This document shows positions 1 through 64,000 of a DNA stretch of 64,000 nucleotides, piece after piece (position 1 is the first letter of the stretch; each line of letters starts with the position of its first letter). A model generated the notes under the pieces. It worked only from the letters and a program-made list of their open reading frames with translations, had not been told where the DNA came from and did no database searches. The translations under genes were made by a program, and so were the position numbers. Location: positions 1 to 64,000 of the forward strand of contig JAEPQH010000001.1 in assembly GCA_017640605.1 (NCBI GenBank). Direction: 5' to 3'. The DNA comes from Balneolaceae bacterium. GTDB taxonomy: Bacteria > Bacteroidota > Rhodothermia > Balneolales > Balneolaceae.

Positions 1-90
1 TCCTAGCTTACCAGACTCTACTTCTCGGACCACTTGCTTGCGTAAGGTAGGGCAAAACGTGCGGCGTTGCTTTAAATACTTCTTCGACAT
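1..90 (-). CDS. IS3-family transposase OrfA, N-terminal 30 residues (partial)
   Basis: A start codon at 90 opens a frame reading MSKKYLKQRRTF, then VVREVESGKLG before the window edge. The basic start followed by K-Q-V-V-R-E-V-E-S-G is typical of the helix-turn-helix of IS3-type OrfA proteins, which bind the element ends. Only 30 codons are visible, so the family is inferred from this short stretch and from the terminal-like sequence just upstream. Whether the element is intact cannot be judged. Confidence 0.6.
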   Translation of the reverse strand, partial: MSKKYLKQRRTFCPTLRKQVVREVESGKLG

Positions 91-143
91 ATGTTCACCA
101 TTTTAATGATAATTTATGTCAACCTATTCTAGGCACCTACACA
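1..143 (-). mobile_element. Left end of an IS3-like insertion sequence (truncated by window edge)
   Basis: Read on the minus strand, positions 143 to 1 begin with TGTGTAGGTGCC and, about 50 bases on, open a transposase-like reading frame that runs out of the window. A TG-starting end shortly before an OrfA gene is the usual IS3-family layout. The exact outer boundary (141 or 143) is uncertain because the other end lies outside the window, and no target duplication can be checked. Confidence 0.6.
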
Positions 144-148
144 CCTTT

Positions 149-428
149 CTCCTGATTCCTTTCTCCTTAAATCCGCCACAAAAGCACTAAAACACAGCAT
201 AGTGTAAATGACTCTGAATCCAATGAACACTGCTCACTCCTTGCTGAATATTGTTTATTGAAAGCACTCGTTATTCGTTACTCGTTATTCGAAATCCACC
301 TTTTTCCTGTCTCCTGATTCCTTTCTCCTTAAATCCGCCACAAAAGCACTAAAACGCAGCATAGTGTAAATGACTCTGAATCCAATGAACACTGCTCACT
401 CCTTGCTGAATATTGTTTATTGAAAGCA
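149..428. repeat. 118-bp direct repeat, two copies (149-266 and 311-428)
   Basis: The two copies are offset by 162 bases and differ at one visible position (A versus G in AAAACRCAGC). Each starts with 7-base units (CTCCTGA, TTCCTTT, CTCCTTA) and ends at TTGAAAGCA. No convincing reading frame covers them. They lie between the IS end and the SGNH gene, and this whole 144-480 stretch appears non-coding. A recent tandem-like duplication next to an IS is the simplest reading. Confidence 0.85.
266..293. repeat. Heptamer tandem repeat (ACTCGTT/ATTCGTT)
   Basis: Four consecutive 7-base units read ACTCGTT, ATTCGTT, ACTCGTT, ATTCGAA. A single related 14-mer recurs at 434-447 after the second 118-bp repeat. 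The 7-base period matches other non-coding repeats at 304-331, 34539-34587 and 63398-63425. Confidence 0.75.
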
Positions 429-490
429 TTAGATACTCGCTATTCGAAACACTTGTGACTGTGTACCTCAGCATCTCTTCCAAAAACAAA

Positions 491-520
491 AACCTCACCC
501 GCCTTTCGACAGATGAGGTT
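491..520 (-). terminator. Rho-independent terminator after the SGNH hydrolase gene
   Basis: On the minus strand AACCTCA (520-514) pairs with TGAGGTT (497-491), and a T-rich tract follows (490-481). It sits 24 bases past the stop of the SGNH gene and would end the receptor-hydrolase transcript. Confidence 0.75.
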
Positions 521-543
521 TAATAGATAAAAATTTAGCTTAC

Positions 544-2184
544 TTAAAGTTCGCTCACGCAATCACCAACGCCACATACAACTACTGATGGCAGATTAAT
601 TACGTTGATTCTTGGAAGCATCGCTCCCCATTTAGCTTCGATTACTCCCAGCATTTCATTAGCAATAATAGCATAACCTCTAGGGTTTGGGTGCACTCCA
701 TCTGTTGATAGTATTCCATTAGGTGAAAAATCCGGTGCAAGATTTACTCCTTGAACTGTAATTCCCGGAACACCATCGCTTAACCCAAAGATGTCATAAA
801 ATACGCCAGTTGGGCTGTTGGTATCGTGTAGTGCCAAACGGCTCGAATTCGCTGCAACTGCTGTTGCGATCGTGCCATTAAATTGAGCTCGTCGGACTTC
901 AATAGCTTGTTGTTCAGCTAGAGTTAAATAGAATTGATCGCCGCTTAAAGAACCATCTGCGTTGAATCCAAGTGGAATAACTACTCCAATCGCCTGATCC
1001 GCGTTTCCATTAAAAGGAGTACCTAATACGGAACCCGCACTTAACAGAACAAGCTCCCCTGCTACCATCGGTCGTGATTGCTCGTAAGGAACCAAAGCGG
1101 CTCTTTGCTGTGCATTAATCTGCCCAAAGGTTTGTAAATTATCGAAGCATGGACCTAAATCGTCCAATTCTTCATCAATTGCCAATATTGGATTATCACC
1201 TGCAGAGTAAGAAATCAGCCTTCGGGCTGCATCTTCCGCTGTAATTGCATTTAAAGGAGCATTTGCACAAGCTTGAATTGCTCCATTCACAGATTGCACA
1301 CCTTGATTGATAGCACCGGCTGTTGTCGCATCTAAAGTGATGTTATTCCATCGCACCGCCTGGAATACCGGCAACCCAAGAATAAACGGAATGTTTGAAA
1401 CAACACCATGTGCCTGAGTATTAGCAATTAACGTATTTACCGTAGCATTGAAACGCGTATCAAAATCGGCAGCGGAAGTAAAAATTGCTTCATTCGCTCC
1501 ACCAGAAGCTGCATAGCCAAGTACATCGTTGTTACCTATCCAAAGACTGAAAAACGTTGGTTGGGTTGCAACAGCATCACCAATAATGGTTGAACCTGTG
1601 GCCCCATCCTGGCTTGGGCTACTTGCAAATCGCTGGTAAAATGGATTAAACGCAGGATTAGCAGGACTATCAGGGCCACCAGTAGCTGGAGTTAATAATT
1701 GACCAACTTGGATACCCGGAACCCCAAAGTTATGAACTTGTGGACCGGAATAAGCAGTTGGAGCTTCTCCGCCAATGGTTGGTGAAGGGCCAGGTATGCT
1801 GGTATCCAGCTTAAAACGGCCTAAAATCTGACCATTTTGTGGATTCTCAACTACGGTATTAAATCCTTTTTCAGAATTTATATCAGGTTGATTGAAGGTG
1901 ATATCGCCTTCTACTGCGGCGCTAAACTGCGTGGCAAGCATCGCTGGAAACGACATTTGTTGAGCTGCTGTGTAAAGCGCTCCATCTGCATATCCGGCAG
2001 TTAGCGAGTTTCCAATTGCAATGTATGTACTGAAATCGGCACTGCCTGCTGTATACTCAGGTGTTTGAGGTAGTGGATTATCTTCCAATCGTTCATTGAT
2101 CAGAGAATCTCCTTGTCCATCACAGGCATTTATCAGAACAGCCAGAGAAAGTACTAGAAATAATGATTTATATGATTTTTTCAT
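544..2184 (-). CDS. SGNH/GDSL-type esterase lipoprotein
   Basis: A 546-residue predicted lipoprotein: hydrophobic leader and lipobox LINAC with Cys21. SGNH blocks are visible: block I as AIGNSLTAG (Ser60; the usual GDSL Asp is Asn), block III as WIGNND, and block V as DGVHPNPRGY near residue 508. Such enzymes cleave acyl or acetyl esters, here at the cell surface or in the periplasm. At 546 residues it is far longer than the 200-residue core, with a large insertion between blocks III and V. It follows the TonB receptor gene by 16 bases and is probably co-transcribed with it, so the enzyme may process the receptor's ligand. The substrate is unknown. Confidence 0.8.
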   Translation of the reverse strand: MKKSYKSLFLVLSLAVLINACDGQGDSLINERLEDNPLPQTPEYTAGSADFSTYIAIGNSLTAGYADGALYTAAQQMSFPAMLATQFSAAVEGDITFNQPDINSEKGFNTVVENPQNGQILGRFKLDTSIPGPSPTIGGEAPTAYSGPQVHNFGVPGIQVGQLLTPATGGPDSPANPAFNPFYQRFASSPSQDGATGSTIIGDAVATQPTFFSLWIGNNDVLGYAASGGANEAIFTSAADFDTRFNATVNTLIANTQAHGVVSNIPFILGLPVFQAVRWNNITLDATTAGAINQGVQSVNGAIQACANAPLNAITAEDAARRLISYSAGDNPILAIDEELDDLGPCFDNLQTFGQINAQQRAALVPYEQSRPMVAGELVLLSAGSVLGTPFNGNADQAIGVVIPLGFNADGSLSGDQFYLTLAEQQAIEVRRAQFNGTIATAVAANSSRLALHDTNSPTGVFYDIFGLSDGVPGITVQGVNLAPDFSPNGILSTDGVHPNPRGYAIIANEMLGVIEAKWGAMLPRINVINLPSVVVCGVGDCVSEL

Positions 2185-2200
2185 GTCTGTAAAGCCTTAA

Positions 2201-5080
2201 TTAGTTCAAGAATTGATCGAAAGTTAGCGAGAAGTAATAGATCGCGCCTAAACTTGGGTTGGCTAGCGAGGTTGTGTACCGCTCGTTAAGCAAGTTGCTT
2301 CCGCCAATCTTAAGTATGGTTTTGTATTGGTCGAGTTTATAGCTGATTTGTGCATCAACGGTACCAAATGCTTCAATTACTCCATCACCGATGGAAGATT
2401 CCCATACATAAGCATCTTGCCATCTGTAAGTAACATTGAAGCCAAGATTGTCGGTTACTTTACGGTTAGCAAACTTCACATTGTATCTCCATTCCGGAGT
2501 GTTATAACTTGCACGGAATCCTTGATTAATCAAATCATCCTGATCCAAAAGCTTGTTGTAGGAAATATTACCACCAACTGTATATCCCCCAGACAGAGAA
2601 TAATCGGCAGTAACTGCAAATCCGTGCGATCGAACTTTACCATCGGCATTGATATCGAAGCCGTAGCTTTGAGTTGCAAACGATTGATTTGGATTGTTCG
2701 GATCCTGCTGTGTAATTACTGACTGCTTCCAAGCATCTGAACCAACCGTGTACTCTGAACCCGGTTCGTTAGTTAAACCGGCTGGGATACCTTGTGTAAA
2801 GGTTACCTCGGCGATAAAGTCGGTGTACTCACTAAAGTAATAGTACGCATCAATAAACAAGCGATTGTTGATGAGTGACTTATATCCTACTTCCCAAGTT
2901 TGAATCTTCTCAGGTTGGAAATCTTCAAACTCAAATTCTTCAACCAATGCCATTGCTTGATTAATGGTTGCACCACCAGCTAATGCGGCTCTTGCATCCG
3001 CAACTCCGGTATATACCGTGTTAGTTTCGAAATTGTAACGATCTACTAATGCAGGGTTAGATCCAATTAAACGACGAGAAACTACATCCAAGTCGATGAA
3101 TTGATCTTGAGTGGTTGGAATTCGAAAACCACGCTGGAAAGAAGCACGGATATTGTGATTGTCGGCAACGGTTAGAATTGCTGATGCACGAGGTGAGAGC
3201 TGTCCATCAAAATATTCGTTCTTATCGTAACGGAAAGAGGCGCTTAGATCAAGATCACCATCCATTACTTGCTTACCAAATTGAGCAAAAGCACCCCATT
3301 CGTCTATATCGAACTCATCACCATTGTCTTGCAATGCAAACAATGTTCCTTGCGACTCTAACGCATATCTACGAACATTTACACCTGCTACTACTTGAAC
3401 TTGCTCTGGATCGATGACGTTAGCAAAGTTGTAGAATCCCTCTGCATGGTAAAGATTTGACTTATCGAGGAATTTCGCACCGCCTTCAGAAATTGGCGTT
3501 TCTCTTAACTGTGCAGCCAAATCTTTGAATTCCTGAGAATCAGGTGAAAGTTGAGCAGCATCTGCGGCAGCACGAGCAGCTGCATGAGCCTGATCAACGC
3601 TTGCGCCTTGAGTACGTGCGCCTGCAAAGGTTTGGAAATACGGCGTTAAATATGTTTGCTGATTAATTAAAGAAGCTAAGGTATTGGCCGCATAAGAATC
3701 ACCGGAATTTTCTTGAGTAGTGTAAGCACGTAAATAGAAATCAGGGTTTCTTAATTCTAATTTACCGGTCCAGATCGAAAAATCATCGAGTACAAAACGG
3801 TCGTTAGCGGTGTAAACCGTACTTCCGTAGCCGATATTATATTGACCTACTAATTCGTAGTTATCGTTAATTCGGTAATGTAAAGCACCACCCAGTTTCA
3901 AACTTTCTGTGGTATTGTCTACAAAAGATGACTCACGGTAACCTGTTGGTGTAAATGCACCTTCAATCCCATCGGGATACAATGTTCTGGTTGCTGCCGT
4001 TTGTGCCGCTGCGGCCGGGTCATCACCCGCAATTACAATATCAGCGATAGCTCCAACGGTAATGGTAAAATCGCCATATACATTGGTTCCATCATACAAT
4101 CTTGGGATGGCAGCGTCGGCACGTGATGAACCGCCTCTTTCAATCAATCCGGATTGATCGCGGTAATCTTCGCCCACAAAATCATTCGCTCTTAAGTAAG
4201 AAGCATTCACTTTAAATGCGAATTTATTGTTGAACGATTTTGCATATCGCGCGCTGTAACTTTGATAAAGAGATGGTTCTTCAACCGCACTATCGATATG
4301 GTTCACGCCTGTTTTGATGTTTACTGAAAGTCCTTGATAGTCGAAGGCGCTTTTGGAGTTCATCAATAGAATACCGTTAATAGCGTTTGGTCCGTATAGT
4401 GCTGAAGCTGCACCGGGGATTAATTCAACGCTTTCAAGATCAAGCTCAGAAATACCCACTACATTACCTACGGCAAAGTTTAGACCGGGAGCCTGATTAT
4501 CGATCCCATCAATCAACTGAACAAAACGGGTATTACCATTTGCTGCGAATCCACGTGTGTTGATAGATTTGAAGGTTAACGATTGGGTACTGAAATCAAC
4601 GCCTTTTAGATTTCCGATAGCATCGTAGAAGTTGGTTGATGCCGTGGCCTGAATGTCGAGTACATCGATTTTCTCGATAGAAACAGGCGACTGTAAAATA
4701 CTCTCTTCAACACGAGAAGCAGATATTACCACATCACTCCCAAATATGGTTTGCTCTTCCATGATAACATCAACTTCCTGATTGTTGGTAGTTACTTCAA
4801 CTTCTACCGGCTGAAATCCAACGATGGAAAATATCAATGTAATAGGTGGGTCTTGGGCTACAGAAATCGAGAAATTCCCGTTAAAATCTGTAGATGTACC
4901 GATAATTCGGTCTTTTACCCGAATGTTAACACCCACCAAAGGTTCTCCTTCGGTATCGGTTACGCGTCCGGTTATCTCGGTGTCGTCTGCAAGGGTGTAA
5001 GAATTGGCGTAGATGATTTGGCCAAATCCGATGCAAAGACTTAGACACAGAAAAGCAATTCGCCGTATCTGTTTACTCAT
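2201..5080 (-). CDS. TonB-dependent outer-membrane receptor with carboxypeptidase-regulatory-like domain
   Basis: A 959-residue protein. A signal peptide ends near residue 25. A CarboxypepD_reg-like beta domain (about 36-115, motif GRVTDTEGEPLVGVNI) is followed by a plug (about 125-240, with NTRGFAANGNTR and LIDGIDN) and a 22-strand-type barrel ending in a terminal aromatic segment FSLTFDQFLN. It lacks the SusC hallmark pairing with SusD. Known family role: energised uptake of ligands too large for porins. The downstream SGNH lipoprotein gene suggests an ester-containing ligand (inference). A LacI-type operator-like site lies about 120 bases upstream of the start. Confidence 0.85.
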   Translation of the reverse strand: MSKQIRRIAFLCLSLCIGFGQIIYANSYTLADDTEITGRVTDTEGEPLVGVNIRVKDRIIGTSTDFNGNFSISVAQDPPITLIFSIVGFQPVEVEVTTNNQEVDVIMEEQTIFGSDVVISASRVEESILQSPVSIEKIDVLDIQATASTNFYDAIGNLKGVDFSTQSLTFKSINTRGFAANGNTRFVQLIDGIDNQAPGLNFAVGNVVGISELDLESVELIPGAASALYGPNAINGILLMNSKSAFDYQGLSVNIKTGVNHIDSAVEEPSLYQSYSARYAKSFNNKFAFKVNASYLRANDFVGEDYRDQSGLIERGGSSRADAAIPRLYDGTNVYGDFTITVGAIADIVIAGDDPAAAAQTAATRTLYPDGIEGAFTPTGYRESSFVDNTTESLKLGGALHYRINDNYELVGQYNIGYGSTVYTANDRFVLDDFSIWTGKLELRNPDFYLRAYTTQENSGDSYAANTLASLINQQTYLTPYFQTFAGARTQGASVDQAHAAARAAADAAQLSPDSQEFKDLAAQLRETPISEGGAKFLDKSNLYHAEGFYNFANVIDPEQVQVVAGVNVRRYALESQGTLFALQDNGDEFDIDEWGAFAQFGKQVMDGDLDLSASFRYDKNEYFDGQLSPRASAILTVADNHNIRASFQRGFRIPTTQDQFIDLDVVSRRLIGSNPALVDRYNFETNTVYTGVADARAALAGGATINQAMALVEEFEFEDFQPEKIQTWEVGYKSLINNRLFIDAYYYFSEYTDFIAEVTFTQGIPAGLTNEPGSEYTVGSDAWKQSVITQQDPNNPNQSFATQSYGFDINADGKVRSHGFAVTADYSLSGGYTVGGNISYNKLLDQDDLINQGFRASYNTPEWRYNVKFANRKVTDNLGFNVTYRWQDAYVWESSIGDGVIEAFGTVDAQISYKLDQYKTILKIGGSNLLNERYTTSLANPSLGAIYYFSLTFDQFLN

Positions 5081-5199
5081 ATCTGATCCTGATTAAGTTT
5101 GTGTTTTTAAGGATAGCGTGCTTATTCCACTACGGGGTAAGTTGGTTAGTACTTCCCATTTGAACGAGCATAGATAAATAAAGCCTGTTTTGGGGATTA

Positions 5200-5213
5200 T
5201 GCAAGCGCTTCCA
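5200..5213. promoter_or_regulatory. LacI-family operator-like palindrome
   Basis: TGCAAGCGCTTCCA fits the general LacI/CcpA-type pattern TGNAANCGNTTNCA with a central CG. It lies in the 235-bp divergent region between the TonB receptor gene (minus) and the SGNH lipoprotein gene (plus). No LacI-type gene is present in the window. A partial match, TGCAAGCGCTT, occurs at 52681-52691. Confidence 0.35.
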
Positions 5214-5315
5214 ATGTATAAATCGGGCAAAATTAATAAAAATGCCTCTTAACTCACGTTTATTTTTGGATAAAAAAATGCTTTTCTTCGGGCTTTCTAA
5301 TTTAATCTTACTACT

Positions 5316-6014
5316 GTGTCTAAGTTCATAAAATCAAACACTCTACTATTACTAATATTTGTTTTTATTGGATGTGCCCCTTCTAATCCCGAAAAAATAG
5401 TTCCCGATAAAGCTACGTTTTTAGCGCTTGGCGACTCCTATACCATTGGCGAGTCTGTACCAGAAAATATGCGATGGCCGGTTCAATTAGTGGATAAATT
5501 AAATAGCAATGGCTATGATTTTGCTGAACCTACTATTATAGCTACTACCGGTTGGACTACCGCAGAACTTCAGCAGGGAATTATTGATGCGAATCCGTCG
5601 AAAGATTTTGACTTAGTTTCGCTGCTTATTGGTGTGAATAATCAATACAGAGGCTACGATTTTGGTATCTACGAAAAAGAATTGCCCGAACTTGTCTCAC
5701 AGGCAATTGAATTTGCCGGTGGCGATACCAGTCGCGTTTTTATGGTTTCCATTCCTAATTACGGAGTTACTCCTTTTGGGCAATCACGGGGAGAAGATAA
5801 AATCAGGGCTGAATTGTTGGAGTACGATGCCTACGCCGCTGAGTTAGCTTCCGAGTTCGGCATACCTTTCTTCAACATCACTCCTATTTCTGAGAAAGCC
5901 AAAACGGATGCTTCCTATATTGCGAGTGACGAATTACATCCCTCAGGAAAAATGTACAGCGAATGGGTGGATTTGATGCTTCCCGAAGTTATTTCTCTTA
6001 TTGAGGGACAATAG
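5316..6014 (+). CDS. SGNH/GDSL hydrolase lipoprotein
   Basis: A 232-residue predicted lipoprotein (VFIGC, Cys20) with a GTG start. Block I is LALGDSYTIGE (Ser41), block III LLIGVNNQYRG, and block V DELHPSGKMY. The length is near the SGNH core, unlike the 546-residue neighbour. It is likely an esterase or lysophospholipase-like enzyme on the periplasmic face; the substrate cannot be read from sequence. It is divergent from the TonB receptor gene and precedes the SIMPL gene by 57 bases on the same strand. No Shine-Dalgarno is obvious at the GTG. Confidence 0.8.
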   Translation: MSKFIKSNTLLLLIFVFIGCAPSNPEKIVPDKATFLALGDSYTIGESVPENMRWPVQLVDKLNSNGYDFAEPTIIATTGWTTAELQQGIIDANPSKDFDLVSLLIGVNNQYRGYDFGIYEKELPELVSQAIEFAGGDTSRVFMVSIPNYGVTPFGQSRGEDKIRAELLEYDAYAAELASEFGIPFFNITPISEKAKTDASYIASDELHPSGKMYSEWVDLMLPEVISLIEGQ

Positions 6015-6071
6015 ATTAGTTCGAATCGTTGTTTATATCACGAAACACAATTTAAATTAACTAAACGCACT

Positions 6072-6767
6072 ATGAAGAAAGGGATTTTACTTGCAACGCT
6101 TATCATCTTAGGAATTGGGTGTTCAGCAACTGCGCAAACTGTTCATAAAGAGAATGGCACGATTAGCATTTCGATGAGTGCTACCGAATATTTACCCGCT
6201 GATCGAATCATTTTTACTGTCAATTTGAATGCCGAGGAAAAAACACCTCGTCAGGCCTATCAAAAGCACAAAAAACAGGAAGAATTGCTAGCAAGCTTGC
6301 TTAAAGAATTCGATATCGAAGAAAAAGAGATTAAGTTTCAGCCTATCCGTGTTGATAAAATGTATCGCAATAATAGAAACGATTTGTACTCACGAACCAA
6401 TCAACAAGTGAGTGTTACATTTGACGATTTTGACATCTACGAAGAAATCCAGCTCACACTTATAGAAAATAATTTTGACTCGTTTAATGGAAGCTTTTCG
6501 AGTTCGAAAGTAGATGAGGGCAAAGAAAAAGCACTATTAAAAGCAATCGAAGCCGCACGTTCTCGAGCGCAAATTATTGCTGAAGCATCCGGTGTGGAAA
6601 TCGACAATATTTATTCTATTAATTACGCCGAACATTCTGTACAACCTGTGCAAAGAGGAATGATGGAATTACAGGTTATGGCCGACTCAGCGCCATCACT
6701 TATGGACTATGATCAAGTTGTGAGTGTTACTTCGAACATCTCGATTCAATTCAATATCGCGGATTGA
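6072..6767 (+). CDS. SIMPL-domain (DUF541) exported protein
   Basis: A 231-residue protein with an N-terminal leader ending around residue 22 (also a lipobox-like GIGC, Cys17). The rest matches the SIMPL/DUF541 pattern: an early segment GTISISMSATEY, a central KKQEELLASLLKEF helix, and the ISINYAEHS-like segment before a Met-rich linker and the final VSVTSNISIQF strand. The family (E. coli YggE, BP26, SIMPL) is periplasmic, forms ring-like oligomers in some members and has been linked to oxidative stress; the molecular role is unsettled. It ends 1 base before the convergent PIG-L gene. Confidence 0.8.
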   Translation: MKKGILLATLIILGIGCSATAQTVHKENGTISISMSATEYLPADRIIFTVNLNAEEKTPRQAYQKHKKQEELLASLLKEFDIEEKEIKFQPIRVDKMYRNNRNDLYSRTNQQVSVTFDDFDIYEEIQLTLIENNFDSFNGSFSSSKVDEGKEKALLKAIEAARSRAQIIAEASGVEIDNIYSINYAEHSVQPVQRGMMELQVMADSAPSLMDYDQVVSVTSNISIQFNIAD

Positions 6768-6768
6768 A

Positions 6769-7668
6769 CTAATCAGGTTGAACGGCGTTAACGGCTTCAA
6801 AATAGGTGGATGCTTTTTCAATTCCACCTTCACCGTTAATTTCTAAATACCAGTATTTTTCAATATTACCTACCGAGTTTTGCGTGCGCATTTGCATAGT
6901 GCCCTGCGATTTATGCTCCGCAATTACCCAGTGCGCAATCAACGTGTAATTTAATCGCTCGTTTGCACCAAAGGTTTGGTTCCTATCGAACTCAAAAGTC
7001 ACGCCATCCATTGCTTTTGTATTTGGATGCCCCTCAAGCACTGAAAACTCTACACCAGGATCATCCGGACCTCGACGAATAAAAGAAGCTAACGCGATTG
7101 GTCGCTCATTCTTGGGTAGACGTTCCATCGCTTGCAATGCAATTACTGTGGCGGCTTTATGATGTCCATGAAACTGATCGAAGGGTAATAACAAAAACAG
7201 GAAGTCGTACTCTTCTTCCTGCATAATCTCCTCTAAACGATCTACGATCGGTTCGGTATTCCATTTGGTGAGCGTCTTTTCAACATCCAGCGTGAAATAA
7301 AAATCTTTCTGATCGAAAAAGAAATAATCTCGAATTCCAACAATATCTCCTCCGGCAATCAATTCCTTTTTTCTTATTCCCGGTAGATATTCTCGCCCAA
7401 TTTCTTCTTTATCGAGCTCTAAGCCATAGTAATAATTACCCAAGGTCGAGTACGTGTAGCCACCTTCGCCGTTGGTCATCAAAGCCAGATCTACAGTACC
7501 GTCAAGTAATTGGGTGGTTTTCCAAACAGTGGCTGAAAAAAGAGCATCATCATCGGGATGAGCAGTAACCATTAACACTTTAGGTTTATAATCGAGTGGC
7601 TGCTGACTAAATACACTTAGAGTGCTAATCAGCAATATAGAAAGCGACAGGAGCATTTTTTTCATCAT
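6769..7668 (-). CDS. PIG-L/LmbE family N-acetyl-sugar deacetylase-like protein, exported
   Basis: A 299-residue protein with a signal peptide (cleavage near residue 21). The zinc-binding motif AHPDDE appears as VTAHPDDDALF (residues 35-45), with Asp in place of the usual Glu. A later HGHHKAA segment supplies a further His ligand. Family members remove acetyl groups from N-acetylglucosamine-type substrates (MshB, PIG-L, BshB), but exported Bacteroidota-type members have no settled substrate. The downstream gene on the same strand is none; upstream is the TesA-like gene with a 25-base gap, so the two may be co-transcribed. Confidence 0.8.
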   Translation of the reverse strand: MMKKMLLSLSILLISTLSVFSQQPLDYKPKVLMVTAHPDDDALFSATVWKTTQLLDGTVDLALMTNGEGGYTYSTLGNYYYGLELDKEEIGREYLPGIRKKELIAGGDIVGIRDYFFFDQKDFYFTLDVEKTLTKWNTEPIVDRLEEIMQEEEYDFLFLLLPFDQFHGHHKAATVIALQAMERLPKNERPIALASFIRRGPDDPGVEFSVLEGHPNTKAMDGVTFEFDRNQTFGANERLNYTLIAHWVIAEHKSQGTMQMRTQNSVGNIEKYWYLEINGEGGIEKASTYFEAVNAVQPD

Positions 7669-7693
7669 CGTAGACAGACAATTTTGAGTTAGA

Positions 7694-8314
7694 TTATTTA
7701 ATAATCGGATACAAGGTTTCCCAAATGGTATCCGCTACTATTTTGTGTCCTTGAGCATTAGGGTGAATCTGATCGGCCAACATGTATTCATCGTAACCGC
7801 CAACTTTGTCTAAGATCATCGGAATCAGCGGTAAGTTGTTTTCTTTTGCAAGATCGGGGTAGAGATTCACGAACTCTTGTGTGTATTCGATGCCCAAATT
7901 CGGAGGCACTTGCATGCCGGCAATAATAATTTCCATATCCGGATTTTTTTCAAGGGCTCGATCAATAATGGTTTGTAAGTTTTGTTTGGTGGATGTGAGA
8001 TCGATACCACGTAAACCGTCATTTCCACCTAGTTCGAGAATCATAAGATCTACTTTTCGCTGAAGCACCCAATTGATTCGTCGTGCTCCACCGGCTGAGG
8101 TTTCTCCACTTAAGCCTCCATTAATGACCTCGTAATTGAGTCCCACCGAATCTATTTTTTCCTGAAGTATTGCCGGGAAAGCCTGATCTTTTTCCAGTCC
8201 GTAACCTGCGGTAATACTATCACCAAAAATGAGAATGGTTTTCTTTTCTTGTGCCATCGTTAAGACAGAAGTGCAATAAATAAGAGTAAATATGAAGAGT
8301 AATTTTTGGCTCAT
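7694..8314 (-). CDS. tesA: TesA-like SGNH arylesterase/thioesterase I, periplasmic
   Basis: About 206 residues from the ATG at 8314, which places a signal peptide at the N-terminus (MSQKLLFIFTLIYC). The frame stays open to 8428, but the extra 38 residues are not leader-like. Motifs: GDSITAGYG (Ser33), ELGGNDGLRG, and DQIHPNAQGH. It matches E. coli TesA in size, order and context: tesA is divergent from the ybbA-ybbP ABC genes there too. Expected activity is hydrolysis of acyl esters or acyl-CoA in the periplasm; the natural substrate is not known. Confidence 0.85.
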   Translation of the reverse strand: MSQKLLFIFTLIYCTSVLTMAQEKKTILIFGDSITAGYGLEKDQAFPAILQEKIDSVGLNYEVINGGLSGETSAGGARRINWVLQRKVDLMILELGGNDGLRGIDLTSTKQNLQTIIDRALEKNPDMEIIIAGMQVPPNLGIEYTQEFVNLYPDLAKENNLPLIPMILDKVGGYDEYMLADQIHPNAQGHKIVADTIWETLYPIIK

Positions 8315-8437
8315 CAGATGAAAACGTAAATAATTTAAAACTTTCGAATCGCTGTAACGTATTTGCGCCCCAATTTGTTCGGAATGAAAATAATATCTCT
8401 TTAGGTTAACCATCCTAAATAAAAGCAAAAAGCTATC

Positions 8438-9151
8438 GTGTCAAAAATATTAGAAGTAAAAGAGCTAAGCCGGGTTTTCAAAAGCGGATCCAGAGAGCTT
8501 ACCGTTGTAAATAACATAAGTTTTGAAATTGAAGAAGGCACCACTTGTGCCATTGTTGGACCATCAGGTAGTGGAAAAACAACTTTATTAGGTTTATGCG
8601 CCGGTTTAGACCGCCCAACTTCTGGCGTTGTAAATTTAACAGGTACCACAATAAATTCGCTTAGTGAAGATGAACGAGCACAAGTACGTAATCAACATGT
8701 TGGGTTTGTTTTTCAAACCTTTCAGCTTGTACCAACACTTACTGCTTTGGAGAATGTAATGGTGCCCTTGGAATTGCGCGGTGAGGCTACCTCAGAGGTA
8801 AAAGCTAATGCCCAAGAATTACTCACCGAAGTTGGGCTAGGTGATCGGATGGATCACTACCCTACTCAGCTTTCGGGTGGTGAACAACAACGTGTCGCTA
8901 TTGCGCGAGCCTTCATCAATCAGCCAAAAATACTATTTGCTGATGAACCTACCGGCAATCTAGACACAGAAACGGGCGAACACATTGAGGAACTCATCTT
9001 CAATCTCAATAAAAACAAACAGACCACTCTGGTAATGGTTACCCATGATATTGAGCTGGCAAACCAATGTGACCGGATTATCCGACTTAAAAATGGTAAG
9101 GTAGAAAGCGACGAACTCGTTCGCAGAACTAATGCTGAGGTAGCCGGATAA
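8438..9151 (+). CDS. ABC transporter ATPase, YbbA/LolD-type
   Basis: A 237-residue ATPase with Walker A GPSGSGKTT (41-49), Q-loop FVFQTFQLVP, signature LSGGEQ (145-150), Walker B ILFADE (165-170) and H-loop VTHD. It uses a GTG start. It belongs to the MacB/LolD/YbbA group that powers FtsX-type permeases by mechanotransmission rather than classical import. The stop codon overlaps the permease start (TAATG), so the two are translationally coupled. Divergence from tesA favours the YbbA assignment over LolD. Confidence 0.9.
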   Translation: MSKILEVKELSRVFKSGSRELTVVNNISFEIEEGTTCAIVGPSGSGKTTLLGLCAGLDRPTSGVVNLTGTTINSLSEDERAQVRNQHVGFVFQTFQLVPTLTALENVMVPLELRGEATSEVKANAQELLTEVGLGDRMDHYPTQLSGGEQQRVAIARAFINQPKILFADEPTGNLDTETGEHIEELIFNLNKNKQTTLVMVTHDIELANQCDRIIRLKNGKVESDELVRRTNAEVAG

Positions 9152-11682
9152 TGAGCTGGAACTGGATTTTTAAAATGGCGTGGAGGGATTCACGATCAAA
9201 CAGGCGAAAGCTGTTTTTATACATGGCCGCTATTATTGTAGGAGTAGCTGCACAAGTTGCCATCACTTCCTTTCGGGTAAATCTGAATGAAAGTATTGGC
9301 AATCAAGCGAAAGAATTGCTCGGTGCCGATTTAGAAGTTGATCGGTCTGCCCCATTACAACCCGAAGTACAGGCTTATCTCGATTCGCTTAGTAGCGATC
9401 AGGCACGAATGCTTTCCTTCAGTTCGATGGCCTATTTCCCGAAAAATGGAATTACCCGCTTGTCACAGATTATGGCATTGGAACCGGAGTTTCCTTACTA
9501 CGGAACCATCGAAACCAATCCATTGGAAGCTGCGAATCAATACACCTCACAATCAGGGGCTCTTATTGATCAAAGCATCCTGCAGCAGTTTGATTTGACT
9601 GTTGGAGATTCTGTAAAGATCGGTTTGGTGACATATGAGATTATTGGTGGAATCATCGACATTCCCGGCCAAAGTATGGCAAATACCTTTCTAGGACCAA
9701 GAGTGATTATTCCTTATGAAAATGTTGAAGAAACCGGTTTGTTGGAAAGGGGCAGCCGACTGGAATACACCACATTTGTTAAATACCAACCGGGAACCGA
9801 TCCTGAATTGGTGGTTGAAGATTTAGATGCCATGCGTGATTCGCTTTCGTTTGGTTTTGATGACGTCGCAGAACGACAAGATGAAGTTGGTGAAGCGATT
9901 ATCTATTTATCTAACTTTCTAAACTTGATTGGCTTTATTGCACTTCTACTTGGAGGAATAGGCGTTGCAAGTTCGATCTTTGTGTATGTGCGCCAAAAAA
10001 TTGCCACCGTTGCTGTACTCAGGTGCATGGGAGCTTCCTCCAATCAGGCATTAATGATTTATCTGATTCAAGCCACTGCCATGGGTTTTGTGGGCTCACT
10101 GCTAGGCGCTGCACTTGGAACAATCATTCAGCTTTATTTACCAGTTTTAGTACAGGATTTCATCCCGGTTGATATCGAATTGTTTATTTCATGGTCTTCT
10201 GTTGCCATTGGATTAATTACCGGTGTTGCCATTTCGGTGCTTTTTGCTTTAATCCCTTTACTCGCCGTTCGCAAAATTTCTCCCCTTTTCACTCTTCGAT
10301 CGGTACAAGTAAATTTACTCGGATTATTAAACTTGAGCACCAAAACAATACTCACAATTGTTGTCGCTCTTGGTGTCACAGGCTATGCGTGGATTATGCT
10401 TCTTGATTTACAAGCGGCAGTTTTTTTCACTCTGGGCTTGAGTATTTGTCTGCTGCTACTTGCCGGATTTGCAGTGCTGATCATGAAAGCGGCGAGGAAG
10501 TTCATCCCCTCCGGTTTGAATTACGAATGGCGCCAAGGCTTAGCTAATTTATATCGTCCCAATAATCAAACAAGTACCCTACTTCTTACTTTTGGATTGG
10601 GAGTTACTTTAATAAGTTCGCTGTATCTCACACAAGATTTACTAATTGGAACCATCGATTTTGAGGGCGAAGAAGATCTTCCGAATCTTGCTTTTTTTGA
10701 TATTCAATTCGATCAAAATGAAGGAGTTAATCAAATAATTGCTGATAACGGACTGGAAGTAATGCAAAATGTTCCGATTGTAACCATGAGATTGCAATCG
10801 TTGCAAGGACGTGAAGTGCAAGAAATCCTTAACGATACCAATCGCGTTGCAGAACGTTGGGCTTTGAATCGTGAGTATCGATCAACTTATCGCGATAGTT
10901 TAGTGGAAACCGAGACTTTACAGGAAGGTGAGTTTATAAGTGAATTCAATACTTTTGGTGAGCCGGTTCCGGTATCGGTTTCTACCGATCTTATGGGCGA
11001 TTTAGGTGTTGAAATTGGTGACACATTGGTTTGGGATGTTCAAGGTATTCCCATTGAAAGTTACATAGCCAGCACCCGCTTGGTTAACTGGCAAACCCCG
11101 CAACCTAACTTCTTTGTTGTGTTCCCTTCAGGAATTTTGGAACAAGCGCCCCAGTTTTTTGCTACAACTGTTAACACCACCAGTAAAGATATCAGCTTGA
11201 AATTACAGCGCGATATCGTTTTGGCATATCCCAATGTGTCTGCTATTGATGTCGGACAGATTGTTGGAACTCTTAGAGAGTTTTTGGATCGGGTGACTTT
11301 CGTAATTCAATTTATTGGGTTATTCAGCATAATTACCGGTTTGATAGTACTTGCCGGTTCTGCTGCAACCAGTAGATTTCAACGAATACGTGAGTCGGTT
11401 CTTTTACGAACTCTGGGAGCCAGACAACGACAGGTGGTTCGCATTCAAATTATTGAATATGCGTTTCTGGGCATAATTGCTGCCTTTATTGGCCTTTTGT
11501 TATCGCTTGGAAGTACAGCACTTATTGGTTACTTCTATTTTGATATCGAGTTTGTACCAAATTTTACCATTCTCGCAATCGAAGTAGTGATATTGATCGG
11601 GCTTGTACTTTTTATTGGTTTGATGAATACCCGAGGCATTCATTCTAAACCACCGCTAGAAATTCTTCGCCAGGAAGCATAG
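9151..11682 (+). CDS. YbbP-like FtsX-family ABC permease
   Basis: An 843-residue permease with two FtsX-type membrane blocks: one N-terminal TM (about 20-40), a large periplasmic domain, TMs around 255-380, a second pair near 400-450, another periplasmic domain, and three C-terminal TMs (about 710-835). The repeated LRCMGASSNQ and LRTLGARQRQ motifs are the coupling-helix segments of FtsX proteins. The 10-TM, roughly 800-residue layout is that of YbbP. It partners with the ATPase immediately upstream. Function in the family is poorly defined (envelope lipid or toxin export has been suggested). Confidence 0.88.
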   Translation: MSWNWIFKMAWRDSRSNRRKLFLYMAAIIVGVAAQVAITSFRVNLNESIGNQAKELLGADLEVDRSAPLQPEVQAYLDSLSSDQARMLSFSSMAYFPKNGITRLSQIMALEPEFPYYGTIETNPLEAANQYTSQSGALIDQSILQQFDLTVGDSVKIGLVTYEIIGGIIDIPGQSMANTFLGPRVIIPYENVEETGLLERGSRLEYTTFVKYQPGTDPELVVEDLDAMRDSLSFGFDDVAERQDEVGEAIIYLSNFLNLIGFIALLLGGIGVASSIFVYVRQKIATVAVLRCMGASSNQALMIYLIQATAMGFVGSLLGAALGTIIQLYLPVLVQDFIPVDIELFISWSSVAIGLITGVAISVLFALIPLLAVRKISPLFTLRSVQVNLLGLLNLSTKTILTIVVALGVTGYAWIMLLDLQAAVFFTLGLSICLLLLAGFAVLIMKAARKFIPSGLNYEWRQGLANLYRPNNQTSTLLLTFGLGVTLISSLYLTQDLLIGTIDFEGEEDLPNLAFFDIQFDQNEGVNQIIADNGLEVMQNVPIVTMRLQSLQGREVQEILNDTNRVAERWALNREYRSTYRDSLVETETLQEGEFISEFNTFGEPVPVSVSTDLMGDLGVEIGDTLVWDVQGIPIESYIASTRLVNWQTPQPNFFVVFPSGILEQAPQFFATTVNTTSKDISLKLQRDIVLAYPNVSAIDVGQIVGTLREFLDRVTFVIQFIGLFSIITGLIVLAGSAATSRFQRIRESVLLRTLGARQRQVVRIQIIEYAFLGIIAAFIGLLLSLGSTALIGYFYFDIEFVPNFTILAIEVVILIGLVLFIGLMNTRGIHSKPPLEILRQEA

Positions 11683-11692
11683 AGCCTCTCGA

Positions 11693-11739
11693 ATGCATGA
11701 TCCCGAATTGTTCGGGATCTGGCAGGTTGATGCATAGTC
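11693..11739. repeat. Inverted repeat after ybbP
   Basis: GATCCCGAA (11699-11707) and TTCGGGATC (11711-11719) form a perfect 9-bp stem with a 3-base loop, flanked by ATGCAT on both sides. No T-run follows, so a classical terminator is doubtful; it may be an intergenic hairpin or a repeat remnant. Confidence 0.55.
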
Positions 11740-11779
11740 AGCTTTTGTCATAACCCATTAATTATAAATTAATACAATC

Positions 11780-12451
11780 ATGACACGACTAATATCCACA
11801 TTTATTTTAATCATAGCTTTTATTTCTGCAGGCTGCGATAGTATCAGTAAAACTGCAAAAGGAACCGTTATAGGCTCAGGTGCTGGTGCACTGGCCGGGG
11901 CAATAATTGGTAAAGCAGCAGGAAATTCAACGACGGGAGCCATTGTAGGTGCCGCAGTAGGAGGAGCTTCCGGTGCTGCTATCGGAAACTATATGGATAA
12001 ACAATCCAGAGAACTGGAAGAAGATCTAGATAATGCAACCGTAGAACGAGTTGGAGAAGGTATCAAAGTTACTTTTGATTCCGGCATTCTTTTTGAATTG
12101 AACTCTTCAGATCTTAGTGAGGAATCAAGAGAAGAAATAGCTGAATTATCTGAAGTGCTAAAAAAGTACGAAGACACGAATATTATGTTCGCCGGCTATA
12201 CCGATTCAAGTGGTCCCGAAGACTATAATCAGGAATTATCGGAAGAACGAGCGAAATCGGTTGCAGAATATGCCGCTTTTGTTGGTGTTGACCCTGAACG
12301 AATGACCATAACAGGTTACGGTGAAAGCGACCCGGTAGCAAGTAACGAAACTACTGAAGGTCGCCAACAAAACCGACGTGTTGAGATAGCCATTTGGGCC
12401 AATGACGAGCTTAAAGAAGCTGCTGAAGATGGTGCGATCGACGCTGACTAA
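11780..12451 (+). CDS. OmpA-family lipoprotein with glycine zipper (YiaD-like)
   Basis: A 223-residue lipoprotein (ISAGC, Cys19). A glycine-zipper region spans about 27-68 (GSGAGALAGAIIG, then GAAVGGASGAAIG). A peptidoglycan-binding OmpA C-terminal domain covers about 95-205, with the helix FAGYTDSSGPEDYNQELSEERA and the terminal arginine motif GRQQNRRVEIAI. The family anchors the outer membrane to peptidoglycan. The acidic tail EDGAIDAD is unremarkable. It stands alone between ybbP and a strong hairpin. Confidence 0.92.
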   Translation: MTRLISTFILIIAFISAGCDSISKTAKGTVIGSGAGALAGAIIGKAAGNSTTGAIVGAAVGGASGAAIGNYMDKQSRELEEDLDNATVERVGEGIKVTFDSGILFELNSSDLSEESREEIAELSEVLKKYEDTNIMFAGYTDSSGPEDYNQELSEERAKSVAEYAAFVGVDPERMTITGYGESDPVASNETTEGRQQNRRVEIAIWANDELKEAAEDGAIDAD

Positions 12452-12467
12452 TTCAATGCACATAAAA

Positions 12468-12499
12468 AAGAGGAGACTACTCTCAAATAGTCTCCTCTT
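12468..12499. terminator. Convergent (bidirectional) terminator
   Basis: AAGAGGAGACTA (12468-12479) and TAGTCTCCTCTT (12488-12499) form a perfect 12-bp stem around an 8-base loop. A-tract on the plus strand before the stem gives a T-tract for minus-strand transcripts. It lies between convergent genes (OmpA lipoprotein and FadL-like barrel). Confidence 0.85.
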
Positions 12500-12534
12500 A
12501 ACTAACTACGGAGGATAGTTGGGTTTTATGATGA

Positions 12535-14070
12535 TCAGAATCGAAATTTAAAACCAACTAATACATTAAGTTGTGAAATATCTTCCGAGATAGACTCGCT
12601 TCTCACTTGACCAGCCACATCGTCAAAATACTCATACACAATAGAACGGTCATTCCATCTCGAATATTGCGAGGTTACATCTAAATAAATATTGGTAGAT
12701 AGTGGTATTCCTATCCCACCGGAGAAAATGGATCGGTCTGCATCATAGATGTTACTTTTACCAGGCAAATAGGCAACTCCGGCTCGTAATTCGTAACCGT
12801 TTTTTGTTAGATACTTTATTCCCCCTTTCAAGTTTGTAACGTTATTGTAATCGATTGCAATCTGATTATTTATAACATTTTCATCGTCTCTAAGAGCACT
12901 GATCTCTTCAAAGCTTAAGTCGGCATCTGATGTTAAGGTCAATTCTGTGCTCGAATAATCAATCAATTCAACCGACCCAGAAAAGGTGAAACCGTAGATA
13001 TCATCAAGAGCGATACCGAGATTTAATTGAGCAGGTCGACGTACTTCGTAGGTGAAATCGCCCTCGAAATCATCTTCGCTCGTTGAATTATCATCAAAAG
13101 TAGTTCTGATTCGTGCATAGTAATCTTCCGTGATAAAGTATTTATTTGCAAAGGCATAACTAACTCCAACATTAAAATTTGGAAGAACTTTGTACAATCC
13201 CCCTACTCTAATGCTGGTACCAAGTACATCCGAATCGATATCATCGGTAAGAAGAACTGAATGGATATCGGTTCCATTTTGCCCATTTTCGTCGGCAAAA
13301 AGAAAATCACCATTGTAGGCATCTTCTGAGTCGAGCTCAAAGAAATTACGCGTATAATTATGTGTACCACTCACTACTGCTACCGATGCTCCCAAAAAAA
13401 GATTTTGTTGAAATTCGGTAGCCGCAAAAAGTGATAATTCTCCGATGCTGCTGGTTTGAATCACTTCCACATCCTGATAGATACCGGGAAATGTACCCGG
13501 TTCGAAACCAATTCTGAAAATTGACTCTAGCTGAGTTTGCTGAACATCAGCATAATCGATGGCGTACGTTTCGAATGCAATATCATTATAAGAGCTACCG
13601 CTTTGTTTAAATACATCTGTAATCGTGCTTGTGGAATTCTGTGCGGCAAGTAAATTATTACGATTAATTGAATTGTTAACAGTATATCCACCACCAAAAA
13701 CGAGACTCCCTTGATCGGTTGGCGCTGAATAGATCAAACCGATGTTGCTAAACCTTCCGAGTTGCCGATCGATGGTTGATGAAACATTCTTAAATGTATT
13801 CGTGTTTTCGGCATGATTTGATAAGTATCCAATCGAGAAATACGTATCAGTTATAAGAGCTACACTAGCGGGGTTGTCTATAAATGAACCGAATCCATTC
13901 GCAATTGCAACAGAAGGGAGTATAGTAGAATGGGCATCTCCATTCTGATTATTTTGAACGAATTGCTGAGCTAAGGTTGAATATGTTATTTGATTAGCAC
14001 CGTCTTGGGCAATAACGGATTGAGTTAGAAACAATCCTCCCAATACAAGGCTAAATAACCGTGTTTTCAT
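12535..14070 (-). CDS. FadL/OmpP1-like outer-membrane barrel protein
   Basis: A 511-residue protein with a signal peptide (cleavage after SVIA, residue 21). The early segment NPASVALITDTYFSIGY resembles the N-terminal hatch of OmpP1/FadL-type proteins, which move hydrophobic compounds across the outer membrane. Regularly alternating aromatic strands follow to a terminal LVGFKFRF, a typical barrel C-terminus ending in Phe. It is preceded 24 bases upstream by the Arg/Ser-rich lipoprotein gene, so co-transcription is likely. Ligand unknown; the FadL link is by pattern and moderate. Confidence 0.6.
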   Translation of the reverse strand: MKTRLFSLVLGGLFLTQSVIAQDGANQITYSTLAQQFVQNNQNGDAHSTILPSVAIANGFGSFIDNPASVALITDTYFSIGYLSNHAENTNTFKNVSSTIDRQLGRFSNIGLIYSAPTDQGSLVFGGGYTVNNSINRNNLLAAQNSTSTITDVFKQSGSSYNDIAFETYAIDYADVQQTQLESIFRIGFEPGTFPGIYQDVEVIQTSSIGELSLFAATEFQQNLFLGASVAVVSGTHNYTRNFFELDSEDAYNGDFLFADENGQNGTDIHSVLLTDDIDSDVLGTSIRVGGLYKVLPNFNVGVSYAFANKYFITEDYYARIRTTFDDNSTSEDDFEGDFTYEVRRPAQLNLGIALDDIYGFTFSGSVELIDYSSTELTLTSDADLSFEEISALRDDENVINNQIAIDYNNVTNLKGGIKYLTKNGYELRAGVAYLPGKSNIYDADRSIFSGGIGIPLSTNIYLDVTSQYSRWNDRSIVYEYFDDVAGQVRSESISEDISQLNVLVGFKFRF

Positions 14071-14094
14071 TTTCTCTGATGATTAAATAGTGAT

Positions 14095-15393
14095 TTAGTT
14101 ATTTCCGCTGCGCTTTTTTCTGGTAGTAGATGAGCTAGTTCCTGAAGATCTGCTTCTGCTACTTGAACCGGAACTTCTTACTCCGGAGCTACGGCTGCTA
14201 CCACTTGAACTTCTTACAGATCGATTATTTCCACCAGAGCGACTAGTGGAACGAACTCCTGAGGATCGATTGGTATTTGATGAACCACTACGAACTGCGG
14301 AGGAGTTTCTACTTCCTCTCGAGTTGTTGGTAACTCCAGAGCTTCTGGTTCGCCCGGTGGTTGTTCTGGTAACATCTTGTCTACGAGTTCGATTGGTTTT
14401 CACCGTCGAACTAGCATCTTTTGTACGGCTTCTACCAACAATTCCACTACTTCTACTGGTTGATGAATTTGTACTACCAGTATATCGAATCCGCGTAGTT
14501 TCAGAGCCTCTTGTTCTGTTTGTATTTGTTATTCCGGAAGTTCGTGTTCTTCCGATTGTCTTGGATCTGATTGAGTTGTCTCCAGTTCGAGATCGGGTTA
14601 CGGAGGCATCGTTACCGCCATTTCCTCGACTTACAAGTCCTGTACTTCTTGGACCATCATAAATTCGTCCACTTCTTGATCTGTTTACTTCTTTATGGTA
14701 ATCGTTATAGAATACTACATAATTTCTGTAAGGTCGGTGATGATAACCCCATCCGCCGTAAAAGAAAGGATCGTAGAATGGATCGTAAAAAGGATCATCA
14801 AAAAATACCCAGCCTCCATAAGGATAGCGGTACCCTGCCCAATTAAAGCGGTGATAGTAATCGAAATAATAGTATGGGTAATAGCTAAAGGCTAAATGAT
14901 TTCTCCAAGAAAAATGAAATGAAGAACGAAAATACCCGCGCCGGGTAAGACTTCTTAAACTGTAGAAATGGGCGTCCCAATATCGGTGAGTAGCATCCTC
15001 ATAACCTTCGTCGTATCCATCTTCGCGACCTTCAGAGTATCCATCACTAAAACCTTCATCATACCCGTTCCAATAAAGGCGATCAGCGTAGTTATCTTCA
15101 TACCACTGCGCAGTTTCGTAATCTTTGTAGTAGATTTCACCGATTTCTACTTTATCAGTCTCTTCTTCTTTTAATTCAGATACAATTGCGGTAGAGTTGC
15201 TTGAGTAATCAGTAGATCCACCCTTTGCTTTTCGAGTCTCATTGTCGCTATTCCAGGAATAGTATTCACTTTGGATGCCTCTATTACTTGCACGTTCCGA
15301 ATAATCCAAACTTTGTAGCTGTGTATAACAACCCGACAGTAAAAAAGAACTGACTATTAGACTTATTGTTGGTAAAAATCCTGGTTTGCTCAT
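14095..15393 (-). CDS. Arg/Ser/Thr-rich low-complexity lipoprotein of unknown function
   Basis: The start is taken at ATG 15393 because GGAG lies six bases upstream; a GTG at 15405 is in frame but falls over this site. The 432-residue product has a lipobox (LLSGC), an acidic segment with repeated Asp-Gly-Tyr/Glu-Gly-Tyr (about residues 125-145), a Tyr/Phe/Trp-rich block (about 150-230), then nearly 200 residues rich in Arg, Ser, Thr, Gly and Asn (RSSGVRSSG-like). I recognise no domain. The tail is basic and probably disordered, possibly binding polyanions such as nucleic acid or polysaccharide (inference only). Confidence 0.7.
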   Translation of the reverse strand: MSKPGFLPTISLIVSSFLLSGCYTQLQSLDYSERASNRGIQSEYYSWNSDNETRKAKGGSTDYSSNSTAIVSELKEEETDKVEIGEIYYKDYETAQWYEDNYADRLYWNGYDEGFSDGYSEGREDGYDEGYEDATHRYWDAHFYSLRSLTRRGYFRSSFHFSWRNHLAFSYYPYYYFDYYHRFNWAGYRYPYGGWVFFDDPFYDPFYDPFFYGGWGYHHRPYRNYVVFYNDYHKEVNRSRSGRIYDGPRSTGLVSRGNGGNDASVTRSRTGDNSIRSKTIGRTRTSGITNTNRTRGSETTRIRYTGSTNSSTSRSSGIVGRSRTKDASSTVKTNRTRRQDVTRTTTGRTRSSGVTNNSRGSRNSSAVRSGSSNTNRSSGVRSTSRSGGNNRSVRSSSGSSRSSGVRSSGSSSRSRSSGTSSSTTRKKRSGNN

Positions 15394-15446
15394 CTCATTC
15401 TCCACTAGGTGTTAGAAATCTGATATGAAAATGAAAATATTCAACT

Positions 15447-15471
15447 AACATTGTTATCACATGATAATGTT
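15447..15471. promoter_or_regulatory. Inverted repeat upstream of the Arg/Ser-rich lipoprotein gene
   Basis: TTATCA (15454-15459) and TGATAA (15462-15467) form a perfect core, extended by AACATT on the left and TGTT on the right. It sits between the response-regulator stop and the lipoprotein start, so it may be an operator for the lipoprotein gene or a weak hairpin of the two-component transcript. Confidence 0.35.
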
Positions 15472-15477
15472 AGCACT

Positions 15478-16110
15478 TTAAATTTCGCCGCGTAACGACT
15501 TTGCAATTACCTCAGCTTTAGAGTTAACATGCAATTTTTTGTAGATGTTTCTGATGTGTGCCCGTACCGTATCGATAGATATATCAAACCGATCGGCAAT
15601 CATTTTATAACTCAGTCCATCTACCAAGCCATTTACAATATCTTGCTCTCTGGATGTGAGCATAGAGTTTTCGTTTTTCTTTGGTGCCTGATCATTGAAA
15701 TGAGTGATTACTTTACGTGCAATCTGTGGCGACATTGGAGCCCCACCTTTCAACAGATTTTCTATCGACTCTTTAATTTCCGGCAAGGAAGTGTGTTTGA
15801 GTAAGTATCCCGAGGCTCCGGCTTTTAGGGAATCAAATATTTTATGCGAATCGTGATAAACTGTAAGCATGATAATGTCGATATCGGGATATTTCGATTT
15901 GATTACTTCCATCCCTTTTATCCCGGACATCCCCGGCAATTGAATATCCATTAACAAAACATCAGGATGTTGATGTTCTTCCAAAAACTCCAGCATTTCC
16001 TCAACCGTATCGGTTGCTACGGGGCATTGCATTCCTTCTTGCATATCGAGATAGCGTTGTATTAAATCCCGAATTTTTTTGTTGTCTTCTACTATTCCTA
16101 CAATTGCCAT
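15478..16110 (-). CDS. NarL/FixJ-type response regulator
   Basis: A 210-residue regulator. Receiver domain 1-125 with acidic pocket EDN (8-10), phosphoacceptor Asp55 in LLMDIQLPG and a conserved Lys in GYLLKHT. A LuxR-type helix-turn-helix occupies about 145-205 (LTSREQDIVNGLVDGLSYKMIA, then the recognition segment TVRAHIRNIYKKL). It begins 9 bases after the sensor kinase gene and is its evident partner. Target genes are unknown; the neighbouring lipoprotein and FadL-like genes downstream on the same strand are candidates. Confidence 0.93.
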   Translation of the reverse strand: MAIVGIVEDNKKIRDLIQRYLDMQEGMQCPVATDTVEEMLEFLEEHQHPDVLLMDIQLPGMSGIKGMEVIKSKYPDIDIIMLTVYHDSHKIFDSLKAGASGYLLKHTSLPEIKESIENLLKGGAPMSPQIARKVITHFNDQAPKKNENSMLTSREQDIVNGLVDGLSYKMIADRFDISIDTVRAHIRNIYKKLHVNSKAEVIAKSLRGEI

Positions 16111-16119
16111 AACTGTTCC

Positions 16120-18996
16120 CTAGTTCAAGGTTAATTTTCCTTTTAATTCGATGCGAAATCCATCCTGATCTGTAATTTCTACACTTCCATTCATTCGCTG
16201 TGCTCTCATTTGCATGTTTCGTAATCCTTGGCCGGTTTTTTTAGCACCTTTTCCACTTGTACCGTTATCATGAATTACAAAACTAAATGATGTTCCATTC
16301 GATTGCATCCCAACGTCCACCTTATTGCCATTCGAATATTTTGCAATATTATTAATGGCTTCTTTAAAAATCAGATATAAATTTTCTTTTACAGGAACTG
16401 GAATCCTCTCTTCCATTTTGAGTTCCTCAAAATTATAAGTTACTTCAAATTGTAGCGGCTCCAGTACATTCAGAATGTAATCTTGCATGCGATCGGTTAA
16501 GTCACCGAGTGTATCATTTCGAGCATCAATCGACCAAACAATATCGTCCAGGCTAGTTACAATTTTACGACATTGCTGTCCGATTTGAGTAAGCGATTGC
16601 TTGAACTCAGAGTCCATACTACTTGCTTGCAAAAAATCGGATTGGAGGGCTACCTCGGTCAAACTCGCTCCGACATCATCGTGCAGATCACTGGCAATGC
16701 GAACTCGCATCCGTTCGATATCCACCATTTTCATGTACTGATTATTTCGATAGAATAGGTACAAAATTCCTGCAATTGCACTAATTATTAGTGTGAGAAA
16801 CCACCAGGTAAACCAAAACGGTGGCTTTAATGTAAACTGCACATTAGCAGTGTTATAACTCCATACACCTGAAGAATTTTGTGCTTGAACCTCGAACTTG
16901 TACGAACCCGAAGGTAGCGATGGATAGCGGGCAGTTCTTTCGGTGGTATATTGCCACTCCGGGTCTATATTCGACATTCGATACCGATAGGTTACCAAAT
17001 TTGGAGCTGTAAAATTAATTGCTGAAAAATCGATTTGGATAAAATCTCTATCGTACTCCAAAACAGCATTTACGTTGGTATAGGAACGCCCCGAAGCTCT
17101 GAAATCGGTGATTTTTGCACGTGGTGGAATTTGGTTGCCACGATATTCTTCGGGATAAAATTTTGAAACTCCATCCACTGTACCAAACCATAAATGCTGG
17201 TTCGAATCTTCATACACTGCGCCCAGATTTGCCTCGTTTGCGATTAACCCTTGCTCACTCTGTAATATTTGAATGGCTTCATCTCGAACTGTAGGGTCTG
17301 AACTGTAGTACTTATCAATATCGAGGCGAGCGATTCCATTGTTGGTTCCAATCCAGAAAATTCCGTTGCTGTCTTGTTCAATAAAATATCCAACTCTTCC
17401 CGGTAATCCGTCTTCGAAGGTGATGTCTACAAACTGAACGCCATCAAACCAAGCCACTCCGTTGAACGTAGAAATCCAGATGGTTCCATCGGCATCTTTC
17501 AAAATATCCATTACCCCAATATTCGGTACGCCTTCATTCACTCCGTAAACTTCGAACGAAGCATCTTCCATGCGCGCAACACCGCCATAAGTGGCGATCC
17601 AAAGCGAGCCATCATCCGATTCTACTGAGGCTAACACCGTGTTATCGGGCAAACCTTGCTCGGTGGTAAATTGTGTGTACTCATTTTCATCCCACCTAAC
17701 CAAACCGTCATCATAGGTGCTGATCCAATATCCTCCTTTCTCCGACTCGGTAATGCCTCGTACTTTTCTGAATGGGAAAGTCTCCTCATCGAGATTTATC
17801 AAATTTCCATTTTCCATGTACGAAAGTCCGTCTCGCATTCCTATCCAAGTGCGCTTTTTCGAATCTGTAAATAACGTGTACACCCGGTTATCGAGTAGTC
17901 CCTGCTGAGAATACAGGTATTCGAATACTCCGTTTTTACGTGATATTAATCCACCTCCATAAGTGGCGATCCAAAGTGTTCCCGAGGCATCTTCTGCCAT
18001 AGAGGTAACTAAATTATTCGAAAGCCCGGAGTCAGTATCATAATTCTCGAAATAGGAACCAAGAAATAAACTTGCGCCTCCGCCAAAAGTCCCGAACCAA
18101 ATATTTCCTTCGCGATCCGCTATTGCGGTGTAGACGATTTCCGCGTTTAGTCCTTCTTCGCTTGACAGATTGAAAAATGAACCGTTTCTAAATCTACTAA
18201 CTCCGCCTTCGGTTGCTAGCCATAAATCACCGTTTTCTTGCCAAGCCAAATCACGCACTCGGGCATTTATCAAGCCATCATCCGTAGAGTAATTTGTAAA
18301 CGTGTTCCCATCAAATCGGCTTAAACCATTTCGAGTAGCTATCCATAAAATTTGTTCATTTCGAGGATCAGGTTCTAAATCTCGTATTCTGTTTTCGGGC
18401 AAGCCATCCTGAGTATAAAATGAATTAAAATTACCATTTTTCAATTGCGTAAGTCCATCTCTGGTAGCAAACCAAATCGCACCGTCTGCGGTCTCACTGA
18501 TGTCCCTAACCTGATTCCCAGCTAATCCATTATTGGTGGTATAAATTTCTATCCGATTGTTGATATAGTGCCATACTCCGTTCGATTCGGTCGCAAACCA
18601 CATCCCTCCTTCCGAGTCTTCGTAGATATTTATTACGGTTTGTACATTTAAGCTTTCCAGATTTGGGTCGTTATACACACTATCATCAACTATATATTGG
18701 GCACCGTTTAGCGTACCTACCCAAATTTTTCCATCCGAAGCCTCAAATACTGTTTCGGTTTGGGAACTTAGTAAGCCATCTTCTTCGTAAAAGTATTTGA
18801 ATTCTAAACCATCAAATTTATTGAGCCCAAATCCGGTAGCCATCCACATATATCCGTCAGAATCCTGGATAATATCATGCACAACCGACTCACTTAATCC
18901 TTGTTCGATTGAATAAGTACGAAATGGAAAGGTTTGTGCCATTAGGCTATCGAACCCTAACAAAGTGAGAATAATCAGAATGAAATAGTATTTCAT
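16120..18996 (-). CDS. Two-component sensor histidine kinase with periplasmic beta-propeller
   Basis: About 958 residues from ATG 18996 (the frame opens at 19014). Signal peptide, then some 14 Reg_prop-type repeats (pattern of W-x-A/G-T-x-x-G-x-x-R/x-x-x-G, e.g. GYMWMATGFGLNKFDG) forming two propellers up to about residue 640, a Y_Y_Y domain (about 680-755), one TM (WFTWWFLTLIISAIAGILYL), a HisKA_3 helix with the phospho-His in SDLHDDVGAS, and an HATPase_c domain (N-box EAINNIAKYS, G-box GQGLRNM). Unlike the Bacteroides hybrid sensors, no receiver is fused; the separate NarL-type gene follows. The signal is unknown. Confidence 0.92.
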   Translation of the reverse strand: MKYYFILIILTLLGFDSLMAQTFPFRTYSIEQGLSESVVHDIIQDSDGYMWMATGFGLNKFDGLEFKYFYEEDGLLSSQTETVFEASDGKIWVGTLNGAQYIVDDSVYNDPNLESLNVQTVINIYEDSEGGMWFATESNGVWHYINNRIEIYTTNNGLAGNQVRDISETADGAIWFATRDGLTQLKNGNFNSFYTQDGLPENRIRDLEPDPRNEQILWIATRNGLSRFDGNTFTNYSTDDGLINARVRDLAWQENGDLWLATEGGVSRFRNGSFFNLSSEEGLNAEIVYTAIADREGNIWFGTFGGGASLFLGSYFENYDTDSGLSNNLVTSMAEDASGTLWIATYGGGLISRKNGVFEYLYSQQGLLDNRVYTLFTDSKKRTWIGMRDGLSYMENGNLINLDEETFPFRKVRGITESEKGGYWISTYDDGLVRWDENEYTQFTTEQGLPDNTVLASVESDDGSLWIATYGGVARMEDASFEVYGVNEGVPNIGVMDILKDADGTIWISTFNGVAWFDGVQFVDITFEDGLPGRVGYFIEQDSNGIFWIGTNNGIARLDIDKYYSSDPTVRDEAIQILQSEQGLIANEANLGAVYEDSNQHLWFGTVDGVSKFYPEEYRGNQIPPRAKITDFRASGRSYTNVNAVLEYDRDFIQIDFSAINFTAPNLVTYRYRMSNIDPEWQYTTERTARYPSLPSGSYKFEVQAQNSSGVWSYNTANVQFTLKPPFWFTWWFLTLIISAIAGILYLFYRNNQYMKMVDIERMRVRIASDLHDDVGASLTEVALQSDFLQASSMDSEFKQSLTQIGQQCRKIVTSLDDIVWSIDARNDTLGDLTDRMQDYILNVLEPLQFEVTYNFEELKMEERIPVPVKENLYLIFKEAINNIAKYSNGNKVDVGMQSNGTSFSFVIHDNGTSGKGAKKTGQGLRNMQMRAQRMNGSVEITDQDGFRIELKGKLTLN

Positions 18997-19073
18997 GAGC
19001 ATAAGGTAATGCAAAAACCAACTGTTTAGTAGATAATGTTTAATTGCAATAAAGTTTGCTCTATTTTTGAGGC

Positions 19074-20450
19074 ATGAAATCTTATAATTCGCAATCGGTT
19101 CCTTCCGGCTTACAAGTTAAAGTGAGCAAACATGGTTCACCACGAATCGCACAACTGCTAAAAAATACTGTGTTTGGCACTGAGGGTAAATTGCAATATC
19201 GCCAGCGCGAGATTGCAGAAAGAATGCGTACTCAAGCAAATTTACAATTTATTGAGATTTTAAAAGCTCAACGTGTACTTGGCACCGTTGGTATGGCTCG
19301 CCGACCTGTTTACCATGGCGATGACTACATGAACACGTTATATGTTCGATATTTATCTATTGCCCGGCAGTTTAAGCGGAAAACCGCCAATGAAAACAGG
19401 AAGCGCGTTCGTTCAACGGCAAAAAAAGGTATGCTACGCGAGCTGATTGGTAATGAGATAACTCACCATTTTGAGGCTCCCTTTCATGAAAAAGATATGA
19501 AAGGAGCATTTTACGCATACGTTGAATCTGCAAATTCGAATTCCCGAAATCTTTGCTCGTCGATGGGATTTAGGCCCACTCGCAAAGTAGAAACCTTACT
19601 CTTTAGTAGGTTTAATCCGAAGCAAAACAAGAACATTCTGAACGCGGGATTAAACGCACAAGATGAAATCAAAAAGCAGCTCAAAGAATTTTATAAGGAT
19701 TACTCTTTTTATTTCGAAGATCGAATTTTTAACACCGGCTTCTATTTGATTTATCAAAAACAGGGGGAAATAATTGGGGGAATCAGAGCCGTTCCGGTTC
19801 ACTGGCAACTTGTTGACTATCCAGGTTTTGAAGGCTGGTTAATGCGAGATTTTCTTCCCTATCTCCCATTTACAAATCGATTATTCGAACCAAATTCGTT
19901 CAAATTTCTAGCTTTCGATTACGCCTGGCACAAAAAAGAAAAAGAGCATTTAATTCCGGAATTGATGTCGCATTGCTGCTCTCTTTTTGGAATTAATGTG
20001 GGCATGATTTGGGGAGACACCCACTCTGAGTTAATCACCAATCTTAAAGCGAGTGCTCAGCTTGGTTTTTTACATTCGGTAGTAGGTTCAGTGTACGCTG
20101 ATTTGATGCTTCGACCTATTAATATGGATTTGACTGAGCCGAGTGATTCGGGAGATTCGGGTGATTCGGGTGATTCGGGTGATTCGGGTGATTCGGGTGA
20201 TTCGGGAGATTCGGGTGATTCGGGTGATTCGGGTGATTCGGGTGATTCGGGTGATTCGGGTGATTCGGGTGATTCGGGTGAGGAAGCTGATCAAGATGAA
20301 TCAAAAGATCAAGAAAGCAAACAAATTTCAAAATTGGAGGAATCTGAGGAATCTGAGGTAGAAACTACGATTCCTGTGAATGAAGAGTTGGAGCACTGGA
20401 AAAAAATTATGGCACGACCTGTTTTTGTGAGTGCTTTAGATATGACTTAG
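19074..20450 (+). CDS. GNAT-like protein with C-terminal (Asp-Ser-Gly)15 tail
   Basis: A 458-residue protein. The N-terminal 350 residues look like a tandem acetyltransferase (GNAT) fold: YVRYLSIARQF and AYVESANSNSRNLCSSMGF resemble GNAT motifs A and B (acyl-CoA binding followed by an S-x-x-L-x-x-x-x-G-F helix), and a second copy GGIRAVPVHWQ to ASAQLGFLHS. No signal peptide, so cytoplasmic. Residues 358-402 are 15 perfect Asp-Ser-Gly repeats, followed by an acidic Glu/Asp/Ser/Lys linker and a final conserved-looking segment LEHWKKIMARPVFVSALDM. The substrate is unknown. It is monocistronic, with a 4-bp convergent overlap with the 12-TM gene. Confidence 0.55.
   Translation: MKSYNSQSVPSGLQVKVSKHGSPRIAQLLKNTVFGTEGKLQYRQREIAERMRTQANLQFIEILKAQRVLGTVGMARRPVYHGDDYMNTLYVRYLSIARQFKRKTANENRKRVRSTAKKGMLRELIGNEITHHFEAPFHEKDMKGAFYAYVESANSNSRNLCSSMGFRPTRKVETLLFSRFNPKQNKNILNAGLNAQDEIKKQLKEFYKDYSFYFEDRIFNTGFYLIYQKQGEIIGGIRAVPVHWQLVDYPGFEGWLMRDFLPYLPFTNRLFEPNSFKFLAFDYAWHKKEKEHLIPELMSHCCSLFGINVGMIWGDTHSELITNLKASAQLGFLHSVVGSVYADLMLRPINMDLTEPSDSGDSGDSGDSGDSGDSGDSGDSGDSGDSGDSGDSGDSGDSGDSGEEADQDESKDQESKQISKLEESEESEVETTIPVNEELEHWKKIMARPVFVSALDMT
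20145..20279 (+). repeat. In-frame 9-bp tandem repeat, 15 units
   Basis: Fifteen perfect GATTCGGGT units encode Asp-Ser-Gly; only units 1 and 7 differ, both ending GGA. The matching variants six units apart suggest a six-unit block was duplicated. Because the unit is 9 bp, copy-number change alters tail length without frameshift. All six frames stay open here, producing spurious reading frames on both strands. Confidence 0.97.
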
Positions 20451-21655
20451 TTTCGAGCAGACTTCCACATCAAAATCAGATACCAGATTGCTGAAATAAC
20501 AGGCAGAGCAGCAACAGCTGTCATCGATTGGAAGATCCAAATTCCTTTCATCGTAACCGGAATCAGGTTTGTAGGCAAGATTAAGGAAACCAACACGACT
20601 AAGCAGGAAATTACCATCCCCAGGTAAATTTTATGGTTTATTTGGTAACGCTGACAAATCCAACCAAATCCTGTTAACGTAAATGCCCCTAATAAGAGAA
20701 TATGCAGGTAGAGTACTCTTAAATTGTGATCCGACAGCCAGATTTCATTAGGGAAAACCGATATTATTAATCGAAAAAGAGCCTTTATCGCCAATAAGAT
20801 AATGGGCCATTTCCAAATGGAATTACTTAAGGTATTGGATTTGAATGCTCCATAAATAAAAGCTAACAGACCAATGGACGATATTAAACCACCAATTCTT
20901 GCCGACCACAATAGCTCCAGACTCAGCATAGAACTTGGCAAACCATATGCGAATGAAAGTGGCGCTCCAATTGCAATTAAAGTCATTATGGTTCCTTGAG
21001 AGATACGGAAAACTTCCGGTTTTAAATCCATGGCATGTACGATAATGCCAATTATCACAAGTACTACCCACCCTTCAGTGAAAGTACCCAAGAAAAAGTG
21101 AGTAAGTGCTTTCGGTAAAAGTACATTTTGCACCTCAACAAACTGAAGCACTCCTACGCCCCAGGCTCCAAATGAACTAACGATAAGCATCAATAATGCT
21201 ACCGAAAACCAGGAATGGTACTCATTCGTCGATTCTTTTTTAGATCGCCAATAGCCGATGGCAAATAGGTACCACGCAATCATTACAAATGAAGATGCAA
21301 TTGCAGCTAACGGTAAGTTTGCGCTACCAAACGCAACTGGGTGATATCCCCACATCAAAAAAAACACAAAGGTAATGGGTGATAAAATCACTATTGCCCA
21401 CAATGCTAAGCTTTGTAGTCGGTTTGAAGTGTGTGCAAAGCCATCGTTCAAATTATTGTTCGCAACCAAAAATGGGATCAAACCTGCCCAACCAAAGAAC
21501 ATTAAATGAGAATGAGCATGGCGGACATTCTGCAGGCTTAATCCAAATAAATCGACACCAAGCATGCCCGCCCTAAAAAGTACACCGGTACAACCTGCGA
21601 TCACAAAAAAAAGGACTGCAAAGCGCCAAAACACTCGGTTGGTTGGAGTACTCAT
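20447..21655 (-). CDS. Multi-pass membrane protein (about 12 TM) linked to the nos cluster, NnrS/heme-copper-oxidase-I-like
   Basis: About 402 residues, almost wholly hydrophobic helices (roughly 12). Histidines lie in or near membrane segments: RHAHSHLMFFGW (about 46-57), LTHFFLGTFTEGW and HNLRVLYLHILLLG. Such His placement recalls NnrS and cytochrome-oxidase-subunit-I-like proteins that bind haem or copper and are common near denitrification genes. It is last in the nos gene row, 10-16 bases after ric, which supports a role in nitrogen-oxide metabolism or its repair. The ATG at 21655 is chosen over GTG 21661. Exact family uncertain. Confidence 0.5.
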   Translation of the reverse strand: MSTPTNRVFWRFAVLFFVIAGCTGVLFRAGMLGVDLFGLSLQNVRHAHSHLMFFGWAGLIPFLVANNNLNDGFAHTSNRLQSLALWAIVILSPITFVFFLMWGYHPVAFGSANLPLAAIASSFVMIAWYLFAIGYWRSKKESTNEYHSWFSVALLMLIVSSFGAWGVGVLQFVEVQNVLLPKALTHFFLGTFTEGWVVLVIIGIIVHAMDLKPEVFRISQGTIMTLIAIGAPLSFAYGLPSSMLSLELLWSARIGGLISSIGLLAFIYGAFKSNTLSNSIWKWPIILLAIKALFRLIISVFPNEIWLSDHNLRVLYLHILLLGAFTLTGFGWICQRYQINHKIYLGMVISCLVVLVSLILPTNLIPVTMKGIWIFQSMTAVAALPVISAIWYLILMWKSARN

Positions 21656-21671
21656 TCTCACTCGCTTATTT

Positions 21672-22364
21672 TTACACAGATTGCGCCATGTGTTCTACTT
21701 TTGCAAAAAGCACATTGTTTTCAAGATGGACGTGTTTGTGTAAATCATCTTGAAATTCCTGTAAGGTTTTAAAGTAAATTTGATAGGATGAACAGGCTCT
21801 TTCCGGAAATTGGAATCCATTGCTAAGCTCACTTAACTGCTCCATTATCGAGCCCGCTGCTTCGTGTTCGTCCTCCAGTTCAGAAATCAATAATTCTTCC
21901 ATTTCTGATGAAACCCCTTCAGCCTCCCATTGCTTTATCAAAGGAAAAGTATGTTGTTCTTCTTTGTTTAAATGGCTGATCATCTCATCATTTAAATCAT
22001 TTACCAGCTGATTCATTTTGATCAACTCCGGACGCTCATATCCGTGAACTCGAGCCACTTTTCCGGCTAGAAATAAGAGATAAGGTAGCTTCTCAAGCAC
22101 GTATTTGTGATGATTGTTTATGATGTAATCAATCAAAAAACCGGGCGACCAATCATTATATCGATGCTCCTCGGCTCGATTAATCGTAGCAGTTTGGATA
22201 GCGCTAAGAACATCCTCTAGCTCGATCTTTTTCGATGAACATGCTTCAGCCAAACTTTTTTTACCTCCGCAGCAATACTCGAGTCCAAATTGTTTGAAAA
22301 CAAAAGCAGTTCGATAATCTTCGGCTACAATTTCGCCAATTGGTTTTTGTTCAAATGATGTCAT
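21672..22364 (-). CDS. ric: Iron-sulfur cluster repair di-iron protein RIC (ScdA/YtfE)
   Basis: A 230-residue protein. The N-terminal DUF542 domain (about 1-60) has the signature FGLEYCCGGKKSL with paired cysteines. A hemerythrin-like four-helix domain follows, with di-iron ligands visible as HHKYV, HGYE, HLNKEEQHTF, EDEHEAAG and HVHLENN. RIC proteins rebuild Fe-S clusters damaged by nitric oxide or peroxide. It lies in the nos gene row between nosY and the 12-TM gene, consistent with defence against nitrogen oxides made during denitrification. Confidence 0.92.
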   Translation of the reverse strand: MTSFEQKPIGEIVAEDYRTAFVFKQFGLEYCCGGKKSLAEACSSKKIELEDVLSAIQTATINRAEEHRYNDWSPGFLIDYIINNHHKYVLEKLPYLLFLAGKVARVHGYERPELIKMNQLVNDLNDEMISHLNKEEQHTFPLIKQWEAEGVSSEMEELLISELEDEHEAAGSIMEQLSELSNGFQFPERACSSYQIYFKTLQEFQDDLHKHVHLENNVLFAKVEHMAQSV

Positions 22365-22383
22365 TTTGATAAAATATTTAGAG

Positions 22384-23166
22384 TTAAAAGTCTTTTGAGG
22401 TTGCTATCCTAAGAACCAGTCCACTTGGTAAAAGCGACCAGATTGCAAGCAAAGTGAATGAAATGCTGATGCCAACGACTGTCCCGAAAAATTTCTGGTA
22501 TAGAGCTCCGGTATATCCTAAAAGTGCAGATATATCCAATTTTAAAAGGATCAGAATTCTGGAAAGGTCAATGGGATTTAGTACGGTACTTACCAGTGAG
22601 AAAGTATCGAGCGGGTAATCCTGAAATTGCATCATAATTACCAACAGCATTCCGTCGTAGAGAATGGCGAAAATAAGCCACATCAGCAGTGCATAGCCAA
22701 ATCCCTTCACTTTATTGTCGTTTTTTAGTGCGATGATGTACGCCAATCCCACGAAAATGAAGGTAAGTACCACGCCATCAACCAAAAGAATGAGGAAATC
22801 GAAAATGGCGTCGGAATAGAGTAATCCATAGAATAAAAACGGTATTCCCAAGCCTAGTACTAAACTCAAACTAAGTGAAATACAAAGCCCATAAAGTTGT
22901 CCTAAAAAAATGGTGCTTCGTTTTAAAGGATGAGCAAGTAACAATTCGGTAAAGTCGGAGGAATTGTAATAGAAGATGACGCCAAAAATGGTGCCTACCA
23001 GAGGAGCCAGAATCAGCAAAATATTCATTAGCGAGATGATGGCACTACTAAGATCATTACTTAAAAAAAGCAGCGCTGTACTAGTTAGCATAAAAAAGAG
23101 CATGTAAAAAATACTCCATCTGCTTCGGAGTAAATCATAAAATGTATATCTAATAATATTAAGCAT
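22384..23166 (-). CDS. nosY: NosY-type ABC permease
   Basis: A 260-residue membrane protein with six predicted helices (e.g. FYMLFFMLTSTALLFL, LILAPLVGTIFGVIFYY, LPSGLVLRIA at the end). The ABC-2 type topology and position after the ATPase gene (8-bp overlap) identify it as NosY of the NosDFY complex. That complex uses ATP to supply the copper/sulfide site of nitrous oxide reductase. Its motif FTELLLAHPLKRS resembles the coupling helix of this permease class. Confidence 0.88.
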   Translation of the reverse strand: MLNIIRYTFYDLLRSRWSIFYMLFFMLTSTALLFLSNDLSSAIISLMNILLILAPLVGTIFGVIFYYNSSDFTELLLAHPLKRSTIFLGQLYGLCISLSLSLVLGLGIPFLFYGLLYSDAIFDFLILLVDGVVLTFIFVGLAYIIALKNDNKVKGFGYALLMWLIFAILYDGMLLVIMMQFQDYPLDTFSLVSTVLNPIDLSRILILLKLDISALLGYTGALYQKFFGTVVGISISFTLLAIWSLLPSGLVLRIATSKDF

Positions 23167-23866
23167 GTTGATCCTCCATTAAACGTGCAATCGCACTCTC
23201 TAAACCTTCGGTGTTTGTAGTTGATGTTAGCTTTTCAATGCTACCTTGATAATGAATATGGCCCTCCAGTAGAAACACCACTTCATCGGCCACTTCTTCC
23301 ACAAAATTTAAAATGTGCGATGTAACTAGAATGGTTTTTCCGGCTTCTTTTTGTTCAGCAATTAATTGCTTTAGAATTCTGAGTGCAATAGGATCTAAAC
23401 CGGTTGTGGGTTCGTCTAAAATCAGGTAATCGGCATCGAACATGAGAGCCATCACAATGTTGATTTTTTGCCTCGTTCCCCCCGAAAGGTGTTGTAGTTT
23501 TTTATCCAGATATTCATCCAGTTTAAATCGCTCGATGAGTTCACCGGCATTATTATTGGATGCGCGCACAGAGCTCACCATTTTAAGTAACTCACGAGCT
23601 GTTAAATTTTCGGGAAAGCGTGCAATCTGAGGCAAATATCCAATGTTATTTCGATACTCTGCTTTTCCATTTAAGCGGTAATTATCGAGATGAATGCTTC
23701 CTGAATCCGGAAAAACCATGCCTAACAGTGATTTGATTAAGGTAGTTTTTCCCGAACCATTGGGACCTAATACCGCCGTTACTTTTCCCTGTGGCACTTC
23801 AAAGTCGATGCCTTTCAAAACCTCGAGTTGGCCAAATTTCTTTTTTATGTTCTTGAATTCAATCAT
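23159..23866 (-). CDS. nosF: NosF-type ABC ATPase
   Basis: A 235-residue ATPase with Walker A GPNGSGKTT (about 34-42), Q-loop GYLPQIARFPENLT, signature LSGGTRQK, Walker B YLILDEPTTGLD and H-loop VTSH. The start overlaps the end of nosD by 4 bases (ATGA) and its end overlaps nosY by 8, so nosD-nosF-nosY are translationally coupled. It drives NosY in maturation of the catalytic Cu centre of NosZ. Confidence 0.92.
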   Translation of the reverse strand: MIEFKNIKKKFGQLEVLKGIDFEVPQGKVTAVLGPNGSGKTTLIKSLLGMVFPDSGSIHLDNYRLNGKAEYRNNIGYLPQIARFPENLTARELLKMVSSVRASNNNAGELIERFKLDEYLDKKLQHLSGGTRQKINIVMALMFDADYLILDEPTTGLDPIALRILKQLIAEQKEAGKTILVTSHILNFVEEVADEVVFLLEGHIHYQGSIEKLTSTTNTEGLESAIARLMEDQHA

Positions 23867-25101
23867 GATGGCACTCTCATTAATGGTGAATTATCGATTA
23901 AATCAACCGGGGTAAATACCGGAGCTACGTTTTCTGTAAAGTTGATGAGATCCACAAAAAAGCTGCGAAGTAACACAATACTTTCTGGAGTTTTATTTAC
24001 CACATAAGAAAACAGTTTCACCGGCCGATGCGGCACATCGCCGATGCCATCTTTATTTAAATCATATCCCGAATAGGTACTCCAGTAATTTCCGGTAAAC
24101 TCATTATCGTTTAGCCGGCTGTTAAATGAAACATCGAAGGAATTGTTAGAAAAAGCGTTGCTAAGAAACTTATTAGAATAACAACCTCCCGACATTTTAA
24201 CACCCCAGCCATTAGCCGAAAGTTTGTTGTGTTGATAAGTGATTCGCGATGAACCTTCTACCGCAATAGCTACGGTGTTTTCATCAAAAGTATTACCGGT
24301 TATTTCGGCGTCATAGATTTCTTTTAGTAACAAACCGAAAGAGGCTGTTCCCCAATTATTTAAAAAGTGGTTGTCTTTCATTTCGATGAATTTTGAAAAC
24401 ATCACCGCAACACCCGCTCCGTTTTTTGTAAAGGTGTTGTTACTGTACGCATTGTTATTGCTGAACATAAAGTGCAATCCGTACCTAATATTATTCTCGC
24501 TCAAATTGTTAACAACTTCCGAGTTGTCTACAAATTCGAGGTAGATGCCATCGCGCAAATTTCGGATTTCATTTTCGGTAATCACAAGTTCTTTACTCTT
24601 CCAGGCATGTATTCCATTTCCTGAATAGAACTCCATTTCCGACTCGCCGGATAGCTTATTATTTGTGATCCTTCCTTTCGAACTTCCTTCAATCAAGAAG
24701 CCAAAAAATGCATCTTCTACTGTCAACCGATTGAGGGTAAAGTGTTTGGTATTGGATACGTGAACGGCAGCATATTCTTCGGTGTGAGACAGCCCTACAT
24801 GTCGAAGGGTTAATCCTGAAATGGTAGCATTCGTAGTTTGCACTTTGAGAATGGTTCCTTGCTTTTGTCCATCTATTATCGCCCCGTTTTCACCTAAAAT
24901 TGTCAAAGGCTTGCCAATGGCGATGTTGTATTCAAAATAGACTCCTTCCTCAACAAACACGGTATCATAAGCTGTTGCCAAATCTATACCCTGTTGAATC
25001 GAACTTATGGTACATGTTGTGCAGACAGTAATCTGTGCTTGTACACATAGTGATGTAATAAAAATGGTCATGAATCCTGCTATTAACCTTTTATTTGTCA
25101 T
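23863..25101 (-). CDS. nosD: NosD, periplasmic beta-helix maturation protein
   Basis: A 412-residue exported protein (signal peptide ends near residue 22, SLCVQA). From about residue 65 it is a right-handed parallel beta-helix of CASH/NosD repeats: recurring N-x-x-S/x-x-N-x-x-x-x-N ladders such as ITNNKLSG, VITENEIRNL, AYSNNTFTKN and NEFTGNYWSTYSGYDLNKDGIGD, the last being a typical NosD terminal element. NosD docks on NosFY and hands copper or sulfide to NosZ. Two cysteines in TVCTTCTIS (about 25-33) may be metal-related but lie close to the mature N-terminus. Confidence 0.92.
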   Translation of the reverse strand: MTNKRLIAGFMTIFITSLCVQAQITVCTTCTISSIQQGIDLATAYDTVFVEEGVYFEYNIAIGKPLTILGENGAIIDGQKQGTILKVQTTNATISGLTLRHVGLSHTEEYAAVHVSNTKHFTLNRLTVEDAFFGFLIEGSSKGRITNNKLSGESEMEFYSGNGIHAWKSKELVITENEIRNLRDGIYLEFVDNSEVVNNLSENNIRYGLHFMFSNNNAYSNNTFTKNGAGVAVMFSKFIEMKDNHFLNNWGTASFGLLLKEIYDAEITGNTFDENTVAIAVEGSSRITYQHNKLSANGWGVKMSGGCYSNKFLSNAFSNNSFDVSFNSRLNDNEFTGNYWSTYSGYDLNKDGIGDVPHRPVKLFSYVVNKTPESIVLLRSFFVDLINFTENVAPVFTPVDLIDNSPLMRVPS

Positions 25102-25124
25102 GACTTTCCTCTATTCGTTTTCCC

Positions 25125-25544
25125 TCATTTGATGTGTTTTCTGATGGTTTCCCAGGTATACAAAGTTCCATCAAAGCCCACATTTAATGCATCTTCACCC
25201 GTTGCAAACGCTGATAAATTTGCTCCCATCGGGCTTGGCAATCGAGGCGCGATTAAATAGGTAGCTTCCGAAGCATTCAAATAACTTCCCGGATTGTTGA
25301 AATCCATAACTACAATTTGATCAGCGTTTTCGCCATAGAATTCAAGACTTCGAAGCATGCATTCAATCGAGTCGTACACATATACTTTTCCTGTATTGGT
25401 GACAATCTGAGCTGCATGTTTGTCGTCCATTATTGTCATGCTGCAGAACTCACAATTTTCATGACCATACATAATTTCTTTAGGACCTTTTTGACATGAC
25501 GTAATCAAAAAACATATACCAACTATTAACCAAAGCGTTTTCAT
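25125..25544 (-). CDS. nosL: NosL copper chaperone lipoprotein
   Basis: A 139-residue lipoprotein (LITSC, Cys17). The NosL Cu(I)-binding motif is visible as ENCEFCSMTI (Cys31, Cys34, Met36), followed by KVYVYDSIECML with Cys62. NosL delivers Cu(I) to the nitrous oxide reductase maturation system. The gene sits between the four-TM gene (1-base gap) and nosD (23-base gap), all on the minus strand. Confidence 0.92.
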   Translation of the reverse strand: MKTLWLIVGICFLITSCQKGPKEIMYGHENCEFCSMTIMDDKHAAQIVTNTGKVYVYDSIECMLRSLEFYGENADQIVVMDFNNPGSYLNASEATYLIAPRLPSPMGANLSAFATGEDALNVGFDGTLYTWETIRKHIK

Positions 25545-25545
25545 T

Positions 25546-26124
25546 TTAAGCCTCTATTTTTTCAAGTTTACGTTCGTAGAAATAAGCGTAAAGGGTCATG
25601 AACATTCCCACAAACATGAGGTAAGCACCCATTAATGGTTTTGAAATTGCGGTAAAGTTCAGGATTTCTTTCACCCCAATTAACGGTGGCTGATAACCCT
25701 GTCCCGGAATTTTAATCGCCGCTTTTGGATCAAGATTGTGCCCGTATTCATATTCCCACAGGTAGAAATCGTACATACCTGCTGCTCCCAGAATACACAT
25801 CAGGATAAACCAGGTGAGATATAGATTTTTATTGCCGATAAAGCCGAATAAAACTCCTAAGGCTGCCATCGAACCAATTACGATGGGAAAAATGTCAAAT
25901 TCTTTCATGTGTTCAGGTATTTCAGCCATGCCCACATAGTGATTCATCAGGTTTATATTTTTGATGTCGTTGGGGTTCATATCTTCGATTTTATTTATCC
26001 AGATATTCATCCCAATTGAATCAGGGTATTGTGGAGCTTTTAATGTGATGTTCCACATTGGCATCACGAATAATGAGAGTAGTAATAAGGAACCACCGAT
26101 CATTAAATATTTCGAGGTTTTCAT
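25546..26124 (-). CDS. Four-TM membrane protein between nosZ and nosL, unknown function
   Basis: A 192-residue protein with four predicted helices (about 5-25, 85-105, 107-127, 160-180) and a periplasmic loop of about 55 residues containing NHYVGMAEIPEHMKEF. The loop has His, Met and Glu residues that could contact metal. I do not recognise a named family, but small membrane proteins in this slot recur in nos clusters of Bacteroidota-like bacteria as far as I recall. Position (nosZ, this gene, nosL) implies a role in NosZ assembly or electron delivery. It ends 1 base before nosL. Confidence 0.65.
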   Translation of the reverse strand: MKTSKYLMIGGSLLLLSLFVMPMWNITLKAPQYPDSIGMNIWINKIEDMNPNDIKNINLMNHYVGMAEIPEHMKEFDIFPIVIGSMAALGVLFGFIGNKNLYLTWFILMCILGAAGMYDFYLWEYEYGHNLDPKAAIKIPGQGYQPPLIGVKEILNFTAISKPLMGAYLMFVGMFMTLYAYFYERKLEKIEA

Positions 26125-26160
26125 TGCTGTAGCATTACTGATTCATTGTTGATTTAAAAG

Positions 26161-26185
26161 AGGAGCCTCGGGGGGCGAGGCTCCT
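26161..26185 (-). terminator. Hairpin between nosZ and the accessory nos genes
   Basis: AGGAGCCTCG (26161-26170) and CGAGGCTCCT (26176-26185) form a perfect 10-bp GC-rich stem with a 5-base loop. On the minus strand it is followed by CTTTTAAA, a short T-tract. It lies 20 bases after the nosZ stop and 37 before the four-TM gene, so it could act as a partial terminator or an mRNA stabiliser for nosZ. Confidence 0.75.
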
Positions 26186-26204
26186 TAGATCTCTTGACGA
26201 TTGA

Positions 26205-28163
26205 TTATTCGCCGTCTAAACTCCAGGATAATTCTATGTTGGAGTTGCGTGGTGAAACGCGCACGTATCCTTGCATTTCCTGGTGAAGTGCTGAACAGAA
26301 ATCAGTGCAGTAGAACGGCCATACACCCACTTTTTCAGGCTCCCACAGGAAGGTTTTTGTTTGTCCCGGCATGATTAGCAATTCAGAGGTATTGGCTCCA
26401 ATCATTGCAACACCATGAGGTACATCAAAGTCTTGCTCGAGGTTAGTGATGTGGAAATACACCTTATCACCTACTTTTATTCCTTCAATATTATCAGGAG
26501 CAAAGTGGCTACGAATGGTGCTCATATACACATGCACAACATTGCTGTTTCCTTCGCGCACAACCTTAGTTTCGCCTTCATTCATCACTGCGTAAGGGTG
26601 TTCGTTATCTTCTAGCTGATAGAATTTTTTGGAACGAGGCGCGATCAAGCTTGCTGGAGCACCGGCCGCATAGTGAGGCTCACCGTGAGTTGGGAAATCA
26701 AGCAGAAGTTCCATTTTCTCGCCGCTGATGTCGTACAACTGTGCAGAGTGTTCCATTTCGGGACCGGTTGGTAGGTAACGATCTTTAGTGATTTTGTTCA
26801 TCGCTACAACATATTTACCGAATGGCTCACGTGAATTTCCACCCGGAATCATTAAGTGACCCACTGAATAATAAGTTGGTTTACGATCGATAACTTCCCA
26901 GCTGCCAAGCTCCCATTTCACTACTTCTGATGAAATAAAGAAGGTTGTATATGCATTTCCACGTCCGTCAAACTCGGTGTGCAATGGGCCTAAGCCTGCA
27001 GATTCAACTTGTCCGGCGGTTACGTTTTCGAAATTTAGAATTGGAATTCCATAAGCATCGCCATCAAAATTTTCGTTTTCGATAGCTTCCATCATATTCG
27101 AGAATGAATGCACAGTAAGTGATGCTGATAATTTACCGGCACCAACAATGTATTCACCGGAAGGATCTACATCCACACCATGCGGAGATTTTGGAGTTGG
27201 TAAAAAGTAAACCAATCCTGGTAATTCAGTAGGATCAAGAACTCGCACTTCTTTCTTCATGGTAGAAGTTCCGGTATGCGTGTGCTCATCGTATACGTTA
27301 TGCGCATACTCAGATTCCATAGTGGTGAATTTACCCTGAGCGATATATTCTTCAGCTTTTTTCCAGTTTATAGCTGCAATAAAGTCTTTATCGTTTTGAG
27401 ACGCATTAACTTCTAACAGCGTATTTGCTTCCTCTGTATTGTAAGTGGTGAAGAAAAACCAACCATGTGAATCACCGCGACCAGGATGCCCAAGATCATA
27501 GTTAAAGCCAGGCATCATGATTTGGAAAGAAAGGTCCATACGTCCACTTTCTTCATCCACGCTTACAAAACTTACAGCACCTTTAAAGTTGCCTTTATAT
27601 TCGTCAATCGATATATCGCGCTGTGGAACAGGTACTGAAAATCGAGTACCGGCTACAACATATTCGGTATTTTCGGTGATAAACGATGAACTGTGGTTAC
27701 CTGCTGAGTTTGGAATCTCAATGATTTCTTCTGTTTCGAAGGTTTCTAAACTGATGCGGGCAATACGTGGAGTGTTATTCGCATTGGCAAAAATCCAACG
27801 GCCATCCAATTCACCATTCGTTTGTGAGATATCCGGGTGATGCAAATCATCCCAAGGGATAAAACCATACGAAGTATTAAACATTGGCTTAGTTTCTTCA
27901 GAATAGCCATACCCTGAAGTTGGGAACTGAGAAAATACCGGGATTTCCTTTAACATCCGTCCGGATGGAAGTCCGTACACTGTTAAATTTCCGCTATAAC
28001 CACCGGATAAGAATGCGTAAAATTCATCCTGTTCGCCCGGAGCTACGTACACTTTTTCGGCAGCGCTGCCACCAAGTGCACCATTATTATTCGACTGCAT
28101 ACATGCAGAACTCGCCATCGCAAATAGTACCGCGAAGAGAGTTATGTAGTTTGTTAATTTCAT
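26205..28163 (-). CDS. nosZ: Nitrous oxide reductase NosZ, clade II (Sec-type, lipoprotein-like leader)
   Basis: A 652-residue enzyme reducing N2O to N2 in the periplasm. The leader has no twin arginine and ends at SSAC (Cys21), as in clade II enzymes. The N-terminal propeller carries CuZ histidines, e.g. DDLHHPD (His108, His109), GDSHGW, EYAHNVYDEHTHTG, SPHGVDVDP and GPLHTEF. The C-terminal cupredoxin has the CuA set: VPHG, then C619-x3-C623-x3-H627-x2-M630 in YCTDFCSALHQEM. No nosR is present, which is usual for clade II. Upstream lie FAS1 and cytochrome c genes in the same transcript direction. Confidence 0.97.
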   Translation of the reverse strand: MKLTNYITLFAVLFAMASSACMQSNNNGALGGSAAEKVYVAPGEQDEFYAFLSGGYSGNLTVYGLPSGRMLKEIPVFSQFPTSGYGYSEETKPMFNTSYGFIPWDDLHHPDISQTNGELDGRWIFANANNTPRIARISLETFETEEIIEIPNSAGNHSSSFITENTEYVVAGTRFSVPVPQRDISIDEYKGNFKGAVSFVSVDEESGRMDLSFQIMMPGFNYDLGHPGRGDSHGWFFFTTYNTEEANTLLEVNASQNDKDFIAAINWKKAEEYIAQGKFTTMESEYAHNVYDEHTHTGTSTMKKEVRVLDPTELPGLVYFLPTPKSPHGVDVDPSGEYIVGAGKLSASLTVHSFSNMMEAIENENFDGDAYGIPILNFENVTAGQVESAGLGPLHTEFDGRGNAYTTFFISSEVVKWELGSWEVIDRKPTYYSVGHLMIPGGNSREPFGKYVVAMNKITKDRYLPTGPEMEHSAQLYDISGEKMELLLDFPTHGEPHYAAGAPASLIAPRSKKFYQLEDNEHPYAVMNEGETKVVREGNSNVVHVYMSTIRSHFAPDNIEGIKVGDKVYFHITNLEQDFDVPHGVAMIGANTSELLIMPGQTKTFLWEPEKVGVWPFYCTDFCSALHQEMQGYVRVSPRNSNIELSWSLDGE

Positions 28164-28194
28164 AGTATTACCTATTTATTGTTGATGTATTTAA

Positions 28195-28743
28195 TTACAG
28201 AATTACTTTATCTACCACGTTGATGATGCCATTCGAGGTTTGAATGCTGGCAATCACTTTCGCCCCTTCTACAAATACTTCGTCACCTTCAGTAGTTACT
28301 GTTAGGTAAGAGCCATCGGCCATGTATAACTTTCTGCCTTTACTGGCTTCTTTTTTCAAACCGTCGATATTGTAAGAACCGGGAGCTGCATGTTTTGTAA
28401 GTATGCCCGCGAGTTTGCCTTTGTTTTCCGGCTTTAGCAGATCTTCTACCGTTCCGGCTGGTAAGGCGTCAAAAGCAGCGTTTACCGGTGCGAAAACGGT
28501 AAGTGGACCGGCATTAACAAGCACATGCTCGATTCCAGCCGCTTGTACAGCTGCTACTAATGTGCTATGATCTTCTGAGCCAATGGCTACTTGCAGGATG
28601 TTTGGATCTGAGTCCTCATCTACAACCGACGCCTGGCCAAGTGGTGTATTATTTGGAAGGTTACTTGAAGATTGCTCACTTTTAGAAGAACAAGCTGCCG
28701 TTGCAAGTAACAGTAGTGTGGTTAAGAATGTTGTGGTTTTCAT
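28195..28743 (-). CDS. FAS1 (fasciclin) domain lipoprotein in the nos operon
   Basis: A 182-residue lipoprotein (TAACS, Cys18) with one FAS1 domain from about residue 45: H1 motif GPLTVFAPVNAAFDALP, the YH-like KHAAPGSY segment, and H2-like SNGIINVVDKVIL at the very end. FAS1 domains mediate adhesion or protein-protein contacts; some cyanobacterial and proteobacterial members are exported. Here the gene lies 1 base after the cytochrome c gene and 31 before nosZ, so it belongs to the nosZ transcript. A scaffold or partner role for NosZ or the cytochrome is an inference. Confidence 0.9.
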   Translation of the reverse strand: MKTTTFLTTLLLLATAACSSKSEQSSSNLPNNTPLGQASVVDEDSDPNILQVAIGSEDHSTLVAAVQAAGIEHVLVNAGPLTVFAPVNAAFDALPAGTVEDLLKPENKGKLAGILTKHAAPGSYNIDGLKKEASKGRKLYMADGSYLTVTTEGDEVFVEGAKVIASIQTSNGIINVVDKVIL

Positions 28744-28744
28744 C

Positions 28745-29221
28745 TTATTCTGATTTAAGGGTTCGGAAATATTCTAATACTGCTCGGGTCTCTTCTTGAG
28801 TGAGGTTCTGATTCGCCATAGGCGTACCGTTGTATTCCATTAGCAATTCTTTGGCAATAGGGTCTTTTTGTACCATTTCCATAGGATTCATGATCATGTT
28901 GGCAGTCCATTCGGGAGTTCTGCGATCAAAAATTCCTGCCATTTCAGGCCCGATGTAACGCTTATTTGGTTTATGACAAGCCGAGCATTTCGCTGTGAAA
29001 ATGGATTGCCCTTTATCAGCAAGCGGCTGATCGATTTCTGCCGCAAAGCTGATGGTACTTACAGGACCAATTCCTTTATTCGTAGTCCAGTCTCCGGGAT
29101 CGGCGGTAACTTCTGTTGCAGCAGTTCCTTGTGCATCCTTCTCCTCTTCAGAACCGGAACAGGCCGAAGTGATCAGAAGTCCCAGAATTAGTAGTGTTGA
29201 AAGTAGTTTGATTGAGTTCAT
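28745..29221 (-). CDS. Mono-haem cytochrome c lipoprotein, probable electron donor to NosZ
   Basis: A 158-residue lipoprotein (ITSAC, Cys21). The haem motif is CSACH (79-83); the distal ligand is likely a Met in the NPMEM or GTPM segment (about 115-135). The class I fold is supported by the terminal helix TRAVLEYFRTL. Clade II NosZ systems lack NosR and use membrane-anchored cytochromes from the quinol pool; this is the obvious candidate. It is the first gene of the row, with an Rrf2-type operator just upstream. Confidence 0.9.
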   Translation of the reverse strand: MNSIKLLSTLLILGLLITSACSGSEEEKDAQGTAATEVTADPGDWTTNKGIGPVSTISFAAEIDQPLADKGQSIFTAKCSACHKPNKRYIGPEMAGIFDRRTPEWTANMIMNPMEMVQKDPIAKELLMEYNGTPMANQNLTQEETRAVLEYFRTLKSE

Positions 29222-29238
29222 AATGATGTTTTTAAGAT

Positions 29239-29258
29239 TTAAGACTATTTTATCTTAT
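29239..29258. promoter_or_regulatory. Predicted Rrf2 operator upstream of cytochrome c-FAS1-nosZ
   Basis: TTAAGAC, six bases, ATCTTAT: five of seven bases of the right half match the symmetric GTCTTAA, with the same 6-base spacing as the perfect site at 29743. It lies 18 bases before the cytochrome c start codon. Confidence 0.6.
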
Positions 29259-29300
29259 TTATGTGAACAGTTTGTGAAGATTTTCTATTTCTTTAAAATT

Positions 29301-29732
29301 TTAACTTATAGTAAGCCGATGAATGATGGAGCCATTGTCGGCAATTTTCTCAAGAGTCATGCCCTGGAGCATCGACTTCAGATCCTCTCTCCGAAGCGCC
29401 CACTCCTCATGAAGTGCACATGGCTTTAGATGTCCACACCCCGGCAAACCCAGTACGCATTCGTGAAATGTATCCACTCCGTCTATGATATCCACTAAAT
29501 CATAAAGCCGTATGTTCATCCCTTTATTCGTGAGTTTAACTCCACCTTTTGGGCCTTTTTGAGATTCTATAATACGTTCGTTGGTTAACTGCTGTAGAAT
29601 TTTAGTTAAAAAATGGAAGGATATATCCAGCTTTTCTGAGATCTCTTTGATGGATATTAAACCATCTTTTTGGTGATTCGCCAAGTAAAGTGCGGCTCGT
29701 AGCGCGTATTGACATTTATTTGAAAGGAGCAT
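29301..29732 (-). CDS. Rrf2-family Fe-S regulator, NsrR-like
   Basis: A 143-residue winged-helix protein. The N-terminal MLLSNKCQYALRAALYLA and the recognition region ISEKLDISFHFLTKILQQL, then the wing GPKGGVKL, are diagnostic of Rrf2. Three cysteines C92-x6-C99-x5-C105 match the cluster-binding arrangement of NsrR/IscR (normally x5, x5). With nitrogen-oxide genes around it, NO or redox sensing is likely. It is 79 bases upstream of the cytochrome c gene on the same strand and is probably autoregulated through the operator at 29743. Related alternatives: IscR-type or a denitrification-specific Rrf2. Confidence 0.88.
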   Translation of the reverse strand: MLLSNKCQYALRAALYLANHQKDGLISIKEISEKLDISFHFLTKILQQLTNERIIESQKGPKGGVKLTNKGMNIRLYDLVDIIDGVDTFHECVLGLPGCGHLKPCALHEEWALRREDLKSMLQGMTLEKIADNGSIIHRLTIS

Positions 29733-29742
29733 GATTTTAGTA

Positions 29743-29762
29743 TTAAGACTCTTTTGTCTTAA
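29743..29762. promoter_or_regulatory. Predicted Rrf2 operator, perfect inverted repeat
   Basis: TTAAGAC, TCTTTT spacer, GTCTTAA: both 7-base arms are perfectly symmetric. It lies 11 bases upstream of the Rrf2 start codon and within the 108-bp region divergent to the copper-uptake genes. Confidence 0.7.
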
Positions 29763-29840
29763 TTTAAGAATAATTTTTTAACAAAAGCTACCCGTCGTCA
29801 AATTTATCTTTTTATTATCTTCACAATTTCTTCATAATGT

Positions 29841-30305
29841 ATGGTCAATTTAAGACTAATGAGTCTGAAATATACATATCAATCTTTCACCTCCTATTTG
29901 CTAGCCGCCGTAATAGCGTGGAATAGCTTTGGATACATTGGAGCGATGATCACGTCATTGGCTATGCATGAGATGCACCACGGAGAAGAACAGTGCGAGA
30001 AAATGTTCTGCTACTGTGAAGTTACTGATGGAATGAAGATTTGTACATGTCACCATCAAAATGAGCATCATAATTCTTCAGAAGATGATGATCATCATGC
30101 AACCGAACATTGTGTGCTCGACCTAAATCTGAATGATTATGCTCATGATGCCTCTCTCATTCAATGGGATTCCAGGACATTTATTTTCTACGAACCTCTT
30201 ACTATAAGTCCGTTTATAGGTGACTATAATTACATTCTCCCTCCTCTCATAACTATTCCTCCGGGAATACAACGTGTACTCGATCGCCCGCCCGCTTTGG
30301 TCTAA
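29841..30305 (+). CDS. Small His/Cys-rich membrane-anchored protein, probable metal (copper) binder
   Basis: A 154-residue protein (153 codons downstream of ATG 29841; an alternative ATG at 29859 gives a shorter form). One TM at about 17-41, then a segment (43-91) holding ten His and six Cys: MHEMHHGEEQC, CYC, CTCHHQNEHH, DDDHHATEHC. The C-terminal part has Pro-rich LPPLITIPPG. I do not recognise the family. The metal-ligand density and the next two genes point to copper binding at the membrane. An Rrf2-type operator overlaps the start region. No Shine-Dalgarno decides between the starts. Confidence 0.7.
   Translation: MVNLRLMSLKYTYQSFTSYLLAAVIAWNSFGYIGAMITSLAMHEMHHGEEQCEKMFCYCEVTDGMKICTCHHQNEHHNSSEDDDHHATEHCVLDLNLNDYAHDASLIQWDSRTFIFYEPLTISPFIGDYNYILPPLITIPPGIQRVLDRPPALV
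29850..29869. promoter_or_regulatory. Predicted Rrf2 operator over the start of the His/Cys-rich gene
   Basis: TTAAGAC, TAATGA spacer, GTCTGAA: one mismatch to the symmetric consensus. It spans both candidate start codons region (after ATG 29841, over ATG 29859). Binding there could block transcription elongation or mark a start at 29859. Confidence 0.55.
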
Positions 30306-30355
30306 ATATACTTCCGTTTTTTTAACAAGAAATTTAGACTTAATCATACACTACA

Positions 30356-31162
30356 ATGAAACTTTTTAAACAAAGCCTGAAGGCTATTGCGTGCACTCTA
30401 TTTGTCATTTATTCATTCAATTGCGACTCCACTGAAGTTACTTCTGAACCGGATTTCAACCTTATAAACACTACTGAAGTAGAAGGTTATACCGTTCAAT
30501 TATTTAGTGAAAGTAACTTTATAACAGGTGGAAACACCTTGTATTGGTCTATCAAAAAAGATGGAAAAACTGCGGAATTGCGATCATTCTCTGTCACTCC
30601 TATGATGGATATGGGAATGATGCAACATTCCACTCCGTACACCCAGCCAAAAGCTTATGATGAGTTCCCGGCATATTACACCAATGATGCTACCTTCATC
30701 ATGCCTAGTGGGGAAATGGGAACCTGGGATATTAAATTCACAATGGTCACCATGGCCGATGAAGAGATTTCAGGCTCTATTGATATAACAGTCGATTCAT
30801 CGTGGCACTTAACCAGTGTTAAAGATTCAAACGATCAGATGTATTTCATTAGCTGGAATACTCCACGAAATCCTACAAGTGGAAGTAACGATATTGTTAT
30901 CATGTTATACAAAAGAGAAACCATGATGAGTTTTCCGATGGTTGCTGATGCCGATGTTTCTATTTATCCATACATGGATATGGGTTCAGGGCAAGGTCAT
31001 AGTACCTCCTTTACCGATCCGGTAGCAACGGCTGATGGAGCTTATATGGGAAATATCACCTATAACATGAGTGGCACTTGGACAACCACTGTTTCTGTGA
31101 TAACAGCTCAAAACGACACCTTACCTGATGTGGTGTTCGAGTATAACGTACAAGCCAAATAA
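30356..31162 (+). CDS. Met-rich lipoprotein with two YtkA/FixH-like domains
   Basis: A 268-residue exported protein with a Cys23 that could be lipidated (SFNC, non-canonical). It appears to be an internal duplication: half 1 has PMMDMGMMQHSTPYTQP (82-98), then FIMPSGEMGTWDIKFTM; half 2 has PYMDMGSGQGHSTSFTDP (205-222), then NITYNMSGTWTTTVSV. The shared pattern M-D-M-G, H-S-T, then G-T-W is that of YtkA-like/FixH beta-sandwiches; methionine clusters suggest Cu(I) binding. It lies 50 bases after the His/Cys-rich gene and 8 before the TonB receptor. Domain names are from memory of the pattern. Confidence 0.7.
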   Translation: MKLFKQSLKAIACTLFVIYSFNCDSTEVTSEPDFNLINTTEVEGYTVQLFSESNFITGGNTLYWSIKKDGKTAELRSFSVTPMMDMGMMQHSTPYTQPKAYDEFPAYYTNDATFIMPSGEMGTWDIKFTMVTMADEEISGSIDITVDSSWHLTSVKDSNDQMYFISWNTPRNPTSGSNDIVIMLYKRETMMSFPMVADADVSIYPYMDMGSGQGHSTSFTDPVATADGAYMGNITYNMSGTWTTTVSVITAQNDTLPDVVFEYNVQAK

Positions 31163-31170
31163 GGCGCATC

Positions 31171-33402
31171 ATGAGCTTTAAGAAACATATTACTTGTTTA
31201 TTGTTGATGTTTGGACTCACGATATCTGCAGGTTTCGGCCAGCAGATATCCGTCCAAGTAATTGATGCGAGATCAGAAGAACCCGTGATTGGAGCACATA
31301 TTATGTCGGCAAAGCACGATGTTTTTGCTGTAAGTGATCTAAATGGATTCTTCGAAATAGATACAGTTGCAGTAGAATTTCCGATTATGATCCATGCGCT
31401 CGGCTATCAAATGCTTTTGATCGCAAGCCTGGAAGAGGATCATCCGATTTGGTTAACGCCAACTACCATACAATTTGATCAGGAAATAGTTATTAACGGA
31501 GGCTCCGATCATCAGCACAATGTAAATACCTATCAGCATCAAAGTTCAGATATTAGCATGGATGATTTCCTGGCCACGGTAGATGGACTTTCGATGATTC
31601 AGCGTGGAGCCTTTGCATGGGAACCTGCTATCAGAGGACAATCTGATCAGCGTTTAAATGTAATGATTGATGGCATGGCGGTATTTAAAGCCTGCGTAGA
31701 CAAAATGGACCCCATCACTTCTTACGTAGAGGTTAATAACTTAGTAAGCCTAAAGGTTGATAAGAACGGAGCATCTGTTGCCCAAAATGGAAATGGGTAT
31801 GCTTCCATTAATATGCGTACCGAAAAAGCTGCTTTTGGTGCATCTCAATTAGAGTTTGAATCGAACTACAAGGCACCGAATAACATGTATTTATTTCGAT
31901 TAAATACGAGTGGTAGTAATTCTAAAAACTCACTGTCTTACCGACTATCCGGTAGTTATCGAAAGGCAGATCAACTCGTAGCCGGAAATAATACCACTAT
32001 CGAAAACACTCAATTTGAGAAGTGGAATTTAAACTTATCGGTGCTTTCCAAAGTGAACGATCGCCTACAGATTGAAACCAACTACATTACCGACAAAGCT
32101 TATGATGTTGGGTATCCTGCCTTATTGATGGATGCAAGCTCTGCCTATGCCGACATACTTCGGGTTCAGGTTAACATCAAAGAAAATGATGCAGCATTTT
32201 CTATTCATAATGTAGCAGCTTATGCGAATTTAATTCGTCATACTATGGACGATTACAGCCGAAATGTAAGCGAGCGCGTGGTGATGAGAGACATGAATAT
32301 GCCGATGTACGGCGAAACTACAACTTTCGGATTTAATTCTGAGGGAAGGCTTAATCTGCAGAATCGATCATTTAATTGGTATTTAAATGGCTACCAATCT
32401 TCTTCTTTTGGAGATATGGAAATGATTAGCACCTCCCCGAACATTGCTGACATGTACATTTATAATCTAAATGACGTGGTTATGAACAATATTTCAGTAG
32501 GATTGTCTCACAATTGGCTGTTATCGGATCGCGCAAATCTGAGCCTTGAGCAGAATCTTCAATTTGCGAGTGTATCCACTTCAAATGCTTCAAACGTAGA
32601 GTTTTTTGAAGGGTTATATCAAAGAAAAATTTCTGAACGCATACAAGTGTTACCCTCAGTATCCGCTTCATTGTTGCACATGTTGTCCAACGACTGGAGC
32701 TTGAGCAATACCTTCGTTTATTCTGCAAGAACCGGAAATCATATTGAACAATATGGTCACTACATCTACAATTATGTAGATGGTTTCTTCTACAATGGAA
32801 ATCCCTGGTTAAAGAACGAACATGCATTTAATGGTGAAGTTGCTGTTAGTGTAGAACGCGATGCTTTCTCTGCTTCTCTTTCTTTATTCTCGAGATTTTA
32901 CCTGAATTATATTGATGGAATGTTACTGGATGACCAATCTGCCCAAGGATTGGAGTTTAAGCAATATGCTAATGTTGGAGATGCTGTTTTCACAGGTGGC
33001 GAATTACGTGTGCTTCAACGTGTAAATAATACGCTATCATTCGACCACAGAATGGCTTACGTGTACGCCCAAAATATAACCCTTAACGAACCTATCCCTC
33101 TTATTCCACCATTGAACGGAAGCTCATTGATCAATGCAAGATTTGGAGATGTTTTCACATCATTTACACTAGAATGGGCGGCAAAACAACAACGAATTGC
33201 CACTCAATCTTCCATAGAAGATCAAACCAATGGATACGCGGTGCTACACGCCAGTATCGGAAAGAGCTGGAGCAATGAGCGCGTTACCACATCGTTAAAT
33301 TTCAGAAATTTAACCGACCGTTACTACCATACACACACAAGTATCGGCAATATTCCAAGTGAAGGATTTAGTGTAATGTTTGGTTTCACTTACCAACTTT
33401 AG
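31171..33402 (+). CDS. TonB-dependent copper receptor, OprC/NosA-like
   Basis: A 743-residue receptor. Signal peptide to about residue 23, CarboxypepD_reg-like domain (about 25-105), a His-rich linker (DHQHNVNTYQHQ, 113-124), a plug (130-225) with AIRGQSDQRLNVMIDGMAVF, then the barrel ending FGFTYQL. The plug has C175-x3-M179 (ACVDKMD) and the barrel H357-x-M359 (RHTMDDY), the spacing of the CxxxM and HxM copper ligands of Pseudomonas OprC as I recall it. NosA/OprC supply copper for nitrous oxide reductase. It follows two metal-binding-type genes and is divergent from the nos row. Confidence 0.8.
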   Translation: MSFKKHITCLLLMFGLTISAGFGQQISVQVIDARSEEPVIGAHIMSAKHDVFAVSDLNGFFEIDTVAVEFPIMIHALGYQMLLIASLEEDHPIWLTPTTIQFDQEIVINGGSDHQHNVNTYQHQSSDISMDDFLATVDGLSMIQRGAFAWEPAIRGQSDQRLNVMIDGMAVFKACVDKMDPITSYVEVNNLVSLKVDKNGASVAQNGNGYASINMRTEKAAFGASQLEFESNYKAPNNMYLFRLNTSGSNSKNSLSYRLSGSYRKADQLVAGNNTTIENTQFEKWNLNLSVLSKVNDRLQIETNYITDKAYDVGYPALLMDASSAYADILRVQVNIKENDAAFSIHNVAAYANLIRHTMDDYSRNVSERVVMRDMNMPMYGETTTFGFNSEGRLNLQNRSFNWYLNGYQSSSFGDMEMISTSPNIADMYIYNLNDVVMNNISVGLSHNWLLSDRANLSLEQNLQFASVSTSNASNVEFFEGLYQRKISERIQVLPSVSASLLHMLSNDWSLSNTFVYSARTGNHIEQYGHYIYNYVDGFFYNGNPWLKNEHAFNGEVAVSVERDAFSASLSLFSRFYLNYIDGMLLDDQSAQGLEFKQYANVGDAVFTGGELRVLQRVNNTLSFDHRMAYVYAQNITLNEPIPLIPPLNGSSLINARFGDVFTSFTLEWAAKQQRIATQSSIEDQTNGYAVLHASIGKSWSNERVTTSLNFRNLTDRYYHTHTSIGNIPSEGFSVMFGFTYQL

Positions 33403-33411
33403 AACCATAAA

Positions 33412-33443
33412 AAAACCCCGATCAATTGCTTGAACGGGGTTTT
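33412..33443. terminator. Bidirectional terminator
   Basis: AAAACCCCG (33412-33420) and CGGGGTTTT (33435-33443) form a 9-bp stem with T/A runs on both sides. It separates the convergent copper receptor and sigma-factor genes. Confidence 0.85.
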
Positions 33444-33468
33444 GGTTCCGGTGGGATAATCTTAAAAA

Positions 33469-34323
33469 TTATCCCAAATAAACTCTTAAGGCCGCACTAC
33501 GATTATGGTGACGTAGTTTTCTAAGTGCCTTCTCTTTAATCTGACGAACACGCTCACGTGTGAGATCAAAACGTTCGCCAATTTCTTCTAGGGTAAGCGA
33601 ATGCTCTCGACCAATTCCGAAATACAGGCGAATTACTTCTGCTTCACGCTTAGTCAATTTTGATAGAGCTCGCTCAATTTCAACTTTGAGCGATTCACCC
33701 ATCAGTTCGAAATCCGGATTTGGAATCTCTTCGTTCTCGAGAACATCAAGAAGTCGGTTATCTTCCCCTTGTGCGAATGGAGCATCCATCGAAAGGTGAC
33801 GACCAGATATTTTTAAGGTATCCGCAACTTCACCTACGGTCATTTCAAGGCTTTCTGCAAGCTCATGTGCAGATGGAAGTCGCTCGTATTCCTGCTCTAA
33901 TTTCGATAACTCTTTACCGATCTTATTTAACGCACCAACACGGTTTAGCGGTAAACGAACAATTCGGCTTTGCTCAGCCAATGCTTGTAAAATCGACTGA
34001 CGGATCCACCAAACAGCGTACGAAATGAATTTGAAACCACGAGTTTCATCAAAACGCTTGGCTGCTTTGATCAAACCAAGGTTACCTTCGTTAATTAAGT
34101 CACCTAATGATAAACCCTGATTTTGGTATTGTTTCGCAACAGAAACAACGAAACGAAGGTTGGCTTTTGTTAAATCTTCTAGTGCTCTCTGACTTCCTTT
34201 CTGAATCTCTTTTGCCAGACGTACTTCATCGTCGGGCGTGATGAGTTTTTCTTTACCGATCTCGTGTAAATATCTATCTAATGATTCCGATTCACGAGTC
34301 GAAATTCCTGAACTTTTTGCCAC
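33469..34323 (-). CDS. rpoD: Primary-type RNA polymerase sigma factor RpoD/SigA (short form)
   Basis: A 284-residue sigma-70 without region 1.1. Region 1.2 [18 protein letters not shown] (15-32); region 2 [18 protein letters not shown] and [15 protein letters not shown] (core binding and -10 recognition); region 3 [12 protein letters not shown] and [10 protein letters not shown]; region 4.2 [30 protein letters not shown] (-35 recognition). This length is standard for the housekeeping sigma factor of Bacteroidota and relatives. It is monocistronic, with the gene ending near a shared terminator. Confidence 0.93.
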
Positions 34324-34538
34324 AGTGAAATATTTTTATTGAAATTTTTCGCATACGCGTTATTCAGGTGTAGCGAATAGTGTTAAGCTGAATGGTTGCA
34401 ACCGTCTGTTCTAAGCTTCAAAGTGTAACTACAATTGGCCTGAATAAATGAACTGTCAAATATACGCATCTTTTCGCATAATATTTGATTAAATCTTGTT
34501 GATGTTTCCCTCGACTGGCTTGGGATCTGGAAAGAGGG

Positions 34539-34587
34539 CTGAGGACTGAGGACTGAGGACTGAGGACTGAGGACTGAGGACTGAGGA
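34539..34587. repeat. Heptamer tandem repeat (CTGAGGA)7
   Basis: Seven perfect consecutive copies of CTGAGGA. Short tandem heptamers of this kind are known in heterocystous cyanobacteria (STRR sequences); related 7-base repeats occur elsewhere in this window. Confidence 0.97.
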
Positions 34588-34730
34588 AAACTTATTGGGT
34601 TGTCTTTGAATCGCAATTTTTGATTAAAGATGTACAACTTAATCATATTGGTTAATAAGAGCCTTAAAAGTCACACCGAGGAACCGAGGAGTCTGCACAG
34701 TTAAATAATTAGCTAGAACGAGGTTTTGCG

Positions 34731-34770
34731 GATCCTTCAGTCGAAGCATTCGCTTCTCTTTCAGTATGAC
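34731..34770. repeat. Half copy of the palindromic element at 36067
   Basis: GATCCTTCA, a small hairpin (GAAGC, ATTC, GCTTC at 34743-34756), then TTTCAGTATGAC align with the right half of the 36067-36172 element (GATTCTTCA, CCGAC/GTCGG hairpin, TTTCAGGATGAC), both followed by TTTT. The inner hairpin sequence differs while the flanks are kept. Confidence 0.65.
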
Positions 34771-34805
34771 TTTTAATAACTGTGTTTTCAGATCTACTGA
34801 ATCTT

Positions 34806-36053
34806 TTAAAGAAAAGACTTCCCCGGAAAGGTATTTTCAAGCCCGAAAAAAATAGCAATACTCGAAGCCACATCTGCAAAGGTTTCGCGAGTTCCCAAAT
34901 CTATCTCTCCGTCTGATGGATCCCCCGTCTGACGGATATTATTTTCGAGCCCTGAAATCTGAGATCGCTTTACTTGACTAAAGCTCGGTTCGTGATGGGT
35001 TGAAGTTTTCGGATATACCAACAAAGGCACAAACTCACGGGAGTGATCGGTAGAAGTAGAACATGGATCGTTGCCGTGGTCGCCGGTGATAATCAGCAAG
35101 TCATCTTCATCAATCTTTGCAAAAATTTCAGGTAAGGCATAATCAAATTCTTTTAATGAACCCGCATAGCCTTCAGGATCCAGTCGGTGACCAAACAACT
35201 GATCGGTATCAATAAGATTTACAAAAACAAAGGTCTCTTTTACTTCATCCATCGCTTCCAGAAGAGTAAAGATTCCCTCGGCATTGTTTTTCGTCTTTCG
35301 ATACTCAGCAAACCCCTGTTCTGCAAACAGGTCGATTACCTTTCCAATTGAAAGTGTGTGAATGTCTGCATCAAAAGCTGCTTGTACCACATTGTTTTTA
35401 GGTGGGATGGCTGAAAAATCTTTGCGTTGATCGGTTAAACGTGAAAATGCTCCCGGCTTTCCGGTAAACGGTCGGGCTATCACTCTTCCTACTTCGTGTT
35501 CACCAACGCATATATGATTCCGAGCAAAATCACACCACTCATATAACTTTTCTACAGGAGTAATTGAATCATGAGCAGCGACTTGAAATACAGAATCGGC
35601 GGATGTGTACACAATTGGGTTTCCGGTTTTAAGATGCTCTTCCCCATAATCTCTAATCACATCCGTTCCTGAATATGGTAGATTACAAAGTGCTGCTTCA
35701 ACGCCAATTCCTTTGCAAAAAGCTTCCATCAGCTCTTTTGGAAATCCATTTGGGTAAGTCGGAAATGGTTTCTCGAGCTGAATTCCGGCTATCTCCCAAT
35801 GGCCGGTTGTTGAGTCTTTTCCTCCCGATACTTCCCTCATCTTTCCGAAAGCTGCACTCGGATTTTCAATAGCCGGAATTGATTTAAGTGGGATGATATT
35901 TCCAATCCCCATTTTAGCAAGATTTGGAAGCTCCACTCCGGTGTTAGCGCTCACGTTTCCCAAGGTATTCGCGCCTTCATCACCATATACATGTGCATCT
36001 TCTTGTGCTCCTACGCCAAGACCGTCGATGATGATGAGATAACAGTTTTTCAT
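34806..36053 (-). CDS. deoB: Phosphopentomutase
   Basis: A 415-residue enzyme interconverting ribose/deoxyribose 1- and 5-phosphates in nucleoside salvage. N-terminal metal site LIIIDGLGVGAQEDA, catalytic region GGKDSTTGHWEIAG, and C-terminal metal-binding DLLIITGDHGNDP with DHSREFVPLLVYPK are present. Between LVYPK and IDLGTRETFAD is an extra stretch of about 30 residues (about 350-382) that typical DeoB proteins lack; its DNA contains two small palindromes (34909-34919, 34925-34935). The insert lies in a surface-exposed loop region by position and need not destroy activity. Confidence 0.93.
   Translation of the reverse strand: MKNCYLIIIDGLGVGAQEDAHVYGDEGANTLGNVSANTGVELPNLAKMGIGNIIPLKSIPAIENPSAAFGKMREVSGGKDSTTGHWEIAGIQLEKPFPTYPNGFPKELMEAFCKGIGVEAALCNLPYSGTDVIRDYGEEHLKTGNPIVYTSADSVFQVAAHDSITPVEKLYEWCDFARNHICVGEHEVGRVIARPFTGKPGAFSRLTDQRKDFSAIPPKNNVVQAAFDADIHTLSIGKVIDLFAEQGFAEYRKTKNNAEGIFTLLEAMDEVKETFVFVNLIDTDQLFGHRLDPEGYAGSLKEFDYALPEIFAKIDEDDLLIITGDHGNDPCSTSTDHSREFVPLLVYPKTSTHHEPSFSQVKRSQISGLENNIRQTGDPSDGEIDLGTRETFADVASSIAIFFGLENTFPGKSFL
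34909..34935. repeat. Two small palindromes inside deoB (repeat-derived insert)
   Basis: CCGTCTGATGG (34909-34919) and CCGTCTGACGG (34925-34935), joined by ATCCC, encode part of the extra DeoB loop (TGDPSDG). The short CCGNC...GNCGG hairpins resemble those of the nearby palindromic element (CCGCC/GGCGG and CCGAC/GTCGG next to GATCC). Confidence 0.55.
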
Positions 36054-36066
36054 AGATTATTCTTTT

Positions 36067-36172
36067 GTCATTCTGATCCGCCTGCTGGCGGTGAAGAATC
36101 CAAAAAACTAGTTCAACGCCAGATATGTTTTTTGCAGATTCTTCATCCGACAAAAGTCGGTTTCAGGATGAC
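36067..36172. repeat. 106-bp palindromic REP/MITE-like element
   Basis: Nested inverted arms: GTCATTCTGA/TCAGGATGAC at the ends, then hairpins CCGCC-tgct-GGCGG (36078-36091) and CCGAC-aaaa-GTCGG (36147-36160), then GAAGAATC/GATTCTTC, then CAAAAAAC/GTTTTTTG near the centre. It lies between the GAF gene and deoB, 14 bases upstream of the deoB start, and could fold into a cruciform or long mRNA hairpin. Confidence 0.85.
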
Positions 36173-36198
36173 TTTTTAAAAAAGACTGAGTTAATTAA

Positions 36199-37662
36199 TT
36201 AAGCCTCGAAAAGCTCCAACTCTTCATTTTTGACCACTTCGCTAAGGGCTTTCTTTGCTTTAGTTTGTACCTGATAAGCGTTTGCATCTTCGGGTACTAA
36301 TTGTGTGTACCCAGCTTTAAATGCTACATCTAAGGTCCCGCCTTGCGAAAGTTTAAGTCCATGTGCGAGTTTCGTGCGCACACTGTTCATCCAATCTTCC
36401 ACCGCAGATTCTTTATCACTTTGAATGATGAATGAGTAAACATAGTCAGAATTAAAGCCAATATAACCGGGAACACCATGTTTCGCAGGATTCAGAAAGG
36501 TTACGAAGTCTTTCTGTATTCGTTGAAGCTCTTCTAAACGATATTTGGTTCTTAAAGACGACAAATCGTGTGGCGTAACCATACCAAACCAGGTAATTGG
36601 AGCCCGACCCGCTTGTACCTTTTTAATTTCGTTGTCGATGGTGTTTTCCCATAGCTCGGTAACAATCGCTCCGTAATTTTCGGTAAATAACTCTTCGGTC
36701 ATACCCGTCTTTTTAACCACCGATTGAATAGAAAGAGAAGCTATTCGCGCTAAATTCGCCAATTTGTGCTTGGTAGATTCCTTGTAAGTCAACGGATCCT
36801 GATCGTAAGTTACCACCACCGCTTGTCGGCGATCATGCACTAAAATCGGGATTGCATAACTTGCGCCTTCGACTCTTCGTTCTCGATTTGAGATCAATTT
36901 TGGAGTGTTGTTGAAATGCATACTAAACACCGGCTCACCTTTTTCGATGGCATCGTAAGCAACCGATTTATCATCCATTGCAAGTCCTAGCATCGGGGCA
37001 TTTCTAGCAAATTTTGAGGTCATTGCCAGTGTCCAACTGTCCATCGCCGGTACAATTAAACAAGCTCCGCCAGTAGGTAAAAATAACTGCATCTCTTCCA
37101 ACATCTTGGAAAGCAAATCTACGCGATGCATGCGATAATCCAGCGCATTCAGCGATTGCTCGTACTCTTCCCATTCTTTTTGCTGCTCGTGGAGATCTAC
37201 CACTTCCAGATAGGTATCGAGTACATTTACCAACGCATTATTGTATGCATGTAGCTGATCGTTGATTTGACGCAGGTTGATTTCATCCTCCGACTCCAAC
37301 ACTGTAAGCGCAACCGTCTCTCCTTTGTTGATGAACGGCATAATTAACATGTGTTTGGCGTTCACAAAATCGAAGTAATGCCCGAGCTTTCCTTTGGCGA
37401 TATCCTCCCCGATTCTAAGCTGTACAATTTCGGAGGTCTCTTTGTAATCGTTCAAAAAGTGGTGTTCGAACGCAACGCGATCCTTAAACATCACATTTGG
37501 GAGATTGGTGCTGTTGCTTTCCCACACAAATTGTTGCCGCCCATGATTTACCCAACACAAATACGCAAGCTCCACCCGTGCGGATGTCCGCAACAGATGA
37601 ACCAGATCGGTCATAATCTGCTTAAATTCGCGAAGTGCTTTTTCCTGTCTGTCCAGACTCAT
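36199..37662 (-). CDS. GAF-domain protein with degenerate GGDEF-like C-terminus
   Basis: A 487-residue soluble protein. Two GAF-like regions (about 15-155 and 185-320; e.g. HMLIMPFINKGETVALTVLES and EGASYAIPILVHDRRQAVVVTY) are joined by a coiled-coil-like helix (QQKEWEEYEQSLNALDYRM). The C-terminal 150 residues follow a nucleotide-cyclase fold pattern, but the GGDEF loop position reads GFNSDYVYSF, so catalytic activity is unlikely. It may sense a small ligand and act through protein contacts. I recognise no named family. It precedes deoB on the same strand, separated by the palindromic element. Confidence 0.6.
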   Translation of the reverse strand: MSLDRQEKALREFKQIMTDLVHLLRTSARVELAYLCWVNHGRQQFVWESNSTNLPNVMFKDRVAFEHHFLNDYKETSEIVQLRIGEDIAKGKLGHYFDFVNAKHMLIMPFINKGETVALTVLESEDEINLRQINDQLHAYNNALVNVLDTYLEVVDLHEQQKEWEEYEQSLNALDYRMHRVDLLSKMLEEMQLFLPTGGACLIVPAMDSWTLAMTSKFARNAPMLGLAMDDKSVAYDAIEKGEPVFSMHFNNTPKLISNRERRVEGASYAIPILVHDRRQAVVVTYDQDPLTYKESTKHKLANLARIASLSIQSVVKKTGMTEELFTENYGAIVTELWENTIDNEIKKVQAGRAPITWFGMVTPHDLSSLRTKYRLEELQRIQKDFVTFLNPAKHGVPGYIGFNSDYVYSFIIQSDKESAVEDWMNSVRTKLAHGLKLSQGGTLDVAFKAGYTQLVPEDANAYQVQTKAKKALSEVVKNEELELFEA

Positions 37663-37785
37663 TCTTTAGCTGATAATTCCGTTATTCAATTCCAACGTGG
37701 AAGGTACAAAACTAAACAGAACTTCTAATTTGGAATTTGGGACTATTACAAAGATTCAGAAGTTTGTCTAGAATCTTATTCTAAA

Positions 37786-38679
37786 CTACTCAGAAGAATC
37801 AAAAATGACATATTTCGCTGTATTGAATCCTCCAAATATTCCTAATCCACCTTCAACATTATTATTTATGGGAACAGGCTCTGAAAAAGGATCGTCTTCT
37901 AAATCACGTTGGAGTTTTACTGTTTCTTTGAATCGAAATAGTTTTTCACTCAATGTTCGAACATATAGAGTGGATTTGACATCAATTCCTGGAGGTACAA
38001 TTACATTTGAATCGCGACTTCTGGGAAAAGAGAAAAAGGTTTTTAATGTGAGAGACTTCTTTACACCATCGAAAACAACATCATCAGTAAACATAAACTG
38101 TTCGGCCTCATCAAAATGATCAAAAACCAGATCATCAGATGTTAAAAAGTCGATTGAAGTTTCGGTTTCACTGGAGTTTTCAAAACGGTAGCTAGTTTCT
38201 ATGTAGAATTCGTAATAATGATTACCGATTTCATCCTGAAGAATAAAATCAATTTCAGCACTTCCATTTCGAAGAAATCTCAGCTCTATATTATTTACTT
38301 CTGCAGTATCTTCTGGGATTAGATCACTTGCAAAAGCAGGTGGAAAGCCTCTTTTTTGAACTTCAATTGAATAGCGGACACCTTCTTTTGGGTAAACATT
38401 TGTCTGATATACCCCATTACCAAGCGGCATTAATGAATAAGATTTTTCATCCAACGAATGTTGGTGTATTACAACGCTCGCATCAGAGATAACTGGAAAT
38501 GATTCTTTCGAAAGTACACTGATGCTTTCATACAAATTAACTGTTATCAGACTATCCGGATTTAATTCGCTTTGAATAGTGATTTTTGGATTGGCTTGAT
38601 TAATATCAATTTCGATAATCTGTTCGCAATTTAAAGTGAACAGGCACCACACGAAAAGTAGAATTGTAGCACCTTTCAT
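37786..38679 (-). CDS. DUF4249 lipoprotein partner of a TonB receptor
   Basis: A 297-residue exported protein (leader ILLFVWCLFTLNC, lipobox-like TLNC). The start is ATG 38679, sharing one base with the receptor's stop (TGATG); an in-frame TTG at 38682 is less likely. The early NPKITIQSELNPDSLITVNL and VISDASVVIH segments are typical of DUF4249, a Bacteroidota-type family found next to TonB receptors and presumed to bind the ligand at the cell surface. Ligand unknown. Confidence 0.8.
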   Translation of the reverse strand: MKGATILLFVWCLFTLNCEQIIEIDINQANPKITIQSELNPDSLITVNLYESISVLSKESFPVISDASVVIHQHSLDEKSYSLMPLGNGVYQTNVYPKEGVRYSIEVQKRGFPPAFASDLIPEDTAEVNNIELRFLRNGSAEIDFILQDEIGNHYYEFYIETSYRFENSSETETSIDFLTSDDLVFDHFDEAEQFMFTDDVVFDGVKKSLTLKTFFSFPRSRDSNVIVPPGIDVKSTLYVRTLSEKLFRFKETVKLQRDLEDDPFSEPVPINNNVEGGLGIFGGFNTAKYVIFDSSE

Positions 38680-41048
38680 CAAAATCTTAAGCTATAGTTA
38701 ATGGATGGGATAATCGGGAATAAGCTATACTGAACAAATCTGAGCTCTTTTGTGAATTGGTTCGCACTTGGATCAAATATGGGCTTACTTTCAAGTTCAA
38801 TATAGAAAGGATTACGGCGGTTATAAGCGTTGTAAATGTTAAAAGACCAACTCTGTTCTCCCCATCTTACTGGGCGAGTCCAAGTTGCACCGATATCTAA
38901 TCTATGATAAGCCGGCATTCGATATCCATTTCTACTTTCGTAATTAAAAACAGGTTGTATCGGATTTAACGTTGTACCCGTATTTACTGCAAATTGATCG
39001 TTTGCTAGGGTAATGGCGTTCCCACTATGCATTACCCAAGTTATGGAGTAGCTCACCCCTTTTTTTGGTTTAAAGTTGACAAAAGTTTTAATGTCATGCC
39101 GCCGATCATAGCGGTATGGAAACGATTCTCCTGAGTTAAGACTACTAAATGTTCTATTATTCCAAGATAAAGTGTAGCCAATCCAACCGTTCCATTTATT
39201 AAATGATCCTTTAAACAAAGTCTCAATCCCGTAAGATTTGCCATCACCATTTACTACCTTATCCTGCCAATTTTCATCTACCGAGAGATAACTCGCTCCT
39301 TCCTCGTACTCAATAAGATTTTCCATCTGTTTGTAAAAACCGTCTACAGAAAAATTGATGTCCAAAAATGTTTTCTCCACACCTATTGTAAACTGATCAG
39401 CATTTTGAGGATTCACCTTTTTTGTTGATGGTACCCATAAATCGGTGGGCAATCCTATTCCGCTATTTGTAAGCAAATGAACATATTGTTTCATTTTAGA
39501 ATAGGTAGTTGTGAACAATACATCCGCTCTTGTTCGATAACTCAATGACAAACGCGGTTCTAAAGAGGTGAATCGCTTTTTTTGAACCACAAATCCCGAA
39601 AAATGAACTCCAAAATTACCGCTAATTTGTTCCGATAGCTTGAATGAATCTTCGACATACAAAAAATACTCTATGGCATTTACTTGTTGATCACCCAATG
39701 TGGTATCTCTCTGTGACTCGGTAGAATAACCTAATACCCCGGGATCGAAAGCATGAGAAATTGTTGAACCCCCAAATCTAATAGAGTGAATAGGATTGGG
39801 TTGAAAAAAGTAATCCAGTTTAATAGCTATATCATCAATTCCCGATGAATATGATATCGCGGAATAATTTTGATCTGTCTCAACTGCAATTGTCTTAATC
39901 TCATCGAGTTCTTCAGATACCTCGAACTGATATTTACTGTAAGTTAATGTGAGGTTGCTAAATAATCGCGGACCATAAATATGATTCCACCGTAAAGCAG
40001 TGGTCACATTTCCCCACTCAATTTCATAACTAGAACTACGCTCAGTAAAAATATCAAATGAAGAGCTTAATCCAGATTGGGACGAGTCAGAGGAAGTTGA
40101 TAGTGTAAATCCCCGATCACTTCCAGCGTAGAAACTTAGATATATTCGATTGTTGGAATTTATTCTGTGGTTAACCTTCGCATTAACATCATAAAAAAAA
40201 TATCCGGCATCATCCTCACCTCCACTTCTTGATCGAATTATTGGACGAGCTATCAAATCCAGAAAGGTTCGTCTTCCTGAAATTAGATAGCTTGTTTTGT
40301 CTCCAATTGGCCCATTTAAAGTGAGCGATGAAGCTACCGGACTTATTGAGACTAGACCGTGTGTTTTATCTAAATTCCCTTCCTTTAAAGTTATATCAAC
40401 AACTGATGATAAACGACCACCGTAGCGTGCCGGAAAGCCATCTTTTACAAAATCTACGTTGTTCACTGCTTCCATATTGAACACCGAAATAAACCCAAAT
40501 AGGTGCGATGCATTGAACACAGGTACACCGTCTAACAATATTAAATTCTGATCTGGTGCCCCTCCTCTTACGAATAAACCGCTTGTACCTTCAACACCTG
40601 ATTGAACTCCCGGCAACATTTGAAACGCTTTTAGAACATCAATTTCGCCACCTAATTTTGGTAGAGATTTAATCTGGGCAGAGCTTAATGATTGCTTCGT
40701 TTTCAATCTTTCTGTTTGCCCTTCTACTACAATCTCATCCAATTCATCTCCAAGCTCTAATTCGATTGCTAGAGAAGTATCAGCAATTAAATCAAAAGTA
40801 ATGGTTTTTGGGGCATAGCCAATGTAGCTAATTTGAAGGGTTACGCTGTGAGCCTTCGTTCGGTAGCTGTAGAAGCCGTATTGGTTGGTAGCTACTCCGT
40901 TTTCTTGTTCGGGATTGTAAATATTGGCCCCGATGAGAACTTCTCCTGTTTGAGCATCCAGTACATAACCAAATATGGTGTATTCTTGTGCAATTAAACT
41001 TGAACAAATACCGCTCAGAAAAAGAAAAAGTAATACCCTCAAAGTCAT
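38679..41048 (-). CDS. TonB-dependent receptor (DUF4249-associated)
   Basis: A 789-residue receptor: signal peptide (ends SSLIAQ, about 20), CarboxypepD_reg domain (about 23-105, GYVLDAQTGEVLIGANI), plug (110-230; GGEIDVLKAFQMLPGVQSG and LFVRGGAPDQNLILLDGVPVF), then barrel to the terminal INYSLRF. The LKAFQMLPGVQ...VRGGAPDQNLILLDGVPVYN signature is characteristic of this receptor class. Translation of the DUF4249 gene is coupled to its stop codon. The ligand is not predictable from sequence. Confidence 0.9.
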   Translation of the reverse strand: MTLRVLLFLFLSGICSSLIAQEYTIFGYVLDAQTGEVLIGANIYNPEQENGVATNQYGFYSYRTKAHSVTLQISYIGYAPKTITFDLIADTSLAIELELGDELDEIVVEGQTERLKTKQSLSSAQIKSLPKLGGEIDVLKAFQMLPGVQSGVEGTSGLFVRGGAPDQNLILLDGVPVFNASHLFGFISVFNMEAVNNVDFVKDGFPARYGGRLSSVVDITLKEGNLDKTHGLVSISPVASSLTLNGPIGDKTSYLISGRRTFLDLIARPIIRSRSGGEDDAGYFFYDVNAKVNHRINSNNRIYLSFYAGSDRGFTLSTSSDSSQSGLSSSFDIFTERSSSYEIEWGNVTTALRWNHIYGPRLFSNLTLTYSKYQFEVSEELDEIKTIAVETDQNYSAISYSSGIDDIAIKLDYFFQPNPIHSIRFGGSTISHAFDPGVLGYSTESQRDTTLGDQQVNAIEYFLYVEDSFKLSEQISGNFGVHFSGFVVQKKRFTSLEPRLSLSYRTRADVLFTTTYSKMKQYVHLLTNSGIGLPTDLWVPSTKKVNPQNADQFTIGVEKTFLDINFSVDGFYKQMENLIEYEEGASYLSVDENWQDKVVNGDGKSYGIETLFKGSFNKWNGWIGYTLSWNNRTFSSLNSGESFPYRYDRRHDIKTFVNFKPKKGVSYSITWVMHSGNAITLANDQFAVNTGTTLNPIQPVFNYESRNGYRMPAYHRLDIGATWTRPVRWGEQSWSFNIYNAYNRRNPFYIELESKPIFDPSANQFTKELRFVQYSLFPIIPSINYSLRF

Positions 41049-41120
41049 CTAATTGGAATAAATTTACTTCGAAGATATTACTTTATGTATACTTAAAATG
41101 AAGGAAAAGTAATTGAAAAA

Positions 41121-42920
41121 TTAAACTAACTCTTCTGCCAGCTCCTCCGCTTCCTCTACCATTTTCTCGAACGATGCCAGGCCTTTGTTCCAGAATTCAG
41201 GATCGCGGATATCAAGTCCCATTTTAGCAACTAAATCGTGTGGCCATTCAGATCCACCGGCACTTAGCAAGTCCATGTAGCGATCAGCAAAGCCATCCGG
41301 ACGTTGAGTAAACTCCTCATACAGAGCAAGCACCAATAATTCTCCGAATGCATACGCATACACATAGCCTGGAGTGTGTAAGAAATGTGGAATGTAGCTC
41401 CACCAGATTCCGTACTCGTCGGTTAAAGTAACAGCATCGCCATACAATGCTTTTTGTTGTTCCATCCAAAGTTCAGAGAATCGTTCCGTGGTCAATTCTC
41501 CTTCGTCGCGACGAGCAGTATGCATAGCGTTTTCGAAGCGATTCATGGAGATTTGGCGGAAAACCGTAGCAATGGTATCGTCGATTTTACCAACAATTAG
41601 CGCCAGTTTTTCTTTGGGATCAGAAAGCTCTTTTAGCAAATTTTGGAATACCAGCATTTCTCCAAAAACCGATGCCGTTTCTGCGGTTGTGAGCGGAGTC
41701 CCTGCTTGTAGCGGTCCTTGTTGCCGACTTAAATATTGATGCACACCATGCCCTAATTCATGAGCGAGTGTTTGTACATCACGGATCTTTCCATCAAAAT
41801 TCATGAATACATATGGGTGCACCGAAGGCACTGTGCTGGCCGAATAGGCTCCACCTCGTTTTCCTTGTTTGATGGCGGCATCGATCCAGTTTTTCTCAAA
41901 AAACTCGTTGGTGATTTCTCCCATTTCAGGGTGAAATTCGGTGTACGAATCCAGCACCATTTTCTTGGCCGAATCCCATTGAATGGTGGCCTCATTTTTC
42001 ATCATTGGTGCGTATCGATCGTAATCGAACATCTCATCCAAGCCAAGCAATTTTGCTTTTAACTTGTAGTAGCGTTGCACTAAGGGATAATGGGCAGTAA
42101 CCGCATTTACAAGCGCATCTACCGTTTCATCGTCGGTTTCGTTGGATAAGTTTCGAGAAGTAATCCAGCTTGGATATTGGCGCAACTTGTCGTTTGTGCT
42201 TTTATCTGCCAGTAACGTGTTGAACACGAAAGTAAGTGGATGCGACAATTCTTTGAATTTGTTCGTCAACGAAGCATGTGCACGAATTCGTAACTCCCGA
42301 TCGCTTTCATGAAGCTTACTAAGCACTTCCTGCTCGGAATATTCTTTGCCGTCTAGTTCAAATTTGGCCTGACCTAAAGTTTCATCGAAAAAGCGAACCC
42401 ATGCACTGCGACCTGTTACCGATTTTGCACTTAAAATCTGCTCTTGTTCTTCTTTTAGTACGTGATCTTTGTATCGACGGGATGATTCCAGATAATGTTG
42501 ATAAAACTCCAATTCCGGGGCATCAATCAACTTTTGAGCTTCCTCATCAGAAACGGCTAACCATTCTACTTCCAGAAAAACGAGCTTTTGGCTAAGTTCT
42601 GATCCCAATTCATTGGCTTCCTGCACCAACTTTCCGAATTCAGAATTACCGGTGTCGGTACTCCATTGTAAGTACGCGAAGCTTCCAATCTTCCCGCCTT
42701 TATCTTGCAATGCCTCGTAAGCCTGTAGCATTTCTTTGAACTCAGAAACAGATAAATCTGCAATTCTCCCTTTGTACTTTTCTGCAAAGGCATCTGCTTC
42801 GCTTAAAACGTCTTGTTTATCCTTGGCCAGTTGTGGATCATCACTTGATGCATATAAATCACTTAGATCCCAATGAATGTTTTCTGCGCCGGTTACTTTC
42901 TTTTCTGTAGATTCGCTCAT
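41121..42920 (-). CDS. pepF: Oligoendopeptidase F (M3 metallopeptidase)
   Basis: A 599-residue cytoplasmic zinc peptidase; no signal peptide. The M3 motif HELGH is at 387-391 with the downstream Glu in the TPLTTAETASVFGE segment (E about 419). The N-terminal helical half (IHWDLSDLYASSDDP start) is typical of PepF, which cleaves peptides of roughly 7-17 residues. Full length relative to the family. It appears monocistronic, and no terminator was seen downstream. Confidence 0.95.
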   Translation of the reverse strand: MSESTEKKVTGAENIHWDLSDLYASSDDPQLAKDKQDVLSEADAFAEKYKGRIADLSVSEFKEMLQAYEALQDKGGKIGSFAYLQWSTDTGNSEFGKLVQEANELGSELSQKLVFLEVEWLAVSDEEAQKLIDAPELEFYQHYLESSRRYKDHVLKEEQEQILSAKSVTGRSAWVRFFDETLGQAKFELDGKEYSEQEVLSKLHESDRELRIRAHASLTNKFKELSHPLTFVFNTLLADKSTNDKLRQYPSWITSRNLSNETDDETVDALVNAVTAHYPLVQRYYKLKAKLLGLDEMFDYDRYAPMMKNEATIQWDSAKKMVLDSYTEFHPEMGEITNEFFEKNWIDAAIKQGKRGGAYSASTVPSVHPYVFMNFDGKIRDVQTLAHELGHGVHQYLSRQQGPLQAGTPLTTAETASVFGEMLVFQNLLKELSDPKEKLALIVGKIDDTIATVFRQISMNRFENAMHTARRDEGELTTERFSELWMEQQKALYGDAVTLTDEYGIWWSYIPHFLHTPGYVYAYAFGELLVLALYEEFTQRPDGFADRYMDLLSAGGSEWPHDLVAKMGLDIRDPEFWNKGLASFEKMVEEAEELAEELV

Positions 42921-43118
42921 AGATGTAGTCTCTTTTAATTTTCGATTGAATATACAGTTCTAGCGCAGTGGAATAAAGCACCAATAAATGTATTCGCTAT
43001 CAGGATTAGTGCATCAGAAATGAGTTCTTAATGTCAATAAAATGATCTACTCTAAAAAAAGTTGATCCTCAAGTATATGGACTATCAAATTAGAATTCGT
43101 AGTCCATTTACTGTTATA

Positions 43119-44081
43119 TCAATCGTTCAAATAGTCGAGAAGTGCTGAATTAAAGCCAGTAGGATTCTCAATCTGGAGCAAATGTCCGGATTTTCTCAAT
43201 GCTTTTGAAGTTGCATTCGGAATCTTAGAAACCCCTTGCTCGAACACATCAGCGGTGTGTCCCGGATTCAAATATCTGTTCGGAATAAGCCCATCTTCGT
43301 TTCCATAGATAATGAAAGTTGGATGAGTTATCAGATGCAAATAATCAGAAGTAGGTTCGTCAATCATCGCTTTTATCGATTGTACAACGGTGTAGGCAAA
43401 CTCATTCATTTCAGGGGATTTTGCCATTCTAACCCGCTCTTCGACCATCCACTCCCATTTAGGGTTCCATCGAAAGAAATTTAGCGACAGATTTTCTCTG
43501 ATTGTGGGCTCTGGAGCTTTAACTATCCCTTCCTGCGTAAATACATTCGCAAGCCATTTTCCTTCTCCACGATCAAATTTTTCGATACCGGCCGGTGCAG
43601 CCAGAACTAATTCTGAAATCATTTCAGGGTGATTAATAGCAAGCGTAATCCCAATCTGTCCACCCATCGAATGCCCAACGTATACAACATTATCTAAATC
43701 CATTTGGGTGATAAAATTTGCCAATACTTGTGCATAAAATCCCATCCCATACGGTAAATCGCCTTTTTCTGATTTCCCGTATCCAGGTAAATCAACGGCA
43801 ATTACTCGATAGTTCTCCGATAAAGCCTCAATATTATATCGCCAAAATCCGGCATTACTCGCCAAACCATGAACCAGTAAAATAGTTTGATCACCGGAGC
43901 CTTCATCGATGTAGGCTATGTTTGGAGATGCATCCAGAACCTGAGTTTCAAAGCCGTAATCGATGTCGCTGAAGGCGATCGCTTCTTTATGTGCATGTTT
44001 TATTCCACCACAATTAAGACTCAGAATTGCTGCAATAAGTAGAAATAGTAAAGGTGCTTTATTCTTCATTTTCATCACCAT
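43119..44081 (-). CDS. Alpha/beta-hydrolase lipoprotein
   Basis: About 320 residues from ATG 44081, sharing one base with the preceding stop (TGATG); the in-frame TTG at 44084 is less likely. The leader ends at LSLNCGG (Cys24), so it is probably a lipoprotein. Hydrolase motifs: oxyanion HGLASNAGFW, nucleophile elbow VGHSMGGQ (Ser138), acid in YGNEDGLIPNRY and His in KSGHLLQIENP. It resembles MhpC/BioH-type ester hydrolases. As the last gene of the acyl-metabolism row it may release acid from an extracellular ester for uptake by the symporter encoded upstream (inference). Confidence 0.85.
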   Translation of the reverse strand: MVMKMKNKAPLLFLLIAAILSLNCGGIKHAHKEAIAFSDIDYGFETQVLDASPNIAYIDEGSGDQTILLVHGLASNAGFWRYNIEALSENYRVIAVDLPGYGKSEKGDLPYGMGFYAQVLANFITQMDLDNVVYVGHSMGGQIGITLAINHPEMISELVLAAPAGIEKFDRGEGKWLANVFTQEGIVKAPEPTIRENLSLNFFRWNPKWEWMVEERVRMAKSPEMNEFAYTVVQSIKAMIDEPTSDYLHLITHPTFIIYGNEDGLIPNRYLNPGHTADVFEQGVSKIPNATSKALRKSGHLLQIENPTGFNSALLDYLND

Positions 44082-45670
44082 CAATTAAACATTAACCAGC
44101 TAAGCGTTACAAATGTCACCCAAGGATTAGTAGGCTTAATTCCTTGTTCGGTGGCAGCCGGGGCGTCGTAAAAATCGCCGGTTACAGCGTAGGCCGCATT
44201 TATACCCAGAGTTAGAAATACCTTGAGATTGTATTTCACTTCCGCATTTATTTCCGTTCCGATATGTGATCCGCCCTGTGGTAAAGTGAAGTTACTGTAG
44301 GCAAATGCGCCTCCGACTTTTGCACTTAATTTATACGGAATCAGATCCCTCATAATATTTACAGTTCCGCCGGTAACACCCAATCCAACATTAGAAATGT
44401 CGTGTACCATGGAATAATATCGACTTACAACCTGCGCATCAGGAAAAACTAACAAAGAACGATGCGAACTGTAAATCCCAACCGGCGATCCCCACACATT
44501 TCCGGTTAACACACTGTTTAAGGTACCATCATCAACATTGTCAACATCTCCGGTTGTTGAAATGAGTTCTACCCAAACTTTATCATTTTCTGTTTTCCCG
44601 TATTGATATGCAACCGAGGCATTTACGGTTGTACCAAATACAGAAACATTATCTAAATCTTCATTTTCTGGATTTAATGTGCCAAGGTTAGAAATTACAT
44701 AAGCATCTGCTTGCAACGGACCTTGAACAAAATTTCTGTTGTAATGTAGCGTTGTTCCCAGCCATAAAATATTTGCGGCATATCGCTGATTTCCACCCGG
44801 AAAGTTCACCCTCGTAGCGCCATTATATGCTGCTAATTGCGATGTTAAACCTTGTCCAAGTACCGAAATACCACCTGCACCTTTTGCAGTATCGCGTAAA
44901 TACCATGCATTTACACCCCATTCTAATTTTGGGGTGGGTCTTGTTAATACATCCGCCATCGTAATAAAAACGTCTTGGTCGCGACTAACCTGATTTTCCC
45001 ATAATTGGAAAAAACCTAATCGCGCATGTACTGCTTGATGTGGTCGTGCAAACCAACTCGCCCCCACAGCTTGGGTTCCCCAAAAGGATAATTTGTAGCC
45101 TGTTGTTTGAAAGTGGCTGATCGGGGTAATATTCGGATCATAAGGACCATCAAAAATTCGTTGCATACCTAAAACCAGATTCCACCAACTATCTTTAGGT
45201 CGCAGAGAAACATTGGCCATTAGCGTTTGGAGATTTACTTGTCCACCGCTTATTCCTCCACCTCGGTTATTACCCACACCGTAAGAATTATCACCCCAAG
45301 TGTAATCGATTTTGAAAAGCCCTCTGAAGGTTGCAAACCCATCTAAAATAGCCGGTTGATATACCATGTAAGGCACAAATCTTTGCTCCGTGTAAACAGC
45401 AGTTCGATTTACTGTTTCAGTAGAGTTTGGCCCAAATAACCGACCAATTACTTGTCCTTGCAATACCTCGTTGGTGGGTGTTACATTGGAAGCAGTAGAA
45501 CGGAAAAAAGAATAGCCAATGAATTGGAATTCACGCGGAATTGGATCTGATAATCGCTCTTTTTTTGCTCGTTCTTTTGCAAGTTGTGATGTGGAATCGG
45601 TGTGTAATGATTCTTGAGCGAACACCGATGTTGAACACATCATCAGTAAGATAATGGCCAGTTTTTTCAT
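44081..45670 (-). CDS. Outer-membrane beta-barrel protein of the acyl-metabolism row, unknown family
   Basis: A 529-residue protein with a signal peptide (ends SVFAQ, residue 18-19). The mature part is a chain of amphipathic strands with many aromatic residues at strand ends (e.g. FRGLFKIDYTWGDNSYGVG, WWNLVLGMQRIFDGPYDPN) and a terminal VTFVTLSWLMFN. The layout recalls alginate-export/porin-like barrels of about 18 strands, but I cannot name the family. Between the lipoprotein gene (a hairpin intervenes) and the secreted hydrolase gene, it could be the outer-membrane channel for the operon's substrate. Confidence 0.65.
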   Translation of the reverse strand: MKKLAIILLMMCSTSVFAQESLHTDSTSQLAKERAKKERLSDPIPREFQFIGYSFFRSTASNVTPTNEVLQGQVIGRLFGPNSTETVNRTAVYTEQRFVPYMVYQPAILDGFATFRGLFKIDYTWGDNSYGVGNNRGGGISGGQVNLQTLMANVSLRPKDSWWNLVLGMQRIFDGPYDPNITPISHFQTTGYKLSFWGTQAVGASWFARPHQAVHARLGFFQLWENQVSRDQDVFITMADVLTRPTPKLEWGVNAWYLRDTAKGAGGISVLGQGLTSQLAAYNGATRVNFPGGNQRYAANILWLGTTLHYNRNFVQGPLQADAYVISNLGTLNPENEDLDNVSVFGTTVNASVAYQYGKTENDKVWVELISTTGDVDNVDDGTLNSVLTGNVWGSPVGIYSSHRSLLVFPDAQVVSRYYSMVHDISNVGLGVTGGTVNIMRDLIPYKLSAKVGGAFAYSNFTLPQGGSHIGTEINAEVKYNLKVFLTLGINAAYAVTGDFYDAPAATEQGIKPTNPWVTFVTLSWLMFN

Positions 45671-45695
45671 AAGTAGAGGTGTTTGTTTGAATAAA

Positions 45696-45723
45696 AAAGA
45701 GGCAGATTAAACTCTGCCTCTTT
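45696..45723 (-). terminator. Terminator-like hairpin after the small lipoprotein gene
   Basis: AAAGAGGCAG (45696-45705) and CTGCCTCTTT (45714-45723) form a 10-bp stem; on the minus strand a run of T follows. It would end or attenuate the reductase-to-lipoprotein transcript before the barrel and hydrolase genes. Confidence 0.8.
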
Positions 45724-45734
45724 CAACTCAAGAT

Positions 45735-46238
45735 TTATTGGCGTGCAAAGCCCTGAACCCAAATGGTTCCATTGCTTGAACCACCCACTAAGGTGCTTCC
45801 GAAACCTCCTTCAACCGTTGGTGCTTCTGCGCCAATATTTGGTTCAGTTTGGATTACTTCATAAGTCATGGTATTGCCTTGAATCTGGAAAATACCAGCA
45901 GAAGTCAGCGATGTTGGCGTAGCCTGAGTAAGAGTGATGGTTCGAATTTCACCAGCTTCACCTTCACCTAAACTGTACGTTCCGGTAAATGTTACCTGAG
46001 CGCCGGCACTGTCGGTAGAAACTACATTGTATGTTCCGTTTTCTTCGAAATCGGCATCAATTCGAGCTGTTTTTGTTAGCGCCTGTAAGCCAACCGCTAC
46101 ATTGCTGGCGCCTTCAGAAACCCATTCGCCAACAATTGCTTCAACTTCCACTTCAACGCTACTGCTGTTACTTTCTCCACATGAATAAGCAAACATGGAG
46201 GCTGCAATTAGTACTAATGTTAATAGTTTATTTTTCAT
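45735..46238 (-). CDS. Small lipocalin-like lipoprotein
   Basis: The start is ATG 46238: AAGGTG lies about six bases upstream, and the in-frame GTG at 46247 falls within that site. The 167-residue product has a lipobox (FAYSC), an opening IVGEWVSEGASNVAVG that resembles the first strand of lipocalin-like DUF domains, and alternating strands up to WVQGFARQ. Function unknown; probably binds a hydrophobic ligand or caps a barrel (inference). It follows the CoA ligase gene by about 25 bases. Confidence 0.65.
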   Translation of the reverse strand: MKNKLLTLVLIAASMFAYSCGESNSSSVEVEVEAIVGEWVSEGASNVAVGLQALTKTARIDADFEENGTYNVVSTDSAGAQVTFTGTYSLGEGEAGEIRTITLTQATPTSLTSAGIFQIQGNTMTYEVIQTEPNIGAEAPTVEGGFGSTLVGGSSNGTIWVQGFARQ

Positions 46239-46262
46239 AGTTATCACCTTATCGATATTGGT

Positions 46263-47780
46263 TTAGTTAAACGATTTGTTTTGATTGATATATTCTTTCA
46301 GTGTTTTCTTCTGGATTTTACCCGTATCGCTTTTGGGTAATTCAACCATAAAAACGAAGTGCTTCGGCACTTTAAATTTTGCAAGATGTTCTTTGCAGTA
46401 ACTCGACAGTTCATCGCTTGTTAGTTCCCCGAATTCTGTCACAACGAACGCCATTCCAACTTCACCCCAAGTATCGTCGGGCACGCCAATTACTGCAACT
46501 TCTTTCACATTTTTATGTTTTACTAACAGTTGCTCAATTTCAGCGGGATATACATTTTCCGCGCCGCTAATAAACATGTCTTTTTTTCGATCTACGATAA
46601 AGAAGTACCCTTCTTCATCTTTTCGAACCAGATCCCCTGTTTTCAGCCAACCTTGCTCGATGGTTTCTTGGGTGGCGTTCGGGTTATTCCAATAGCCTTC
46701 GGTACAAACTGGACCTTTCAGCCATAACTCTCCTACTTCACCAATCTGTACTTCTTTTCCATCATCATTTACAATTTTTGTGTCGATGTAGAAGTTTGCA
46801 AACCCTACAGATCCTTTCTTTCGGATAGCGTCTTCTTCATTTAATGAAAACACATTTGGACCAAATTCTGTTAGCCCGTATCCCTGCCGCACCGGTACTC
46901 CTTTATGATGCCATTTTTCGATAAGTGGTATCGGCATAGGTTCTCCGCCCACAATGGCATATCGAATACTGCTCAAGTCGGTGTTTTCGAAAGATGCTTC
47001 ATCCGCGAGCATGGCCATCATTGTTGGAACACCGAATAAAACCGAGACTTTATATTTGGCGCATAATTCTAATACCTGATCCGGCTCGAATTTTTTAAGA
47101 AGAACAACTTTACCACCTCTGTGAAGAATGGGTGTGGTTAACACATTCCAGCCACCGGTATGGAAAAAGGGGGCAAACGTTAAAATCACATCCTGCTGCG
47201 TCAGGTTTAAGCGTAATCCCGTGTTGATGGAATTCCAAAACAACATTTTGTTCGTGATGATGGCACCTTTCGGTCGGCCCGTTGTACCACTTGTATACAG
47301 GATTTTGCAGGTGTATTCGAAATGACCGGCAAATGTGACTGCTTTAGGTTCGTGCTTATCGCAACCATTTATAAATGCATCAAATTGTATGATTTGCCCA
47401 ACGAATTCTGTTTTCTTGACGGTAGCTTCATATTCTTCTTCATGAATCAGAAGTGATGGAGTTGCATCCTCTAACTGATACGCTAATTCCGGGGCTGCTA
47501 ATCGGTAATTGAGTGGAAGTAAAATCGCGCCTAGTTTCTGTAGCGCAAAAAATAGAACGATATACTCATATCGATTCATAGATAATACAGCTACCCGGTC
47601 ACCGGCTTCAATTCCATATTCATGCTGTAAACACGATGCCGTTACACCCACTTTTTGATGTAGTTCGAAATAGGTGATCGTCACATTCTGATCTACACTT
47701 TCAATCGCTACACTTTCAGTTGCATATTGCGCCCAGCGCTTGATCCAATCTACTTCTAAGAATTCTTCAGTTCTAACCAT
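46263..47780 (-). CDS. Acyl-CoA synthetase (AMP-binding, FadD-like)
   Basis: A 505-residue adenylating enzyme. P-loop YTSGTTGRPKGA (about 169-180), QGYGLTEFGP (A5), LKTGDLVRKDEEGYFFIVDRKKD (A7-A8) and the terminal Lys in PKSDTGKIQKK (A10) are all present. It activates a carboxylic acid to acyl-AMP and then acyl-CoA. The length fits short/medium-chain or aromatic-acid ligases rather than the longer FadD. Its start overlaps the preceding hydrolase gene by 25 bases, so coupling is tight. Substrate unknown. Confidence 0.9.
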   Translation of the reverse strand: MVRTEEFLEVDWIKRWAQYATESVAIESVDQNVTITYFELHQKVGVTASCLQHEYGIEAGDRVAVLSMNRYEYIVLFFALQKLGAILLPLNYRLAAPELAYQLEDATPSLLIHEEEYEATVKKTEFVGQIIQFDAFINGCDKHEPKAVTFAGHFEYTCKILYTSGTTGRPKGAIITNKMLFWNSINTGLRLNLTQQDVILTFAPFFHTGGWNVLTTPILHRGGKVVLLKKFEPDQVLELCAKYKVSVLFGVPTMMAMLADEASFENTDLSSIRYAIVGGEPMPIPLIEKWHHKGVPVRQGYGLTEFGPNVFSLNEEDAIRKKGSVGFANFYIDTKIVNDDGKEVQIGEVGELWLKGPVCTEGYWNNPNATQETIEQGWLKTGDLVRKDEEGYFFIVDRKKDMFISGAENVYPAEIEQLLVKHKNVKEVAVIGVPDDTWGEVGMAFVVTEFGELTSDELSSYCKEHLAKFKVPKHFVFMVELPKSDTGKIQKKTLKEYINQNKSFN

Positions 47781-48817
47781 CCTGCAAATCGGGTTAAATG
47801 GTTCATAAATTCATCAGGTTTTTCCAAAAACGGTGAATGCCCTACATTTTCCATTACGATTTCATGAAGGGGATATTCATGCGTCGCATATTGCTCAAGA
47901 ACATGTCTTGTCTGCTCGATCATGGGTTGGGGCGGACACTTTTCCACTCCGGGATAACCCGGTATTTTCCCCGTCAATCCCAGATAATTCACATCAAACT
48001 GTGAGGTATTTGAAACTATGGGATCATCAGCTCCACGAATCCAAAGCACTTTTACTTTGTCATCCGCTTCTAGAATTCTATCCGCTAACGTTTGATTGTA
48101 TTTTGGGGAAGCTGCGTTTACAGGACCGAACTTTCCGGGAGCTACAAAGGGCCAGTTTTTTGAGGTTTCAATATCACCGGGATACTTATTGTGACCGATT
48201 TTCTGCTTTAAGAGCCCTGATAACAAGTCCTCGGTTTGATCCGTATCCGCTAAGCTTTTCCAATAATAGGTATTCATTATTTCGCGTGGACTAGTCAGCG
48301 GCTCATTTGAACTTCGATCTTTCATTTCGATTCGTTTAGCAAATTCTTTATTCGCAACACCGGCTCCGCTTCCGGCAAAATCAGGCCACACAGGGGTTCC
48401 ATCTACATCTTTAGTACCACCGTAACCATAGGGTGAAATGGGATTTATGAGCGTAACTGATTCAAGTTTAGAGGAGCAATCTGCCAGAAGTTCATAAACA
48501 ACTCCCCCTCCCATACTATGGCCGACCGCGTGTACTTTATTTATGCCAAGTTTCAGGAGTAAAGCCTGTAAATCTTCCGAAAAATCTTTGAAGCCTCTAG
48601 TTGCATCTATGAGCTTGTCTTCCGTATCACCATAACCACGAAGATCAGGGGCAATTGCTGGAATATCTTCCGGTAAGCGATTCATTACATCCTTCCAAAA
48701 AACCGATGATGATCCATTTCCATGAATGAACAGCACAGGTATTTGATCTGAATCGCCTGATTTTGAAAGCACGTGAAGCGCTATTCGCGAAGTTTGTATG
48801 ATTTTTGAATCGATCAT
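47756..48817 (-). CDS. Cytoplasmic alpha/beta-hydrolase
   Basis: A 353-residue hydrolase without a leader. Oxyanion segment FIHGNGSSS, nucleophile elbow VGHSMGGG (Ser101), acid in IRGADDPIVS and His in VGHSPFLEKP. A large lid of about 130 residues (from about 125 to 250) separates core strands, longer than in typical family members. Genes overlap at both ends (4 bases with the symporter, 25 with the CoA ligase). It likely hydrolyses an imported ester, amide or lactone to the acid used by the ligase (inference). Confidence 0.85.
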   Translation of the reverse strand: MIDSKIIQTSRIALHVLSKSGDSDQIPVLFIHGNGSSSVFWKDVMNRLPEDIPAIAPDLRGYGDTEDKLIDATRGFKDFSEDLQALLLKLGINKVHAVGHSMGGGVVYELLADCSSKLESVTLINPISPYGYGGTKDVDGTPVWPDFAGSGAGVANKEFAKRIEMKDRSSNEPLTSPREIMNTYYWKSLADTDQTEDLLSGLLKQKIGHNKYPGDIETSKNWPFVAPGKFGPVNAASPKYNQTLADRILEADDKVKVLWIRGADDPIVSNTSQFDVNYLGLTGKIPGYPGVEKCPPQPMIEQTRHVLEQYATHEYPLHEIVMENVGHSPFLEKPDEFMNHLTRFAGWLELKNS

Positions 48818-50334
48818 GATTCCTGCCCTTTTTCTGGAAGTTCAGATCGATCGAAATGCATCACCAAAAAAGCCACAATAATGGAGACTAGAATTGCTGT
48901 GGATGCAGCCACACCGGGATTTTCTCCGGTTGCTTCGGTAAAAGGCACCGGTAACCGCAAGTAGTACATCGAAAAGTGAATAACTACCGCGGTAACTGAA
49001 GCTGTAAATACCGCTTTCAATGTGACTTTTGGATGAAAGGTGCCAAGTAAAATAGGAATAAATGCAGCAGAGAAGTATGCATAAACTCCATTTTGAGCAA
49101 AAATCCCTACACTAAGTTTCGGGTTTATCAATTGATCCCAACTCACAAAAATCGTTGCTATGGCAAGTGCAACAATTACCATTTTGTTGATGAAAATTTG
49201 CCGATTGGCGTCTTTTTCAAATAGTCGGGGTGCTAAAGGCTTTAGAATATCCTGAGTGATGGTGGTTGATAATGATTGAATCAATCCTTCCAGGGTAGAC
49301 AATCCTGCTGATAACAAACCCATTACCAAAAGTAGTCCAACAAAAACTGGAAACTCACTTACCACATATGCTGAGACTAATCCATCCATCGGGATCGCTT
49401 CTCCGGCTGCTTGTAAATCAGGAAAGGCAATGCGAATATATAATCCTGTAATTACTACCAGGAAAAACAACATTTGTACCGAGCCACCCACCCACAAGTA
49501 TGTGTTTACATCTTTATCGTTTTTCAGTAGCAACGATTTAGTAAGTATATGCGGCTGACAAATAATTGCCACTCCAACAATGATCTGTGCTACGAAAATT
49601 TCGTAAAAATCACGAAACAGAAAACTTTGATCGTTTGTGGATTGGATTAGCTTTGGGTCAATAGATTCAAGCTTTTCCATAAACCCAAAAACACCTTCCC
49701 GAAAATGCTCGTAGCCCGATCCTAACAAGATGAAGGCCACTATCAACATAAGCACAGCTTGAATAGTGTTGGTATACACCATCGAATTTGCTCCACCGTA
49801 CATCATGTATCCAAACACGAAAATTACAATTCCCAGCAACGCGTAGAATTCAGGCACCGCAAGTGTACTGGAAATTACTTTAGTCAATCCCACACAAATC
49901 AATACAATAAATGTGAGCAAAAGCATTGATAGAAAGGCAAAGAAAAGTCCGTACGATTTACTATCGTAGCGGCTTTGCATCCATTGGGCTAAGGTTAACG
50001 CTTTAACGGATTGTCCATGTTTTCTGAACCCTTTTGTCAAAATTACCAACGATATAATGGCCGCAATAGGTAAGGCAATGGCCATGCTCAGCACTCCACT
50101 AATGCCATATAATGCTACAAAACCTGGATTTATAATAAAGGTGGCTGCACTAGTGATGGAAGCCGCCAATGATAATCCAACCGCGTAAGGAGAAAAAATC
50201 ACGCTTCCTACTGCGTAATCATCAATGCTTTTTGTTTTACGCGCTCCTTTAATTACGATGGAAATTAACACCACCGCATAGGCCAGAATTAAAATCCAGC
50301 CGGCAATTATCATATGTTCAGAAGCGAGATTCAT
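48814..50334 (-). CDS. Sodium:solute symporter (SSS family)
   Basis: A 506-residue transporter with about 13 helices. SSS hallmarks: DDYAVGSVIFSP near the N-terminus, LSLAASITSAATFIINPGFV, GYMMYGGANSMVYTNTIQAVLM and the conserved GLLSAGLSTLEGLIQSLSTTI. Related carriers import pantothenate, acetate, proline or other carboxylates with Na+. Gene order (before the hydrolase and CoA ligase, 4-base overlap) suggests the substrate is a carboxylate or its ester. Confidence 0.9.
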   Translation of the reverse strand: MNLASEHMIIAGWILILAYAVVLISIVIKGARKTKSIDDYAVGSVIFSPYAVGLSLAASITSAATFIINPGFVALYGISGVLSMAIALPIAAIISLVILTKGFRKHGQSVKALTLAQWMQSRYDSKSYGLFFAFLSMLLLTFIVLICVGLTKVISSTLAVPEFYALLGIVIFVFGYMMYGGANSMVYTNTIQAVLMLIVAFILLGSGYEHFREGVFGFMEKLESIDPKLIQSTNDQSFLFRDFYEIFVAQIIVGVAIICQPHILTKSLLLKNDKDVNTYLWVGGSVQMLFFLVVITGLYIRIAFPDLQAAGEAIPMDGLVSAYVVSEFPVFVGLLLVMGLLSAGLSTLEGLIQSLSTTITQDILKPLAPRLFEKDANRQIFINKMVIVALAIATIFVSWDQLINPKLSVGIFAQNGVYAYFSAAFIPILLGTFHPKVTLKAVFTASVTAVVIHFSMYYLRLPVPFTEATGENPGVAASTAILVSIIVAFLVMHFDRSELPEKGQES

Positions 50335-50343
50335 AATCTTTGG

Positions 50344-51333
50344 CTACCATTTAAATGCGTTACAAGCGAAGGTTAATCCCCCACCAGATCCCATCATTAC
50401 AAATATGTCTCCTTTTTTTAATTCTCCACGACGAACCGTGATATCTAAAGCCATACCAATTGCCGCAGAGCCGGTATAACCATAGTTTTGCATGATTGCT
50501 GGAGCGGTTTCTCTGGGCAGGTTAAGATTGTCCATGGTTTCCCAGATCTGATTGATGTTGATCTGAGTCATAAATGCTTTTTTGATATCGCTCACCTTAA
50601 AACCACCTCGATCTGCCACGGCTTGAATCATTTCAGTCCACATGATCGGGTTGAGTTCTTTAGGGAATTTCTTTGCGAAAACGAGTTTCTGATTTCCATC
50701 CTCAATACTTTTCAGCGTGGTTGGATGTGCGTTTCCACCATGATAAATACCCATGTAATCGTAAAACTCGCCTCGGGTACGCATATCACTTGCAAGGTGG
50801 TAAGGCTGTTCTTCTTCCGTTTCAGCAAGTATGGCTGCTGCAGCTCCATCAGCAAACAGGGTAACCGTTTTCTTGTCATCCAGATTTAGGTATCTACTCA
50901 TTCCATAGCCACCAATAACCAGCGCTTTTTTATATCTGCGATCAGATTTGATGAAATTCGCTGCTGTTTCGCTGGCAACTACGAATCCGGCACAAGCAGT
51001 ATTTATGTCGAAACTGGCTGCATTTACAAATCCCATTTTATGGCAAACTACCGATGCCGTGGAAGGTGAAATAAAATCCGGTGTATCGGTCGAAATCACC
51101 AATAAATCAATTTCTGAAGGTGACAGGGAGGCCATATCAAGAGCTTTTTCCGCTGCTTCAATACAAAAATCACTCATCGCCTCCCCTTCGGTCATCCACC
51201 TACGTTCTTTGATGGTCAGGTTTTGCTGTAACCAAGTGTCTACATCTTCACCCAACTGTTGGTTAAACCAGCTGTTTTGTACCACCCGATCCGGCACTGC
51301 CATTCCGCTTGCTATTATTCGCGCACTTCTCAT
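50344..51333 (-). CDS. Ketoacyl synthase III (FabH)-like protein with altered catalytic residues
   Basis: A 329-residue thiolase-fold protein. The nucleophile Cys114 is kept (NTACAGF), but the usual HQAN motif is MTQINI (Thr256 where FabH has His) and the usual GNTSAAS is GYTGSAA (Tyr286 where FabH has Asn). The C-terminal GSGGGLTFACNAF is normal. FabH-type condensation needs the His/Asn pair for decarboxylation, so this protein more likely transfers or cleaves acyl groups without it. It is 4-base coupled to the reductase gene and close to the symporter gene. Confidence 0.85.
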   Translation of the reverse strand: MRSARIIASGMAVPDRVVQNSWFNQQLGEDVDTWLQQNLTIKERRWMTEGEAMSDFCIEAAEKALDMASLSPSEIDLLVISTDTPDFISPSTASVVCHKMGFVNAASFDINTACAGFVVASETAANFIKSDRRYKKALVIGGYGMSRYLNLDDKKTVTLFADGAAAAILAETEEEQPYHLASDMRTRGEFYDYMGIYHGGNAHPTTLKSIEDGNQKLVFAKKFPKELNPIMWTEMIQAVADRGGFKVSDIKKAFMTQININQIWETMDNLNLPRETAPAIMQNYGYTGSAAIGMALDITVRRGELKKGDIFVMMGSGGGLTFACNAFKW

Positions 51334-52064
51334 GAAATAACGCCCCCATCCACACTGAGCACAGTTCCTGTGATAAAACTTGCTTTATCAGATGCAAGAA
51401 ATACATACGCATTTGCAATATCTTCAGGAGCGCCCATTCTTCCGATTGGAGTTTTAGCAACCATTCCTTCAATCACTTTTTCCGGCATTTTTTGAACCAT
51501 TTCCGTGGCTATAAATCCCGGAGCAATTGCATTCACTCTAATTCCCTTTCTTCCCAATTCTCGCGCTAGTGTTTTGGTCATTCCAATAACGCCCGCTTTT
51601 GTAGCTACATAATTCGTTTGACCGAAATTGCCATATAAACCAACCACAGAACTAGCATTTAAAATCACTCCTTTGCCGCCTTCAACCATGATTGGAGCTA
51701 CCGCTTTTGCACAGTTAAAAACACCGGTTAAGTTTACATCGATTACTTTTTGCCAGGTAGCAGCGTCCATTTTTAAGAAGCTACGATCCATAGTAATTCC
51801 GGCATTGTTGATGAGCACATCAATAGATCCGACATCCTTTACAATTTGGGCAACGGCGTTTTCTACCTTTTCAAGGCTTGTCACATCAACCTTTGCAAAA
51901 TATACTTGATGCCCTTTAGCCGTTAATTCTTCCGTTAGCTCTCTCCCTTTTTCTTCATTCACATCCCAAATGCAAACAATAGCTTTTTCTTCGAGAAATG
52001 CCCGCACGGTTGCCTCTCCTATTCCTGCTGCTCCACCTGTTACTAATACAACTTGTTGATCCAT
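51330..52064 (-). CDS. SDR-family 3-oxoacyl reductase/hydroxyacyl dehydrogenase (FabG-like)
   Basis: A 244-residue Rossmann enzyme: TGGAAGIG (9-16), NNAG (86-89), catalytic Ser139, Tyr152 and Lys156 (SVVGLYGNFGQTNYVATK), and the PG motif IAPGFIATEM. FabG-like by length and motifs. In this context it is more likely a catabolic hydroxyacyl dehydrogenase or acetoacetyl-CoA reductase than the housekeeping FabG. It is the first gene of the operon, with an operator-like palindrome 18 bases upstream of its start. Confidence 0.9.
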   Translation of the reverse strand: MDQQVVLVTGGAAGIGEATVRAFLEEKAIVCIWDVNEEKGRELTEELTAKGHQVYFAKVDVTSLEKVENAVAQIVKDVGSIDVLINNAGITMDRSFLKMDAATWQKVIDVNLTGVFNCAKAVAPIMVEGGKGVILNASSVVGLYGNFGQTNYVATKAGVIGMTKTLARELGRKGIRVNAIAPGFIATEMVQKMPEKVIEGMVAKTPIGRMGAPEDIANAYVFLASDKASFITGTVLSVDGGVIS

Positions 52065-52081
52065 TGTTAATATTTTTTATG

Positions 52082-52097
52082 TTTGAAATTTTTCAAA
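52082..52097. promoter_or_regulatory. Predicted MarR/GbsR operator before the fabG-like gene
   Basis: TTTGAAA, TT, TTTCAAA: perfect 7-base inverted arms. It lies 17 bases upstream of the reductase start codon. A near-identical 16-mer precedes the regulator gene itself (52644-52659). Confidence 0.6.
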
Positions 52098-52128
52098 TGT
52101 TCGTTTTAAAATTTTTTAGCCTGATGAA

Positions 52129-52629
52129 TTAGTTCACTACATCGACTATTTCCGGTTTAATGTTCTTTCTCCATTCTTCAATAAATTCTTTGTTGTGCTG
52201 ATCCATAGCTCTATAAAAATTTGCCATTTCTCGCATTCTAGCCTCTAAATGATCGGTTTGTTCATCTTGACCCGACAGCTTTTCAAGCTCATTCATGCAT
52301 TGTTCTGCAATAGCTAAATTCCTTTTCATTGAATGGGCGTAATTACTGAACGCTTGTCCAAAAATGTCGTCTGCAGCTTTGTAGTAATCTTTCCGTTCTC
52401 CCGGTATCCAAACTTTTTCGATGAGTCGATGCTCTTTAAGTTTTCTACAAATCTGACTAACCGGACCTTTACTCATCGACAAACTTTCGGAAATCTGATC
52501 CAACGACACAGGCTCCGGCTCCGATATAAGTAGCGCAACAATCTTCCCCATTAATGAACTGTATCCCAAATTCTGGTAGGCATCTGAATAGGAATTTATC
52601 AGTTGTTGAATTATTTGCTCTTTATTCAT
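52129..52629 (-). CDS. GbsR/MarR-type transcriptional regulator
   Basis: About 166 residues from ATG 52629 (MNKEQIIQQLIN); a longer frame to 52674 would place its operator inside the gene, so the shorter start is preferred. Winged helix at about 30-95: PVSLDQISESLSMSKGPVSQICRKLKEHRLIEKVWIPGERKDYY, matching GbsR-like MarR proteins. A C-terminal helical dimerisation segment follows. It is 64 bases upstream of the operon on the same strand. It likely represses the operon and itself and responds to an operon substrate. Confidence 0.85.
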   Translation of the reverse strand: MNKEQIIQQLINSYSDAYQNLGYSSLMGKIVALLISEPEPVSLDQISESLSMSKGPVSQICRKLKEHRLIEKVWIPGERKDYYKAADDIFGQAFSNYAHSMKRNLAIAEQCMNELEKLSGQDEQTDHLEARMREMANFYRAMDQHNKEFIEEWRKNIKPEIVDVVN

Positions 52630-52643
52630 TTCTGTTTTGATTG

Positions 52644-52659
52644 TTTGATACTTTTCAAA
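52644..52659. promoter_or_regulatory. Predicted MarR/GbsR operator before the regulator gene
   Basis: TTTGATA, CT, TTTCAAA differs at one arm position from the site before the reductase gene. It begins 15 bases upstream of the preferred start codon, fitting autoregulation. Confidence 0.55.
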
Positions 52660-52862
52660 TAATGCGAATTTCAAATTATATGCAAGCGCTTTTTTGATAC
52701 ATTTTGATCACATCTCACACACTTTTCATTTACTCTTGTGCCAAACAGTACTTATCTATTGATTACACATCATATTTGCAGAGCAGAATTTTTGGTCAAC
52801 ATCAAGATTAGAATCGTCTTCTATTCATTCGAATTTTAATAGTGAACTGCTTACCTTAAAAA

Positions 52863-52889
52863 TCGCTTCCATCCAAGGTTAGGAAGCGA
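52863..52889. repeat. Hairpin in the leader of the 2-oxoglutarate enzyme gene
   Basis: TCGCTTCC (52863-52870) and GGAAGCGA (52882-52889) form a perfect 8-bp stem. On the minus strand the stem is followed by TTTTTAAGG, so it would work as a terminator for antisense transcription towards the regulator; in the plus mRNA it is a leader hairpin about 70 bases before the start. Confidence 0.6.
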
Positions 52890-52962
52890 AACTATCTAGC
52901 CGATAAATGCATTTGTTTAACAACGCTAAGTACAGATTAACACGCACTAGAGGATATATCCT

Positions 52963-55900
52963 TTGAAATCACTTGAAGCCCTGTTTGGGCCAAACTCAGC
53001 ACTAGTAGAAGAATTATTCGAACAGTATAAATCCGAACCGGATTCGGTGCCGGCGCACTGGCAAAATTACTTCGATGAACTAACCGGTACTAGTACCACC
53101 GAAAAACCAACTCCAAAAACTACTCCACAGCCTTCATCTAATGGAAGTGAAGCGGCAGATCCTGTTGTTATGCCTGCGAAAGGTAAAGTAATTCAGGATC
53201 CTCCGAAAAACGCAGATCTGCAAAAGATCAAAGGCGTTGCTTCTAAAATTGTGGAGAACATGGACGAGAGCCTTGAAGTGCCTACAGCTACTTCATTGCG
53301 TGTGCTTCCGGTTAAAATGATGATCGAAGATCGTACCATCATAAACAGACACTTGGTTAATCGAAACGAACCCAAGGCTTCGTTTACTCATTTTATTTGC
53401 TGGGCGGTTATTCAAGCTCTTAAAGAATTTCCTACTATCAATCATTCTTACTACTTCGACGGCAAAGATCACTTCCGTGCGGTACCTGAGCAAGTGAATT
53501 TGGGCGTAGCTGTTGACTTACCCAACAAAGACGGCAGTAGAAATCTTGTGGTACCGAACATCAAGGGCGTTGACAAGATGAACTTTAAAGAGTTCTTATA
53601 TGCGTTTGCCGATTTGGTGGATAAAGCCCGAAATGGAAAACTTGGCTTGGATGATTTCCAAGGCACCACCATCAGTATTACCAATCCGGGTACGTTAGGT
53701 ACCGTTTCTTCAGTTCCACGATTGATGCAAAAACAAGGCGCTATCATTGCCACCGGTGCTATTGATTATCCTGCAGAATATCAGGCGATGTCGCAACAGG
53801 CACTTAACCATTTGGGAATCAGTAAAGTGATGACCATGACCTGTACTTATGATCACCGAATTATTCAGGGTGCTGAGTCTGGTGCTTTCTTGCAAAAAGT
53901 AAATCAATTACTAACCGGACAATCAGATTTCTGGACCGGCATTTTCACCGACCTTGAAATTCCATACGAACCTATCCCTTACGGCGAAGACAAATTCGAA
54001 GGAATGTTTGGCGGAGCTTCCAAATCAGATATGGAAGACCGACGTACAGTTGGTGTTTGGCGTTTGATCAACATGTATCGCATGCGCGGGCATGTTTTGG
54101 CTAATTTGGATCCACTTGAGAAAAAACCGGGACATAATCCTGAACTAGATCTTGAGTATTATGGCTTATCGCTTTGGGATTTGGATCGTGAGTTTTTCTG
54201 TGGCAAACTATTCCCTTCAGGACGTGCAACCTTGCGCGAAATTATCAGAAAGTTACGTGATACTTACTGCGAACATATCGGTGCCGAGTATATGCACCTG
54301 CTGGATATGGAGGAGCGCCGTTGGCTACGTGAAAATATGGAGTCAACCGGGAACGAACCGGATTTAACCAAAGAAGACAAAAAAGAGATTTTGCATAAAC
54401 TTAACCAAGCCATGGCGTTTGAAGAGTTTTTGCACAAAAAATACATTGGTCACAAACGGTTTTCACTCGAGGGTAACGACACGCTGATTCCAATGATCCA
54501 CTTCATGTTGGAGAAAGCCGGACAAGCAGAAATTGAAAAAGTATTTATGGGGATGGCGCATCGTGGCCGCTTAAACATCCTTGTGAATATTATGAACAAG
54601 CCTTACCACCGCGTATTTGCTGAGTTTGAAGGCAACGTTGATCCGGACACTATTCAAGGTAGCGGTGATGTAAAATATCACTTAGGCGCACGTGGAAAGC
54701 ACAAATCAAAAAATGGTGCAGAAGTAGATATTGAGTTACTTCCGAATCCGAGTCACCTTGAAGCGGTAAATCCGGTTGTTGAAGGAGCTGCACGCGCGGT
54801 AATCGATCATCACGAAAAAGAGGATGCAGAAAAGCGAATCTTACCGGTGTTAATGCATGGTGATGCAGCTTTTGCCGGACAAGGAGTTGTTGCCGAAACG
54901 TTGAACTTATCGCAATTGGATGGATATAGAACCGGCGGTACAGTGCACATCATAATTAACAATCAGATTGGTTTTACTACCCTGCCAGAAGATGGTCGAT
55001 CCACTGAATACGCTTCTGATCTTGCAAAAACAGTACTGGCACCGATTTTCCACGTGAACGGAGATCGCCCCGAAGCAGCTGTTCATGCTATTCAAATGGC
55101 CTTAGCATACCGACAAAAATTTGGTAAGGATGTTATCATCGACCTGATCGGTTATCGTAAACATGGCCATAATGAAGGCGATGAACCAGCATTTACACAA
55201 CCGGGCATGTACAAGGAGATCAACGATCACCAAACAGTGCGCGATCTGTACACAAATTCGTTGGTTAAAGCCGGTGAGCTAACCGAAGAAGAAACGCAGC
55301 AAATTTTTGATGAATTTGATGAATTGCTACAAGGTGCATTCGAAGACGCTAAAAAAGCACCAAGTTTAAAAGAAGAGGATGCTTTCTTCGATCGAGTTGA
55401 AATGGATCAGGAGGACTGGAGTCAACAACCTGATACAACAACAACCATCGATGACTTAAAAGAAATTGCCGTTAAAATAAATACGGTTCCAAAAGATTTT
55501 GATGCAAACCCGAAGTTACTTCGTCAGTTAGCTAAACGGGCTGAAATTGTTCAGAACAACGAGAAGAAAATTGATTGGGGATTTGCCGAAGCACTTGCTT
55601 TCGGAACATTGCTAAAGGCCGGAAGAACGGTTCGTATTACCGGACAAGATGTAGAGCGTGGAACCTTTGCTCATCGCCATGCAGTGTTACATGGAACCGA
55701 AACCAATCAAACCTTTACTCCTCTAAATAACCTAAGTGACGACCAAGCCGAATTTCATATTCACAATAGTTTATTGAGTGAATATGCTGCATTAGGTTTT
55801 GAGTTCGGTTACTCAGCTACAAAAAAAGAAGCTTTGGTGATTTGGGAAGCACAGTTTGGTGATTTTGCCAACGGAGCACAAATTATTATCGATCAATTCC

Positions 55901-56598
55901 TTGCTTCTAGTGAGGCTAAATGGGGACAAACCTGTTCGATGGTATTGAACCTCCCCCACGGTTATGAAGGTCAAGGTCCTGAGCATTCTTCTGCACGACT
56001 AGAGCGATTTTTGCAGCTTTGTGCCGAAGATAACATGTATGTGATGAACCTGACCACTCCGGCTCAGTATTTCCATATGCTTCGTAAACAAACATTGATG
56101 GAGAAGTTCAAGCCTACTGTGTTAATGTCGCCAAAAAGCTTACTGCGCCACCCGATGGCTACATCAAAAGCAGAAGATCTTGGTGAAGGTAGATTTCAAC
56201 CATTTATTAAAGATGAAACCAATGTAGAAACCGAAAAGCTCGAAAGGCTGGTTATCTGTTCAGGTAAGGTTTATTACGATTTGTTGAAATATCAGCAGGA
56301 AAATGAAATCGATAAGGTTGCTATTGCACGACTAGAACAAATCTATCCGTTCCCGGATAAAGACGTGAAGCAATACCTAGCTTCGATGCCAAATGTTAAA
56401 GAAATCGTGTGGTGTCAGGAAGAACCAAAGAATATGGGTGCCTGGACATTTGTTGCCACTCGATTTATGGAAGAATTCGATGATGGTCAACGTTTGATTT
56501 ATGCAGGTCGACAAGCCTCAGCATCTCCGGCAGCCGGCCAGAAAGCCATGCACGATGCTGAGCAACAAAAACTAGTAGAAGAAGCAATGAAGCTCTAG
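52963..56598 (+). CDS. kgd: Multifunctional 2-oxoglutarate metabolism enzyme (Kgd-type E2-E1 fusion)
   Basis: A 1211-residue protein with a TTG start, supported by AGAGGA eight bases upstream. The N-terminal segment (1-45, MKSLEALFGPNSALVEELFEQY) is the E1o-type start helix; after a Pro/Thr-rich linker comes an acyltransferase (E2) domain (about 100-330) with YDHRIIQGAESG (His298) and no lipoyl domain, then the thiamine-dependent E1o part (about 350-1211; MAHRGRLNILVN, HGDAAFAGQGVV, INNQIGFTT, HSSARLERFLQL). This is the arrangement of mycobacterial Kgd, which oxidatively decarboxylates 2-oxoglutarate with a separate E3. Central TCA-cycle enzyme. Confidence 0.95.
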   Translation: MKSLEALFGPNSALVEELFEQYKSEPDSVPAHWQNYFDELTGTSTTEKPTPKTTPQPSSNGSEAADPVVMPAKGKVIQDPPKNADLQKIKGVASKIVENMDESLEVPTATSLRVLPVKMMIEDRTIINRHLVNRNEPKASFTHFICWAVIQALKEFPTINHSYYFDGKDHFRAVPEQVNLGVAVDLPNKDGSRNLVVPNIKGVDKMNFKEFLYAFADLVDKARNGKLGLDDFQGTTISITNPGTLGTVSSVPRLMQKQGAIIATGAIDYPAEYQAMSQQALNHLGISKVMTMTCTYDHRIIQGAESGAFLQKVNQLLTGQSDFWTGIFTDLEIPYEPIPYGEDKFEGMFGGASKSDMEDRRTVGVWRLINMYRMRGHVLANLDPLEKKPGHNPELDLEYYGLSLWDLDREFFCGKLFPSGRATLREIIRKLRDTYCEHIGAEYMHLLDMEERRWLRENMESTGNEPDLTKEDKKEILHKLNQAMAFEEFLHKKYIGHKRFSLEGNDTLIPMIHFMLEKAGQAEIEKVFMGMAHRGRLNILVNIMNKPYHRVFAEFEGNVDPDTIQGSGDVKYHLGARGKHKSKNGAEVDIELLPNPSHLEAVNPVVEGAARAVIDHHEKEDAEKRILPVLMHGDAAFAGQGVVAETLNLSQLDGYRTGGTVHIIINNQIGFTTLPEDGRSTEYASDLAKTVLAPIFHVNGDRPEAAVHAIQMALAYRQKFGKDVIIDLIGYRKHGHNEGDEPAFTQPGMYKEINDHQTVRDLYTNSLVKAGELTEEETQQIFDEFDELLQGAFEDAKKAPSLKEEDAFFDRVEMDQEDWSQQPDTTTTIDDLKEIAVKINTVPKDFDANPKLLRQLAKRAEIVQNNEKKIDWGFAEALAFGTLLKAGRTVRITGQDVERGTFAHRHAVLHGTETNQTFTPLNNLSDDQAEFHIHNSLLSEYAALGFEFGYSATKKEALVIWEAQFGDFANGAQIIIDQFLASSEAKWGQTCSMVLNLPHGYEGQGPEHSSARLERFLQLCAEDNMYVMNLTTPAQYFHMLRKQTLMEKFKPTVLMSPKSLLRHPMATSKAEDLGEGRFQPFIKDETNVETEKLERLVICSGKVYYDLLKYQQENEIDKVAIARLEQIYPFPDKDVKQYLASMPNVKEIVWCQEEPKNMGAWTFVATRFMEEFDDGQRLIYAGRQASASPAAGQKAMHDAEQQKLVEEAMKL

Positions 56599-56618
56599 TT
56601 TTCTGAAAGTTCAATTTT

Positions 56619-56656
56619 AAGCCAACTCTTATTTAATGAGGGTTGGCTTTTTTTTT
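56619..56656 (+). terminator. Rho-independent terminator after kgd
   Basis: AAGCCAAC (56619-56626) pairs with GTTGGCTT (56642-56649), extended by CTC/GAG pairs, and is followed by at least seven T. It lies 20 bases after the kgd stop. Confidence 0.9.
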
Positions 56657-56696
56657 GATCGAGTATTTTTTTGGTTGATGTCGATTGTCAATGTTC

Positions 56697-56721
56697 TTAA
56701 TTTAGATGCAGTCTAAATTAA
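56697..56721. promoter_or_regulatory. 25-bp perfect palindrome upstream of the CbiX-like gene
   Basis: TTAATTTAGA, TGCAG, TCTAAATTAA: 10-base perfect arms with a 5-base spacer, 15 bases before the start codon. The core TTTAGA...TCTAAA recalls Fur or DtxR-type metal-responsive boxes of Bacteroidota-like bacteria, though the regulator cannot be named from this alone. Confidence 0.65.
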
Positions 56722-56736
56722 CATAACCAAACAGTA

Positions 56737-57684
56737 ATGCGATCACGATCAATAGTACCCATTCTTTCTTTCATGTTGCTCTTCACCAACTTGAGCTATG
56801 CATTTCAATCTAATGATAACGTTGGTGTGCTTGTATTAGCCCACGGTAGTATGGATAAAACTTGGAATAATGCCATTGAAGATGCAGTTGAACCCATCCG
56901 AGAAAACCACACTGTTGAAATTGCATGGGGAATGGCAAATGCGTTAAATATGCAACCTGCTCTTACAAAACTAGACGCTAAAGGCGTTGATCACATTGTT
57001 GTTGTACAATTATTTGTCTCTTCTTTCAGCCCAATTATTCGCCAAAACGAGTATTTGTTAGGCCTAAGAGAACGCCTAGCAGATGCACCTATGCCTATGA
57101 TGGTTCATGATATGGAAAACCATCGAATGACGATGAAAATGCCGGAAAACCTACAACCTTTAGATGTAAAAGCTGACATCGTATTAACCGATCCGTTGGA
57201 TGATCATGAGTTAGTAGCAGAAATTCTGCATGAACGCATTCAAGATCTTAGCACTCAACCGGGTGAAGAAACGATTTTATTAGTAGCTCATGGCCCAAAT
57301 CAAGAAGCGGATAATGAACAGTGGGTGGCAAAGTTAGAAAGCTTAGGAAAGAAAATTCAAGCCAAACAGTCTGCAGAAGGAAAAGCCTATGCAAACATGA
57401 TTTCATTAACGGTGCGTGATGACGCTCCGGAAGACATTCATGAAAAAGCTCGATTGGAATTTAGAGCACATGTGCAAGAAGCTGATGATAATGGCACCGC
57501 CATCGTAATCCCGGTTTTATTGGCAAGTGGTGGCGTTGAACAGAAATACGTACAACGTTTAGAAGGATTGAATTACAAATGGTCGGGAGAAACCCTTCTT
57601 CCTCACGAGAATATCGAGAAATTTATTCAACTTCGTGTGGAAGAAGGGTTAGCCAAAATCAATCAAAAAGCGTCTGCTAATTAA
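56737..57684 (+). CDS. Exported CbiX/sirohydrochlorin-chelatase-like protein
   Basis: A 315-residue protein with a signal peptide (cleaved near SYAFQ, residue 22-24). Two CbiX-type half domains follow: VLVLAHGSMDKTW (His36) at about 29-150 and ILLVAHGPNQEAD (His185) at about 180-300, the double arrangement of class I-like chelatases CbiK/HemH fold. Chelatases normally work in the cytoplasm inserting Co, Ni or Fe into tetrapyrroles; export implies a periplasmic metal or haem role. No cobalamin genes lie nearby. A metal-box-like palindrome lies upstream. It overlaps the convergent VWA gene by 8 bases. Confidence 0.8.
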   Translation: MRSRSIVPILSFMLLFTNLSYAFQSNDNVGVLVLAHGSMDKTWNNAIEDAVEPIRENHTVEIAWGMANALNMQPALTKLDAKGVDHIVVVQLFVSSFSPIIRQNEYLLGLRERLADAPMPMMVHDMENHRMTMKMPENLQPLDVKADIVLTDPLDDHELVAEILHERIQDLSTQPGEETILLVAHGPNQEADNEQWVAKLESLGKKIQAKQSAEGKAYANMISLTVRDDAPEDIHEKARLEFRAHVQEADDNGTAIVIPVLLASGGVEQKYVQRLEGLNYKWSGETLLPHENIEKFIQLRVEEGLAKINQKASAN

Positions 57685-58693
57685 TTACACAACCACCCGT
57701 AAAACCCGTTGCATTAAAATTGGTTGAAAAACGTCCTGAACGATCATCAAAATTGGCCCGAATTTGAATAGTATGCTCACCGGAGCGTTTTGGTGAGCAG
57801 TATTCTAGTACGTAAAAAGAACCTGCAGCACTTTTAATTTGATTGGCTATATCAAGAAAAGCTTGATTGAGATCAAAGGAATTTACAGCCAGCTCAAATC
57901 CATCGCGACCAAATTTTCGAAGTGTATTTTCGTCAATCTCGGATCCCAGACCAATAGTAAATACCGAATACTGGCTGGATAAAGATCGAACGGTTGCTTC
58001 TGCAGTGGAAGAAGTAACACGTCCCGCCTGATCGGTTCCATCTGTGAAAATCAACATAGCGCCTGCGGTAGATAAATTTGGATCCTGACTAGTTTGTGTA
58101 AGTCGTGATTCAAGCGCTGATAAACCCTGCACAACTGCTCCATTCAAATTAGTAGAATTGTCGCTGCTGATATCAGTATCTATACTTCTTATGGAATCTA
58201 TAATTGCATCCCGATTAATAGTAAAAGGGGTTAATGCATGTATTTCGGCTTCCCCATCGAACCAAAAAACTGCCATCTCTTTTGAACCAAACTCTGGATT
58301 AAAGGATGTTGGCATTACTGATTCGATGAAATTTACCGCCGCATCTTTTACGCGAGGCAAATCAGTACTGTTTAATACACTTCCACTTAAATCGAGCAAT
58401 AAAACAGAACTGAAAAGATATGCACCCGATTGATTTCTGATACTTGCTTGCGATTCAAGGCTAGAAATCAACGAGTTGTTCTCGTAAATCTCAAAATCTG
58501 TTTGGGTAAGCGTTTCAAAGAGATGCTCTTCGCCCAAATCTACCTTAAAAAATAACCGAACTTTTGCAGGTTGTTCTGTTGTAGTTTCAATTAACTCCAT
58601 TTCGATGGATGGCTCCCCACCGCTATCTTTTCCACATGCCGTAAACAGCATGATGCAAAATGTTGCCAATAAAATTGAGATACGCGATTTCAT
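57677..58693 (-). CDS. VWA-domain lipoprotein
   Basis: A 338-residue lipoprotein (LFTAC, Cys20). After an N-terminal beta region containing TLTQTDFEIYEN (about 61-72; a von Willebrand-domain-associated repeat as in DUF-type VWFA-related proteins), the VWA domain begins with MIDAS DLSGS (101-105), then IFTDGTDQAG with the last MIDAS Asp and SVFTIGLGSEIDENTL. The C-terminal part ends with IRANFDDRSGRFSTNF, Cys-containing. VWA proteins bind partner proteins through a divalent cation; partner unknown. Confidence 0.85.
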   Translation of the reverse strand: MKSRISILLATFCIMLFTACGKDSGGEPSIEMELIETTTEQPAKVRLFFKVDLGEEHLFETLTQTDFEIYENNSLISSLESQASIRNQSGAYLFSSVLLLDLSGSVLNSTDLPRVKDAAVNFIESVMPTSFNPEFGSKEMAVFWFDGEAEIHALTPFTINRDAIIDSIRSIDTDISSDNSTNLNGAVVQGLSALESRLTQTSQDPNLSTAGAMLIFTDGTDQAGRVTSSTAEATVRSLSSQYSVFTIGLGSEIDENTLRKFGRDGFELAVNSFDLNQAFLDIANQIKSAAGSFYVLEYCSPKRSGEHTIQIRANFDDRSGRFSTNFNATGFTGGCVIN

Positions 58694-58878
58694 AAGTTGT
58701 ACCAGTTGATATTCTGTAGATGCTTTTCTCTCGTCACTACAAAATATTGATTAATCCCGACCATACCCATTAAAAAAACCAACAAATTACCGACACCATC
58801 AAATTTGTAATATGATTTTTTACAGAATGGCATTTTAGTTTTGATTAAATACAAACCAATAAAAATTTCGAGGTTTGT

Positions 58879-60372
58879 ATGAAAAATATTGCTCTTTCTA
58901 TTCTGTTAATATTGATTTGTTCCGGCTTAATTTCGGCCCAGGAACGTATGATCGAAGCTGAATCGCAGGTCACTACTTCGCACACTGCTACTATTTTGGG
59001 CGAACGTTTAGAGTATACAGCAACTGCAGGCACTCAACCCGTTTGGGATGATAAAGGCAAACCAATTGCAACGCTGTTTTATACGTACTATCAACGGGAA
59101 GATGTTGATGACATCGATCGCCGACCGTTAATCATTTCCTTTAATGGCGGTCCCGGCTCGGCTTCTGTTTGGATGCACCTTGCATATACCGGACCCCGCA
59201 TTTTAAAAATTGATGACGAAGGTTTTCCGATTCAACCCTATGGAGTGAAAGAAAACCCCTATTCAATCCTAGATGTTGCGGACATCGTTTTTGTAAACCC
59301 TGTTAACACCGGCTATTCGCGCATATTAGACCCTGAAGCTGAGCGCGAGCAGTTTTTTGGAGTAAATCAAGATATCGAGTATCTGGCGGAATGGATAAAC
59401 ACGTTCGTAACCAGAGTAAATCGATGGAATTCCCCTAAATATCTGATTGGTGAAAGTTATGGTACAACACGCGTTTCCGGGTTAGCTTTAGAACTACAAA
59501 CCAGCCATTGGATGTACTTAAACGGTGTAATTTTGGTATCTCCCACCGAATTGGGTATCCATACAAGTGGTGGTCGAAGAGACGGACCATTAGGCGCGAG
59601 TTTACGGATTCCCTACTTCACCGCTGCGGCTTGGTACCACAAAAAATTGCCCGCCGATTTACAAGCCATGGATTTACTTGAAGCCTTAGAACTGTCGGAA
59701 GAATATTCAATGAATACCTTAATGCCGATTTTAGCCAAAGGTGGCTTTGCATCCGATGAAGAAAAAGCCGAAGCAGCGCGAATGATTTCCAGGTTTTCAG
59801 GGATTTCGGAGGAAGTAATTCTACAATATAATTTAGATGTCCCAACTTCCTTTTATTGGAAGGAACTATTAAGAGACGAAGGTCACACGATCGGAAGATT
59901 AGATTCGCGCTATAAAGGCTTAGATCGAACCGTTGCCGGCGATCGACCGGATTTCAACTCTGAGCTCACCTCATGGTTGCATTCGTTTACCCCCGCAATC
60001 AATTATTATTTCCAGAATGAATTGAACTACGTTACCGACATCAAATACAACATGTTTGGTCCGGTTCGGCCATGGGATCGATCTGGAAATGAAACTGGTG
60101 AAAATCTACGGCAGGCAATGGCTATGAATCCGTATCTGCACACAATGATTCAAAGCGGATATTATGATGGAGCCACCAAATACTTCGATGCAAAATACAC
60201 CATGTGGCAATTAGACCCTAGTGGGAGAATGAAAGATCGACTTAGCTTTAAAGGATACCGAAGCGGACATATGATGTATTTGCGCCGAGAAGATTTGGAG
60301 TTATCAAATCAGGATATTCGGGAATTTATCCAACAATCATTACCACCTGCCGGCACACCTGCGAAGTACTAA
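58879..60372 (+). CDS. S10-family serine carboxypeptidase-like protein, exported
   Basis: A 497-residue protein with a signal peptide (ends GLISAQ, residue 20-21). S10 hallmarks: FNGGPGSASVWMHLAYTGPR (oxyanion), nucleophile GESYGTTR (Ser193), the acid in a SGYYDGATKYFD-like segment and the catalytic His in RSGHMMYLRRED. S10 enzymes remove C-terminal residues at acidic pH. Full length for bacterial members. It lies upstream of the M14 peptidase gene on the same strand with a terminator between them, so the two secreted peptidases form separate units. Confidence 0.9.
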   Translation: MKNIALSILLILICSGLISAQERMIEAESQVTTSHTATILGERLEYTATAGTQPVWDDKGKPIATLFYTYYQREDVDDIDRRPLIISFNGGPGSASVWMHLAYTGPRILKIDDEGFPIQPYGVKENPYSILDVADIVFVNPVNTGYSRILDPEAEREQFFGVNQDIEYLAEWINTFVTRVNRWNSPKYLIGESYGTTRVSGLALELQTSHWMYLNGVILVSPTELGIHTSGGRRDGPLGASLRIPYFTAAAWYHKKLPADLQAMDLLEALELSEEYSMNTLMPILAKGGFASDEEKAEAARMISRFSGISEEVILQYNLDVPTSFYWKELLRDEGHTIGRLDSRYKGLDRTVAGDRPDFNSELTSWLHSFTPAINYYFQNELNYVTDIKYNMFGPVRPWDRSGNETGENLRQAMAMNPYLHTMIQSGYYDGATKYFDAKYTMWQLDPSGRMKDRLSFKGYRSGHMMYLRREDLELSNQDIREFIQQSLPPAGTPAKY

Positions 60373-60404
60373 CATTAGCTTTGCGAGTTGAATTAAATAA
60401 AGAG

Positions 60405-60434
60405 AAAGGGAATCGAAATCGGTTCCCTTTTTTT
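60405..60434 (+). terminator. Terminator after the S10-like peptidase gene
   Basis: AAAGGGAA (60405-60412) and TTCCCTTT (60423-60430) form a stem with a 10-base loop, followed by T residues. Confidence 0.88.
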
Positions 60435-60616
60435 GTTCCATTCAAATATATCGGCATTTGTATTTAACCTCTGATTGTATGCTGCAGAAAAAGCTACTGC
60501 TGAGTTCTTGATAAATTTAGTAAATCAGGGGTTGATCTCCTGTTTTAGCCTATCAATTTCACTGAATATCTCAGTCGAATTATGTATCGTCACCTAAACT
60601 AACCAATTAAAGATTT

Positions 60617-63394
60617 ATGGGATCACTACGTTTTTTGGGGATGGCAACGATCATTGCCCTTTACTCTACAACATTATCGGCTCAAACATATGAAACCGAG
60701 TACGAAGCAAAAATCAAAGAATACACTACCGACGCCCGGTTTTTAGGCAGTTCGGTTGAACGAATACCGGATCACCCCACCATCCCTTCACCTTTAGATC
60801 ATTTTGGGACCATTATTGGAGAGCCCGGTGTAATGCACACTACCACTCAAATTTATGAGTATTTCCAAGTGCTGGCCAACGCCTCTCCGAACCTTGTTAT
60901 GGAAAAAGTACGATCCAGTGAAGAAGGCAGGCCTATTTACCTGATTACTATTTCGGATGAAGCCACCATCACAAACATTGATGATTACAAAGCGATGCTG
61001 GCTAAACTCTCGGATCCGAGAATAACTTCAAAAGAAGAAGCTGAAAGAATTGCTAAAAACGGAAAACCCGTTTATTACCTGAACGGTGGTATGCATTCTA
61101 TCGAAATGGGCTCGCCCGAAATGCTTATGGAACTGGCTTATCGTTTAATTGCGGATCCTTCCGAGGACATCCAAAAAATTCTCAGCGAAACAATTATACT
61201 AATCAATCCTGTATCCGAACCTGATGGCAGAGACAAACAAGTAGATTGGTATTATGCATACACCAAAGGTCGCACCGATTGGAACGACGGTTTTCGCCGA
61301 ACTCCACCTTATTGGGGACAATATGTATTTCATGATAACAACCGAGACGGACTTCAAATCTCGCAGGCGATTACAAAAGCTATTTTCGATATCTATTTCG
61401 AATGGCATCCAACGGTAATGCTGGATCTTCATGAATCGGTGCCTTTATTATATATTTCAACCGGAACAGGTCCATACAACGAAAACGTGGATCCAATAAC
61501 CATTGGTGAGTGGCAAACCATTGCTAACCATGAAATGACAACCTTAGCCGCTCAAGGAATGCCCGGAGTTTTCAATTGGGCATTTTACGATGGATGGTGG
61601 CCCGGTTATGGTATTTGGGTGGCGAACAATCATAATTCGATTGGCCGTTTTTACGAAACCTTTGGTAATGCCGGAGCCGACACTTACCTGCGTGACATTT
61701 CCCGATCAAGATATGCGGGCGATCCTGCCACTTCCAGAGAATGGTACCGCCCAGAACCACCTGCCGGTAATATATGGTGGTCGGCCCGAAATAATACCAA
61801 TTATATGCAAGCCGGTGTTCTCGCTTCGTTACATTATGCCGCTGACAATGCGACAACATTACTCCGAAATTTTTACCAAAAAAGTGTAAACAACACCAAA
61901 ACTGGAGAAAAAGGTGATATCAAAATGTTTCATATTCCTGCCGATCAGCGTGACCCCGCAATGACCGCATATTTATTGAATCAATTGCAACGACAGGGAA
62001 TTGAAGTTCATCAGGCTGAAAATGGGGATTACGCGGTACTTTTAAATCAACCGTATAGCAAATTTGCGGTCGATTTACTCACTGAGCAAAAATATCCTCA
62101 GGATGCAAAATTCCCTCCTTATGATGCTATTGCCTGGACCTTAGGCTACATGTATGGCGTTGACGTAACCGCCGTAGATTCCATGCACTTTTCGAATGAT
62201 GAATTAACGCTTATTACAGATCCCATTACCTATCAAGGAAGTGTTGCTGGGGATGGAAATATGTTTGCCATCAATTACGAGGCAGAATCTTCTGTTATAT
62301 CTGCTCTTTATGATGCGGAAAACAAATACCGCAGATTTAAAGCCACGGTGATTGATGAAGTACTAATTGTTGATGAAGACACTTTAGCTGCTGGCTCCGT
62401 ATTGATGTCTGGTTTAAATACCAATGATGCCAATGCCCTAGCATCTGCTCACGGATTAGACCTGATTGCCGGCGAATTTGATACAAATGCCGGCAGACCC
62501 ATTACTTTGCCAAAAATTGCTGTATATCACAGTTGGTTCGACACTCAAGCTGAAGGTTGGGCGCGATATACGCTCGAACAAAAAGGAATTCCATACACCT
62601 CAATCGATAAAGATGATCTGAAAGCAGGGAATTTGAATCGCAAGTTTGATGTAATACTCATTCCACATTTACGTGGAGATGCATCTTCATTTGTAAATGG
62701 TTTTGATGACTCATTCGGGCCTATTTCCTACACAAAAACAGATGATACTCCTTCATTTGGTACACCGGATGCAAGTGAAGACATAACCGGAGGACCAGGT
62801 TTTGAAGGCATCGCACATCTCAAAGAATTTGTTGAACAAGGTGGTGTTTTAGTTCCTTTGGCAAATGCTTCGCGCATGATTGCAGAACTCGGGATTTCAC
62901 CAAAAGTAAGTGCCTTTAATCCGAGTGGCTTATTTCATCCGGGCTCAATCGTTACCGTACAAAAGAACAACGATTCCAGCCCAATTTTATATGGATACCC
63001 TGAAACCTTTCATGTATTTAAAGGAAATGGGTATCTGCTAAATACCAATCGCAGAGACCGTGAAATGAAGGTGCTTCAATTTGGTACAGAACCACTTTCT
63101 GATGAAAAACCCTATACCGGTGAAACCTGGGGCGAACCACTCGACGATTCGATGGCAGAAAGCAAAGCTCCGGAAATGAATAAAGAACAGAAAAAGGAAA
63201 AAACACCGCCTTATGTACGTTCGGGAATGGTTCGCAACCAACAAGCAATTATTGGCCACGCAGCAATTATGAATGCTCCTGTTGGGGAAGGAAATGTGGT
63301 TTATTTCACATTTAATCCACTTAATAGATTCCTAAATCATCACGACTCCGGTCTGCTATGGAATGTGCTAATTAATTGGAATGCTTTAGACTAG
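60617..63394 (+). CDS. M14-family zinc carboxypeptidase, exported, multi-domain
   Basis: A 925-residue protein with a signal peptide (ends TLSAQ, about 23). Peptidase M14 domain (about 75-390): zinc ligands HxxE as GGMHSIEMGSPE (His160, Glu163) and a third His in MLDLHES (His272); substrate-binding HDNNRDG (239-245) and a YETFGN-type segment. About 500 further residues follow, with jelly-roll-like and ThuA/GATase-like beta segments (VAVYHSWFD-type, GGVLVPLANASR), ending NVLINWNALD. Large Bacteroidota-type M14 proteins of this layout are secreted carboxypeptidases. It is followed only by repeats and a cupin gene. Confidence 0.9.
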   Translation: MGSLRFLGMATIIALYSTTLSAQTYETEYEAKIKEYTTDARFLGSSVERIPDHPTIPSPLDHFGTIIGEPGVMHTTTQIYEYFQVLANASPNLVMEKVRSSEEGRPIYLITISDEATITNIDDYKAMLAKLSDPRITSKEEAERIAKNGKPVYYLNGGMHSIEMGSPEMLMELAYRLIADPSEDIQKILSETIILINPVSEPDGRDKQVDWYYAYTKGRTDWNDGFRRTPPYWGQYVFHDNNRDGLQISQAITKAIFDIYFEWHPTVMLDLHESVPLLYISTGTGPYNENVDPITIGEWQTIANHEMTTLAAQGMPGVFNWAFYDGWWPGYGIWVANNHNSIGRFYETFGNAGADTYLRDISRSRYAGDPATSREWYRPEPPAGNIWWSARNNTNYMQAGVLASLHYAADNATTLLRNFYQKSVNNTKTGEKGDIKMFHIPADQRDPAMTAYLLNQLQRQGIEVHQAENGDYAVLLNQPYSKFAVDLLTEQKYPQDAKFPPYDAIAWTLGYMYGVDVTAVDSMHFSNDELTLITDPITYQGSVAGDGNMFAINYEAESSVISALYDAENKYRRFKATVIDEVLIVDEDTLAAGSVLMSGLNTNDANALASAHGLDLIAGEFDTNAGRPITLPKIAVYHSWFDTQAEGWARYTLEQKGIPYTSIDKDDLKAGNLNRKFDVILIPHLRGDASSFVNGFDDSFGPISYTKTDDTPSFGTPDASEDITGGPGFEGIAHLKEFVEQGGVLVPLANASRMIAELGISPKVSAFNPSGLFHPGSIVTVQKNNDSSPILYGYPETFHVFKGNGYLLNTNRRDREMKVLQFGTEPLSDEKPYTGETWGEPLDDSMAESKAPEMNKEQKKEKTPPYVRSGMVRNQQAIIGHAAIMNAPVGEGNVVYFTFNPLNRFLNHHDSGLLWNVLINWNALD

Positions 63395-63397
63395 GTT

Positions 63398-63425
63398 TTG
63401 AGGAGTGAGCCTTGAGGAGTGAGAA
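63398..63425. repeat. Heptamer-type repeat after the M14 gene
   Basis: Two 14-base units TTGAGGA-GTGAGCC and TTGAGGA-GTGAGAA, i.e. four 7-base words. The word TGAGGA is shared with the (CTGAGGA)7 array at 34539. Confidence 0.7.
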
Positions 63426-63509
63426 CTCTCAAACCTCATCCATAGTCTAATTTCTAAATTTTAACCTTTTTTCAATCAACGAAGCTTTAGCGTAGTTGAT
63501 CACTTAAAT

Positions 63510-63869
63510 ATGCTCAAAAAAATAAATTGGGACGATGTCCCCGAAGAACAAGTAAATCCGAAAATGATTCGCCAGATGATCTGGGGTGAGAAAATCATGA
63601 TTGCTCGGATGAAATTTAAAGATGGTTTTGTAGTTCCGATGCACAGTCATGAAAACGAACAAATAACTCAGGTGCAGAAAGGTACCATTCGGTTTTGGTT
63701 CGAAAGTGAAGATGCAGAACCAATGGATTTACACGCCGGAGATTCGGTGGTTATTCCAGGGAATCTACCTCACAAAGCTTTGATGATTGGTGATGTGGAA
63801 GAAACGGACACTTGGGCACCACCTCGTACCGACTGGATCGATGGCACTGACGACTATTTGAAGAAGTAA
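63510..63869 (+). CDS. Cupin-domain protein
   Basis: A 119-residue single cupin. Motif 1 is PMHSHENEQITQVQKG (metal ligands His-x-His-x3-Glu-like) and motif 2 DSVVIPGNLPHKALM with the third His. No leader, so cytoplasmic. Small cupins of this kind bind a divalent metal and act as isomerases, dioxygenases or ligand sensors; the substrate is not predictable. The gene stands alone. Confidence 0.85.
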   Translation: MLKKINWDDVPEEQVNPKMIRQMIWGEKIMIARMKFKDGFVVPMHSHENEQITQVQKGTIRFWFESEDAEPMDLHAGDSVVIPGNLPHKALMIGDVEETDTWAPPRTDWIDGTDDYLKK

Positions 63870-64000
63870 ACCTTTACGAGGAATCGGCAACCAACGCGAG
63901 CCTTTGACGAAGCAATCTCGGTTTTGAGATTTAGAGATCGCCACGTCGAAAAAACATAATACTGTAATTAATCCTATACTCCTCACGAAGCAATCTCATA
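63870..64000. repeat. Dispersed palindromic repeat (GACGAAGCAATCTC family), incomplete
   Basis: GACGAAGCAATCTC (63906-63919) faces GAGATCGCCACGTC (63934-63947), an imperfect inverted arm with three mismatches of 14. A further copy ACGAAGCAATCTC starts at 63985 and runs to the window edge. The upstream ACGAGGAATC segment at 63876 is similar. The set is non-coding and resembles REP-type elements. Confidence 0.75.

Follow-up and report, generated by a model that had tools for sequence, protein, structure and literature searches.

The palindrome TTAAGAY-N6-STCTTAA is very probably the operator of the Rrf2 protein encoded in the window (the whole stretch of 64,000 nucleotides of a Balneolaceae bacterium analysed here) and of its orthologues, which would act as repressors at this site. 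The evidence from the sequence covers the motif, its placement, its conservation and the target genes; binding, direction of control, cluster and signal we infer. The sequence-only reading had proposed that the nos/copper island shares an Rrf2 operator, which might be of a new type. This proposal is supported by the conserved placement of the motif and by its co-occurrence with the rrf2 orthologue.

The gene of the Rrf2 family regulator (143 aa; 29301-29732, - strand) is located just upstream of a cytochrome c-nosZ run on the same strand. The first gene of this run encodes a c-type cytochrome (28745-29221), followed by a fasciclin-domain lipoprotein (28195-28743) and by nosZ for a Sec-type (clade II) nitrous oxide reductase (26205-28163; 936 bits with TIGR04246, cut-off 625). 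The next gene, for a conserved membrane protein of nos clusters with 192 aa (25546-26124), gave no family match. The genes nosL-like (25125-25544), nosD-like (23863-25101), nosF-like for an ABC ATPase (23159-23866) and nosY-like for a permease (22384-23166) were named by sequence, and all four are conserved neighbours in relatives. The gene ric (ScdA/YtfE; 21672-22364) encodes a di-iron Fe-S repair protein (230 bits with TIGR03652, cut-off 205). Beside it a multi-pass membrane protein is encoded (20447-21661), without Pfam or NCBIfam match but found near ric/rrf2 in the related loci L093, L099 and L100. All these genes lie on the - strand. At 19074-20450 a 458-aa protein was observed whose C-terminal part has a long tandem repeat of Gly-Asp-Ser (SGDSGDSGD...). 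A divergent run on the + strand consists of orf154 for a small His/Cys-rich protein (29859-30305), a YtkA-domain protein (30356-31162; PF13115) and a TonB-dependent receptor related to the copper importer OprC (31171-33402), for which PDB 6fok is the best solved relative (E 2.9e-17).

Three palindromic sites were located in a 631-bp stretch of this island. The putative operator O1 (29743-29762, - strand) matches TTAAGAC-N6-GTCTTAA perfectly and lies 10 bp upstream of the rrf2 ATG (29732, - strand). A site is found at the same place in relatives, and autoregulation of rrf2 is assumed from it. O2 (29239-29258, - strand), with the sequence TTAAGACTATTTTATCTTAT, is followed after 17 bp by the cytochrome c ATG (29221, - strand) and precedes the whole cytochrome c-fasciclin-nosZ-...-ric run. 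O3 (29850-29869, + strand) has one mismatch and contains the start codon of orf154. The sequence-only reading had described two 7-base arms at all three sites. This holds for 29743 (perfect) and 29850 (one mismatch), but the site at 29239 deviates by two mismatches, both in the right arm. The six-base spacing and the position before or over genes of the island, including rrf2 itself, were confirmed for rrf2, cytochrome c and orf154. O2 lies within the natural variation of the motif, because similar variants stand at the cytochrome c-nos promoters of relatives: ATAAGAYAAAATASTCTTAA is found there and resembles ATAAGATAAAATAGTCTTAA of the window. The register of O3 over the start codon is preserved in another genus. 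The orf154 orthologue of G019 likewise has its start codon within a site, in the same register (L100, 16322-16341; TTAAGACAA-ATG-ACTCTTAA). Hence, the true start of orf154 is most likely the ATG at 29859, rather than the mechanically assigned start at 29841, which would be 18 bp too early.

Counts within the window and the genome were examined regarding chance. With up to three mismatches, 6 sites were found in the window alone compared to 3.68 expected, which is not significant. With up to two mismatches, the whole genome of 3.74 Mb contains nine such places, three of them within these 631 bp; the probability of three sites clustering in this way by chance is about 2e-6. The reversed control pattern is commoner genome-wide (54 places) than the motif (9). 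Thus, raw genome counts prove no function, and the argument is carried by conservation before orthologous genes. For the remaining six matches of the genome (L003 and L005-L009, two mismatches each), nothing in the neighbouring reading frames tied them evidently to N-oxide or copper genes. These matches, inside or near such frames, were taken as chance. A random distribution of the motif throughout the genome had been named beforehand as evidence against an operator. The genome scan did not refute the operator in this way, the matches outside the three sites having no evident link to such genes. The motif is conserved before orthologous rrf2 genes.

A motif scan of the genome and of relatives, as the sequence-only reading had suggested, detected the motif in relatives before rrf2, nos, ric, nirK and copper genes. 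The 156 bp upstream of rrf2 were examined in 80 loci that encode proteins related to the Rrf2 regulator, with shuffles of the same stretches as control. Up to two mismatches were present in 49 of the 80 loci (best match per locus: none in 5, one in 25, two in 19), compared to 0.15 loci expected from shuffles, all at two mismatches and none better. The 80 loci are related and many belong to one family, so that these counts overstate the independent evolutionary events. The nearest Rrf2 proteins in named loci belong to Fodinibius, Gracilimonas, Balneola and Balneolaceae MAGs. Most sites lie within a narrow range, 2-31 bp ahead of the rrf2 start codon. Before rrf2 of a KSB1 MAG the site is perfect, and loci that carry the MAG labels Gemmatimonadetes and Zixibacteriota (misbinning is possible) have close variants. 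The consensus of 59 sites with up to three mismatches is TTAAGAY-AAAANA-STCTTAA with G5, T15 and C16 invariant. In Ignavibacteria the outer bases drift towards forms like TTCGGA/TCCGAA.

The flanks of the 80 loci contain 68 distinct sites that deviate by at most two mismatches, and 63 of them precede rrf2, ric, cytochrome c-nosZ, nirK, a copper ATPase or the orf154 copper operon. In detail, 46 sites belong to rrf2, five each to ric, cytochrome c-nosZ and nirK/nirK-like genes, two to copper ATPases and one to orf154; the site that faces ric as well as nirK is counted once in the total of 63. With the reversed pattern seven sites were found in the same flanks, none before such genes. Two sites stand before nirK, in G014 and G023. 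The nirK of G014 scores above the NirK cut-off; those of G005 and G023 score below it, and nirK-like is the safer name there. In the MAG locus L128 the operator heads rrf2, ric, cytochrome c, fasciclin and nosZ in one row. Genes named hemN, miaB and tryptophanase in relatives (names read from the sequence and partly backed by Pfam) were left out of the claim, as they are single or few cases. A second, frame-broken nosZ beside a shortened rrf2 was observed in G015 (C5, 628371-631413), with the operator still present; this copy is apparently a decaying duplicate.

Furthermore, the motif tracks the regulator across genomes. An rrf2 orthologue, called at E below 1e-30, was present in 39 and absent in 19 of the 58 relatives searched. 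With up to one mismatch, 60 copies of the motif were found in the 39 genomes with the orthologue versus four in the 19 genomes without, and the control pattern revealed no difference between the two groups. NosZ scored above its cut-off in 31 of the 39 genomes versus two of the 19 (Fisher p 6e-7, with p values inflated by shared descent). Nearly all proteins with the motif carry the recognition helix ISFHFLTK. The motif is mostly absent from a paralogous clade in which residue 39 is H or R, a comparison confounded by descent. For the His39 paralogues of L110, L112 and L122, which are without this operator, another common stretch TAAATCCRATCTTTTATATATG was observed just before the start (upstream of position 8001 of these loci). 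At a distance of a few kb from these paralogues lies a CRP/FNR gene.

Counted from the first base of the site, the upstream regions of 70 rrf2 genes have a TTG (-35) peak at -28/-27 and a TA-rich -10 peak at -4. With this pair at a fixed distance, the palindrome extends over both the last part of the -10 element and the expected start point, which corresponds to the arrangement of a repressor and its operator. By its predicted elements, the geometry of the rrf2 promoters is that of a repressor excluding RNA polymerase. A clean sigma-70 -35/-10 pair at the spacing of the family was not found in the three promoters of the window itself.

The Rrf2 protein was compared with known members of the superfamily. 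It clearly belongs to it, with 107.1 bits for PF02082 (cut-off 30) and 100.4 bits for TIGR00738 (cut-off 73.3). An AlphaFold model (pLDDT 84) has the Rrf2 fold, with CymR, NsrR and IscR as nearest structures (Z about 13-16). C92, C99, C105 and H108, the candidate cluster ligands, are invariant in 29 homologues. Like NsrR, the protein has three conserved cysteines, and nitrogen-oxide genes and the Fe-S repair gene ric/dnrN are its likely targets; autoregulation occurs in NsrR of S. coelicolor and is presumed here from the site position. In contrast, the first cysteine spacing is two residues longer (C-X6-C-X5-C compared to C-X4-C-X5-C in E. coli NsrR). Asp8, a cluster ligand besides Cys3 in NsrR of S. 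coelicolor (PMC5411485), is replaced by Gln8 and in relatives by other non-Asp residues. Moreover, the NsrR operator consensus gATGyAT-N5-ATrCATc (PMC1274295) differs from the sites described here; the sequence-only reading had named no published Rrf2 consensus as a certain match. The ligand candidates correspond to the Cys3-His set of E. coli IscR (C92/C98/C104/H107), but the gene context is nos/nir/copper instead of isc/suf. E43 and Q44, which contact DNA in IscR (PMC9338935), are T43 and K44 in this protein. RsrR is a further Rrf2 regulator with inverted-repeat sites and autoregulation; its 11-3-11 bp repeat is linked to NAD(P)H genes (PMC5015018), whereas a 7-6-7 operator occurs with nos/copper genes here. 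Since the scores remained far below the cut-offs of both equivalogs (NsrR, NF008240: 46.8 bits, cut-off 182; IscR, TIGR02010: 72.9 bits, cut-off 207.55), the protein is classed as neither, being NsrR-like by its predicted target genes and IscR-like by its ligand candidates. It is fairly probable that clade II nitrous oxide reductase of Balneolota and neighbouring phyla has its dedicated regulator in a separate Rrf2 subfamily, which has IscR-like ligands and an operator of its own and couples the reduction of N2O with copper uptake of the OprC type and with Fe-S repair as one regulon.

According to the proposed mechanism, the Rrf2 dimer would bind the palindrome where this overlaps the expected transcription start and the downstream edge of the -10 element, and would block RNA polymerase. 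Repressed in this way would be rrf2 itself, the cytochrome c-nosZ-...-ric run and, in the divergent direction, the copper-uptake run of orf154, YtkA and the OprC-like receptor. An Fe-S cluster may be held by C92, C99 and C105, probably together with H108. Damage or loss of this cluster, most likely by nitric oxide, would release the protein, and N2O reductase, its copper supply and Fe-S repair would be induced together. Nitric oxide as the releasing signal is about an even call. It is favoured by ric, nirK and nosZ among the targets, ric being a recurrent target known from nitrosative stress and the other two typical N-oxide genes. The same operator and repressor could instead respond to oxygen or redox state, Fe-S supply or copper, as a respiratory-copper regulator for Nos, NirK and oxidase assembly; we regard this as possible, though rather doubtful. 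The Cys3-His ligand candidates without Asp8 and the copper receptor operon in the window are in line with such a signal. In Ignavibacteria loci a copper ATPase gene lies downstream of rrf2, with sites before the copper ATPase in two of them, and other neighbours occur elsewhere, which suggests that nitric oxide need not be the signal.

That a different transcription factor binds the palindrome, with rrf2 merely as one of its targets, is very unlikely. The autoregulation of rrf2 is deduced from position, and a CRP/FNR-type gene adjoins one nos operon (L093). However, the motif follows the rrf2 orthologue from genome to genome, it stands before rrf2 even without nearby nos genes (e.g. KSB1 locus L182), and it is mostly missing with paralogues changed at residue 39 of the recognition helix. 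An RNA hairpin in the 5' leader instead of a DNA operator is hardly credible and was rejected: seven-base arms with a six-base loop just before start codons could pair, but arm changes are mostly not compensatory (all seven pairs kept in only 10 of 47 distinct sites), G5, T15 and C16 never vary, and with a site beginning where the -10 element ends, the 5' arm would hardly be transcribed.

Bacteria with clade II NosZ are an important biological sink of N2O, and little was found in the open-access literature on how clade II nos genes are switched on. With a defined operator and a named regulator, their induction becomes a testable promoter question, and the regulon can be read from genomes and metagenomes. 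The operator also points to a shared regulation of NosZ and of its copper import. The link between Rrf2 and clade II nos genes is already published. An Rrf2/BadM gene beside such genes was reported for Melioribacter roseus (PMC3534657) and the association also for metagenome scaffolds (PMC6264515), and control of the nos operon by Rrf2/BadM has been suggested. The passages concerned give neither an operator nor a target-gene set for the nos-linked regulator. No published operator for a nos-linked Rrf2 was found in the open-access literature, also when searched with the motif letters; priority for the operator is not established beyond this literature.

A further element adjoins two of the sites. 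Next to O2 and O3, direct repeats in tandem with a period of 11 bp, TTCACA-N5-TTCACA when read in gene direction, were observed at 29262-29281 (+) and 29817-29836 (-), and these are the sole perfect matches of TNTGAANNNNNTGTGAAGAT in the genome. They are possibly the sites of a second regulator that binds direct repeats. Similar direct repeats precede ric in 9 of 26 cases, nirK-type genes in 4 of 11, cytochrome c in 3 of 39 and rrf2 in 0 of 100, with 19 of 894 for unannotated frames.
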